Source: Kiritimatiellia bacterium
GTDB taxonomy: Bacteria; Verrucomicrobiota; Kiritimatiellia; PWTM01
Reading direction: 5' to 3'
Length of the DNA: 42,538 nucleotides
Assembly (NCBI GenBank): GCA_026417735.1
Contig: JAOACR010000024.1
Span: forward strand, 1 to 42,538
Shown: positions 1-42,538 of the stretch, piece after piece
Layout of the letters: the number at the start of each line of letters is the position of its first letter
Numbering within the stretch: the first letter of the stretch is position 1
Translations under genes and position numbers: made by a program
Notes under the pieces: generated by a model
Databases searched by the model: none
What the model saw: the letters and a program-made list of their open reading frames with translations, nothing else
What the model was told of the DNA's origin: nothing

Positions 1-141
1 GTGGAGGTGAACACGGGGCGGCTGGTGGACGTGAAGGGGCAGGTGGCGCGGTATGTGCGGCTGTACAGTCGGGGCAGCACCGCGGGGGAGATGAACCACT
101 ACATCGAAGTCGAAGTCTACGGCCGCAAGCCGAAAAACTGA
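1..141 (+). CDS. C-terminal end of a discoidin-type (F5/8 type C) domain protein, partial
   Basis: The reading frame is open from the first base to a TGA at 139-141 and gives about 46 residues. The stretch ARYVRLYSRG followed by NHYIEVEVYG is the typical last two strands of a discoidin/F5-8 type C carbohydrate-binding domain. Such domains often end large secreted glycan-active or surface proteins in PVC bacteria. The start and the rest of the protein lie outside the window, so the catalytic part, if any, is unknown. The identification rests on this short C-terminal pattern only. Confidence 0.6.
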   Translation: MEVNTGRLVDVKGQVARYVRLYSRGSTAGEMNHYIEVEVYGRKPKN

Positions 142-207
142 ACATGGAGGACGGCGGCCGGTTTCGGCGCTCGCGGCTGATGGGGGAGGAGTGCCGCCGG
201 CTCCGCG

Positions 208-236
208 TTGCGCGCGGCCGCGGGGCGGGCTAAGTT
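208..236 (+). promoter_or_regulatory. Predicted promoter of the hom-lysC-cimA operon
   Basis: TTGCGC at 208-213 and TAAGTT at 231-236 are separated by 17 bases. Transcription would begin near 243, about 35 bases before the leader-peptide ATG at 278. The elements match the sigma-70 consensus only partly, but the spacing and the position before the attenuator fit. The same TTGC-type -35 recurs before several other genes here. Confidence 0.4.
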
Positions 237-277
237 AGAGCGGTGTTCGTGAGGGCCGTTGAGGCCGGAGAACAGCG

Positions 278-319
278 ATGCGGTGGGGTATTACGACGAT
301 CGTGGCGGACGGCGCGTGA
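278..319 (+). CDS. thrL: Threonine/isoleucine leader peptide of the attenuator (13 aa)
   Basis: ATG at 278-280 opens a 13-codon frame ending at TGA 317-319, giving MRWGITTIVADGA. A GGAG ribosome-binding site (267-270) sits 7 bases upstream. The core is Ile-Thr-Thr-Ile-Val (290-304), the amino acids made through the downstream genes homoserine dehydrogenase and citramalate synthase. In enterobacterial thr operons a Thr/Ile-rich leader makes ribosomes stall when those charged tRNAs are scarce. This leader is shorter than E. coli ThrL and has fewer control codons, but they are consecutive. The gene symbol is given by analogy of role, not by homology. Confidence 0.75.
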   Translation: MRWGITTIVADGA

Positions 320-343
320 CCGCGCCCGCGGTTGCACGGCGCC
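311..343 (+). promoter_or_regulatory. Predicted antiterminator hairpin of the thr/ile attenuator
   Basis: Bases 311-318 (GGCGCGTG) pair with 335-343 (CACGGCGCC) with one bulged G at 338. Inside this stem, 319-324 (ACCGCG) pairs with 327-332 (CGCGGT). The long hairpin uses bases 342-343, which are also the first bases of the terminator 5' arm, so the two structures compete. A ribosome stalled on the Thr/Ile codons (290-301) would leave 311-318 free and favour this hairpin. A ribosome at the stop codon (317-319) would cover it. Pairing was read by hand; no folding energy was computed. Confidence 0.55.
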
Positions 344-363
344 CCGCATCGCGGGGTTTTTTT
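342..363 (+). terminator. Attenuator terminator upstream of hom
   Basis: CCCCGC (342-347), a three-base loop ATC, GCGGGG (351-356) and then a run of seven T residues (357-363) make a textbook intrinsic terminator. It lies between the leader-peptide stop and the hom start at 380, so its natural role is conditional termination of the operon rather than the end of an upstream gene. Confidence 0.8.
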
Positions 364-379
364 GTATCCGACGAGCGCG

Positions 380-1690
380 ATGAGCGGCAGTGAGACAGGC
401 GTGGCGATCCTGGGGTTCGGCACCGTTGGTGGCGGTGTCGCGGACCTGTTGGCTCGTCACGGCGAGCTGATCGCGGAGCGCGCGGGGGTGCGGTTGGTGT
501 TGCGAGCCATCGCCGACACGGACCTCGAGCGCCCTCGGGGCGTCCGGGTGGATCGCTCGTTGCTGACGCGCGATGCGATGGCCGCACTGAGGCGCGAGGA
601 CGTGCACCTCGTGGTGGAAACGATTGGAGGGCTGGGCGCGGCGCGGGAGCTGACGCTGGCGGCGCTGGAGGCCGGCAAGACGGTCGTCACCGCGAACAAG
701 TCGCTGCTGGCGCAGCACGGCGTGGAGCTGTTTGCGGCGGCGCGCCGCAGCGGGGCGGGGCTGTACTTCGAGGCGGCGGTCGCCGGCGGCGTGCCGATCA
801 TCCGCGCGCTGCGGCAGGGACTGGTCGCTTCCCGGATCCCGGCGATCTTCGGCATTCTGAACGGCACCTGCAACTACATCCTCACGCGGATGGAGGAGGC
901 GCGGGCGCCGTTCGAGACCGTGCTGAAGGAGGCGCAGGCCGCGGGCTATGCGGAGGCCGACCCCTCGCTGGATGTGGACGGACTGGACACCGCGCACAAG
1001 GCGGCGATTCTCGCGACGCTCGCGTGTGGGCGGCCGGTGCCGTTCAGCGCGGTCGGTGTGGAGGGCATCCGGACCGTCTCGAATCTGGATCTGGACTACG
1101 CGCGGGGTCTCGGGTATGCGGTGAAGCTGCTGGCGGTGATCCGGAACGAGTCGGGCGGCGTCAGCGTGCACGTGGGCCCCTGCTTGGTGCCGCGCAGCCA
1201 CCTGCTGGGCCAGGTCCGGGACGTGTTCAACGCGGTGTTGGTGAAGGGCGATGCCGCCGGCGACACGATCTACTGCGGCCCCGGCGCAGGGCGCTACCCG
1301 ACCGCGGGCGCGATCATCAGCGACCTGGTCGAGGCTGCGCGGCGTCGCGCCGCGGGCGCCGCGCACGACGACGCGTACGCGGGAGAGCCGCCGCGCATCC
1401 GTGCGGATGCGTATGATCGCGCGCGATGGTACCTGCGGGTGATGCTGCGCGACCAGCCCGGCATGCTCGCCCGCGCGGCGGAAGTGCTCGGACGGCACGA
1501 GATCAGCATCGCGTCGGTCGTGCAGCGCGAATCCCGGCTCGAACCGCACGTGCCGGTGCTGTTTCTCACCCACCGCGCCGCGTTCGGCGCGGTGCGGCGC
1601 GCGATCCGAGAACTGTCGCGGATGGATGGCAGTGGCGGGCCGCCGGTGTGTTTCCGGATCGAGGATCTCGACGGATCGTCGGGCCACTGA
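380..1690 (+). CDS. hom: Homoserine dehydrogenase with C-terminal ACT domain
   Basis: This enzyme reduces aspartate semialdehyde to homoserine, the branch toward threonine, methionine and (through threonine) isoleucine. The N-terminal Rossmann motif GFGTVGGGV starts within the first 20 residues. The catalytic domain contains GILNGTCNYILT and the AEADPSLDVDG-type segment typical of the family. An ACT regulatory domain follows at the C-terminus, around YLRVMLRDQPGMLARAAEVL. The length of 436 residues is normal. I chose ATG 380 because an upstream in-frame ATG (332) would run through the terminator hairpin. It is the first gene after the thr/ile attenuator and is followed 19 bases later by lysC. 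Confidence 0.95.
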   Translation: MSGSETGVAILGFGTVGGGVADLLARHGELIAERAGVRLVLRAIADTDLERPRGVRVDRSLLTRDAMAALRREDVHLVVETIGGLGAARELTLAALEAGKTVVTANKSLLAQHGVELFAAARRSGAGLYFEAAVAGGVPIIRALRQGLVASRIPAIFGILNGTCNYILTRMEEARAPFETVLKEAQAAGYAEADPSLDVDGLDTAHKAAILATLACGRPVPFSAVGVEGIRTVSNLDLDYARGLGYAVKLLAVIRNESGGVSVHVGPCLVPRSHLLGQVRDVFNAVLVKGDAAGDTIYCGPGAGRYPTAGAIISDLVEAARRRAAGAAHDDAYAGEPPRIRADAYDRARWYLRVMLRDQPGMLARAAEVLGRHEISIASVVQRESRLEPHVPVLFLTHRAAFGAVRRAIRELSRMDGSGGPPVCFRIEDLDGSSGH

Positions 1691-1709
1691 GGGCCCAGGG
1701 AGCGGAACG

Positions 1710-2981
1710 ATGGCGTTGGTGGTGCAAAAGTACGGCGGAAGTTCGGTCGCCGACGCGGCGTGCATGATGAACGTTGCGGAGCGCATCCGGCGAACCCGTG
1801 AGCGCGGCGACCAGGTGGTCGTCGTCGTCAGCGCAATGGGTGACGCGACCGACGACCTCATCGAGCTCGCGAAGCAGGTCAACCCGGATCCCGACCCGCG
1901 CGAAATGGACATGCTGCTGGCCACCGGCGAGCAGGTCTCGATCGCGATTCTCACGATGGCGCTGCACCGGCTCGGCGTGCCGGCGATTTCGCTCACCGGC
2001 CCCCAGGCGGGGATTTTTGCGGAGGGTATTCATTTGAAGGGCCGCATCCGCGACGTCCGGCCGGAGCGCATCTGGCGCGCGCTGCGGGAGAACAAGGTCG
2101 TGATCGTCGCGGGGTTCCAGGGCCTGGACTCCAGCGACGACATCGTCACGCTGGGCCGCGGTGGTTCGGACATGACCGCGGTCGCGCTCGCCTGGGCGCT
2201 GAAGGCGGACCGATGTCAGTTTTACAAGGATGTGCCGGGCGTGTTCACCGCCGATCCGCGGGTAGTGCCCGAGGCCCGCAAACTCGACACGATCTCGTAC
2301 GACGAGATGCTCGAGCTGGCCAGCATGGGTGCCGCGGTGCTGCAGTCTCGCGCGGTGGAGTTCGCGTCCGCGTATCGCGTGCCGCTGGAGGTGCTGTCGA
2401 GCTTCGAGGACCGTCCCGGTACGCTGGTGTGCGAGGAGACCCCCGACATGGAAAAGATCATCGTCCGCGGCGTCGCCGCCGACACGAAACAGGCGAAAGT
2501 CACGTTGCTGGAGGTTCCCGATCGGCCCGGCATTGCCGCGGCGATTTTCACCGCACTGGCGAATGCCGGCATCAACGTGGACATGATCGTGCTGAACGTG
2601 CGTTCGCAGGGCCAGCGCGCGGACCTCTCGTTCACGGTGCCGGTGGGCGACCTGAAGACCGCGCTGGCGGTGGTCGCCGACGTGGTGCCGGAGGTCGCCT
2701 CCAGCGGCGTCACGCACGACCCGGACATCGCGCTGGTGAGCATCGTCGGTGTCGGCATGCGCAGCCACTCCGGCGTCGCCGCGCGGATGTTCTCCGCGCT
2801 CGCAAAGCACGGCATTGATATCCAGATGATCTCCACCTCCGAGATCAAGATCTCGGTCGCGATCGCAAAATCCCAGGCGAACGAGGCGGTTCGAGTGCTG
2901 CACCGGGAGTTTGAACTCGACCGGGAGCCCGCCACCGCGCCGCCCGGCCGTGCGCGGCGCCGGTCCCCCCGCGCCCGATGA
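1710..2981 (+). CDS. lysC: Aspartate kinase (monofunctional, two ACT domains)
   Basis: It phosphorylates aspartate, the first step of the lysine, threonine, methionine and isoleucine pathway. The kinase domain begins with VQKYGGSSVAD and contains TGEQVSIA and the GRGGSDMTAVALA nucleotide-binding loop. Two ACT segments follow, LLEVPDRPGIAAAIF and IVGVGMRSHSGVAARMF, which usually bind Thr and/or Lys for feedback control. The 423-residue length fits the family. The start at ATG 1710 has a purine-rich site (AGGGAGCGG) just upstream and gives the canonical N-terminus. The stop overlaps the cimA start as ATGA, so translation is probably coupled. The C-terminal tail is Arg/Pro-rich and not conserved. 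Confidence 0.95.
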   Translation: MALVVQKYGGSSVADAACMMNVAERIRRTRERGDQVVVVVSAMGDATDDLIELAKQVNPDPDPREMDMLLATGEQVSIAILTMALHRLGVPAISLTGPQAGIFAEGIHLKGRIRDVRPERIWRALRENKVVIVAGFQGLDSSDDIVTLGRGGSDMTAVALAWALKADRCQFYKDVPGVFTADPRVVPEARKLDTISYDEMLELASMGAAVLQSRAVEFASAYRVPLEVLSSFEDRPGTLVCEETPDMEKIIVRGVAADTKQAKVTLLEVPDRPGIAAAIFTALANAGINVDMIVLNVRSQGQRADLSFTVPVGDLKTALAVVADVVPEVASSGVTHDPDIALVSIVGVGMRSHSGVAARMFSALAKHGIDIQMISTSEIKISVAIAKSQANEAVRVLHREFELDREPATAPPGRARRRSPRAR

Positions 2982-4585
2982 GCACCCGTGTGGAAATCTA
3001 CGACACGACGCTGCGTGACGGCGCGCAGGCGGAGGGGGTGTCGTTCACGCTGTCGGGCAAACTGCGGGTCGCGCAGCGGCTGGACGCGTTCGGCGTTGAC
3101 TACATCGAGGGCGGCTACGCGGGCTCGAACCCGAAGGACATGGAGTTCTTCCGGGAGGCGCGCCGGCTGGAGCTGCGCCGCGCGCGACTGGTCGCGTTCG
3201 GCAGCACGCGGCGTGCCCGCCGCAGCGTGGAAGAGGATGAGGGGCTCGCGGCGCTGCTGGAGGCCGGCACCGCGTCGGTCGCGATCTTCGGCAAGTCGTG
3301 GCGGCTACATGTGCGGGAGGTGCTGCGCACCAGCGAGGAGGAGAACCTCCGGATGATCGCCGACAGCGTCCGCCGGCTGAAGGCGGCGGGCCGCGAGGTG
3401 ATCTACGACGCGGAGCACTTCTTTGACGGCTGGCGCGATTCCGCCGACTACGCCGCGCGCACGCTGGCGGCGGCCCGCGACGCGGGTGCGGACGTGCTGG
3501 TGCTGTGCGACACCAACGGCGGCACGATGCCGCACGAGCTGGAGGGCATCGTCGCGGAGGTGGTTCGGCGGTTTGGCGGCCGGATCGGCATTCACGCGCA
3601 CAACGACAGTGAGCTGGCGGTCGCGAACTCGCTGGCCGCAGTGCGTGCGGGCGCACTTCATGTGCAGGGCACCATCAACGGGTTCGGCGAACGATGCGGC
3701 AACGCGAACCTCGTTTCGGTCGTGCCGAATCTGGTGCTGCGGTTCGGCTGCGAGTGTCTGCGGCCGGACGCGTTGCGGGAGCTGAAGGCGGTCTCGGAAT
3801 TCGTCTACGAGATGGCCGACGTCCGGCCGCACGCACGCCAGCCCTTCGTGGGTGACAGCGCCTTCGCGCACAAGGCCGGCATGCACGCGGACGCGGTGCG
3901 GAAATGCCCGCGGGCCTATGAACACGTGGACCCCGCCTCCGTCGGCAATGAGCGGCGGATCCTTGTCTCGGAGCTATCCGGTGCCAGCAACGTGTTTCTG
4001 AAGGCCGTCGAGATGGGGCTGGCGATGGACCGCGATTCGCCGGAGGTGCGCACGGTGCTGCGGGAGCTGGAGCGACTGGAGCGCAGCGGATACCAGTTTG
4101 AGGCGGCAGAGGCCTCGTTCCGGCTGCTCGTCGAAAAGGTGTTGAAGCGTCACCGTTCGTTCTTCAGCCTCGACGCCTTCCGGGTGATCGTGGAGAAGCG
4201 TCGAGCCGGCGAACCGTGCATCTCGGAGGCGACTGTGAAGCTACGGGTGGACGGCCAGCCGGTGCACACGGTCGGCGAGGGCGACGGGCCGGTGGATGCG
4301 CTGAACCGCGCGCTGCGGAAGGCGCTGGAGCCGTTTTATCCGGCCGTGCGCGACGTGCGGCTGGTGGACTACAGCGTCCGTATTCTGGATCCGCAGGCGG
4401 CGACCGCCGCGAAAACGCGCGTGCTGATCGAATCGGCGGCGGGCGGGCGCACGTGGAGCACAATCGGCGTCTCCGACAACATCATCGAGGCCTCCTGGGA
4501 GGCGCTGGTGGACGGCATCGAGTACAAGCTGTTTCTCGATGAGCAGACCGGCGGCGCCGCCCAATCCCCCCCTGCTTCCGACTGA
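2978..4585 (+). CDS. cimA: (R)-citramalate synthase
   Basis: It condenses pyruvate with acetyl-CoA to (R)-citramalate, the threonine-independent entry to isoleucine. The start EIYDTTLRDGAQAEGVSFT and the motifs GGYAGSNPKD, CDTNGGTMPHE and HAHNDSELAVANS identify the DRE-TIM metallolyase fold of the citramalate branch rather than 2-isopropylmalate synthase. A LeuA-type allosteric dimer domain fills roughly residues 390-525. The 535-residue length is typical of this long CimA subfamily. Its place after hom and lysC, behind a Thr/Ile leader, supports an isoleucine role. The start overlaps the lysC stop by four bases. Confidence 0.93.
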   Translation: MSTRVEIYDTTLRDGAQAEGVSFTLSGKLRVAQRLDAFGVDYIEGGYAGSNPKDMEFFREARRLELRRARLVAFGSTRRARRSVEEDEGLAALLEAGTASVAIFGKSWRLHVREVLRTSEEENLRMIADSVRRLKAAGREVIYDAEHFFDGWRDSADYAARTLAAARDAGADVLVLCDTNGGTMPHELEGIVAEVVRRFGGRIGIHAHNDSELAVANSLAAVRAGALHVQGTINGFGERCGNANLVSVVPNLVLRFGCECLRPDALRELKAVSEFVYEMADVRPHARQPFVGDSAFAHKAGMHADAVRKCPRAYEHVDPASVGNERRILVSELSGASNVFLKAVEMGLAMDRDSPEVRTVLRELERLERSGYQFEAAEASFRLLVEKVLKRHRSFFSLDAFRVIVEKRRAGEPCISEATVKLRVDGQPVHTVGEGDGPVDALNRALRKALEPFYPAVRDVRLVDYSVRILDPQAATAAKTRVLIESAAGGRTWSTIGVSDNIIEASWEALVDGIEYKLFLDEQTGGAAQSPPASD

Positions 4586-4881
4586 CCACCGGGCGGGGAA
4601 GCGGCAACGCGCATACGCCGGGGCCCCTTCGCAACGACGTCGCGAAGCCAAGTCGATCGCGCGCTCCAAGCGTTGGACGCGCTCGGTTGGGTGTCCTCCA
4701 AGGACTGGACACACACCTCCGCGATGCGGTTCGAAGCTCGGCCGGTTCCGCACCGCCCTCTGCGGCGTTCATTCCATCGCGGTGCAACTGTGGCGACCAA
4801 CAGAAACCTGCCGACCACCGGAAGTTCCCGCAACACCGAAGAGGGAAATCGCCCCGGCCGCAGAGCCGGGCCGCAAGCGAC
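4586..4881. other. Intergenic gap between cimA and the PEP-CTERM gene, no gene seen
   Basis: These 296 bases separate two convergent genes. Open frames here are short and lack family features. One inverted repeat (GTGTCC 4691-4696 with GGACAC 4707-4712) could stop plus-strand transcription but has no T run. A second (4853-4870) lies just past the minus-strand gene and is listed separately. Confidence 0.5.
4853..4870 (-). terminator. Possible terminator after the PEP-CTERM gene
   Basis: CCCGGC (4853-4858) and GCCGGG (4865-4870) form a perfect six-base stem with a six-base loop, 12 bases beyond the minus-strand stop codon. On the minus strand it is followed by GGCGATTT, so only a short T run is present. 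This is a weak intrinsic-terminator candidate. Confidence 0.35.
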
Positions 4882-5814
4882 TTAGACGCGCCGACGGTGA
4901 AATCTGGCGGCCATCAAGCCGAGAAGCAACAGCCCGACCGTTGCCGGTTCGGGAATGGCCTGGACCGCCACGGAATCGATGCGCTGGATTCCGCGGTCAC
5001 CGTTGCCAGCGATGTAGGCGTAGGCGCCATGCGAGCTGTCGAGGTTGTTGCCAAAGCCGGGATTCCACGTATAGGGGCTGGTCTGAAGGATTAGCGTGTT
5101 GCCGCCTGTCTGGCCGTCACTCCCCCAGTCGCGGAGCCGCAGGTTGGCCAGCGTCCAACTCGAATTCGCGGGATTGCCGCTGTTGTAATTGAAGGTCAGG
5201 TCGAAAGAGAACTGGTACCAGGTTCCCACGACCAGGCTCGTTGACGCGATGCCACCCTGAAAGTACGTCGCGGGAATATCGGTGCCGGCGCCACCGTATT
5301 GTCCGAGGCGTCCGCCGCTGCTGGCACGTGCGATATTGTTCACGTTCTCCGTTCGGCGAAGGCCGATCAGCAGCCGGTCCGCATCGCCGACCGTGTAGGG
5401 TGAAACGCCGTCGGTTGCCGGACTCAGGGCCCAGCCGACTCCGAGGAAGCCGCCCAACTGCGTCGAGATGGGATCGAAGCGAAAATGCACACTGAAGCTG
5501 ACGGCGGAATAGGTGGTGTTGGCGATGTTAAACGTGTTGCGGGCTCGCATCGCAACGTCCTGGCTGTGCACGAAGGATGCAGAGTTGGCGACGCCACCAC
5601 TGCCCTGCACTTGGAGCGCTGTGCGGAGGCCGGTCGCGTTGCCGAGCTTGGGATCGCTGCCCAGCGGCTGCCCCGTCGAGCCGTTGTAGTTGCCGACCGG
5701 TGATCCCGAAAAGTCGTTGTCCACAATCACCAGCTGCGCGGGGACGGTTGTGGCCAGAAGCAGACTCGCCGCCACGCTTTCACGCAACCACGCCGTCGTT
5801 TTCTCGATTCCCAT
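4882..5814 (-). CDS. PEP-CTERM sorting domain protein
   Basis: A 310-residue exported protein. Residues 1-27 form a signal peptide (hydrophobic VAASLLLATTVPA). The body is rich in Ser, Thr, Asn and Gly and is probably an all-beta jelly-roll, with no recognisable catalytic motif. The C-terminus has the PEP-CTERM layout: AIPEPATVGLLLLGLMAAR, then His/Arg-rich residues. That tail is recognised by an exosortase, cleaved and used for surface or polysaccharide-linked anchoring. No exosortase gene is in the window. A GAGG ribosome-binding site lies 8 bases before the ATG. The gene stands alone, convergent with the cimA operon and divergent from the glycosyltransferase at 6083. Confidence 0.88.
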   Translation of the reverse strand: MGIEKTTAWLRESVAASLLLATTVPAQLVIVDNDFSGSPVGNYNGSTGQPLGSDPKLGNATGLRTALQVQGSGGVANSASFVHSQDVAMRARNTFNIANTTYSAVSFSVHFRFDPISTQLGGFLGVGWALSPATDGVSPYTVGDADRLLIGLRRTENVNNIARASSGGRLGQYGGAGTDIPATYFQGGIASTSLVVGTWYQFSFDLTFNYNSGNPANSSWTLANLRLRDWGSDGQTGGNTLILQTSPYTWNPGFGNNLDSSHGAYAYIAGNGDRGIQRIDSVAVQAIPEPATVGLLLLGLMAARFHRRRV

Positions 5815-5838
5815 AACTGCGCCTCAAGCGGGAAGACT

Positions 5839-5868
5839 CTTATGGCCAGTTCCAGCCTGTCAAGCCAA
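5839..5868 (-). promoter_or_regulatory. Possible promoter of the PEP-CTERM gene
   Basis: On the minus strand TTGGCT (5868-5863) and CATAAG (5844-5839) are 18 bases apart. An overlapping TTGACA (5863-5858) with TAAGAG (5842-5837) has only a 15-base spacer. Either would place the start about 20 bases before the gene. The choice between them cannot be settled by eye. Confidence 0.3.
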
Positions 5869-6026
5869 GGCCACTCCGGCCGTTCCCTCCGGTGATGTTC
5901 GCAACCCGCGATGCGTTGCCGTGGCTTCTAGGGAGTCTGCGTCCGATGCAAGAGGCGTCCGGCTTGGCGGCGCGGGAGTGGGGCTGTGGCTGAGCGCAAC
6001 GGGCGCACGGGCCCATGGGGCCGGCG

Positions 6027-6056
6027 TTGCGTGTGTGGTAGCTGGGCCGGTACGAT
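6027..6056 (+). promoter_or_regulatory. Predicted promoter of the glycosyltransferase-folK-galA run
   Basis: TTGCGT at 6027-6032 and TACGAT at 6051-6056 are 18 bases apart and end 26 bases before the ATG at 6083. This leaves a very short leader with only a weak ribosome-binding site. Confidence 0.35.
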
Positions 6057-6082
6057 CGTGGGGCGGGCGGAAGCCCGCGGAG

Positions 6083-7225
6083 ATGCCGGAGTTTCCCGAA
6101 AGCTGGAAGCGTTGGAGGGTCGTGCTGGGCCACGACTGGCTGACCGGTTTGCGCGGCGGCGAGCGAGTGCTGGAGGTGCTCGCGCGTGCTTTTCCGGAGG
6201 CCCCGATCCTGACGTTGCTGCACCGCCGGGCCGCGCTGCCGCCCGCGCTGCGCGATCGCCGGCTGGTCGCCTCGCCGTTGCAGCGGTTGCCCGCCATCCA
6301 TCGGTATTACCGCTGGATGCTGCCGGCGTTCCCCGCCGCGGTGCGCGCGCTGCGCTGCCCGCCGTGCGACCTGCTGATCACCACCAGCCACTGTGCGATC
6401 AAAGCGGTGCGACCACCGCCACGCGCGCGGCACCTGTGCTACTGCTTTACGCCGATGCGGTATGCGTGGACTTTCGCGGATGACTATTTCGGCCGGCGCA
6501 CCCCGATGCGGCTGGCTGTCTCGCCGCTGCTGGCCGCGCTGCGGCACTGGGATCGTGCGACGGCCGGCCGCGTGGACCGCTTTGCGACAATCAGTCGGCA
6601 CGTGCGCGATCGCATTTGGAACGCTTACGAGCGTGACGCGGACGTCGTGTATCCCCCGGTTCGGCTGGACTTGTTCACGCCGGATCCTGCCAGTTCTCCC
6701 CCGTCGGCGGAGAATGCGTATGATCTGGCGGTTGCGGCGCTGGTTCCCTACAAGCGACTGGATCTGGCGGTGCGCGTCTGTTCTCGACTGCAGCGGCGGC
6801 TGCGGGTGGTCGGGGTGGGCAGCGAGGCGTCGCGACTGCGCCGGCTTGCGGGGCCGTGCGTGGAGTTTTTGGGCGTGGTTTCGGACGAGCAACTGCGGGA
6901 CCTGTATCGCGGCTGCCGCTGCTTGATCTTCCCGGGCGAGGAGGATTTCGGCCTGGCGCCGGTCGAGGCCCAAGCATGCGGCCGGCCGGTTGTCGCGTAC
7001 GGGCGGGGCGGCGCGGCGGAGTCCGTCGTGGACGGTGAAACGGGGGTATTGTTTCAGCCGCAGACGGAGGCGGCGCTAGCCGCGGCGCTGGCGAGGGCCG
7101 ACACGATCGTATGGGACGCCGAGCGAATCCGCCGCAATGCGGAGCGCTTCAGCGAGGCCGCGTTTGTCGAACAGTTTGACCGGGCGATTTCGGCTTGCAT
7201 GGCGGGTACGGAGGCGAGCCGATGA
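6083..7225 (+). CDS. GT4-family glycosyltransferase
   Basis: A 380-residue retaining glycosyltransferase with the two-domain GT-B fold. The N-terminal half contains GHDWLTGLRGGERVLE, typical of the acceptor domain of family 4 enzymes. The C-terminal half has the donor-binding segment FPGEEDFGLAPVEAQACGRP, whose E-x7-E pattern contacts the nucleotide sugar, followed by VVAYGRGGAAESV. The role is probably in surface polysaccharide assembly; donor and acceptor cannot be told from sequence. The frame stays open far upstream to 5690 but without family similarity, so I take ATG 6083. The stop overlaps the folK start as ATGA. Confidence 0.85.
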   Translation: MPEFPESWKRWRVVLGHDWLTGLRGGERVLEVLARAFPEAPILTLLHRRAALPPALRDRRLVASPLQRLPAIHRYYRWMLPAFPAAVRALRCPPCDLLITTSHCAIKAVRPPPRARHLCYCFTPMRYAWTFADDYFGRRTPMRLAVSPLLAALRHWDRATAGRVDRFATISRHVRDRIWNAYERDADVVYPPVRLDLFTPDPASSPPSAENAYDLAVAALVPYKRLDLAVRVCSRLQRRLRVVGVGSEASRLRRLAGPCVEFLGVVSDEQLRDLYRGCRCLIFPGEEDFGLAPVEAQACGRPVVAYGRGGAAESVVDGETGVLFQPQTEAALAAALARADTIVWDAERIRRNAERFSEAAFVEQFDRAISACMAGTEASR

Positions 7226-7749
7226 GCAACGCGGTGCCGCTGCGCGAGGCGGGGTTCAGCCTCGGCTCCAACCTGGGCGACCGGCTCGCGAACCTTCGCG
7301 CCGCGCGCGCCGCGCTCGCCGCAACGCCTGGCGCGCGCTTGCTGGCGAGCGCGCCGGTATACGAGACCGAGCCGATCGGGGTGCGACCGGAGCATCGGCA
7401 TCTGAAGTTTCTGAACACCGTGGTGGTGCTCGAGGCGCCACTGGACGCGGCGGCGTGGATGGTGAGGGCGCGTGAAATCGAAACAGCGCTGGGCCGCGTG
7501 CGCACGCTCGACCGCTACGCGCCGCGCCCGGTGGATGTGGATCTCTTGTACTGCGGCGAGCAGGCCGTGGACGAACCCGAGCTGCGCGTGCCACATCCGA
7601 AGTGGGCCGAACGGCGATTTGTGGTGCAGCCGCTGGCGGATGTGCGGCCATCGCTGCGGCTGCCAGGGTGCGAGGGTGACGTCCAGCAGGTGCTCGCAAA
7701 GCTTGCCGACTCGGCGGCGGGGGTCCGCCTGCTGTTGCGGGAGTGGTAG
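7222..7749 (+). CDS. folK: 6-hydroxymethyl-7,8-dihydropterin pyrophosphokinase
   Basis: It transfers pyrophosphate from ATP to 6-hydroxymethyl-dihydropterin in folate synthesis. SLGSNLGDRLANL near the N-terminus, VYETEPIG, FLNTVVVLE and the RYAPRPVDVDLLYCG segment are the HPPK signatures; the last carries the two Mg-binding aspartates and the conserved arginine. The 175-residue length is normal. The ATG at 7222 overlaps the upstream glycosyltransferase stop. folE, another pterin/folate gene, lies in the opposite-strand operon at 10971-11561. Confidence 0.93.
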   Translation: MSNAVPLREAGFSLGSNLGDRLANLRAARAALAATPGARLLASAPVYETEPIGVRPEHRHLKFLNTVVVLEAPLDAAAWMVRAREIETALGRVRTLDRYAPRPVDVDLLYCGEQAVDEPELRVPHPKWAERRFVVQPLADVRPSLRLPGCEGDVQQVLAKLADSAAGVRLLLREW

Positions 7750-7752
7750 AGG

Positions 7753-9825
7753 ATGCGCTCGACCCGATCGACCGTGTCTCGGTTCGCCGATCGTCGCAGC
7801 GGCCCGTACGGTGCGGTGTGTGCCGCGCTGCTGCTGTGCGTGAGCGGTGCACGTAGCGGGGTCACCGTCGGCATGGAGGAGCTCGACATTTCGCGGATGA
7901 CCTGCGGATGGGCGAAGCCGGTGACCAACCGAAACGTGCGGGGCGGACCGATGCAGATGGGGGGACGCGCCTTTGAGCGCGGCGTCGGCACACACGCGGA
8001 GAGCCTGCTGCGGCTTGCGCTGCCGACGCGGTCCGCGAGGTTCTGTGCGTGGGTCGGCGTGGACGACGCGGCGGGTGCGGGCCGCGGCAGCGTCGAGTTT
8101 CGGGTGCTGGGCGACGGGCGGCTTCTCTGGAGCAGCGGGCGGCTGCGCGGTGGCGAGCCACCGCGGCGGGTGGAGCTGACACTGGGCGAGATTCGGCAGC
8201 TGGTGCTGCGCGTGACCGACGGGGGTGATGGCACCACCGACGATCTGGCGAACTGGGCGGAAGCGATCTTCGAACTCGAGGGAGGAGCAATTGAGGTGCT
8301 CGATCCGGTGCCCGAGGAACCGCGGAAGATCCGCACGCCGCCGCGGCCGCGGCGGCCATGTTTCCGAGGCGCGGCGGTGGTCGGCGCTCGGCCGGGGCGG
8401 CCCTTTACCTGGACGTTGCCGCTCGAGGGAGAGCGGCCGCTGTTCGTGCGGGCGGCGGGGCTGCCGGAGGGACTGGTGCTGGACGAGTCTCGTGGCCGCA
8501 TCAGCGGCCGCGTGCCGATGCGAGCGGGCCGCTATGAGGCGTTGCTCGTCGCGTCCAATGCGTACGGCGTCACACAGCGGCGATGGCGGCTGGAGGTAGG
8601 GGAGCGGCTGGCGCTGACGCCACCGATGGGCTGGAACAGCTGGAACTGCTATGGCGCGAAGATTTCGCAAGCGATGATCGAGGCAACCGCGCGCGCGATG
8701 GCGGCGGAACGGCTGCAGGAGCTGGGGTGGACCTACATCGTGCTCGACGACGGCTGGCAACGTCACCCCGACACGCAGGACCCCGACCTGGTCGGCCCGG
8801 AACGGGACCCGCGCGGCCGGATTCTCCCCAACCGGCGGTTTCCGGACATGAGCGCGCTGGTCGCGACGATCCGTGAGCTCGGGTTCAAAGCGGGTATTTA
8901 CTCCTCCCCCGGTCCGATCACCTGCGCCGGCCACACTGGCAGCCATGGCCATGAGAGCGAGGACGCCGAGCAGTTCGCCGAATGGGGGTTCGAGTATCTG
9001 AAGTACGACTGGTGCTCCTACAGCCGAATCGCTCGCGGCAGCACGCTGCCGGAGCAGATGCGGCCCTATCTGCGCATGGCGGAGAGGCTCGCGCAGCAGC
9101 CGCGGGACATCGTCTTCAGCATCTGTCAGTACGGCGTGGGCAACGTGTCCGCGTGGGGACGAGCCGCTGGCGGTCACCTGTGGCGGACCACCGGGGACAT
9201 TGAGGACACGTGGGAAAGCGTTCGGCGGATCGGTTTTGGTCAGGCGGGGCTGGAGCCGTTTGCGGGGCCGGGCGGATGGAACGACCCCGACATGCTGGTG
9301 ATCGGACGGGTCGGGTGGGGGGAGGTGCTCCGTCCCTCGCGTCTGACCCCGAATGAGCAGTACGCGCACGTCACGCTTTGGTGTCTGCTGGCGGCACCAC
9401 TGATGCTGGGTTGCGACATGACGCAGCTCGATGATTTCACGCGGGGGCTGATCACGAACGGCGAGGTGCTGGACGTGAACCAGGATCCTCTGGGCCGTGC
9501 GGCCTCGCGTGTCGCTGTGCGCGGACCGACCCAGGTCTGGGCAAGGCCGCTGGCGGATGGTTCGGTGGCGGTGGGTCTGTTCAACCTCGACGAGGAGCCG
9601 CTGGAGGTGGAGGTCCGTTGGGGTGAGGTCGGGATCGCCGGCGCATGGGCGGTGCGGGATCTTTGGCGCGGTCAGGACCTCGGTGTGTCGACGAACGGAT
9701 GGTCAATGACGGTTGCGCGGCACGGCGCGGAGATGCTCCGGTTGACACCGGCGGATGCGACCGCCTCAAACACTCCGCCCCGCGTGCCGTGGACCTGGCA
9801 GGCCGACGCGCGGGATGGGGGGTGA
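7753..9825 (+). CDS. Secreted alpha-galactosidase: NPCBM domain plus GH27
   Basis: A 690-residue exported glycoside hydrolase. After a signal peptide (hydrophobic AVCAALLLCVSGA, about residues 20-35) comes an NPCBM carbohydrate-binding module (about 40-180, with GGRAFERGVGTHAESLL). A short putative Ig-like segment follows (about 215-285, with GLPEGLVLDESRGRISG). The GH27 barrel starts at LTPPMGWNSWNCYG. The predicted nucleophile is Asp419 in KYDWC and the acid/base is Asp482 in TTGDIEDTW. A C-terminal beta domain closes the protein. It would release alpha-galactose from plant or algal glycans outside the cytoplasm. It starts 3 bases after folK, an unusual partner, so the pairing may reflect packing rather than function. 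Confidence 0.92.
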   Translation: MRSTRSTVSRFADRRSGPYGAVCAALLLCVSGARSGVTVGMEELDISRMTCGWAKPVTNRNVRGGPMQMGGRAFERGVGTHAESLLRLALPTRSARFCAWVGVDDAAGAGRGSVEFRVLGDGRLLWSSGRLRGGEPPRRVELTLGEIRQLVLRVTDGGDGTTDDLANWAEAIFELEGGAIEVLDPVPEEPRKIRTPPRPRRPCFRGAAVVGARPGRPFTWTLPLEGERPLFVRAAGLPEGLVLDESRGRISGRVPMRAGRYEALLVASNAYGVTQRRWRLEVGERLALTPPMGWNSWNCYGAKISQAMIEATARAMAAERLQELGWTYIVLDDGWQRHPDTQDPDLVGPERDPRGRILPNRRFPDMSALVATIRELGFKAGIYSSPGPITCAGHTGSHGHESEDAEQFAEWGFEYLKYDWCSYSRIARGSTLPEQMRPYLRMAERLAQQPRDIVFSICQYGVGNVSAWGRAAGGHLWRTTGDIEDTWESVRRIGFGQAGLEPFAGPGGWNDPDMLVIGRVGWGEVLRPSRLTPNEQYAHVTLWCLLAAPLMLGCDMTQLDDFTRGLITNGEVLDVNQDPLGRAASRVAVRGPTQVWARPLADGSVAVGLFNLDEEPLEVEVRWGEVGIAGAWAVRDLWRGQDLGVSTNGWSMTVARHGAEMLRLTPADATASNTPPRVPWTWQADARDGG

Positions 9826-9837
9826 GCGGTCGCGCGG

Positions 9838-10974
9838 TCACCGGGCGGTCCGCGGGCCGGCGGAGTCACGTCTGCGGGAGGGTCGCGGATCAGGGCAGAA
9901 CCAGCGGACGCCACCGGGCCCGCGCAACCAGGCGCCGCGCGTCGTCCAACGGATCACCGCGCCCGGCGCCAGCGGTGTCTTGCTGCGGCCGCCGCGCATG
10001 TCCACCACAAAGGTCGGCATCGCGAGGCCGCTGAGCCGACCGCGCAGCGTTTCGACCAGATGCAGCGCGCGCCGCAGCGGGACCCGGAAGTGACCGGCGC
10101 CGCGCACAGGATCACAATGCAGCAGGTAGTAGGGACGGACGCGCGCGCGGACCAGCCCGCGAAACAGTGCCCCCAGCGTTTCGACGGTGTCGTTCACGCC
10201 GCGGAGCAACACAGTCTGGTTGCCGAGCGGAATGCCTGCATCGACGAGCCGGCCGCAGGCGGCCAGCGCGGCGGCGGTGAGTTCAGCGGGATGATTGAAA
10301 TGGGTGTGCACCCATAGCGGCGCATGGCGGCGAAGCATCCGGCAGAGTGCGCGGGTGATGCGCATCGGCAGCACCACCGGCATCCGTGTACCGAGCCGGA
10401 GCACCTCCAGACTGGGCACGGAACGAAACGCGGCCAGCAACCGGTCCAGCTCGGCATCCTCCAGCGTGAGCGGGTCCCCGCCGGTGATGAGCAGTTCACG
10501 AACCTCCGGGTGCTGGCGGAGCCAGCGGACCGCGGCAGTGGGGTTGCGAGGCGGCGGATCGCCCAGCTCGTTGCGCCGCGTACAGTGCCGGCAGCGCACC
10601 GCGCACTCGCCAGTCGCCCAGAATGCGGCGCGGTCCCTATAACGGCGCACCAGCCCCGGTGCGACACGGTGGCCGAGCTCGTCGAACGGGTCGGGCGGCA
10701 GGCGCTGCTCGGTCAGTTCCTCGCGCGAGGGCACGCACTGGCGGGCGATGGGGTCGGTCGGCGCGAGGCGGCGGATGAGCGAGGCGTAGTAGCGCGTCAC
10801 CGCCATCCGCCAGCCGGTTCGTGCAGGTTCGACCGCCCAGTCGCCCTCGAAGGGGCGGCCGAGAAAGGCGGAAAGCTCTTCGAGCGAGCACAACCGTTGG
10901 CGCCACTGCGCCCGCCAGCCGCGGCCGGCGGGCGGCCGCGCTGCGGTGGGGGGTGCTCCAGTCGGCGGGCTCAC
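9838..10974 (-). CDS. KamA-family radical SAM lysine aminomutase (lysine 2,3-aminomutase / EpmB-like)
   Basis: A 378-residue PLP-dependent radical SAM enzyme that moves an amino group from C2 to C3 of lysine. The cluster motif is Cys124-x3-Cys128-x2-Cys131 (ECAVRCRHC), followed by LLITGGDPL. The PLP lysine is probably Lys333 in DMRGGRSK. Members act either on free lysine or on the elongation factor P lysine (EpmB). With no EF-P or EpmA gene nearby, the two cannot be separated here. It starts with GTG at 10974, overlapping the folE stop (GTGA), and is the last gene of the minus-strand operon. It converges with galA, only 12 bases away. Confidence 0.88.
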
Positions 10975-11561
10975 GTGGCGGAGCGGTGGATCAAACTCAG
11001 AAACTCGGTGCGGGTCGCCGGCGAATTGTGAAAACTGCCGAGCATCGCGGACGTCACCATCACCGAGTTTTGTTTCTCGACGCCGCGCATCATCATGCAG
11101 AGATGCCGGGCCTCGATCACCACACCCACGCCTTCCGGCTTCAGGTGGTCCATCACCAGCCGTGCGATCTGGTGGGTGAGCCGTTCTTGGATCTGAAGGC
11201 GCCGCGCGAAAATTTCCGCAATGCGCGCGAGCTTGCTGACGCCGATGACCCGGCCGCGCGGGATGTATCCGATGTGGCAGCGGCCGAAGAAGGGCAACAG
11301 GTGATGTTCGCAGAGACTGAAAATTTCGATGTCGCGAACGATGACCATGTGGTTGGCCTCGCTCTCGAACACCGCGCGGTTCACGATCTCATCGGGATCC
11401 TCCGCATAGCCTTTCGTCAGGAACGTCCAGGCGCGCGCGACGCGCTCGGGTGTCCGCGCCAGTCCCTCCCGCGCGGGGTCTTCACCGATCGCGCGCAGCA
11501 GTTCGCGCGTCAGTTGTTCGATGCTCTCGATCCGGCGGGCGTTGCTGGATGTCGGGTCCAT
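10971..11561 (-). CDS. folE: GTP cyclohydrolase I
   Basis: It opens GTP to 7,8-dihydroneopterin triphosphate, the first step of folate and tetrahydropterin synthesis. The 196-residue protein has the zinc ligands Cys84 and His87 ([10 protein letters not shown]) and Cys155 ([11 protein letters not shown]), plus [16 protein letters not shown], all hallmarks of the type IA enzyme. The ATG overlaps the preceding DUF3999 stop by one base (TGATG). The stop overlaps the downstream aminomutase start. Product could feed folate (folK is at 7222) or queuosine precursors (tgt starts the same gene run); this link is inference. Confidence 0.95.
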
Positions 11562-12880
11562 CAGTTACCTCTCTTTCTCTGACTTCGGCGCGCGGGCGTC
11601 TCCTCCGCACCGACCGGTGGGCGCAGCAGCCGGATGATCACGGCGAGGATCGCTGTGGCGGCCACGCCAACCATCAGCACCGCAACGGCGCTGCTCCCGC
11701 CGGATACGGCGCCGGGGCGGTGCCGCGGATTTCGCTCGCGCGTCCCGAGCTCCCGAATCGGGAGGTTCGCAATGGCCGACGCCTCAAGCCGGCGCGACAA
11801 GTCGTGCTCCGGCGCGCGGACATCGGCGGCTCCATAGTGCAGCACGGCGGGCCCGTCGGCGAGCGGCTCGATCACCAGCCATGCGACGCGCCGCCACGCG
11901 CGGACGCGCACATCGGCGAGTGGGGGATCATCGCCGCGAAAGATGTCAATGCGCCAGTAGCGCCCTCCTCCGGCCACATTCACTCGGGCGCTCATCTGCG
12001 TTCTGACGCGGTGAATGGATTCCGAGGCGGCCAGCATCCACTGGCCGGTGGGATGAGTTGCGGCCCACACGATGACCGGCCGCGCATACTCGCCGGCGGC
12101 CTCGATCTCAATGAGGTGCAGCGGCGTGGTGCGGATGCCCGTGTCGAAGAGGAGTGATTGCCACATCGGCCGGTCCGTCGGCGGGGTGAGCGGGGTCCAT
12201 TTCACGATCTCCAACGGCGGATCGGCTGCGCCGGCCGGTGCCGGGAGCACCTCGAGGCGATCCAAGGAGGGGGGCTCCCCGACACGACGCGCATCGGGAC
12301 CGATGCGGATCCGCAGCCGGGGGAAGTCGGCGGGGGAATAGCGGACCAACTCGCTCTGCACCCGATCGCCCTCGTGCGGCAGCCGCAGAATGTGGCCGGC
12401 CGCCACGGTGGCCCACTCGCCCTCTTCGTCGGCACCTTGGATGGTGACCGGCCGAATCCAGTCGTCGCCGCGCAGGAGGATTCGGACTGCCGTGTGGACG
12501 GGCCGGTGCTGCGCGGTGGAAGGATCCAGCTGTACATCCAGGCGCAGCGTGCCGGGGGGCTCGGTGGTGGAGAGGTTGAGCACTCGTGCGCGCAGGGGAA
12601 CGGCGACGGTCCGGGGTGGCGGTTCGCACCAAACGATGCACGGCCAGACACGGTCGGCCGCATCGAACACGCGTAGATCGACGGCCGGTCCCTCGACGCA
12701 GCCGTCGTAGATGTCCCCTGTGATGCGCACGCGAAAACGTTCCCCGGCCCGAGCGTCGTCAAGGATCGGTTGTCGCCACTCGAACTGCGCGGGCACGGGC
12801 GGCACGGCGGCGCGGCCGGCCGGCGGGAGCGGCGCGGCCGGCACCAGCGCGACGGCAAGCAGAAACGACGAACCCTTCAC
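11561..12880 (-). CDS. DUF3999 family exported membrane-anchored protein
   Basis: A 439-residue protein of unknown function. A GTG start at 12880, overlapping the DUF2339 stop (GTGA), gives a signal peptide ([17 protein letters not shown]). A long beta-rich periplasmic part follows. One transmembrane helix ([22 protein letters not shown]) lies near the C-terminus, then a basic tail. DUF3999 proteins typically sit directly after DUF2339 membrane proteins, as here. That constant pairing suggests one envelope complex, possibly linked to polysaccharide or cell-wall processing, but no reaction is known. The frame stays open to 13300 but the upstream part would be antisense-like and is not used. 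Confidence 0.8.
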
Positions 12881-15108
12881 GGTGGTCCGGCCTCCGAGTG
12901 GGTCGCAAGCCGCGTTCTCGCGACGCTCTGGTAGAGGTACGAGAGACCCACCAGTGCTGTTCCTGCCGTGAGGAATGCCGCAACGCGGTGGAGGCCGTCC
13001 AACGCCGCAATGTCCAGCAGGAACAGTTTTGTGGTCGCCACCGTAAACACCAGCAGACCCAGTTGCCGCAGATGGGCACGGCGCGTTGCCAGCCCCGCAA
13101 TCACCAGCGCCAACGCGGCCGCCACCCACCAGATGGTGATGTATGAGGAGCGCCAACCGCGCCCGGTGCGAGCAAGCTCCAGCGTGACGGTGATGATCGC
13201 GGCGACGAGCGCGGCGACCTGCGGTGCGGTGGTCCATCCCCGGGGCGCGCCGGTGCGGCGACCGGCGGCGGCGAACGCGAGGGCCATCGTGCCCAGCCAC
13301 GACCAGACCACGACGGCGCGAAAAGGGGCGATGTTTGCAAGGTGCAGGCGGGTCAGCGGCAGGTCCACCATCACCAGCTTGAGCGCGGCGGCGAGCAGCA
13401 GCGCCCGGGCGAAGAGCTCGGCCCGGTCGGCCGTTTCGCGTCGTGCGATCGTGGAGAACGCGAGGGCGAGCATCACGAGGGTCGCCGTGGTGATCGCTGC
13501 GCCGACGGGGTCACGCCAGCCGCGCCACCAGCCCACATCAGCCCATACCGCGGCGGCCGCCGCCAGCAGTGCCGCGGAGAGCCACGTCAGGGTCGGGCGC
13601 TCTGCCGCGGACGCGCGCGGCATGCGCCGCGATGGCCCAAGCCCCGCGAGCGCGACAGCGCCCAGCAGACTCACCGCGAAGCGCGCGTTCAGAAACAGGC
13701 GGGGCGGCTCCGGATACAGCGTGGCGTCGTACAGCAGCGATTTGCCCAGCCCGGCCACGCACATCATCACCGACGTTTCGCGCAGCAGCGGGATCTCGAG
13801 GTGACCGCCGAACCGTGCGATGAGTGCGCCGCCAAGAATCCAGCCCGCGGAGACCCATGCGCCGTCGAGCTGCGCGGGCAGCGCGAGCGCCGCGAACATC
13901 AGCGCGGCGAGCAATCGAACGGCGACCGGTGCGGAGGCCAACCCGAGCCGCCGCCGCAGGCCCAGCGCCCATCCAAGGTGCGCAACTGCTGCGGTGAGCA
14001 GCGCGGTACCGAACCAACCGGCGAGGTCGGATGTGTCGAACCAGTGCGCGAGCGCGCCCAGCAGCGCCAGAGAGTTCAGCGCCAGCAGCGCACCGGCGGG
14101 GCGGTGGTGGAGACGGTCCGCGCTCGCCGCCACCTGCGCCCACAGAATCGCGGCGATCGCGGTTCCGCGAATGCTGTGCCCCTCCCCGAGACCCGACCAC
14201 CCGCTGCCCACCGCGATCGTGTACTGCAGCCAGGACAGCGCAAACATTTGGACCCCCAGCGAGGCCCAACGATGGCGTGCGATCAGCGCCAGCACCGGCA
14301 AATTGATGAGCGCGACGATCGCGAGTACGAAGAGACCCTGAGGCCGGTCCACCGTGGCGATGAACGGCGAGCCGTGCGCCCCCAGCACCGCGAGCGCGGC
14401 GATGACCGGGCTGCGGTACAGCGAGGCCAGCGCGAACACAGCGGCAGAGACGAGCAACAGTGCCACAAAGGCGACTGTCGGGCCGAGCAAGCCGTACCGT
14501 GCGCTGGCGGCGTACACGCTGTAGTACAGCAGACCGGCCCCGCCACCGGTGAGCAGGCGGGCGAGCGCAGTCGGCGGCTGCGGCCGCAGCGCGAGGCGAT
14601 GGCCCACGACCACCATGCCGGCTCCGGCCAGCACACCGGCGGCGACGCGGATCTCCGGCCCGAGCCACGCGCGCTGGATTGCGTAGACGACAAAGAACGC
14701 CACACCCAGCATCAACGCGACGACTCCCGCCCAGGCCGCGGCGCGGCCGCCGAGCGTTTCTTCGATCGCGGGGGAGGCGCAAGCGGTCGTCGCCGGCGGC
14801 GGCGGTGGGAACATGGACGGCGGTGCGCGCTCGGCGGCGCGCGGGGGCGTGGCGGGCGATGAGGTCGAATCGGGGTGACGAAGCGGCGCACAGGGGCCGC
14901 CGGGAAGGGGCGGCGGGCCGCCGGGCCCGGTCAGTCCGCGCCGGAGCCCCTCCATCTCCTTCCGAAGCTCGTCGAGGCGGGTGGAGAGCCGGGATGAATG
15001 AACGAGCGCCCAAATGGACAAGGCCAGAGGCAACCCCACAAGGCCGAGCACGAACAGCAGCAGAAGCGCCCCCGTCACGTGCGGATCATACCGCTGCCGG
15101 TACCGCAC
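12877..15108 (-). CDS. DUF2339 family polytopic membrane protein
   Basis: A 743-residue membrane protein. An N-terminal helix (LLLLFVLGLVGLPLALSIWAL) precedes a short helical stretch (LSTRLDELRKEMEGLRRGL) and a Pro-rich linker (about 60-110). Many hydrophobic helices then run to the C-terminus, starting at AAAWAGVVALMLGVAFFVVYA. This is the DUF2339 layout. The function is unknown. It is paired with DUF3999 through a four-base overlap and follows recJ by 33 bases. Translation could also begin at a GTG near 15078; the ATG is kept as default. Confidence 0.82.
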   Translation of the reverse strand: MRYRQRYDPHVTGALLLLFVLGLVGLPLALSIWALVHSSRLSTRLDELRKEMEGLRRGLTGPGGPPPLPGGPCAPLRHPDSTSSPATPPRAAERAPPSMFPPPPPATTACASPAIEETLGGRAAAWAGVVALMLGVAFFVVYAIQRAWLGPEIRVAAGVLAGAGMVVVGHRLALRPQPPTALARLLTGGGAGLLYYSVYAASARYGLLGPTVAFVALLLVSAAVFALASLYRSPVIAALAVLGAHGSPFIATVDRPQGLFVLAIVALINLPVLALIARHRWASLGVQMFALSWLQYTIAVGSGWSGLGEGHSIRGTAIAAILWAQVAASADRLHHRPAGALLALNSLALLGALAHWFDTSDLAGWFGTALLTAAVAHLGWALGLRRRLGLASAPVAVRLLAALMFAALALPAQLDGAWVSAGWILGGALIARFGGHLEIPLLRETSVMMCVAGLGKSLLYDATLYPEPPRLFLNARFAVSLLGAVALAGLGPSRRMPRASAAERPTLTWLSAALLAAAAAVWADVGWWRGWRDPVGAAITTATLVMLALAFSTIARRETADRAELFARALLLAAALKLVMVDLPLTRLHLANIAPFRAVVVWSWLGTMALAFAAAGRRTGAPRGWTTAPQVAALVAAIITVTLELARTGRGWRSSYITIWWVAAALALVIAGLATRRAHLRQLGLLVFTVATTKLFLLDIAALDGLHRVAAFLTAGTALVGLSYLYQSVARTRLATHSEAGPP

Positions 15109-15141
15109 GCAATCGGTGCCGGCGGTGCGTTCCGGCTGTTT

Positions 15142-16848
15142 TCATGGTGCCGGCCCGTAGCCGCGCCAGTCGACCACTTGCAGATCCGCCTCGGCGCGAC
15201 CGTCTCGCTCCCGTCGTTTCAGCTCGACGGCCACGTCCACCGCACCCGCGGGTTGCGGCTCGCCGGCCCGATGAAATGCCACCGCGCGACACCGATGCGA
15301 GCCCTGGCTCAGCTCCATCATCACGTGGCGATCCTTTGCGATCTTCCAGTCGGTGATCCGTGCGCGACGGATTCCCCACACCGGTGACGGAAAGCCGTGG
15401 CCGTAGGGGCCGAGCCGTTCGATCCAGTCGAGCAGCTCCGCGGACACTTCGTCCAGTCGGAGGGTGGCGTCCACCTGCAGCAGCGGCTCAGGTGGCCGAC
15501 CCTGAAGGTGACGTCGCACCGCCTCGTTGAACGCCAGCGCAAATGCGGGCACCCGGCGCGGGTCGATTTCCAGACCGGCCGCCATCGCATGGCCACCGAC
15601 CCGTTGGAGATGTGCGGCGCAGTCGCGTAGCACGCCGGCGATGTCCACACCCGCGATGCCGCGCGCGGATCCGCGTGCGGTTCCGCGCTGTCCGATCGCG
15701 ATCACCACGGCCGGCCGGCGATACATTGCTACCAGTCTTGCCGCGACGATGCCGACCACCCCCGGGTGCCATCCCCGGCCGGCGGCGACCACGCCGAATT
15801 CGCGATCGGATGACGGCGTCTCTTCGATCTGACGGACGGCCTCCTCCAGCACCTCTCGTTCGAGCCGCTGGCGGCGGCGGTTGGCCTCTTCGAGCTCCGC
15901 GGCCAGCCGGGCAGCGCGAGAAGGGGCGGAGGCCAGTAGCAGCTCCAACGCGACGTCCGCCGCGCCGATTCGTCCGGCGGCGTTGATGCGCGGTGCGAGC
16001 ACAAACGCGATTTCCCACGCGCCGCGCACCGCGGTCACCTCGGCGGTCTCCATCAGCGCCGAGACGCCGGGGAGGGGGGCGGCGCTCATCGCCTCGATAC
16101 CTGCGCGGACGAGGGTCCGGTTGACATCCGTCAGCGGGACGCAGTCGGCGATCGTGCCGATGGCCGCCAACTGCAGCATCGCGCCGGCAGCGGACGGCTC
16201 CAGCGGCCGGCCGAGTCGTTCGCCGACTGCGCAGGCCACTTCCAGCGCGAGACCGACGCCCGCCACTGGTCTCGACCCCGCGGTGAGATGGGGGTTGACG
16301 ACCGCGGCGGCCGCCGGCAGACGCCCCTCGGGGAGGTGATGGTCGGTGATCACGACGTCCACGCCGGCAGAGCGCAGCTCCCGTATCGCTTCGCGTGCGG
16401 TGGTGCCGCAATCCACCGTGATGATCAGCTGCGGGGACTGGCGGCGAAGGCACCGGCGCACCGCGGCGGGACTCAGGCCATAGCCCTCGCCGATGCGGTG
16501 GGGCAGAAAGGGAGAGGCGGCGGCGCCCAGTTCGCGGAGTCGGCGCGTCAGCAGCGCGGTGGCGGTGACGCCGTCGGCGTCGAAGTCGCCAAAGATCGTG
16601 ATTCGCCGGCGGGCCCGGATCGCTGTCGCGATCAGTTCCGCGGCGCGATCGAGATCCGGCAGTGGGTGCGCAGCGCCAGGTCGCCAGGTGCAAGGCTCCA
16701 GCAGTGCGCGTGCAGCGTCGGGCGTCGGCGCGTTGCGGGCGACCAACAGCCGCGCGATCGGGACGGGGCAGCGGAGGTGCGCGACGAGGCGCCGCACCGC
16801 GGCGGCATCCGGTTTGGGCCACCGCCAGGTTCGCGCTGCGCTCCGCAT
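15142..16848 (-). CDS. recJ: Single-stranded-DNA-specific exonuclease RecJ
   Basis: A 5'-3' single-strand exonuclease of recombination and mismatch repair. Metal-binding motifs of the DHH superfamily are clear: Asp88, Asp90 and Asp92 in FGDFDADGVTATALL, VDCGTT near 146, and Asp169-His170-His171 in ITDHHLP. The DHHA1 substrate domain carries RVGGHAMAAG. A C-terminal OB-like domain closes the protein. The 568-residue length is typical. It begins 17 bases after secDF and is part of the same minus-strand run. Confidence 0.95.
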   Translation of the reverse strand: MRSAARTWRWPKPDAAAVRRLVAHLRCPVPIARLLVARNAPTPDAARALLEPCTWRPGAAHPLPDLDRAAELIATAIRARRRITIFGDFDADGVTATALLTRRLRELGAAASPFLPHRIGEGYGLSPAAVRRCLRRQSPQLIITVDCGTTAREAIRELRSAGVDVVITDHHLPEGRLPAAAAVVNPHLTAGSRPVAGVGLALEVACAVGERLGRPLEPSAAGAMLQLAAIGTIADCVPLTDVNRTLVRAGIEAMSAAPLPGVSALMETAEVTAVRGAWEIAFVLAPRINAAGRIGAADVALELLLASAPSRAARLAAELEEANRRRQRLEREVLEEAVRQIEETPSSDREFGVVAAGRGWHPGVVGIVAARLVAMYRRPAVVIAIGQRGTARGSARGIAGVDIAGVLRDCAAHLQRVGGHAMAAGLEIDPRRVPAFALAFNEAVRRHLQGRPPEPLLQVDATLRLDEVSAELLDWIERLGPYGHGFPSPVWGIRRARITDWKIAKDRHVMMELSQGSHRCRAVAFHRAGEPQPAGAVDVAVELKRRERDGRAEADLQVVDWRGYGPAP

Positions 16849-16865
16849 CGGCGGGGGGCTCGGCG

Positions 16866-19448
16866 TTAGCCACCGCGACGGCCGCCGCGCCGTACGGTCG
16901 CGGGCGCGGCGGTCGGGGCGGTCATGGGCGTGCGGTGCCAGAGGAGCATCACCGGCGTCGCGATAAAGATGGAGGAGTAGGTGCCGATCACGAGGCCGAT
17001 CAACAGCAACAGCGCGAAGTCGTTAATCGCGCCGCCGCCAAAGAGGTAGAGCGCCAACACCGTCAGGATCGTGGTGCCGGCGGTCAGCAGTGTGCGGCTG
17101 AGCGTCTGATTGATCGCGAGGTTCGCGACCTCCACATAGGAACGGCCGCGCCACAGTTTCAGCCCCTCGCGGATGCGATCGAACACGACGATCGTATCGT
17201 TCACCGAGTAACCGACGATCGTCAGAATCACTGCGATCATCGGCGCGCTGAGCTGCCGCCCGAGCAGGCAGAATACGCCGACGGACAGGATCGCGTCGTG
17301 CACCAGCGCGACGATCGCGCCGATCGCGAACGCGAACTCGAACCGGAGCGAGATGTACACGACCATGCCGACCAGCGCCCAGAACAGCGCGAGCAGGCCG
17401 CTACGCTTCAGCTCCGCGCCGATGTGCGAACCGATCTCCTCGCGCTGTACGATGCGAAAACCGGCGTCCGCAAACCGTTCGGCCAGCGCCGCCTCCGCCG
17501 CGGCGGCATCGTCCGGTCCCACCTGCACGACGAGCCGACGACCCGCTGCATCACCGAGAATTTCGCGGTATTGAACCAGCGGTTCGCCCTTCACGCCCGC
17601 CGCTCGCAATTGGGCGCGCAGCTCCGTGTCCGGGACTGCGCGCTGGTACTCGATGGTCAGCGCGGTGCCGCCGGTGAACTCGACGCCGAGCGTGCGCGTG
17701 CCGCGCACCGCGAACACGCCGACCGTCAGCGCGAGCAGCGCGCCGGAGATCGCCGCGGCCAGCCGGCGGTGCCCGAGGAAGTCAAACGAAGGTGAACGGA
17801 TCCACTCCATCATGCGCAGCTGGGTGAGGCGGTTGCGAGCGGTCAGCGCGCTGAACGCCATCTTCGTGACGACGACCGCAGTGTACAAGCTGACCAGGAT
17901 GCCGGCGGTCAGCATCACCGCGAACCCGCGGACCGGGCCGGTGCCCCACCAGAACATCACGATCGCGGCCAGCACCGTGGTCACGTTGGCGTCGAGGATG
18001 GTGACCCAGGCCTTTTCGTAGCCGGCGAGAATCGCCGCGACGAGGTGCTTGCCGGCTTTCAGCTCCTCTCGGATGCGCTCGTAGATGAGCACATTCGCGT
18101 CCACCGACATGCCGAACATGAGCGCGATGCCGGCGATGCCGGGCAGCGTGAGCGTGGGCAGCTGGGGCATGCCGGGTGTTCGGGCAAACACCGCGAACAG
18201 ACCGGCGATCAGGAACAGGCCCAGCGGCAGCAACACCGCGTTGAGTAACAGCGCGAGGTCGGCGATCGCGCCGGCGACGCGGTAGTACACGAGCATGAAC
18301 GCCGCGACGAGCGCCAGGCCGATCAGGATCGCGTTCCGCCCGGACCGCACCGACGCGCGTCCGAGCGTCGGATCCACGGAAAATTCCTGAGTGATTTTCA
18401 TGGGTGCGAGCAGCGCACCGGTCTTGAGCACGTTCACGAGCTGACGCACTTCGCGCAGGTCCATGCCGCGGCCGCTGATTTCGCAGGAGCGGATCGTTTG
18501 GTCGTGCGGGAAACGGTCGGTGATCTCCGGTGCGGAGCGGAGCACGCCGTCCAGAATGATCGCGAGCCGGCGGCCGCGCTCGTTGTTGCGGTTCATCTCG
18601 CCGTTCGGCCGGTAGTCGCGCACGATCTGCGTGAACTTGCGTGCGCCCGCGCGGGTGAACTGCAGCTCCACCACCGGCCGCCCGAGCTGGTCGCTGTCAG
18701 GCCGAGCATCCTGCACCATGCTGCCGGTCATCAGCGGCGTGCGCTCGACGTACATCGGGCGCCAGATCACGCGCCGAGTCTCCTCGTCCTCGTCGCGCTG
18801 CAACATGAAGTCAGCGCCCTCGCGCGGTGCGAACCGGCGCAGTTCCGCCCAGAACCGCGAGTCCATTTCCTCGTCCGGCACCGCGGCGGGATCGCGCACG
18901 TAGTGGAAATTGTCGGGGCTGGTGCCCTCGATGCGGAAGCCGCGCGGCGCACGCTCTTCCTCGAACAGTCGTCGTACCCATTCGTCGCTGTTCTTGTGCA
19001 CCAGCCGGAACTCGAGGAATGCAACGCTTTGGATCGCGCGGCGGGCCTCCTCGCGCTTTGCGGCGTCGACGCCGGGCATCTGGACGATGATCCGGTCCGA
19101 GCCCTGCGGGTAGATCTGGGGCTCGGCGATGCCGAGGCCGTCAATGCGGTTGCGGATCGCCTCGAGCGCGACGTCGCGAGAGGCGCGCGCCTCTCGCTCG
19201 ACCGCCGCTTCCAGCGCGTCGCCCTGGAGGTCCGGGCTCTTTTGCTTCAGCTGGTTGCGGAGCTCGTCGCGGTCCACCTCGACGGTGAACGAGGTGCCAC
19301 CGCGAAGGTCCAGGCCCAGCCGCAGCTTACCGCGCCGGACGATGCGGCCGTTCGCGTCGGTGCGGTCGAACGGCGGCCACACCACCGCGGCGGAGGCCAG
19401 CAATGCCGCGGCGAGGATCATCCACTGCCACCAGGGTGTCTTCTGCAT
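16866..19448 (-). CDS. secDF: Fused protein-export membrane protein SecD-SecF
   Basis: A single 860-residue polypeptide joining SecD (about 1-545) and SecF (about 550-845). These use the proton gradient to complete Sec-dependent export. The SecD part starts with a transmembrane helix and has LRLGLDLRGGTSFTVEVD, a large periplasmic domain and GIALMFGMSVDANVLIYERIREE. The SecF part has TLGVEFTGGTALTIEY and GYSVNDTIVVFDRIREGL. The C-terminal tail is Arg/Gly-rich. SecD and SecF are separate in E. coli but fused in several lineages. It follows yajC by 31 bases. Confidence 0.95.
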   Translation of the reverse strand: MQKTPWWQWMILAAALLASAAVVWPPFDRTDANGRIVRRGKLRLGLDLRGGTSFTVEVDRDELRNQLKQKSPDLQGDALEAAVEREARASRDVALEAIRNRIDGLGIAEPQIYPQGSDRIIVQMPGVDAAKREEARRAIQSVAFLEFRLVHKNSDEWVRRLFEEERAPRGFRIEGTSPDNFHYVRDPAAVPDEEMDSRFWAELRRFAPREGADFMLQRDEDEETRRVIWRPMYVERTPLMTGSMVQDARPDSDQLGRPVVELQFTRAGARKFTQIVRDYRPNGEMNRNNERGRRLAIILDGVLRSAPEITDRFPHDQTIRSCEISGRGMDLREVRQLVNVLKTGALLAPMKITQEFSVDPTLGRASVRSGRNAILIGLALVAAFMLVYYRVAGAIADLALLLNAVLLPLGLFLIAGLFAVFARTPGMPQLPTLTLPGIAGIALMFGMSVDANVLIYERIREELKAGKHLVAAILAGYEKAWVTILDANVTTVLAAIVMFWWGTGPVRGFAVMLTAGILVSLYTAVVVTKMAFSALTARNRLTQLRMMEWIRSPSFDFLGHRRLAAAISGALLALTVGVFAVRGTRTLGVEFTGGTALTIEYQRAVPDTELRAQLRAAGVKGEPLVQYREILGDAAGRRLVVQVGPDDAAAAEAALAERFADAGFRIVQREEIGSHIGAELKRSGLLALFWALVGMVVYISLRFEFAFAIGAIVALVHDAILSVGVFCLLGRQLSAPMIAVILTIVGYSVNDTIVVFDRIREGLKLWRGRSYVEVANLAINQTLSRTLLTAGTTILTVLALYLFGGGAINDFALLLLIGLVIGTYSSIFIATPVMLLWHRTPMTAPTAAPATVRRGGRRGG

Positions 19449-19479
19449 GAAGGGTCTCCCGTTGGAACCCGAAACTGCC

Positions 19480-19821
19480 TCAGGTGCCGCGCGGCTCTTC
19501 GGCGGGCGCCTCGTCCTTCGAGAGCACCTGTGTGATCGCGCCGCGCAGCGCCTCGACCTTCACGCCATCGGCGATGCGGATCATACAGGTTTTCTCGCGC
19601 AGCCCCGTGATCATGCCGATCAGCCCGCCCGCGAACACGACGCGGTCGCCGATTTTCAACGCGGCGAGCATCGCCTGCCGTTCGCGTTCCCGCCGTTGCT
19701 GCGGGCGGATGATCAGGAAAAAGAACATGGCGATCATCAGCAGCAGCATCATCGGCATCATCAGGGGGGACTGTTCCGGCGCGGCGGTGCCGGTCGCCAG
19801 CCAAGTGCACATGGGGCTCAT
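19480..19821 (-). CDS. yajC: Preprotein translocase subunit YajC
   Basis: A 113-residue Sec accessory subunit. One transmembrane helix (PMMLLLMIAMFFFLIIRPQQ) is followed by the QQRRERERQAMLAALKIGDRVV segment and a small cytoplasmic domain with GLIGMITGL, the usual YajC pattern. ATG 19821 overlaps the tgt stop (ATGA). The order tgt-yajC-secD-secF is a classical conserved cluster, which strengthens the call. Confidence 0.93.
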   Translation of the reverse strand: MSPMCTWLATGTAAPEQSPLMMPMMLLLMIAMFFFLIIRPQQRRERERQAMLAALKIGDRVVFAGGLIGMITGLREKTCMIRIADGVKVEALRGAITQVLSKDEAPAEEPRGT

Positions 19822-20975
19822 CGGTGGGTCTCCGGTGGCGCCGCGGCGCGCAGGTGCTCCTGCGAGGGCTCGTGATACGTCGCGGCGATCTCCGCGCGGA
19901 GCTCGCCGAACCGTCCCGCCTCGATCGCGGCACGGACGCGACGCATCAGCGCGGCGTAGAACGCGAGGTTGTGCAGCGTGAGCAGACGCAGCCCGAGCAT
20001 TTCGCCGGTCTGCAGCAGGTGCCGCAGGTAGCCCCGGCTGAACGAGCGGCACGCAGCGCAGCGACAGCCGTCCTCGACCGGCCGGGGGTCGTCCGCGTAG
20101 ACGGCCGCTTTCAGCGGGAAGCGGCCCTGCGAGGTGAACGCCGTGCCGTGCCGCGCAAGCCGGGTTGGCATCACGCAGTCGAACAGGTCCACGCCCGCGC
20201 CGATCATGTCCAGCATCTGCACCACGCCTCCGACGCCCATCACATACCGCGGACGCTCCGGCGGCAGGTGGGGCACGGTGGCCTCGACTGCCGCGAGAAT
20301 CCGCTCCTCCGGCTCGCCAACGCTCACTCCGCCGATCGCGTAGCCGTCGAAGCCGATCTCGCGAAGCGCGCGGGCGCACCGCGCGCGCAGCGCGGGGTGG
20401 CCCGCCCCCTGCACGATGCCAAAGAGCAGACTGCCGTCCGCCCGCGGCTGGCGCGCGCATCGAATCGCCCAGTCTAGGGTGCGCTCGACGGCGCGGCAAG
20501 CCGTCGCGTCGTCGCAGTCGCCGGGTGGGCACTCGTCGAGCACCATTGCGATGTCCGAGCCGAGCCGTCGCTGGATCTCCATCACCCGCTCCGGTGTCAG
20601 CAGGTGTCGCGTTCCGTCGTAGGGCGAACGGAACTCGACGCCCTCGCTGCTGACGCGCCGGAGGCTCGAGAGGCTGTAGACTTGGTAACCGCCGCTGTCG
20701 GTGAGGATCGCGCGCGGCCAACCCATGAAGCGGTGCAGTCCGCCCAGCGCCTCGATCCGCTCGATGCCGGGCCGGGCGAAAAGGTGGTAGGCGTTCGCGA
20801 GCACCACTTCGTAGCCCAGCGCGAGCAGCTCCTCCGGTGCGACCCCTTTCACCGCGCCCGCGGTGCCCACCGGCATGAACGCGGGGGTGTCGATCGGGCC
20901 GTGCGCGGTGTGCAGCCGGCCGCGCCGCGCGGCGCCGTCGCGCGCCAGGAGCTCGAATGTGCCGGGGCCTGCCAT
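19818..20975 (-). CDS. tgt: Queuine tRNA-ribosyltransferase
   Basis: It exchanges guanine 34 of GUN-anticodon tRNAs for preQ1, on the way to queuosine. The 385-residue protein has the base-binding Asp93 (LTDSGGYQVYS), FGIVQGAGHP, GGVSVGEP and the nucleophile Asp266 (DLFDCVMPTRLARHG). The zinc ligands are Cys304, Cys306, Cys309 and His335, spaced as in the Zymomonas enzyme. ATG 20975 gives the standard N-terminus. The frame continues upstream without similarity. It appears to be the first gene of the eight-gene minus-strand run ending at 9838. Confidence 0.95.
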   Translation of the reverse strand: MAGPGTFELLARDGAARRGRLHTAHGPIDTPAFMPVGTAGAVKGVAPEELLALGYEVVLANAYHLFARPGIERIEALGGLHRFMGWPRAILTDSGGYQVYSLSSLRRVSSEGVEFRSPYDGTRHLLTPERVMEIQRRLGSDIAMVLDECPPGDCDDATACRAVERTLDWAIRCARQPRADGSLLFGIVQGAGHPALRARCARALREIGFDGYAIGGVSVGEPEERILAAVEATVPHLPPERPRYVMGVGGVVQMLDMIGAGVDLFDCVMPTRLARHGTAFTSQGRFPLKAAVYADDPRPVEDGCRCAACRSFSRGYLRHLLQTGEMLGLRLLTLHNLAFYAALMRRVRAAIEAGRFGELRAEIAATYHEPSQEHLRAAAPPETHR

Positions 20976-20997
20976 CCGCGTGCTCCGAAGGCGCGCG

Positions 20998-21003
20998 AGC
21001 ATA
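20998..21003 (-). promoter_or_regulatory. Possible -10 element before tgt
   Basis: TATGCT on the minus strand (21003-20998) lies 22 bases upstream of the tgt ATG. It is a fair -10 match, but no convincing -35 element was found at normal spacing. Confidence 0.25.
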
Positions 21004-21096
21004 GCCCGTATGCACCGCCAAATCGAGCCGCTGCGGCCGCGGCGGCGGCGGGGGACGGCCTTCCGCGATGCAAGGCTGAGCGGTGGGCGGAAGCGC

Positions 21097-21126
21097 TTGC
21101 GCCGCGGAGCGCAGGCGGCATATCGT
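21097..21126 (+). promoter_or_regulatory. Predicted promoter of the sulfatase operon
   Basis: TTGCGC (21097-21102) and TATCGT (21121-21126) are 18 bases apart, ending 23 bases before the ATG at 21150. A strong ribosome-binding site AAGGAGG (21136-21142) lies between. Confidence 0.4.
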
Positions 21127-21149
21127 TCGCAGAACAAGGAGGCGGTCGG

Positions 21150-22595
21150 ATGCATCGACGCTCGGTGGCTTCTGTCGCGGGGTGGGTGATGGCGCTGGGG
21201 CTTACGGCCTCCGCCGCGCAGCGGCCGAACCTGCTGTGGTTGATCGCGGAGGACCTCGGACCTGAACTGGGCTGCTACGGAACCCCCGAGGTGTTCACGC
21301 CGCACCTCGATCGGCTCGCGGCGGAGGGCGTCCGCTACACTCGCTTTTTCAACGGCCACGTCTGTTCGCCGAGTCGGTCCGCGTTCATGACGGGGATGTA
21401 CGCGACCAGCATCGGTGCGCACAACCACCGATCGCACCGCGGCGACGGCTGGCGGTTGCCCGACGGCGTCCGGCTGCTCACCGACTGGCTGCGCGAGGTC
21501 GGCTACTTCACCGCGAACATCCGGGAACTGCCCCCCGAATGCGGTTTCCGCGGCACCGGCAAGACGGACTGGAACTTCGAGACCGATGGCTCGCCGTTCG
21601 ATTCCGACCGCTGGAGCGATCTTCGGGCGCACACGCCGTTCTATGCGCAGCTGAACTTCAGCGAGACGCACCGGCCGTTCCGGGCGCCCCGCCGCGCGGA
21701 CCCCGCGAAGGTCGAGATCCCGCCCTACTATCCCGACCATCCCGTCACCCGTGCGGACTGGGCGGCGTATTTGGACGAGATCAGCGAACTCGACCGCAAG
21801 GTCGGTCTGGTGCTCGAGGCGCTCGAGCGCGATGGGCTGGTGGACACGACGGTGGTCGTCTTCTTCGCGGACAACGGGCAGGCACACGTTCGCGGCAAGC
21901 AGTTCTGCTACGACTCGGGCCTGCGCGTGCCCCTGATCATCCGGTGGGCGCGAGCGCTGCCGCCGCCGGCCGGCTTCCGTCCTGGAACCGTAGACGATCG
22001 GCTGCTGCACGGCATTGACCTGGCGCCGACGATGCTGGCGATCGCGGGCGCACCAAAACCACCCCGAATGCAGGGCCGAGTATTCCTCGGTGAGCGCGCC
22101 GAGCCGGAGCGAGAGTTCGTGTTTGGTGCCCGGGACCGCTGCGACGAAACGGTGATGCGCATTCGCACCGTCCGAGACCGCCGCTGGCGATACATCCGCA
22201 ACTTCACCCCGGAGGTGCCACTGCTGGCGCCCAATGCTTACAAGGAGCGGCAGTACCCGGTGTGGAACCTGCTGAAGGAACTGAACGCGCGCGGCGAGCT
22301 GACCCCGCTGCAGGCCGCGCTCTGCGCGCCGCGCATGCCGGAGGAGGAGCTGTACGATCTGGACAGCGACCCATGGGAGACGCGCAACCTGGCCGCGTCC
22401 GATGATCCCGAGGCGCGCGCGGCGCTCGCACGGCTGCGACGCGCGCTGGACGAGTGGATTCGGGAGACCGGCGACATGGGGGCGACGCCGGAGCCGCCCG
22501 AGGTCGTCGCCGCTGCGCTCGCGGCGGCGCGGCGTCGCGCAGCTCCGTTCACCAACGCGCCCGCTCGCGGGCCCGCAGGGAGACCTCAACCATGA
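21150..22595 (+). CDS. Exported S1-family sulfatase (Cys-type)
   Basis: A 481-residue arylsulfatase-type enzyme. Residues 1-23 are a signal peptide. The alkaline-phosphatase-like fold starts at RPNLLWLIAEDLG, where the metal site reads ED rather than the usual DD. The activation signature is Cys72-Ser-Pro-Ser-Arg (NGHVCSPSRSAFMTGMY). Cys72 must be oxidised to formylglycine before the enzyme can work. Later motifs include FFADNG and ELYDLDSDPWETRNL. It probably removes sulfate from glycans outside the cytoplasm. ATG 21150 follows AAGGAGG by 7 bases. The stop overlaps the next gene by ATGA. Its likely maturase homologue at 32434 is broken. Confidence 0.93.
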   Translation: MHRRSVASVAGWVMALGLTASAAQRPNLLWLIAEDLGPELGCYGTPEVFTPHLDRLAAEGVRYTRFFNGHVCSPSRSAFMTGMYATSIGAHNHRSHRGDGWRLPDGVRLLTDWLREVGYFTANIRELPPECGFRGTGKTDWNFETDGSPFDSDRWSDLRAHTPFYAQLNFSETHRPFRAPRRADPAKVEIPPYYPDHPVTRADWAAYLDEISELDRKVGLVLEALERDGLVDTTVVVFFADNGQAHVRGKQFCYDSGLRVPLIIRWARALPPPAGFRPGTVDDRLLHGIDLAPTMLAIAGAPKPPRMQGRVFLGERAEPEREFVFGARDRCDETVMRIRTVRDRRWRYIRNFTPEVPLLAPNAYKERQYPVWNLLKELNARGELTPLQAALCAPRMPEEELYDLDSDPWETRNLAASDDPEARAALARLRRALDEWIRETGDMGATPEPPEVVAAALAAARRRAAPFTNAPARGPAGRPQP

Positions 22596-23950
22596 CCACA
22601 CTACGCCGACGAGACTGTCTGCGTGTGGCCGCCGGCTGGATGATCGTCCGACCGTGGGTGGTCGGGCGTGGTGGCGAGCCTCCGCCCTCCGAGCGGGTGC
22701 GCATTGCCGGCATCGGTGTGGGCGGGAAGGGGATGAGCGATCTAGAGGGGGTCGCGCCCGGCAACGAGATTGTCGCGCTGTGCGACGCCGACCCGAACCG
22801 CGCGCAGGGCGCTCGCAAGAAGTTCCCGAGTGCGCGGTTTTTCACAGATTTCCGGCGGATGTTCGATGAGATGAGCGACTCCTTCGATGCGGTCGTCATC
22901 TCGACGCCCGATCACATCCATTTTCCGGCGGCGCTGTGGGCGATCCGGCGGCAGAAGCATGTGCTGGTGCAAAAGCCGCTCACGCACTCGATCTGGGAGG
23001 CACGCCAACTGACGCTCGCCGCGCGGCGGTACCGCGTTGTCTCGAAGATGGGCAACCAAGGACAGGCCTCGGAGCAAACGCGGCGGTTCATCGAGATGAT
23101 CCGCGCTGGCGCGATCGGTGAGGTGCGCGAGGCTCACATCTGGACCGACCGGCCGATCTGGCTGCAGGGCGCAACGCGGCCGGCGGGTGCGGAGGCTCCG
23201 CCGCCGGGCTTTGACTGGTCCAGCTGGCTCGGCCCGGCGCCGGAGCGACCGTTTGTGGCGAAGTGGCCGGCGGATCACCCCGCCCGCGCGATGCGAACAT
23301 TTCGCCACGAGGCGGTGTATCACCCCTTCGTGTGGCGCGGCTGGTGGGACTTCGGCACCGGTGCGCTCGGCGACATCGGTTGTCACGAGATCAATCCGAT
23401 TTTTTGGGCGCTCGATGAAATGAAGGGCCCCTTTTCTGTGGAGGCCGAGAGCGGACCGTTCACGGAGGACATGTATCCCGAGTGGTCCATCGTCACCTAC
23501 ACGTTTGCGCGGCCCGCGGGCCGGCCGCCGCTGAAGCTGATCTGGTACGACGGCGGTCGGAAACCTCCCCGGCCGGAAGCGCTGGAGCCCGAGCGCGACT
23601 GGGAGAAGATGGATCACGGTGAGCTGTACATCGGTGAGCGAGGTGTGATGCTCGGCAGCCGGCTGCTGCCGGAGGCCGCGATGCGCGAGTATGCAGGCCG
23701 GGCACCGCCGCCGTCGCTGCCGCGCTCGCCGGGCCACTACGAGGAATGGATTGCGGCGATCAAGGGGGCGCCGCGCGTGGACAACTCCTTCGATCACGCG
23801 GGGCCGTTGACCGAGCTGGTGCTGGCCGGCAACATTGCGATTCGCACCCGACAAAAGCTCGACTGGGATCCGGCTGCGCTGCGGTTCACGAACAGCGATG
23901 AAGCCAACCGCTACGTCCGGCGTGAGTATCGGGCCGGCTATGATCTCTGA
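22592..23950 (+). CDS. Gfo/Idh/MocA-family oxidoreductase with twin-arginine signal, copy 1
   Basis: A 452-residue NAD(P)-dependent sugar oxidoreductase type. The N-terminus TTLRRRDCLRVAAGWM resembles a Tat signal, so the folded enzyme would be exported with its cofactor. The Rossmann motif is AGIGVGGKG, then STPDHIHF. The usual EKP motif reads QKP here (VLVQKPLTHSIWEAR), a change at the conserved acid next to the catalytic lysine. The C-terminal half has FVWRGWWDFGTGALGDIGCH. It is coupled to the sulfatase (ATGA), which hints at joint glycan catabolism. A paralogue is at 30974. Confidence 0.88.
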   Translation: MTTLRRRDCLRVAAGWMIVRPWVVGRGGEPPPSERVRIAGIGVGGKGMSDLEGVAPGNEIVALCDADPNRAQGARKKFPSARFFTDFRRMFDEMSDSFDAVVISTPDHIHFPAALWAIRRQKHVLVQKPLTHSIWEARQLTLAARRYRVVSKMGNQGQASEQTRRFIEMIRAGAIGEVREAHIWTDRPIWLQGATRPAGAEAPPPGFDWSSWLGPAPERPFVAKWPADHPARAMRTFRHEAVYHPFVWRGWWDFGTGALGDIGCHEINPIFWALDEMKGPFSVEAESGPFTEDMYPEWSIVTYTFARPAGRPPLKLIWYDGGRKPPRPEALEPERDWEKMDHGELYIGERGVMLGSRLLPEAAMREYAGRAPPPSLPRSPGHYEEWIAAIKGAPRVDNSFDHAGPLTELVLAGNIAIRTRQKLDWDPAALRFTNSDEANRYVRREYRAGYDL

Positions 23951-24776
23951 GCAGCTGCGCGCAGAGGTCCGGCAACGCCTCGCCGCTGCAGTGCGCGAGT
24001 TGCGCGAGGCGGTCGCAATCGAGCTGGAGGAGGGCGTGCGCGAGAGCGGGGTGAGCCCCGCGACGCTGGAGAGGCTCGGGCGCTCAGTGGCCGCTGGTTG
24101 CATGACGGTGCCTCGGCCGGTGGAGGCTGTGATGCCGCCGCCCGCGGCGACGGTCACGGGTGGTGACCCCGAGTCGAGACTGGAGGAGATCGCCCGGCGC
24201 ATTGCGGTCTGTACGCGCTGTCCTCTGCATCGCACGCGGAACCGCACCGTGCCGGGTCAGGGCTGCGCGCGGCCAGAGCTAGTGTTTGTGGGCGAGGGGC
24301 CCGGCGCGGAAGAAGACCGGCAGGGGCTGGCGTTCGTCGGGCCGGCGGGACAGCTGCTCACCCGGCTGATCACGCGCATGGGGTTCACGCGCGAGCAGGT
24401 GTTTATCGCGAACATTGTGAAGTGCCGTCCGACAGAGGGCGGGGCGGGTGTGCGGGACCGGCCGCCGAGCGAAGAGGAAATGGCGGCGTGTCTGCCGTAC
24501 CTGCAGGAGCAGCTAGAGGTGCTGCGACCCAAGGTGATCGTCTGCTTGGGGGGTACCGCAACGCTGGGGCTGCTGGGGCTCAAAGGCATCACGAAACTGC
24601 GGGGGCGCTGGCACGAGTACCGAGGCATTCCCGTGATGCCAACCTATCATCCCTCCTATCTGCTGCGCGCGGGCGGCGACCAAACCACCCGCTTCTGGGA
24701 GGTCTGGGACGACATGTGTCAGGTGCTGGAACGCCTCGGCCGGCCCATCCCGCCGACGCCACGCCGTCCGCGTTAG
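23940..24776 (+). CDS. Uracil-DNA glycosylase, family 4 (Fe-S)
   Basis: It excises uracil from DNA. Four cysteines expected to bind a 4Fe-4S cluster are present: Cys91 and Cys94 (VCTRCPL), Cys162 (IVKCRP) and Cys184 (AACLPYL). The active-site segment GEGPGAEEDRQGLAFVGPAG and His237 in TYHPSYLLR fit family 4. The protein has 278 residues, with about 80 extra N-terminal residues beyond the family core, partly predicted helical. ATG 23940 lies inside the end of the preceding oxidoreductase gene (11-base overlap), so they are probably co-transcribed although unrelated in function. Confidence 0.92.
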   Translation: MISEQLRAEVRQRLAAAVRELREAVAIELEEGVRESGVSPATLERLGRSVAAGCMTVPRPVEAVMPPPAATVTGGDPESRLEEIARRIAVCTRCPLHRTRNRTVPGQGCARPELVFVGEGPGAEEDRQGLAFVGPAGQLLTRLITRMGFTREQVFIANIVKCRPTEGGAGVRDRPPSEEEMAACLPYLQEQLEVLRPKVIVCLGGTATLGLLGLKGITKLRGRWHEYRGIPVMPTYHPSYLLRAGGDQTTRFWEVWDDMCQVLERLGRPIPPTPRRPR

Positions 24777-24788
24777 AGCTTGCCGGGA

Positions 24789-27700
24789 TCAACGGGCGGC
24801 AACGGAGGGGGGACGGCCCGCGGAAACGACGCGGAACCCCACGTTGAATAGACGTCGCCAAGGGGGATAGGCTGTGCGGATTGTCGGGCGGCACAGCGGG
24901 GGCGGATCAAAGAACGAGCCGCCCCTGACCACTCGTTCACCGTCCGGCAGGTCGTCGTTGCGGCCGTCGTGCTCGGCATAGGGATAGGGAGCGTAACGGC
25001 TCCGCGTCCACTCCGCGACGTTGCCGATGAGGTCGCACAAACCCAAGGAGTCGGCCCCGAGGGTTCCGACTGGCGCCGTGACGATGTGGCCATCGTCGCC
25101 GACGGCCGGCACGCCGGTTTCGCCGTCCAGCAGCAGGTGTTCGATGCCGCCGGTGACGCGCGCGAGCAGCGCGGTGTTCGCAAGACCGAGGAACGTGGCA
25201 TCGGCGGCGTTCAACCGGCGGGACTGCAGATCCGGCACGCGCGGCCAGCCGGCGAGCCGTGCCGCGTACTCCCACTGCGCTTCGGTGGGAAGATCAAACG
25301 GTTCGCCGAGCAGCGCGGACAGGCGCCGGCAGAATTCGCGTGCCTGGTGCCAGGAGACGCGGACCACCGGCTGGGTTGGCCCGTCGAGCGGTAGACCGGG
25401 GTCGTCCGGCTCGCGATGTCGCTTTCCGTAACGGCCGCTCAGGTGGCCGGAGACCAGGCGTGCAAACTGTTCGTTCGAAATTTCACAGACGGACATCCAG
25501 AATCCCTCGACCTCAACCTGCGTTGCCGGCCGCTCGTCGTCGGCGCCGTCCGCATCGCCCATTTGAACGGTACCGCCCGGCACCCACACCAGCTGAAGGG
25601 ACAGGCCCTCGCCGAGCGAAATTGTTCGCTGGCGGGCGGTGACGCGGTCGGTTTCGCATTGCCGGGGCCGGGGCGGCGGCAGGGGCGGAGCTGGAGGTCG
25701 CGTGGGCGGCGGCGACGGTGGCGTGAAGTCGGGCGGCGGCCGGTAGCGGGGGGTCTCCGGTACCGCCTCAGGGTCGTCGCGGGGCCCACCGGTGATCCGC
25801 CACAGCGCCAACCGACGCGCCGGCATGCCCTCCGGCACCGGGACCACCTCGCCCCACGTGCCGTGGTAGGGCGCGTTCAGGTCAATCCAAGTGACCAGCC
25901 GATCCCAAGCTTCCGCATCCAAGTGTACGCCGTGGTGGCCGCGTCGCAGCATCTGAACGAGCGGGGAGGTGTCGACGTGGTATTCGCCCGGTACAAGTCG
26001 GTCGACCACGTCCTCGATGCCGACCCGGCGGATTCGGGAGACCAGGGCCTCGTAGGCAGGTGAAAAGCGGACCCGGTCGCCCAGCGCCGCGCGCACCGCC
26101 GGGTGCATGCGCTGCAGGGTGAGTTTTGAGGGCGTTACGCCGACGTAGCCGGGAACGGCTTCGGCGGGCCGCAGATCCGGCCGGCCGGGGACGGTGCCGT
26201 CGTGACACGGACGGCAGTGGTGATCGAGCACCGGCTGAACTTCGCGGTGAAACGCGAAGCCGCGGGGCGGTCCCCGCCATGGTTCAAGGTCGCGCGGCGG
26301 GCGTGCGAGCGCGGCAGTGGGGCGTGCCGGCGCGGCTTGGGGTGTCGTCTCGTGGCAACCCACGCACGAGACGTATTCGCCGGGCATCGCGGTCGTCCAG
26401 CTCCGCATGAGTTGCACGGCGGCGCCATGCTCGTCGAGAGTCTGGAACGCGATCGGCGTGCGAGCCGGGACGCGGAACAGCGCGGAGCCGTCCTCTTCGA
26501 TCGGCACCGTTCCGATAATCCGCAGCGGCTCCCACGGACCGTTCAGCCCGATGTAATCAGGGCCGGCAAGGTTGAGGTAGCCGTAGTGATAGGCAATCAC
26601 CCGGAGCCTGCGGACGGTACCCCGCGGCACGCCTTCAAGCCCCGGCCCCTGGTAAACGTCGTGGATGTAGACGAGCGCGTCGTCGCGCGAGGGATCGGTT
26701 CGGTCCGGCAGTGCGGGCGGCCGCGGGCGTGGCGCCAGCGGCATCGGCTCGATCAGCGCGTAGCCGGGCAGCTCGAAGACCGGCGCAAGATTGTCGAACG
26801 TGTCCGCCACCGCAAGGCACCACGACGAGGTCGGCGACGCCTTCATCGAGACCAGCAGTGTGGTGTCGTCGATCGGATAGGGCGTGAGGAACAGCGGCCA
26901 TTCGTTCTGAACCAGCTGGTCGGCGATTCGCCGCTCCCGCGGCCGGCCATCGCCCGTGATCTCGAAGATACCGGCGCCTTCGCCGGCACCGAGCCGGGTA
27001 TCCACGACGACCAGCCGGCCGCAGCGATGGGGGCCGTGGTAGCCGGACAGAATCGCGACAAGCCGGCCGGGACGCCCCGGCAGTTCGCGGGGAAAGTACA
27101 GCGCGTTCGGGTACCACGAGTTGCTGCCGTAGATCGCGCGCTGACCGGTGCCGTCCGGATTCATCACCATCAGCAGCCGCAGGTAAATATGGCTGATGCC
27201 AGCATACTCCCAGCGGCTGTACACGATCTGGCCGTTGGAGAGCACCGCGGGGTGCAGGTTGTGATCCTGATCAAAGCAGAGCTGACGCCAGCTCCGCCCG
27301 TCGGGTTCCAACCGGTAGAGGTTCGCGACCTTTTTCTGGCCGTGCCAGCAGGGAACAGACTGGAATGTTGCCGTCGCGCCGAACACCAGGCCGCCATCGG
27401 GGAGCCACGCCGCATCAAAGACGTCGACGTCGTCCGGAAACTCGCCGATCACTCGAACTTCGCGGCCGTCCGGCGTCATCGTGCAGAGCCGCCACGCATG
27501 CGGGAATGACCGCGTGAACACGAGGCGCTGTGCGTCCCAGTCGAGGTCAAACTCGCCCACGTAGCCGCCGTCGGAGGGCTCAAAGATCGTCGTCCAACGG
27601 AAACCGTCAGCGTCGCGGTCCAAGCGACCGATCGCGTTGTCGTGTCCGTCGCGCTCGATCGAGCTGTTGCACTCGTGGTTGGAGGGCAGCGCAATTTCGC

Positions 27701-28121
27701 GACCGGGGTCGCGGCTGATCGAGAGCCGCGGGTTGGCGCCCACGCGCCGGCGTACCGCAACCGGGTTGTGCGGCCGGCGACGGACCACCAACAGCGGCGT
27801 GTTGCGCAGCCGAGGGTGATCGAGCATCACGGCCCGGCGAAACTCCTGCAAGCGGCTTGCAAGGTCCTCGGCCACCTCGGGCGCGGTCGCCACATCGAGG
27901 TCGCGTCGGAGTGCGGCCAACCGCTCCAGGTGCGTTTCTGCCCGCGCGGCCGAACCGTAGCGCGCCGCTCGGTCGCGCAGCGTCCGCTCAAGGGCCGGCA
28001 GACGGTGCTGCCGCCACAGCTCAAGCTCGTCTGGGGATGATCGCGGAGCCGGCAGTTCCGCTCCTACAAGCCCCGCCAGCGTGACACTCCAGCCGGTCGC
28101 AATTGCGAGGGCCTGGTGCAT
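24789..28121 (-). CDS. HzsA-like dihaem protein fused to a formylglycine-enzyme-like (SUMF1) domain
   Basis: A 1110-residue exported protein. A signal peptide (about 1-22, HQALAIATGWSVTLAGLVGA) leads into a helical segment (about 25-105). A beta-propeller-like region follows (about 110-500), with repeated blades such as LHPAVLSNGQIVYSRWEYAG. The next region holds two c-type haem sites, Cys586-Val-Gly-Cys589-His590 and Cys636-Arg-Pro-Cys639-His640. This order resembles the alpha subunit of hydrazine synthase. After a Pro-rich linker (about 790-820) comes a SUMF1/FGE-type domain (about 835-1105, with PGGTVQMGD, LPTEAQWEYAARLAG, NVAEWT and VVRGGSFF). Only one of the two FGE cysteines is visible (PLCRP). 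A periplasmic redox or binding role is likely; the reaction is unknown. No hydrazine synthase partner subunits are present. Confidence 0.75.
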   Translation of the reverse strand: MHQALAIATGWSVTLAGLVGAELPAPRSSPDELELWRQHRLPALERTLRDRAARYGSAARAETHLERLAALRRDLDVATAPEVAEDLASRLQEFRRAVMLDHPRLRNTPLLVVRRRPHNPVAVRRRVGANPRLSISRDPGREIALPSNHECNSSIERDGHDNAIGRLDRDADGFRWTTIFEPSDGGYVGEFDLDWDAQRLVFTRSFPHAWRLCTMTPDGREVRVIGEFPDDVDVFDAAWLPDGGLVFGATATFQSVPCWHGQKKVANLYRLEPDGRSWRQLCFDQDHNLHPAVLSNGQIVYSRWEYAGISHIYLRLLMVMNPDGTGQRAIYGSNSWYPNALYFPRELPGRPGRLVAILSGYHGPHRCGRLVVVDTRLGAGEGAGIFEITGDGRPRERRIADQLVQNEWPLFLTPYPIDDTTLLVSMKASPTSSWCLAVADTFDNLAPVFELPGYALIEPMPLAPRPRPPALPDRTDPSRDDALVYIHDVYQGPGLEGVPRGTVRRLRVIAYHYGYLNLAGPDYIGLNGPWEPLRIIGTVPIEEDGSALFRVPARTPIAFQTLDEHGAAVQLMRSWTTAMPGEYVSCVGCHETTPQAAPARPTAALARPPRDLEPWRGPPRGFAFHREVQPVLDHHCRPCHDGTVPGRPDLRPAEAVPGYVGVTPSKLTLQRMHPAVRAALGDRVRFSPAYEALVSRIRRVGIEDVVDRLVPGEYHVDTSPLVQMLRRGHHGVHLDAEAWDRLVTWIDLNAPYHGTWGEVVPVPEGMPARRLALWRITGGPRDDPEAVPETPRYRPPPDFTPPSPPPTRPPAPPLPPPRPRQCETDRVTARQRTISLGEGLSLQLVWVPGGTVQMGDADGADDERPATQVEVEGFWMSVCEISNEQFARLVSGHLSGRYGKRHREPDDPGLPLDGPTQPVVRVSWHQAREFCRRLSALLGEPFDLPTEAQWEYAARLAGWPRVPDLQSRRLNAADATFLGLANTALLARVTGGIEHLLLDGETGVPAVGDDGHIVTAPVGTLGADSLGLCDLIGNVAEWTRSRYAPYPYAEHDGRNDDLPDGERVVRGGSFFDPPPLCRPTIRTAYPPWRRLFNVGFRVVSAGRPPSVAAR

Positions 28122-28171
28122 CGTCACCAACAGTAGTCGGGAGCAGATGCTCCCACGCGAGTCGGATCGCG

Positions 28172-29581
28172 TCAAACCCCGCTGGGTGTTGCGCTCGTCG
28201 TGCCGCAAGTCGGGGGCGGGTCGTCCCGGCCGGCCGCAAAGGAGGTCCGGACGGTGTTGAGCGCAGCGATCGCGCGGGCGGCGAACCTCTGGGCGCGTTC
28301 CGTCCGCGCGCACGGTGTGGGGAGGGGCGGCAGGAGCCCGAGATTCGCCTTGATCGGCTGGAAGGTGTCGGGCGCAGAGGTCACCAGCGCGCGCAACAGG
28401 CTTCCGATCATCGTTTCATCCGGCCAGGCGGGAGGGGGACGACCGAGGACCGCGGCCGCGGCGGCACAGCCCGCGACCAGGCCGGTCGCAATGTTGCCGA
28501 GGTAGCCCTCAACACCGCAGAGCTGCCCCGCGATCCAACAGCCGGCTACGCCACGCAACTGCAGCGAACGGTCGAGCAGCAGCGGTGCACAGAGGTAGGT
28601 GTTGCGGTGCATTTGTCCGAACCGAAGAAACCGTGCATTTTGCAAGCCCGGCACCAGCCGGAACACCCGTTGCTGTTCCGATTCGCGAAGGTTGGTCTGA
28701 CATCCGACGAGGTTCCAGCGCTCTCCGGCGGCATCTTCCCGCCGCAATTGCAGCACCGCGTACGGGCGCCGCCCGGTGCGCGGATCGCGTAGGCCGACCG
28801 GTCGCAGCGGTCCGAACGCCGGCGCCTCTCGTCCGCGGCGCGCCAGCAGCTCGATCGGCAGACACCCTTCAAAGAGGGGGCCCTGGCCCGCGCGCACCCC
28901 CTGCTCGATGTCTCGTTCGAACTCGCGCAACGGCGCGCGCTCCGCCGAAATCAACGCATCCACGAACCGCTCGTACTCCTCCCGCGTGAACGGACAGTTC
29001 AGATAGTCGCCTGCGCCACTCGCGTCGCGCCCGTACCGCGAGGCCGCAAACGCGATCGAACGGTCCACCGTGGCGCCATCCACGACCGGCGAGATCGCGT
29101 CGAAGAAGAACAGATGATCCCTACCGGTCAGTCGTGCGAGCGCGCCGGCCAGTGCCGGTGAGGTCAGCGGACCGCTGGCGATGATCACGGGCGACGGCGG
29201 CACCGCGAGGACCTCTTCGCGGATCAGTTCGATGAGCGGTTCGGCCTCAATGGCGGCGGTGACGGCCGCCGCGAAGCGGTCGCGGTCCACCGCGAGTGCG
29301 CCTCCGGCCGGAACCGCGGTCACGCTCGCGCAGCGCAGCAACAACGAACCGCATGAGATCAGTTCGGTCATCAGCAGCCCGGAGGCGCGGTCCGGCAGCA
29401 TGGATCCAAGTGAGTTGGAACACACCAGTTCTGCGAGCCGGTCGGTGCGGTGGGCACCGGTCATCCGGGCGGGACGCATTTCAAACAGACGCACCCGGAT
29501 GCCGCGACGGGCCAGCTGCCAGGCCGCTTCGCAGCCAGCCAGCCCGCCACCGACCACCGTGACCGGTCCGGTCGAGGTCAT
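28172..29581 (-). CDS. trmFO: Folate-dependent tRNA (uracil-54-C5) methyltransferase TrmFO
   Basis: This flavoprotein uses methylene-tetrahydrofolate to make 5-methyluridine 54 in tRNA. The 469-residue protein starts with the FAD motif VTVVGGGLAGCEAAWQLA and has CSNSLGSMLPDRASGLL, FFFDAISPVVDG and the catalytic-cysteine segment FEGCLPIE. LQLRGVAGCWIAGQLCGVEGY near the C-terminus completes the GidA-related fold. The ATG at 29581 overlaps the stop of the upstream export-family gene (ATGA). The last 30 residues are variable. Confidence 0.94.
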   Translation of the reverse strand: MTSTGPVTVVGGGLAGCEAAWQLARRGIRVRLFEMRPARMTGAHRTDRLAELVCSNSLGSMLPDRASGLLMTELISCGSLLLRCASVTAVPAGGALAVDRDRFAAAVTAAIEAEPLIELIREEVLAVPPSPVIIASGPLTSPALAGALARLTGRDHLFFFDAISPVVDGATVDRSIAFAASRYGRDASGAGDYLNCPFTREEYERFVDALISAERAPLREFERDIEQGVRAGQGPLFEGCLPIELLARRGREAPAFGPLRPVGLRDPRTGRRPYAVLQLRREDAAGERWNLVGCQTNLRESEQQRVFRLVPGLQNARFLRFGQMHRNTYLCAPLLLDRSLQLRGVAGCWIAGQLCGVEGYLGNIATGLVAGCAAAAAVLGRPPPAWPDETMIGSLLRALVTSAPDTFQPIKANLGLLPPLPTPCARTERAQRFAARAIAALNTVRTSFAAGRDDPPPTCGTTSATPSGV

Positions 29582-30258
29582 TGTGCGGAGGTGATGCCGT
29601 CGCCGTCCCGATCGCGGGCGGCGGCCCGGGACCGGGATCGGGCGCCCGCCAGCAGCGCGGCCAGTAGCGCGGCGGCCGCGACACCGGCCCCGATCCATCC
29701 GAGCAGCGAGAGCGCGGTGACGATCGCACCAGCGATCAGCACCCCCAGCGCAATCGCGCCCATCGAGCGGACCGGCGGCATGCCGAGCAGAGCGGCCGCC
29801 ATCGCGCCGGTCCAGGCGCCGGTCGCGGGAAGCGGAATCGCGACAAACAGCGCCAACCCCCACCACTCGTACCGCGGGATGTCCGCCGCTTTCCGCCGCA
29901 CTCTCGCCAGCAGCCGCTCGACTAGCCGTTCTCCAAACCGGCTTCGACTGGCCCACCGCGTCACCGGGTTCAGCAGCAGCAGGATCAGCGGGATCGGCGC
30001 GAGGTTGCCGACCACCGAAACCGCGAGCGCCCGCCACCAGCTCATCTTGAAATGATGGATGCCGATCGGCACCGCACCGCGCAACTCGACCACCGGCAGC
30101 GCCGCGATCGCGGCGACAGCCAGATCGTCCGACGCGCCGCGCGCCCGCAGCGCCTCCGCCACACGTTCGCCACGGCGGGACGGCTCAACCCCCTCCGTAC
30201 CGGCGCCGACGGCAACGGCCGCCAACCACACGCCCAACACAAGGCCGCCGAAGTGCAT
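29578..30258 (-). CDS. Small multidrug export-family (Sm_multidrug_ex) membrane protein
   Basis: A 226-residue membrane protein with an N-terminal hydrophobic stretch (GLVLGVWLAAVAVGAG). The family signature PVVELRGAVPIGIHHFKMSWW follows, then hydrophobic helices LAVSVVGNLAPIPLILLLL, GLALFVAIPLPATGAWTGA and GVLIAGAIVTALSLLGWIGAGV. The family name comes from weak early evidence; substrates are unknown. ATG 30258 is preferred because a longer frame would cross the promoter. It is co-transcribed with trmFO. Confidence 0.75.
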   Translation of the reverse strand: MHFGGLVLGVWLAAVAVGAGTEGVEPSRRGERVAEALRARGASDDLAVAAIAALPVVELRGAVPIGIHHFKMSWWRALAVSVVGNLAPIPLILLLLNPVTRWASRSRFGERLVERLLARVRRKAADIPRYEWWGLALFVAIPLPATGAWTGAMAAALLGMPPVRSMGAIALGVLIAGAIVTALSLLGWIGAGVAAAALLAALLAGARSRSRAAARDRDGDGITSAQ

Positions 30259-30265
30259 GGCGGGT

Positions 30266-30294
30266 CTTATCGCGTCCGTCCCCCCCGAATGCAA
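30266..30294 (-). promoter_or_regulatory. Predicted promoter of the export-family gene and trmFO
   Basis: On the minus strand TTGCAT (30294-30289) and GATAAG (30271-30266) are 17 bases apart. They end 8 bases before the ATG at 30258, so the leader would be extremely short or the start slightly different. Confidence 0.35.
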
Positions 30295-30319
30295 GACGCA
30301 TCGCTGCTGGCCGACCGGA

Positions 30320-30348
30320 TTGCCCTGACGGCGGAGCGGGCGGATATT
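30320..30348 (+). promoter_or_regulatory. Possible promoter of the arsenate reductase gene
   Basis: TTGCCC (30320-30325) and GATATT (30343-30348) are 17 bases apart. The ATG at 30356 follows closely, which favours the second in-frame ATG at 30365 as the true start or a near-leaderless message. Confidence 0.3.
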
Positions 30349-30355
30349 CAGGACC

Positions 30356-30847
30356 ATGAACCGGATGCCGACCCCGGACACCAGCCGGCCCCGACAACGG
30401 ATTCTCTACCTTTGCACCGGGAACTCCTGCCGGAGCCAGATGGCGGAGGGGTGGACCCGCGCGCTGAAGGGCGATCAGTTCGAAGCGTGGTCCGCCGGCA
30501 TTGAGGCGCACGGCCTCAATCCTCTTGCGGTGCGTGTGATGGCGGAGGCGGGCGTGGACATTTCCGGGCAGCGGTCCAAGCGCGTTGAGGAGCTTGGAGA
30601 TTTGCCGTTCGATGTGATCGTGACCGTCTGCGACCACGCGCGGGAGAGCTGCCCGGTGATCCCTGGTGGCGCACGGCGGGTGCATCGCGCCTTTGAGGAC
30701 CCTCCGCGGCTGGCGGCGGGCGCCCGAACGGAGGAGGAGGCGCTGATGCATTACCGGCGGGTGCGCGACGAAATCCGGGCCTTCGTCGAGCGCCTGCCGG
30801 AGAGCCTCATGGACGATCCGCCCCCCCCGGCAGCCTGTGCCCGCTGA
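30356..30847 (+). CDS. arsC: Arsenate reductase, thioredoxin-coupled (LMW phosphatase family)
   Basis: It reduces arsenate to arsenite using a three-cysteine relay. The P-loop Cys20-Thr-Gly-Asn-Ser-Cys-Arg (LYLCTGNSCRSQMAEG) provides the nucleophile. Cys92 and Cys99 (VTVCDHARESCPV) match the spacing of the resolving pair in the Staphylococcus enzyme. The length is 163 residues from ATG 30356; ATG 30365 is an alternative start. No arsenite pump or ArsR regulator is adjacent, so this is a lone resistance gene or serves a housekeeping phosphatase role. Confidence 0.88.
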   Translation: MNRMPTPDTSRPRQRILYLCTGNSCRSQMAEGWTRALKGDQFEAWSAGIEAHGLNPLAVRVMAEAGVDISGQRSKRVEELGDLPFDVIVTVCDHARESCPVIPGGARRVHRAFEDPPRLAAGARTEEEALMHYRRVRDEIRAFVERLPESLMDDPPPPAACAR

Positions 30848-30880
30848 GTCGGGGGCGCGAGTGAAGTCCGAGCAATCGAT

Positions 30881-30909
30881 TTGCATCCGGGGTCGCCCGG
30901 CGGTATACG
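30881..30909 (+). promoter_or_regulatory. Predicted promoter of the second Gfo/Idh/MocA gene
   Basis: TTGCAT (30881-30886) and TATACG (30904-30909) are separated by 17 bases. A leader of about 60 bases precedes the ATG at 30974, which has AAGGAG at 30961-30966. Confidence 0.5.
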
Positions 30910-30973
30910 GAGGACCGCATGCGCGGCGGGCTCCGGATGCGCCCGCCCCGTGAATCCAGCAAGGAGAGCACGA

Positions 30974-32341
30974 ATGAGAACGAGACTGTCGAGGCGATCG
31001 TTTCTGAAGACCGCCGGCGCGGCGTCCACGATTGTCTGGGGCGCTCCCTCCATCCTGCGCGGTCAGCTCAACGAACAAAAGCTGCGTGTGGCGTTTGTTG
31101 GTGTCGGCGGGCGCGGGGCCGAACACGTGAAGCAGGCGTTCGACAACGGCTGCGAGTGTCCCTGTTATTGCGACGTAGACACCCGGCGCTTCGGTGAAGC
31201 GGCGAAGCGATGGCCCAACGCGCGCGCCTACCAGGATTACCGCAAGATGTTCGACAAGGAGGCCGGGAACTTCGATGTGGTGATGGTCGCGACGCCCGAC
31301 CATCAGCACTACGGGCCCACCGCGCTGGCGATGCAGGCCGGCAAGCACGTCTACACGGAGAAACCTCTGACGCACACGATCTGGGAGGCCCGGCAGCTGT
31401 TCCTCGCGTACCAAAAGTATCCGAAGCTGGTGACGCAGATGGGCAACCAGGGCCATGCGAACGAGGGGAACCGGCTGATTGTGGAGTGGATTCAGCAGGG
31501 GGCGATTGGAACCGTAAAAGAAGCCCACTGCTGGACAAACCGACCGATCTGGCCCCAGCCGGTCACGACGCCTGAGGGTGAAGACCCTGTGCCGCCCGAG
31601 CTGGACTGGGACTGCTGGATCGGGCCGGCGCCGTGGCGCAAGTACAAGGCGAAGTCGCCCAACGGCAAGGACGTCTATCACCCCTTCTCCTGGCGCGGCT
31701 GGTGGGACTTCGGTGGCGGTGCGCTGGCGGACATGGCCTGCCACACCATGGACTGCGTGTTCTGGGCGATGGACCCGCTGGCGCCGGTCGAGGTTGAAGT
31801 GCTCGAGTGCGGCGAGATGCCGGAGGGCAACTTCCCGGCCTTCTCGAAGCTGCGCTTCCGGTTCCCGGCGAAGGGCAACCAGCCGGCGTTCGATTTCTAC
31901 TGGTATGACGGCGGCCAGAAGCCGGCGAAACCGGAGATCCTCGAGGCTGATCGCGAGCTGCCGAAAACCGGTGCGCTCTTTATCGGGACCAAGGGCGGGT
32001 TGCTCTCGGCCGGGGACTACGGCGACAGCCCGAGGCTGATTCCGGAGTCGCACATGCAGGCGGTGGGTAAGCCGAAGCCGACGATCGAGCGTTCGCCGGG
32101 GCACTTCAAGGAATTCTTTATGGCCTGCCGCGGCGAGAAACCGCGGGAATATGCGCGCTCGAATTTCGGCTATGCGGCGCGTTTCACGGAGCTGGTGCTG
32201 CTGGGCAATCTGGCGCTGCGCGCCGGACGGGGCAAGACCTTTGGCTGGGACTCCGCCAATATGAAGGTCACCGGCATCCCGGAGCTGCAGCAGTTCGTGG
32301 ACAAGAAATACCGCGCTGGCTGGGAGTACCGGACAATCTGA
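30974..32341 (+). CDS. Gfo/Idh/MocA-family oxidoreductase with twin-arginine signal, copy 2
   Basis: A 455-residue exported NAD(P)-dependent oxidoreductase. The Tat signal is clear: LSRRSFLKTAGAASTIV. The Rossmann motif FVGVGGRGAEH is followed by ATPDHQHYGP and the canonical EKP motif in VYTEKPLTHTIWEAR. The C-terminal half has FSWRGWWDFGGGALADMACH and FYWYDGGQKPAKPE. It shares these blocks with the copy at 22592, so the two are paralogues, but here the catalytic EKP is intact. AAGGAG lies 7 bases before the ATG. A GC hairpin at 32366 follows the gene. The substrate is unknown. Confidence 0.92.
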   Translation: MRTRLSRRSFLKTAGAASTIVWGAPSILRGQLNEQKLRVAFVGVGGRGAEHVKQAFDNGCECPCYCDVDTRRFGEAAKRWPNARAYQDYRKMFDKEAGNFDVVMVATPDHQHYGPTALAMQAGKHVYTEKPLTHTIWEARQLFLAYQKYPKLVTQMGNQGHANEGNRLIVEWIQQGAIGTVKEAHCWTNRPIWPQPVTTPEGEDPVPPELDWDCWIGPAPWRKYKAKSPNGKDVYHPFSWRGWWDFGGGALADMACHTMDCVFWAMDPLAPVEVEVLECGEMPEGNFPAFSKLRFRFPAKGNQPAFDFYWYDGGQKPAKPEILEADRELPKTGALFIGTKGGLLSAGDYGDSPRLIPESHMQAVGKPKPTIERSPGHFKEFFMACRGEKPREYARSNFGYAARFTELVLLGNLALRAGRGKTFGWDSANMKVTGIPELQQFVDKKYRAGWEYRTI

Positions 32342-32365
32342 TCCGGGCGGTCGGCGATTTCAACG

Positions 32366-32402
32366 GGCGGGCGGGGCCGGAGGGCTCCGCCCGCCGACGT
32401 TT
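32366..32402 (+). terminator. Probable terminator after the second Gfo/Idh/MocA gene
   Basis: GGCGGGCGG (32366-32374) and CCGCCCGCC (32387-32395) form a perfect nine-base GC stem around a 12-base loop, followed by GACGTTTG. The T run is short, but the stem is strong and lies 24 bases after the stop codon. Confidence 0.5.
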
Positions 32403-32433
32403 GCGGGCTCCATCGCGGCGGGCGATTGACACG

Positions 32434-33666
32434 ATGCGGTCGGTGGCATCGAGGGCCGTCGTGAGTGCGCCATGGCGTTTGATGGCCAAACCCGTCGGGC
32501 CGCAATGCAATTTGGCGTGCCGTTTTCGATCTGGCGAAGCGGCGCGGTCTGCCCGCCGATGTGCCCTCACGGATGCGGACGTGTTGCTGGCGGCGTATGT
32601 GCGCCGCGTGGCGGAAGCGGCCGGCGGACCGCTGGTACTCGCCTGTCAGGGAGGCGAACCGACACTGGCAGGCCTTTCGTTCTACCGGCGTGCGGTTGCG
32701 ATCGCGTGCAAGGTCGCCTCCGGCCGCGAGCTGCGGCTCTCGCTTCCGACCAATGGCCTGCTGCTCGCTGACGACTGGTGCGGCTTTCTCGCGGAACACC
32801 GCGTGCTGGTCGGTCTCAGTCTCGACGGTCCGTCGTCGGCGCATCACGCGTTCCGCCGCCGGTGAAACGGTGCCGCGACGCACGAGGCGGTTGTGGCGGC
32901 ACTGCGTCGCCTTCCCCGCCACGGCGTGGGGTTCAACGTGCTGGCGGCGGTGCACACGGTCAACGCCAGTCGGCCGCTCGAGGTCGAGCGCCACCTGCGG
33001 GATCTGGGCGTCCGTTACATTCGATTCATTCCGATCATCGAACGCGTTCCGGATGCGGCTCAGTACTCCACCGGCCTGGATACGGGCCGCGCGGGGCCCG
33101 CACCGCGCCGGACGAGATGGAGCGTGGCGCCCGCGGAGTACGGCAGGTTTCTGATCGCCGTGTTCGAGGAGGGGCGCCAGCGCGACCGTGAGCGCCTGAC
33201 GCTCCAGATCATCGAGTCCGCCATTGCGGCCCGCCTCGGCGCCGGCGCAACCGTGTGCCAGTTCGCACCAGAGTGCGGCCGCTGCCTAGTGGTGGAGACG
33301 AACGGCGATGTGTACGCATGTGATCGCGACGTTCAACCGTACCACCACCGCAGCAACCTGCTGGACAGCCCGCTGGCCGACATCCTGGATTCACCGGCCC
33401 CGGTGCGCTTCGGGCGGGACAAGGCGGATCGGCTGTCGTGGACCTGCCGGACCTGCGCAGTGCTCTCCCTGTGTGGCGGCGACTGCCCCAAGCACCGCTG
33501 GCTCGCCGATGCCGACGACCCGCATCGTCCCCGCAGCGTGCGATGCGAGGCGTACCGGCGTTTTTTCAATCACTCGTGGGCGACGATCGAGGAGAGCGTG
33601 CTTGCGCTGATCTGCGGGACCGCCCCGAATGCGGAAGGGGCGGGGCACGACAATCCGGTACTGTGA
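32434..33666 (+). pseudogene. Broken anaerobic sulfatase-maturating enzyme (radical SAM/SPASM)
   Basis: Homologue of anSME, which turns the active-site Cys or Ser of sulfatases into formylglycine. Family blocks are clear: LMAKPVGPQCNLAC, ACQGGEPTLAGLSFY, LPTNGLLLADDWCGF and VGLSLDGPSSAHHAFR. The C-terminal half has RFIPIIERVP, CQFAPECGRCLVVETNGDVYACD and the SPASM cysteines CRTCAVLSLCGGDCPKHRW. Two lesions are visible. A TGA at 32863-32865 interrupts the frame in the middle. Between about 32524 and 32575 the family-like residues (FDLAKRRGLPADVPSRM) are in the +1 frame, so the third cluster cysteine of CxxxCxxC is missing. The open frame continues without further stops. Either a decaying gene or assembly errors explain this. 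Confidence 0.75.
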
Positions 33667-33753
33667 CCGCCAAACGCAGGTTGCCGCTGCAACCACGGCC
33701 GCAAGGACGAGCCGTCCGGCCGGCGGATCCGCAGCTGAGCCGCGATGACGGTA

Positions 33754-34167
33754 TCACCGCCGGCCGATACAACGCTCCAACAGCGCAGTTGCAAATCGCG
33801 CCGCCTCCAGCGACTGATCCGCGTCCGCCGCGGTGTACAGAGAGGTGGGGATCAGGTCCGCCTCCCCGTAAAAACTGAACTCCCGCTCCCTGCGCAGGCG
33901 ACGAGAGTCAGCGGCCAGCCGTTCCAGCTCTTCGCGTGACAGCGCCGGACATCGGTCGGCGTATTCCAACAGCAGTTCGCCGACGTCGTGAATCTTGGGC
34001 GGGTCGATCCCGATCGAGCGCAGAATCCCTTTCGCGGCCAGCTCCACAACCTCTTGACTTTCGCGAACGACGTCCGAGTGCGCCTCGCGTGCGCGCAACA
34101 CCTCAAGTGCGGCCAGACGGTCCCCACATTTCCGCAGATAGCTCCGGGCCAGCTGGTCGGAAGTCAT
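33754..34167 (-). CDS. HEPN-domain protein (putative toxin of a MntA/HepT-like pair)
   Basis: A 137-residue all-helical HEPN protein (PF05168 type), with ESQEVVELAAKGILRSIGIDPPKIHDVGELL as the central helices. Toxic HEPN proteins carry R-x4-H-x-Y; here the corresponding stretch RREREFSFYGEAD reads R-x4-S-x-Y, with the tyrosine kept and the histidine replaced. It starts with ATG 34167 overlapping the nucleotidyltransferase stop (ATGA). In characterised pairs the transferase adenylates the HEPN tyrosine to silence it. Whether this HEPN still cleaves RNA is uncertain. Confidence 0.8.
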   Translation of the reverse strand: MTSDQLARSYLRKCGDRLAALEVLRAREAHSDVVRESQEVVELAAKGILRSIGIDPPKIHDVGELLLEYADRCPALSREELERLAADSRRLRREREFSFYGEADLIPTSLYTAADADQSLEAARFATALLERCIGRR

Positions 34168-34658
34168 AGTCGGATCACTTCCCCCGGACGCGCGTCGGGT
34201 TTGTAGATCCAGTAGTAGCCACCACGGAAGGGGCGTCGTTCAGCACCGAGCTCGCGCAGGCGTTGAGCGAGCGCGGCGAGGTAGCCGGCAAAGAATCCGT
34301 TGCGGTCATGTAACAACAGCACGTGCCGGGTCATATCGAGAAACAGCGGGCTGCCCTCTTCCACCTCCGCGGGGGTTTTGAAGATCGGAGAAATGTCCAG
34401 CGGTGGCGCCGCCGACCCCCATACCGTGCGGCGGAGCGGTGCAAGTTCGGCCTCGATCGGTTCGAATTGGCGAACGCGGGCCAGCCGTCCTTCGGGCAAC
34501 GGCTCGGCGACAATCAGCAGGTCGAGATCGGAATACGGAGTGGCGGCGTTGCGGGCCCAGGAGCCAAACACCGCCAACGACACCAGCGCATCGCCGTAGT
34601 GACGCCGGCAGGCATCCGTCAGCGCTCGCAAAAGATGTTGTCGGACCGGCTCGGGCAT
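34164..34658 (-). CDS. MntA-like nucleotidyltransferase (putative antitoxin)
   Basis: A 164-residue minimal nucleotidyltransferase. The core motif GSWARNAATPYSDLDLL fits GSx10DxD exactly, as in MntA-type antitoxins that attach AMP to their HEPN partner. The C-terminal half has RHVLLLHDRNGFF and GYYWIYKPDARPGEVI. ATG 34658 gives this standard length. It precedes and overlaps the HEPN gene, the usual order for this toxin-antitoxin or defence module. Confidence 0.85.
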   Translation of the reverse strand: MPEPVRQHLLRALTDACRRHYGDALVSLAVFGSWARNAATPYSDLDLLIVAEPLPEGRLARVRQFEPIEAELAPLRRTVWGSAAPPLDISPIFKTPAEVEEGSPLFLDMTRHVLLLHDRNGFFAGYLAALAQRLRELGAERRPFRGGYYWIYKPDARPGEVIRL

Positions 34659-34664
34659 GGGGGC

Positions 34665-34693
34665 AGTGTACGCGCGGAGGGATCGACCGGCAA
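34665..34693 (-). promoter_or_regulatory. Predicted promoter of the nucleotidyltransferase-HEPN pair
   Basis: On the minus strand TTGCCG (34693-34688) and TACACT (34670-34665) are 17 bases apart. They end 6 bases before the ATG at 34658, suggesting a leaderless or nearly leaderless message. Confidence 0.45.
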
Positions 34694-34845
34694 CGGAATT
34701 TGCGCACGCCGGAGCGGCGGCCGCGAACATCGGGTTCGTCCGGCGCCGGTTGCCGTCTGTTCCAATTCTTGGAAACGAGTGCGCCACCCGCTTCCCAACG
34801 TTGGCAGCCGGATGCGCGCGAGTTGAAGGCCGTTGGGATCGCCCG

Positions 34846-34874
34846 TTGACAACGCCGCGACGTTGTTTCATGCT
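34846..34874 (+). promoter_or_regulatory. Predicted promoter of the FHA-pseudopilin pair
   Basis: A perfect TTGACA (34846-34851) is followed after 17 bases by CATGCT (34869-34874). The upstream in-frame ATG at 34870 would lie inside this -10 element, which supports ATG 34918 as the FHA start. Confidence 0.5.
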
Positions 34875-34917
34875 GCGGCCGGCCAGAGTCGAATCCGACG
34901 ACGGAGAGGAGCCCGTC

Positions 34918-35421
34918 ATGGCGGTGCTGATCGGAATGTCGCCCGAGGTAAAGGGCAAGAACTTTGAGCTCGACCGCGAGAAGATCACGATCGGTCGTAA
35001 CGCGACCAACATGATCGTGCTGGACCATCCGACGGTTTCCGGCAAGCATTGTCAGATCAGCCGCATCGGCAATCGCTACACGCTCACGGACCTCGGCTCC
35101 ACCAACGGGACGCGGGTCAACTCTCAGGAGATCAAGGAGATTGATCTGCATCCGAAGGACCTTGTGCAAGTCGGCAGCATCGAGTTCCTGTTTGACGCGG
35201 AGGGAGCGGAGGTGAGCGCCCGCGAAGAGGCGCGGGTGCAACCGGAGGTGGTGGTCACGACAGGCCCGGCGACCGCTCCGATTTCCTTTACCAGCATCTC
35301 GCCGTTTGGCCCGCGCCGGAAGGAAAATCAGGCGATGTGGTATGTGACGATCGGCATCATCGGTTTGCTGGCGCTGGCCGGCGTCACGCTTTTCCTGCTC
35401 AAGTTCCTACGGGTGTGGTGA
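34918..35421 (+). CDS. FHA-domain membrane protein
   Basis: A 167-residue protein. A forkhead-associated domain fills about residues 8-100 (ITIGRNATNMIVLDHPTVSG, then LTDLGSTNGTRVN), the fold that binds phosphothreonine peptides. A Val/Thr/Pro-rich linker follows. A C-terminal transmembrane helix (WYVTIGIIGLLALAGVTLFLL) ends the protein, so the FHA domain faces the cytoplasm. A GGAGAGGA site precedes ATG 34918 by 7 bases. The stop overlaps the GTG start of the pseudopilin gene, so the two are translationally coupled. The phosphoprotein partner and its kinase are not in the window. Confidence 0.88.
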   Translation: MAVLIGMSPEVKGKNFELDREKITIGRNATNMIVLDHPTVSGKHCQISRIGNRYTLTDLGSTNGTRVNSQEIKEIDLHPKDLVQVGSIEFLFDAEGAEVSAREEARVQPEVVVTTGPATAPISFTSISPFGPRRKENQAMWYVTIGIIGLLALAGVTLFLLKFLRVW

Positions 35422-36089
35422 ACGGGGGGAGCGGTCGCCACCAGGGGGGCGTCACGCTGATCGAGGCGGTCGTCGCGGTGGCGCTGACCGCGGTGGTGGT
35501 GTTGCTGAGTGCGGCGGTGATGCTATCGGTCCGTCGTGCGCTTGCCGCCCGCCCGTCTTCCCGAGCATGGCTGGCGGCGGACGCGGCGCTTCGCGCGTGG
35601 GGTGGCGACGTCGAATCGGCGTTTGCGCCCGAGGGCGAGACGTCATTGCGGCTTGAGGCGAAGGCGGCGGACACGGGACAGCCGCGCCTGCAGTTGGTGC
35701 GCTGGGGCGAGCCCGATGCGGAGGGGGAGGCGGGGCCCTCCGAGGAGATTGTGTGGCGCGTGGCCGGCCAAGATCGCGGCGAAACGGTTTGGGAGCGCAT
35801 CCGTCGGGTGCGGGTCGGACCCGGTGCGGACTCCGCGCCAGTGACGACGCGGCTGGTGCGAGGGTTGGTGGCGGTGCGGATCGAGGCGACTGATGGCACC
35901 AACTGGTGGGCCGACTGGCCGCCAGCCCTGGACGAGGCGCGCCGCGAGGCTCCGATGCTGCCGGCGGGCATGCGGGTGACGCTCGTTCCCGCCCGCGGCC
36001 AGCCGCAGGAGGCGCTCGCCGCTATCCGGGCAGCAATTGAAGTTCTGCCGCGGATCGAACGCCGCGCGGAGGTAAAGCGCGACCGGTGA
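35418..36089 (+). CDS. Type II/IV pseudopilin-like protein
   Basis: A 223-residue protein with a prepilin N-terminus: a short basic leader ending in GG, then VTLIEAVVAVALTAVVVLLS. The glutamate at +5 after the predicted cleavage Gly and the long hydrophobic helix are the class III signal recognised by prepilin peptidase. The rest is a globular domain with no recognised motif; position and size recall GspJ-like minor pseudopilins. GTG 35418 (or 35415) overlaps the FHA stop. The last 68 bases overlap the convergent glycosyltransferase gene. No secretion ATPase or secretin gene lies nearby. Confidence 0.75.
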   Translation: MNGGSGRHQGGVTLIEAVVAVALTAVVVLLSAAVMLSVRRALAARPSSRAWLAADAALRAWGGDVESAFAPEGETSLRLEAKAADTGQPRLQLVRWGEPDAEGEAGPSEEIVWRVAGQDRGETVWERIRRVRVGPGADSAPVTTRLVRGLVAVRIEATDGTNWWADWPPALDEARREAPMLPAGMRVTLVPARGQPQEALAAIRAAIEVLPRIERRAEVKRDR

Positions 36090-37275
36090 GCTCGTGCAGA
36101 AGGGCTTCGAGGCGGTCGACACTGCGGTCCCATGACAGCCGTTCGCGCACCAGCTCGAGCGCACGCTGCGCCAGCCGGCGGCGGAGCGGTTCGTCGTCGA
36201 GCAGCCAAAGGATCTGTTCCCGCATCACGTCCGCATCGTCCGCAATCAGGCAGGTGCCGCCCGGCTGTACCGGGATGCCCTCAACCGCCGCCGAGGTGGC
36301 AACGACCGGCACGCCGGCGGCCATGGCCTCCAGCACCTTTCCGCGAAGGCCGGATCCCATTCGGATGGGGCACACGTACACTGCGGAGCGGTGGAGATAG
36401 GGGCGAACGTCCGCGACCTCCCCAGTGACGACGATCCGCGGGTCCCGCCAGGGGCTGTCACGGATGTCGGGTGGTGGGTTGGGGCCCACGACGTAGAAGA
36501 ATAGTTCGGGGTGTTGGTCCCGGATGCCGGGCCAGACGCGGTCGAGAAACCATCGCACCGCGTCTCGGTTCTGCTCGTGACCGAAGTGGCCGGTGAAAAT
36601 GATGCCGTCGATCGGCGTGGGCCGTTCGGCCGGACGAAACACCCGCGTGTCCACTCCGCTGGGGATCACCACGGTTCGCAGGTCCGGCGCGTACTCGAGC
36701 ACGTGGTACCGTTCTTGCGGCGTCAGCACGGTGATGACGTCCGCGGCACGGTACACCTCAAACTCGTAGACGGCCAGTCGGTCTCGCCGCCAGCGTTCGA
36801 GCAAGCCGGCGGTCGAATAGTTCAGCAGTTCGGCGCGGCGGCGCGCGGCGACGGTCTCGCATTCGTGCACCGAGACCACTCGCCGCACCGCCGGCAGGTA
36901 CGGGTTGCGGAGAAACACCTGCGCCATGACCGAAAACTCCGCGATGACGACCTCGTAGCGGGAACGCTCGACCATGTCACCAACCAGTCGGCACATCGCC
37001 GGGCTGAACCACTCGGAGAAAGGCGGCGGTGCACGGCGCATCCAGGCCGGCAAGGGCGCCCAGCGCCGCGTGAGGGGGGGAGGCGGCAAGATTTCGAGCT
37101 CCAGCAGTCGGCCTGTCCACTCCGCCGCGCGCGGTTGATCGGCTTGATCCGCGAAGCACGCCACACCCACCTCGTGGCCGCGGGCCAGAAGCCGTTGGAG
37201 CCGCTCATAAACGATTCGATGTCCGCTGATCACCCGGGCGTGCGGCAGTTCGGGGCACAACACCAGGAGGCGCAT
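36022..37275 (-). CDS. GT4-family glycosyltransferase
   Basis: A 417-residue GT-B glycosyltransferase. The N-terminus LLVLCPELPHARVISGHRI is typical of the acceptor domain. The C-terminal donor domain has VIPSGVDTRVF, IIFTGHFGHEQNRDAVRWFLD and PIRMGSGLRGKVLEAMAAG, the last carrying the conserved Lys and Glu that hold the nucleotide sugar. It is the last gene of the minus-strand operon from 38623 and starts 6 bases after the zinc-ribbon gene. The phosphomannomutase across the divergent promoter could supply sugar nucleotides for it; this is inference. Confidence 0.9.
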   Translation of the reverse strand: MRLLVLCPELPHARVISGHRIVYERLQRLLARGHEVGVACFADQADQPRAAEWTGRLLELEILPPPPLTRRWAPLPAWMRRAPPPFSEWFSPAMCRLVGDMVERSRYEVVIAEFSVMAQVFLRNPYLPAVRRVVSVHECETVAARRRAELLNYSTAGLLERWRRDRLAVYEFEVYRAADVITVLTPQERYHVLEYAPDLRTVVIPSGVDTRVFRPAERPTPIDGIIFTGHFGHEQNRDAVRWFLDRVWPGIRDQHPELFFYVVGPNPPPDIRDSPWRDPRIVVTGEVADVRPYLHRSAVYVCPIRMGSGLRGKVLEAMAAGVPVVATSAAVEGIPVQPGGTCLIADDADVMREQILWLLDDEPLRRRLAQRALELVRERLSWDRSVDRLEALLHELTGRALPPRGVRSAAELQLLPG

Positions 37276-37281
37276 GGCGGT

Positions 37282-37509
37282 TCAACCCGCTGCCCGCGGC
37301 GAGCCGGGCGGCGGGTGCGGTGCCTCGCGGGTGCCGCAGGAGGTTCCACAGACGGTGCACCGGTACTCGAGCAGATCGCTGCGGGGCAGCGCCAGAAGCA
37401 GGCGTTCACGCACCGGCTGGGCAGTGCGGCAGCGGGGGCAGTAGAGCTCGGTCGCGCGGAACTGCTCAAACTGTGGCGGCAACGAGGAATGGCCGGGGCG
37501 CGGTCTCAC
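37282..37509 (-). CDS. Small zinc-ribbon protein
   Basis: A 75-residue protein with two paired cysteine motifs, CPRC and CTVC, 28 residues apart, followed by GTSCG. This is a likely rubredoxin-like zinc knuckle. The middle, ERLLLALPRSDLLEYR, is hydrophilic to moderately hydrophobic. No known family was recognised. The GTG start at 37509 overlaps the stop of the MORN_2 gene (GTGA), which is the main evidence that it is real and where it begins. A longer frame upstream lacks similarity. Confidence 0.6.
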   Translation of the reverse strand: MRPRPGHSSLPPQFEQFRATELYCPRCRTAQPVRERLLLALPRSDLLEYRCTVCGTSCGTREAPHPPPGSPRAAG

Positions 37510-37958
37510 GGCGGAGGGCTTGAGTGCACGTCGGAGGGGTCGGAGCTGTCCACCAGTTCGTCGTTCTGCCAGACCTGTCGCTTCAGCAGTCGTCCGTCCG
37601 CGTCCCAGTACTCGTTGGTGCCATGGCGCCGGTTGTGCTCGAACCACGTCGCGGCGCTCCGCCGGCCGTTGGGATACCATTCTTCGACGAGCCCGTGCAG
37701 CTGGCCGTCGCGCATCGGATATCGCGCCTTGAGCCGGCCATCGCGGTCACGGAGTTCCGCGACGCCGGTGAAGGGACGTCCGTCCAGCAGGAAACGGCCG
37801 TCTGACCAGGCCAGCTTACGGTAGTCAACCGCGGCGCCAGCGGTCGTGGAGCCGCTGGCCGGCGGCGCGTTTGTCGGCGCCGGTGCGCCACCCGGACGCG
37901 CCGCGCTGGCCAGCAGCACGGCCGCGAAAGTGACGATACGGCATCGGCTGCCGTTCAT
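37506..37958 (-). CDS. Exported MORN_2-type repeat protein (YwqK-like)
   Basis: A 150-residue exported protein. A signal peptide (CRIVTFAAVLLASAARPGG) is followed by three or four imperfect repeats of the MORN_2 type: FTGVAELRDRDGRLKARYPM, LHGLVEEWYPNGRRSAATWF and HGTNEYWDADGRLLKRQVW. Each has the G-x-x-x-x-W-Y-x-x-G-R pattern seen in YwqK-type proteins. The role is unknown; such repeats usually act in binding. ATG 37958 has GGAGGA upstream, better than the first ATG at 37973. It overlaps orn on one side (ATGA) and the zinc ribbon on the other. Confidence 0.75.
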   Translation of the reverse strand: MNGSRCRIVTFAAVLLASAARPGGAPAPTNAPPASGSTTAGAAVDYRKLAWSDGRFLLDGRPFTGVAELRDRDGRLKARYPMRDGQLHGLVEEWYPNGRRSAATWFEHNRRHGTNEYWDADGRLLKRQVWQNDELVDSSDPSDVHSSPPP

Positions 37959-38623
37959 GGGCGGTTCCTCCATGCCGCCGGCGGCCGCACACTGCGGCGC
38001 AACAAATGCCGGCGGTAAAAGGCAAGCTCCGCGATCGAGGCATGCAGGTCAAACAACGCGTCATGCCGACCCCCGACGGCGGTCCATGGGCCGGGATACC
38101 ATCGGCGGAGGTCGGCGGTGTCCGCTTTGTCAAAGTCCAGCCGCGGGCAGAGCCGCCTCCACTCAAACTTCAACGTGGACACATCCAGCCGGCGATAGTG
38201 GAGACAGGCCTCGAACCGGGGGAGGAACCGGCGGATCAGCCACCAGTCGGTATGCACGCTGTTGCCCGCCAGCACCGGTCGGCGTTCGACCGCCGCGGGG
38301 ATCGACCCCACCGCGCGGCGTAACGCGCGGACCAAATGGCGGTCGGCCTGCGCCTCGGTGACCGCCTCCGCACTCCGCGCCGCCGTCACCAAGCCCGGCA
38401 GCTGTTCCCGAACCCAACGGCTGACCGGCACGCGCGGTGGCAACCGGATGGTGAGGCACACATCATTGTCCGGCGGTCCGAGACGACGCAGCTCGCTGTC
38501 GGTGACGATCATCGCCACCTGCAAGAGTCGCGCCCGCTCCAGATCGAGCGTGGTGAACTCCGCGTCGAACCAAACCAGCACCGAGGAACGATCGCGACGG
38601 GCACCTTGCGTGCGCGCTTTCAC
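37955..38623 (-). CDS. orn: Oligoribonuclease-like DEDDh exonuclease
   Basis: A 222-residue 3'-5' exoribonuclease that degrades two- to five-base RNA fragments, including linear c-di-GMP product. The DEDDh residues are Asp20 and Glu22 (VWFDAEFTTLDLE), Asp126 (AGNSVHTDWWLIRRFLP), and His187 and Asp192 (HDALFDLHASIAEL), spaced as in E. coli Orn. The first motif reads DAEF rather than the usual DLEM, so it is a divergent member. It starts with GTG at 38623 and heads a four-gene minus-strand operon. Confidence 0.85.
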   Translation of the reverse strand: MKARTQGARRDRSSVLVWFDAEFTTLDLERARLLQVAMIVTDSELRRLGPPDNDVCLTIRLPPRVPVSRWVREQLPGLVTAARSAEAVTEAQADRHLVRALRRAVGSIPAAVERRPVLAGNSVHTDWWLIRRFLPRFEACLHYRRLDVSTLKFEWRRLCPRLDFDKADTADLRRWYPGPWTAVGGRHDALFDLHASIAELAFYRRHLLRRSVRPPAAWRNRP

Positions 38624-38647
38624 ATTTCTCTTGAGCGGCCGGCGCGC

Positions 38648-38676
38648 TTTACAGGCCGGCCACGGGGGCCTAGCGT
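38648..38676 (+). promoter_or_regulatory. Predicted promoter of the phosphomannomutase gene
   Basis: TTTACA (38648-38653) and TAGCGT (38671-38676) are 17 bases apart, about 36 bases before the ATG. The -10 element overlaps that of the divergent orn promoter, so the two may compete. Confidence 0.4.
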
Positions 38677-38700
38677 ATCACGTCACAACCGGAAGCCCAA
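38672..38700 (-). promoter_or_regulatory. Predicted promoter of the orn operon
   Basis: On the minus strand TTGGGC (38700-38695) and TACGCT (38677-38672) are 17 bases apart, with a leader of about 45 bases to the GTG at 38623. Confidence 0.35.
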
Positions 38701-38712
38701 GAGGACAGCACC

Positions 38713-40035
38713 ATGGCGGGCATTTTCAAGGCGTACGACATCCGCGGCGTCTACGGGCAGACGCTGACCGACGACATGGCCTGGCGCATCGGCTGCGCGT
38801 TCGCCGCGTGGTTGAAGCCCCGCACGGTGGTCGTCGGGCGCGATTGCCGTCCACATTCGTTGCCGCTGATGGAGGCGCTCGCGGCAGGGCTGATGCGGCA
38901 CGGCGCGGACGTGCTCGACCTGGGACTGTGCAGCACGCCGATGTCCTACCACGCCAACGGTGTGCTGGGTGCGGACGCTAGCATCATGATCACCGCCTCG
39001 CACAATCCGGCCGAGTGGAACGGATTCAAGCTCTGCCGCGCACAGGCGGTGCCGATCAGCGGCGCGACCGGCATCGCGGAAATCGAGCGAATCGTGGAGA
39101 GCGGCCGCGCCGAACCGCCCGCGCCCACGCCGGGTACGTTGCGACCCGTCGCGATTGCGGACCGCTATCGCGAGTTTGTGCGCTCGTTCGCGCACCTTCA
39201 CCGGCCGCTCCGCATCGCGATGGACTTTGCGAATGCGATGGGCATCCTCGAAGCCCGCGCGCTCGAGGGGCTGTTCGACACCGTGCGGTTGTACGACACG
39301 CTCGATGGCTCGTTCCCAAACCACGAGGCGAACCCGCTGAAAACCGAAACACTGGACGCCCTGCGGGAGGCGGTCCGTCGGGAACGTTGTGATTTTGGAG
39401 TCGCATTCGATGGCGACGCGGACCGCGCCGGCTTTGTGGACGAGCGGGGCGAGCCCGTTCCCATGGACATGGTCACCGCGCTGATCGCCGCCGCGATGCT
39501 CGAGCGGCACCCCGGCGCGACAATCTTCTATGACCTGCGCAGCAGCCGCGCGGTGCGCGAGGTGATCGAGGAGCGGGGCGGCCGGCCGATGATGTCCCGC
39601 GTGGGACATGCCTTCATCAAACAGCAGATGCGCGACCACAACGCGGTGTTTGCGGGCGAACTCTCCGGGCACTACTACTTTCGGGACAATTTCTACACCG
39701 AGAGCAGTGCGCTCGCGGTGTTGCACGTCGCCAATCTGGTCAGCGCAGCAGACGTGCCGCTCTCAGAGCTGATCCGGCCGTTCCGTCGTTACTGCGCCAG
39801 CGGCGAGATCAACTCGCGCGTGGACGACGTGGAGGCGGTGTTTGAGCGGCTCGAGCGCGCCTACCCAGGAGCGAAGATCACGCGGCTGGACGGTCTCACC
39901 ATTGAGTTCGATGACTGGTGGTTCAATGTGCGCGCCTCAAACACCGAACCGCTGGTGCGGCTGAACCTCGAGGCGGCAACGCCGGAGGAGATGGCCCGGC
40001 GGCGCGACGAGGTGCTCGCGCACATCCGTGGCTGA
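38713..40035 (+). CDS. manB: Phosphomannomutase/phosphoglucomutase
   Basis: It interconverts hexose 6-phosphate and hexose 1-phosphate, feeding sugar-nucleotide and polysaccharide synthesis. The 440-residue protein shows the four family motifs: the phosphoserine loop TASHNP with Ser96, the metal loop DGDADR (233-238), the sugar-binding GELSGHYYF and the phosphate-binding RASNTEPLVR. The N-terminus FKAYDIRGVYG is typical of the ManB/AlgC group. Whether it prefers mannose or glucose is not visible. It is divergent from the orn-glycosyltransferase operon. Confidence 0.92.
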   Translation: MAGIFKAYDIRGVYGQTLTDDMAWRIGCAFAAWLKPRTVVVGRDCRPHSLPLMEALAAGLMRHGADVLDLGLCSTPMSYHANGVLGADASIMITASHNPAEWNGFKLCRAQAVPISGATGIAEIERIVESGRAEPPAPTPGTLRPVAIADRYREFVRSFAHLHRPLRIAMDFANAMGILEARALEGLFDTVRLYDTLDGSFPNHEANPLKTETLDALREAVRRERCDFGVAFDGDADRAGFVDERGEPVPMDMVTALIAAAMLERHPGATIFYDLRSSRAVREVIEERGGRPMMSRVGHAFIKQQMRDHNAVFAGELSGHYYFRDNFYTESSALAVLHVANLVSAADVPLSELIRPFRRYCASGEINSRVDDVEAVFERLERAYPGAKITRLDGLTIEFDDWWFNVRASNTEPLVRLNLEAATPEEMARRRDEVLAHIRG

Positions 40036-40112
40036 ACGGCGGCGGCCCCTTGCGGGCAGAAGCGGGGGGCTGTCGGTGACGTGAGAGAACAAGGCAAAGG
40101 AGCTGAGCTGCA

Positions 40113-40850
40113 ATGAGCACCTGGTCCAGGTCGATGGTGACCGCGGTAATGGCGCTGGGCACGGCGTTGGCGGCGGCCGAACCGCCGGAGGGGTTCCGGG
40201 CACTGTTCAACGGTCGTGATTTCACCGGTTGGATCCTACCGGAGGGGGACCAGGGCCACTGGAGGGTCGAGGGCGGAGTGATTGACTACGACGCGCGCAG
40301 TGAGGCCCAGGGAGATAAGAACCTCTGGACGGAGCAGGAGTTTGGTGATTTTACGCTGATCGTCGAGTGGCGGATCAAGGAAACCCCTTACCTAAATCCG
40401 CGGGTCGCCTATGTGCTGCCCGATGGGACGCACGCGCGCGATGTGCGCGGGCAACCTCTCCGGCTCACTCTGCCGGACTCCGATTCCGGCATCTACCTGC
40501 GCGGGTCGCCCAAGCATCAGGTCAACATCTGGTGCTGGCCGATCGGTTCGGGCGAAATGTACGGTGTGCGGATGGATCCGAAGATGCCGCCGGCGGTGCG
40601 CGCCGCTGTCACGCCGCGCACGCAGGCCGACCGGCCGGTTGGGGAGTGGAACCGATTCGAGATCACCGTTCGCGGGCGGACCGTGTCGGTAAAACTGAAC
40701 GAGGTGCTGGTGATTCCGGCTGTCGAGATCCCCGATCTTCCCGAGCGCGGGCGCATTGCGCTGCAGCATCACGGGAACCTGGTGAACGGCGAATGGACGA
40801 GCCCGCCGAGCCTCGTTCAGTTCCGCAACATCTGGATCCGGGAATACTGA
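40113..40850 (+). CDS. Exported DUF1080 protein (3-keto-disaccharide hydrolase family)
   Basis: A 245-residue exported protein. Residues 1-22 are a signal peptide. The jelly-roll domain (PF06439) begins with GFRALFNGRDFTGWILPEG and has WTEQEFGDFTLIVEWRIK, SDSGIYLRGSPKHQVNIW and PVGEWNRFEITVRG, ending in IALQHHGNLVNGEW and FRNIWIREY. Family members hydrolyse 3-keto-disaccharides or bind glycans. In PVC genomes they often accompany Gfo/Idh/MocA oxidoreductases, which make keto-sugars, so the two copies in this window are plausible partners. AAAGGAG lies about 10 bases before the ATG. Confidence 0.88.
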   Translation: MSTWSRSMVTAVMALGTALAAAEPPEGFRALFNGRDFTGWILPEGDQGHWRVEGGVIDYDARSEAQGDKNLWTEQEFGDFTLIVEWRIKETPYLNPRVAYVLPDGTHARDVRGQPLRLTLPDSDSGIYLRGSPKHQVNIWCWPIGSGEMYGVRMDPKMPPAVRAAVTPRTQADRPVGEWNRFEITVRGRTVSVKLNEVLVIPAVEIPDLPERGRIALQHHGNLVNGEWTSPPSLVQFRNIWIREY

Positions 40851-40852
40851 TG

Positions 40853-40876
40853 GTGGCCTGCCAAGCGCATGGCCAC
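40853..40876. terminator. Possible bidirectional hairpin between the DUF1080 and serpin genes
   Basis: GTGGCC (40853-40858) pairs with GGCCAC (40871-40876), extended inward by TGC/GCA. It lies between the stop codons of two convergent genes but has no T run on either strand. Confidence 0.35.
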
Positions 40877-40899
40877 TCCGGCGACGAGCGGCGCGGCGC

Positions 40900-42153
40900 T
40901 CAACGTTCAGGGGGTTGGGGTGGGCGCACGACGTGGCCCCAGAACAGCGTGGCGCCAGTTCGACGGTCGAGAATCACAAACAGGAAAGGCCGGTCAGCGC
41001 GGAACACGACGGGCGATTCTTCAACCGGTGCTGCAACGGCTTTCACCACTACCGCGGTTGCCGCGGCGGCCTCGGTGCCCTTCTCCTGAACCTCGACGAA
41101 CGCTTTGTGCAGGACCGCACTGACGTAGAGCTCCCGCCGGCCACTCATGCGGGAAAGATCCGCGCGGTTCGGATCGAACGCCTCCCCCATCCCCATCCGG
41201 CCGAACGCGGCGTCCAGCCGCGCTTCAGACTCGATGCGAAACCGCGGCAGATACACCTGCACCGTGCGCGGACGCAGTGCGCGACGCCATCCCGACAGCG
41301 CGCTGCCCGTCAGCCGGGGGGCGAGCGTTCCCCACTGTCCGGGCGACGGTAGCACAAGGAGCATCGCGACGTCCGCGCCCCGATAAGCCAGCTCGCAGAT
41401 TTGCGCTCCGTCCGCTTCCGCATAGCGGACCGCCGGAAACTCCAGCTCGCGGTACATCAACTCGACTTCGCCCGATGGAACCCCCATCGCGTCATGAAAT
41501 GGTGCCCGTTGGGTGTCACGCGGCGAAAACGCCTGAAGCCAGGGGCCCAGGAAATACACTGCGTTCACCAACACCAGCCGCGTGCTCGAGTTGAGCAGAC
41601 CAGGCGGGACCAGCTCGCGAATCCGCCGACGGGTACGCTCTTCTACCCACTTGTTGATCTCCCGGCGAACGCCCTCCGCGTTGTTCACGAAATCCGCGAG
41701 GGCAGGTGTCGCCTCAAACACCGACTCAACCGAGCGAACAAAGTCCGGGAGCAGCCCGTAGTCGCGCTGGCTCCAGAATCGACAGGCCGATTCGAGGGTG
41801 ACATCACGCTGGCCGCTGAACGACGCAATGCGCCGCTGAACTGATCGCAGTCGCGCTGCCCGCTCCACGCGGTCGGATGCCAGACGCAGCCCTCGGACCA
41901 GCTCCGCTTCGGTGGTGGTATCGGCGCCCGCGGCGACCATCGCCATGGCGGTTCGTACGCTGAATGGTGAGACGATCAGATTCTTCTCGTCGCTCGCGAC
42001 CTCTCGGTACAGCGAGGCGGAAAACTCGTTAATCGCATCAACTTCCGCGGGCGAAGGCAATTCGTCCCCACTCTCCAGAGTGACGGCGCGGGACACCGGG
42101 GCAATCCCCGGCGCCATGATCGCAAACACGAAAAGCAGCGGAGCGATGTGCAT
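40900..42153 (-). CDS. Exported serpin (serine protease inhibitor)
   Basis: A 417-residue protein with a signal peptide (LLFVFAIMAPGIAPVSRA) and the full serpin fold: NLIVSPFSVRTAMAMVAAGA, VLVNAVYFLGPW, and the C-terminal shutter FRADRPFLFVILDRRTGATLFWG. The hinge of the reactive loop is EKGTEAAAATA, rich in small residues as in inhibitory serpins. Counting from the hinge as in alpha-1-antitrypsin puts Val-Ala at P1-P1', suggesting an elastase-like target. It probably protects cells against external proteases in the periplasm or outside. GGAGA precedes the ATG by about 9 bases. Confidence 0.92.
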   Translation of the reverse strand: MHIAPLLFVFAIMAPGIAPVSRAVTLESGDELPSPAEVDAINEFSASLYREVASDEKNLIVSPFSVRTAMAMVAAGADTTTEAELVRGLRLASDRVERAARLRSVQRRIASFSGQRDVTLESACRFWSQRDYGLLPDFVRSVESVFEATPALADFVNNAEGVRREINKWVEERTRRRIRELVPPGLLNSSTRLVLVNAVYFLGPWLQAFSPRDTQRAPFHDAMGVPSGEVELMYRELEFPAVRYAEADGAQICELAYRGADVAMLLVLPSPGQWGTLAPRLTGSALSGWRRALRPRTVQVYLPRFRIESEARLDAAFGRMGMGEAFDPNRADLSRMSGRRELYVSAVLHKAFVEVQEKGTEAAAATAVVVKAVAAPVEESPVVFRADRPFLFVILDRRTGATLFWGHVVRPPQPPER

Positions 42154-42402
42154 GATGACGTCTCCATGGCACGGTTGCGCGAGCGGACTGGTTCCGGCTG
42201 CGAGTCAAAGCGTGCCACAACCGGATTCTAACATGCGACAACGAGTTTCGTATGGGATGCTGGGCCCGAGGTCTGCCTGAGGGCGGTCCGTGCTTACGCA
42301 GAAGGTCGGGGTCGAGGTGGTCTGTGTGTTGCCCATGCTGTTGATGGTGGGGAACGCGGCGGACGTGGAGGGCGCTCTTTCACGGGTGTCGCGAGGAGCC
42401 CG
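42154..42402. other. Upstream region of the serpin gene, no gene seen
   Basis: Apart from the -10 element listed at 42225, I see no convincing frame or RNA gene here. The short frames lack ribosome-binding sites and family features. With the palindromic element at 42403 and the tail 42472-42538 (a further small inverted repeat GTGCC/GGCAC at 42495-42508), it makes a non-coding edge of 385 bases. Confidence 0.45.
42225..42233 (-). promoter_or_regulatory. Extended -10 promoter element of the serpin gene
   Basis: On the minus strand TGTTAGAAT (42233-42225) combines an extended TG with TAGAAT, a five-of-six match to the -10 consensus. No clear -35 was found, which is common for extended -10 promoters. 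The leader would be about 65 bases. Confidence 0.4.
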
Positions 42403-42471
42403 GTCGGCGTGGAAGCCGACCCTCCATACGGACGGGCCATCCGTAGACCTCCACGACCACACGTGGAGGGT
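42403..42471. repeat. Multi-hairpin palindromic element, probably a dispersed intergenic repeat
   Basis: Three perfect hairpins stand in a row: GTCGGC/GCCGAC (42403-42408 with 42415-42420), TACGGA/TCCGTA (42427-42432 with 42440-42445) and CCTCCACG/CGTGGAGG (42448-42455 with 42462-42469). An outer pairing ACCCTCCA (42419-42426) with TGGAGGGT (42464-42471) could enclose the second and part of the third, or compete with the third. The compact design resembles REP-like intergenic repeats. Only one copy is in the window, so the repeat nature is inference. Confidence 0.5.
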
Positions 42472-42538
42472 TCGCTCCCACGCCGGCACTCCCCGTGCCT
42501 GCGGGCACATTCGGCCGGGCTCGCCACGCGGTCGGGGA

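Follow-up and report, generated by a model that had tools for sequence, protein, structure and literature searches.

The window (the whole stretch of DNA analysed, 42,538 nucleotides) encodes a protein in which a di-haem region resembling the hydrazine synthase alpha subunit, HzsA, is joined to a domain of the formylglycine-generating enzyme (FGE/SUMF1) fold (Table 1). Our preferred reading, to which we give about an even chance, is that this fusion provides the alpha-like subunit of an exported haem complex similar to hydrazine synthase (HZS). The complex would most likely act in the periplasm, oxidising an organic compound that probably derives from carbohydrate, and the FGE-like domain would have no catalytic role. 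To judge by its residues, the fusion is neither a hydrazine synthase nor an FGE: the tyrosine ligand of the former and the cysteine pair of the latter are gone, which bears out the sequence-only reading that neither parent activity persists in its known form.

Table 1 Features of the fusion gene and its product
Feature	Position	Strand	Basis
CDS of the fusion protein (HzsA-like di-haem part and FGE-like domain), 1110 aa	24789..28121	minus	ORF call, Pfam, full-length homologues
Probable signal peptide MHQALAIATGWSVTLAGLVGA, about aa 1-22	28056..28121	minus	sequence reading
Beta-propeller resembling those of HzsA and TolB, about aa 162-461	26739..27638	minus	AF2 strands, Foldseek, VIA-align
Cys258 (Asp in HzsA)	27348..27350	minus	99/99 fused and 17/17 unfused homologues
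His311	27189..27191	minus	99/99 fused homologues; not invariant in unfused
His362	27036..27038	minus	99/99 fused, 14/17 unfused homologues
HZS_alpha middle domain PF18582, aa 501-591	26349..26621	minus	Pfam E 4e-28, above gathering cut-off
Haem motif 1, CVGCH 586-590, corresponding to HzsA haem alpha-I; Pro594 replaces Tyr591	26352..26366	minus	sequence, homologue alignment
Haem motif 2, CRPCH 636-640, equivalent of HzsA haem alpha-II	26202..26216	minus	sequence, homologue alignment
His729-His730, aligned with HzsA distal ligand His772	25932..25937	minus	alignments
Pro-rich linker, about aa 795-821	25659..25739	minus	sequence reading
FGE/SUMF1-like domain PF03781, aa 843-1099	24825..25595	minus	Pfam E 5e-42, above gathering cut-off
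Asp1072, replaces SUMF1 Cys336	24906..24908	minus	alignment
Cys1077, at SUMF1 Cys341 position	24891..24893	minus	alignment

The open reading frame begins with an ATG at 28121 on the minus strand; alternative GTG/TTG starts upstream of it are possible. Co-linear full-length homologues are present in many genomes, far beyond what chance would produce, and the anatomy first read from the letters (a propeller, two CxxCH motifs and a Pro-rich linker leading to an FGE fold, all in one frame) was confirmed by the ORF call, Pfam and the structure model. An Rfam scan of the window gave no match. The AF2 model can be superposed on HzsA (5c2v_A) from the propeller through the middle domain to the C-terminal domain (VIA-align over 561 residues, Z 33.5 and rmsd 3.2; Foldseek against the HzsA structure, E 2.5e-27), and the hhalign comparison with genuine HzsA extends over 506 columns (E 3.5e-30). 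The predicted HzsA-like arrangement of propeller and haems is thus upheld by the match to 5c2v. This likeness to HzsA (5c2v, NF052339) is structural and whole-length, comprising the propeller, PF18582, two CxxCH motifs and the C-terminal cytochrome region, but the fusion differs by its Pro594 for Tyr591, Cys258 for Asp204 and additional FGE domain, and it scores only 38.2 bits against the HzsA equivalog model NF052339, whose cut-off is 800 bits.

Family statistics were drawn from 99 sampled fusions (97 for the FGE positions), with 17 unfused homologues for comparison. Both CxxCH motifs are kept throughout the 99, so that the haem sites on which the sequence-only reading depended are indeed conserved. 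It had also pointed out that the position four residues beyond the histidine of the first CxxCH, which is His587 in HzsA, is not tyrosine; this is Pro594 in the fusion, and the loss proves to be family-wide, since tyrosine occupies the position in 20/20 genuine HzsA proteins and in a single one of the 99 fusions. On the distal side, His729 is invariant in fused proteins and His730 aligns with HzsA His772, which makes both putative ligands. A CcsA-type haem maturation gene is present. In the AF2 model, which contains no haem, three successive propeller blades carry Cys258, His311 and His362, in each case between the second and third strands. We considered whether Cys258 might be the homologue of the HzsA zinc ligand Cys303, and rejected this; it aligns with HzsA Asp204, whereas Cys303, which is variable even among HzsA proteins, aligns one blade further on, beside Asn335 of the fusion. 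Haem 1 would be held by the canonical His590 against the propeller face that carries Cys258, His311 and His362, and its position beside these residues would lead to a chemistry unlike hydrazine synthesis. Haem 2, with His640 and either His729 or His730 as ligands, may act as an electron relay.

The beta and gamma subunits had been described as absent, which is correct within the window but not genome-wide: the source genome encodes, outside the window, two fused HzsB-HzsC-like di-haem proteins. One of them lies 11 kb from a second copy of the fusion, and the window copy has no adjoining beta-gamma gene. Because the genome holds these two homologues, we see in the fusion one component of an HZS-like complex and not the orphan exported haem protein proposed earlier; the second subunit would be the fused HzsB-HzsC-like protein encoded elsewhere in the genome. 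The beta-gamma profile covers 5c2v_B (1.5e-59) and 5c2v_C (9e-44) over their entire lengths and, in anammox genomes, picks out the genuine HzsB and HzsC encoded next to hzsA, and the architecture of the partner is a propeller with a MauG/CcP-type di-haem region. It occurs in 12 of 13 fusion carriers versus 0 of 45 non-carriers, genomes that are not phylogenetically independent, and accompanies the fusion in 5/5 further genomes; one carrier, G031, is without it. The two genes are adjacent in genomes G040 and G007 and in many public loci, and a Parabacteroides operon combines fusion, beta-gamma partner and CcsA.

Some members of the family carry N-terminal CBM6, NPCBM or F5/8C modules, and PorK uses the FGE fold as a scaffold. 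Both points would suit a surface protein with a structural or electron-carrying role, in which propeller, haems and FGE domain make up a scaffold or wire and no part is catalytic. We nevertheless regard such a role as rather unlikely, since the MauG-like partner and the strict conservation of the Cys and His residues along one face of the propeller point to catalysis.

The FGE fold itself is retained across the family together with N971, D974, N1034 and E1037, which are probably the SUMF1 calcium-site positions, and the top Foldseek match of the domain is SUMF1/FGE (1y1e, E 7e-16). The fold is common to both, but the catalytic, copper-binding cysteine pair of SUMF1 is absent from the whole fusion family. 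The earlier observation that one of the two cysteines survives holds for this protein, in which only Cys1077 remains, but not as a meaningful feature: the Cys341 position is cysteine in 32/97 homologues, and its partner position, Cys336, in none (0/97). The closest PDB profile matches, PorK/GldK and PvdO, likewise have the FGE fold without the cysteine pair, although no haem protein is attached to them. Non-catalytic use of this fold is common, as in PorK/GldK and SUMF2, and the FGE-like domain may here be a non-catalytic binding or docking module comparable to PorK/GldK. The alternative, that it is an active, non-copper, PvdO-like domain with an acidic residue standing in for Cys336, attached haems that accept electrons and a peptide or small-molecule substrate in the FGE cleft, is unlikely in the light of this common use and of the Gln, Asn, Thr, Ser or Leu found at the Cys336 position elsewhere in the family; nor was any conserved metal set identified. 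The PvdO-like reading does draw support from the Asp at the Cys336 position in 81/97 homologues, where PvdO has an aligned Glu, and from the PvdO structures that rank near the top by TM-score (0.69-0.73); PvdO, moreover, is a periplasmic oxidation factor for which no cofactor was detected and which may require an electron-transport partner (PMC6206403).

A divergent hydrazine synthase, or another N-N bond-forming enzyme still processing nitrogen oxides and ammonium, would account for the homology of both subunits, alpha and beta-gamma, in which all four haem motifs are kept, and a 2023 study put forward Phycisphaerae hzs-like genes as possible anammox genes (PMC10732223). We consider this very unlikely: Tyr591 is lost in 98/99 fusions, the gamma Cys165/Asp168 (CGRD) loop and His144 (numbering from the 5c2v_C alignment) are not conserved in the partner, the NF052339 score is far below its threshold, and some hosts are gut Bacteroidales that live by fermentation and have sugar genes in the operon; PMC12758564 is likewise negative for other HZS-like clades. 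Sulfatase maturation, in which the exported FGE-like domain would oxidise the sulfatase cysteine via haem instead of copper, is extremely improbable and was rejected for the missing cysteine pair, even though the source genome encodes about 40 sulfatases (42 PF00884 matches; 23/23 readable ones Cys-type), no Cys-pair FGE and a single, broken anSME gene, because close relatives with the fusion have intact anSME genes, sulfatases make up 1 of 68 neighbours and most family members lie far from them.

Returning to the preferred reading, an HZS-like complex, the proposal of a carbohydrate-derived substrate is made because certain lineages, human-gut Parabacteroides among them, have the genes next to those for a sugar isomerase, DhaK-DhaL, LsrF and CcsA; GH and CBM also appear among the neighbours or modules of the family. 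This sugar-gene context suggests that an organic, probably carbohydrate-derived, compound would be oxidised in the periplasm. Immediate neighbours across loci are mostly heterogeneous, and a uniform functional neighbourhood was not found, with few repeats among the 68 co-directional neighbours besides HZS_alpha paralogues and beta-gamma genes. Nor is the LsrF pathway universal: the source genome and its genus lack LsrF and the window copy adjoins the housekeeping genes trmFO and UDG, so the catabolic gene context is lineage-specific.

In the tree the fusions group as a single clade (100/100 support) that spans Planctomycetota, Verrucomicrobiota, Lentisphaerota and Hydrogenedentota, which shows that the fusion arose once. 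Four further full-length copies are found on Bacteroidota plasmids. In the gut species Parabacteroides distasonis, WP_228002637.1 is a co-linear full-length homologue (34% identity over 91%) that differs by an NPCBM module at its N-terminus; its beta-gamma partner there is WP_009275029.1, and the operon is under IclR control. HZS-like homologues are already published: non-anammox HZS-alpha clades I-IV (PMC12758564, 2025) share PF18582, the haem sites, the loss of Tyr591 and the link to a fused beta-gamma gene, which in our case is in the same genome but not adjacent. The paper's description of these clades mentions no FGE, SUMF or sulfatase domains, and clade I is reported to lack His772, a position at which the fusion has an aligned His. 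Within the open-access literature we came across neither an account of the FGE fusion nor a paper joining FGE to hydrazine synthase, an absence that is not proof.

One consequence concerns annotation. RefSeq names WP_228002637.1 a 'SUMF1/EgtB/PvdO family nonheme iron enzyme', which misses its two haem sites, and such 'nonheme iron' names call for correction, as two haem-c motifs are present in all sampled members. Hydrazine synthase has been termed an evolutionary orphan; here a large single-origin family keeps the HZS subunit plan with both haem sites changed. Tentatively, we propose that PVC, Hydrogenedentota and Bacteroidota bacteria possess a tetrahaem complex of the type alpha(FGE)/beta-gamma. 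At its haem 1, a Cys-His-His propeller site would catalyse a periplasmic oxidation not described so far, which would supply a sugar pathway of the DhaKL-LsrF type, hydrazine synthase possibly being a specialised branch of older organic-substrate oxidoreductases. Since the family also occurs, close to genes of sugar pathways, in cultivable gut Bacteroidales, genetically tractable organisms are available in which to test what the HZS architecture did ancestrally. If the proposal is true, the hydrazine synthase architecture would have a second, widespread use that includes species of the human gut.

The fusion begins with a hydrophobic segment that, judged by eye, resembles a signal peptide, and GTG and TTG codons just upstream of its ATG are other possible starts. 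It scores 38 bits against the HzsA equivalog model NF052339, whose cut-off is 800. In Foldseek, an AlphaFold2 model of residues 95-765 (pLDDT 83, pTM 0.88; no haem included) matches HzsA (5c2v) best (E 2.5e-27, TM 0.67-0.69), and VIA-align superimposes the two over 561 residues (Z 33.5, rmsd 3.2) across the propeller, the middle domain and the C-terminal cytochrome region. The next-ranked family, TolB, matches the propeller alone. Profile-profile comparison against genuine HzsA (20 proteins) gives E 3.5e-30 over 506 columns, and the FGE part is modelled as a SUMF1 fold (best match 1y1e, E 7e-16). The predicted structure thus agrees with the HzsA-like arrangement proposed in the sequence-only reading rather than refuting it.

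Features of the fusion, its partner genes and other genes of the window (G000, the genome of the window)
Feature	Location	Strand	Remark
Fusion CDS	window 24789-28121	-	ATG at 28121, 1110 aa
HZS_alpha domain	fusion aa 501-591		Pfam, E 4e-28
FGE-sulfatase domain	fusion aa 843-1099		Pfam, E 5e-42
Two CxxCH motifs	fusion aa 586-590 and 636-640
HEPN-domain protein	window 33754-34167	-
3-keto-disaccharide hydrolase domain	window 40113-40850	+
Full-length serpin	window 40900-42153	-	E 4e-101
Beta-gamma copy 1	contig C3:37422-39224		11 kb from second fusion copy
Beta-gamma copy 2	contig C18:121949-123412

With HzsA numbering verified against the Kuenenia sequence, Tyr591 (20/20 in HzsA) corresponds to Pro594 here and is Tyr in 1/99 fused homologues, which confirms the earlier claim that the tyrosine four residues past the first CxxCH histidine is lost. 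The one exception is a 2025-residue Lentisphaerae protein (L115:2872-8946; CVGCHEKNY). HzsA Cys303, a zinc ligand in Kuenenia, varies even within HzsA. Cys258 is conserved in 99/99 fused and 17/17 unfused homologues and is Asp in the aligned HzsA sequences; His311 (99/99) is conserved in fused homologues only, His362 and His729 are each found in 99/99 of them, and His730 aligns with the HzsA distal ligand His772. In the model, Cys258, His311 and His362, spaced by 53 and 51 residues, all lie between strands 2 and 3 of three successive blades and thus on one propeller face, which would be the one towards haem 1.

A gene adjoining many fusion genes encodes a protein of ~600-640 residues with two CxxCH motifs and matches to a lactonase/YncE-type propeller and CCP_MauG. 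A profile built from nine such partners matches HzsB (5c2v_B, 1.5e-59, profile 23-380) and HzsC (5c2v_C, 9e-44, profile 398-614). Two anammox genomes served as positive control, and there it picks out the authentic HzsC and HzsB genes next to hzsA. Beta- and gamma-like subunits, thought absent from sequence alone, are encoded in G000, in two beta-gamma copies. The partner is present in 12/13 fusion carriers vs 0/45 others (Fisher 1.5e-11, with kinship among the 58 relatives ignored) and in 5/5 Planctomycetota genomes checked; in G040 and G007 it lies directly beside the fusion on the same strand. The Phycisphaerales gene order is fusion, unfused alpha, beta-gamma, and its conservation in G058, G059 and G061 (Phycisphaerales and relatives) suggests that one partner serves two different alpha subunits. 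N-N chemistry by this complex is an unlikely rival reading: the HzsA-like fold and the HzsB- and HzsC-like partner speak for it, the loss of Tyr591 against it, and so do the gamma-subunit Cys165/Asp168 loop and His144, which are not conserved in the partner.

The position of SUMF1 Cys336 is Cys in 0/97 and Asp in 81/97 fused homologues, that of Cys341 is Cys in 32/97, and N971, D974, N1034 and E1037 are retained. The known copper type of formylglycine enzyme is ruled out for the entire fusion family. A domain active in a PvdO-like manner is a less likely rival reading, which the acidic residue common at the Cys336 position would fit; sulfatase maturation by the fusion, a further and improbable rival, runs against the missing cysteine pair, though neither an FGE with that pair nor an intact anSME was found in the whole genome. 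As separate observations, a third FGE-domain protein of G000 (L117, C9:341102-341734), short and standalone, also lacks the Cys336/Cys341 pair; the sulfatases of the genome (42 PF00884 matches, about 40 genes) are Cys-type in 23/23 readable cases; and the only anSME-type maturase gene (TIGR03942; window 32401-33666, + strand) is broken, with the third radical-SAM cysteine missing and an in-frame TGA at 32863. The anSME copy is intact in the sister species G001 and has internal stops in G002, of the same genus.

Five PF18582 genes occur in G000, two of them fusions, and among 58 relatives the fusion is found in several families of the class. When 84,980 species genomes were scanned, at least 557 related loci came up; the best 80, taken forward, come from Planctomycetota, Verrucomicrobiota, Lentisphaerota, Hydrogenedentota, Sumerlaeota and others. 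The FGE domain is present in 102/124 full-length HZS-region ORFs collected up to that stage. Fused proteins form a single clade in HZS-region trees (SH-aLRT 100; second tree, bootstrap/SH-aLRT 100/100), pointing to a common origin, with unfused homologues and HzsA outside it. Sampling went by similarity to fused proteins, which leaves unfused members under-represented, and most of the genomes analysed are metagenome-assembled. The G002 copy of the fusion gene (C91:17111-20285) is broken up between reading frames by TGA and TAG stops, which may reflect decay or a misassembly.

Full-length homologues (33-37% identity) occur on plasmids of Parabacteroides distasonis, Phocaeicola massiliensis and Aureibacter tunicatorum; four such plasmid loci (L202, NZ_OY725748.1; L203, L204, L205) are from human-gut Bacteroidales and one marine Cytophagales. 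The fusion has a beta-gamma gene with it on Aureibacter pAT2 as well as in P. distasonis. The P. distasonis operon consists, in this order, of IclR, beta-gamma, a chorismatase/RidA-like protein, a lyxose/mannose-isomerase-like lipoprotein, the fusion, CcsA/ResB, a small protein, DhaK, DhaL, LsrF aldolase, WD40, MFS and GH130. Hydrogenedentes L112 and Phycisphaerae L078 share much of it, and L070 and the Aureibacter plasmids part; G000 and its genus lack LsrF. GH95, GH127 and GH2 genes adjoin the fusion in other lineages, and some family members carry added CBM6, NPCBM or F5/8C modules. A gene for a protein resembling both the chorismatase FkbO/Hyg5 and RidA recurs beside beta-gamma (L206:1662-2384, L193:807-1529, L195:7226-7945); in G000, too, the gene after beta-gamma on C3 is chorismatase-like.

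PMC12758564 (2025) describes four clades of non-anammox homologues of HZS-alpha and beta-gamma that lack the ligands Tyr591 and Cys303; it concludes that they are unable to make hydrazine and does not mention an FGE, SUMF or sulfatase domain. PMC10732223 (2023), whose genomes supplied L078, reported hzs-like genes in Phycisphaerae and suggested a broader family with other substrates. The kind of protein is therefore already known, and the FGE fusion with its gene clusters is a variant for which we found no description in the open-access literature searched. A non-catalytic scaffold, another less likely rival, sits poorly with the conserved Cys/His set on the propeller and with the MauG-like partner. 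The computations above establish the fold, the haem motifs, the lost residues, the common origin and the link to the partner; the substrate, the direction of electron flow, the ligands of haem 1 and the role of the FGE domain we infer. On the best reading, the alpha/beta-gamma pair would be an exported tetrahaem complex for the oxidation of an organic compound, probably one derived from carbohydrate, and the FGE-like domain would serve as its binding module.
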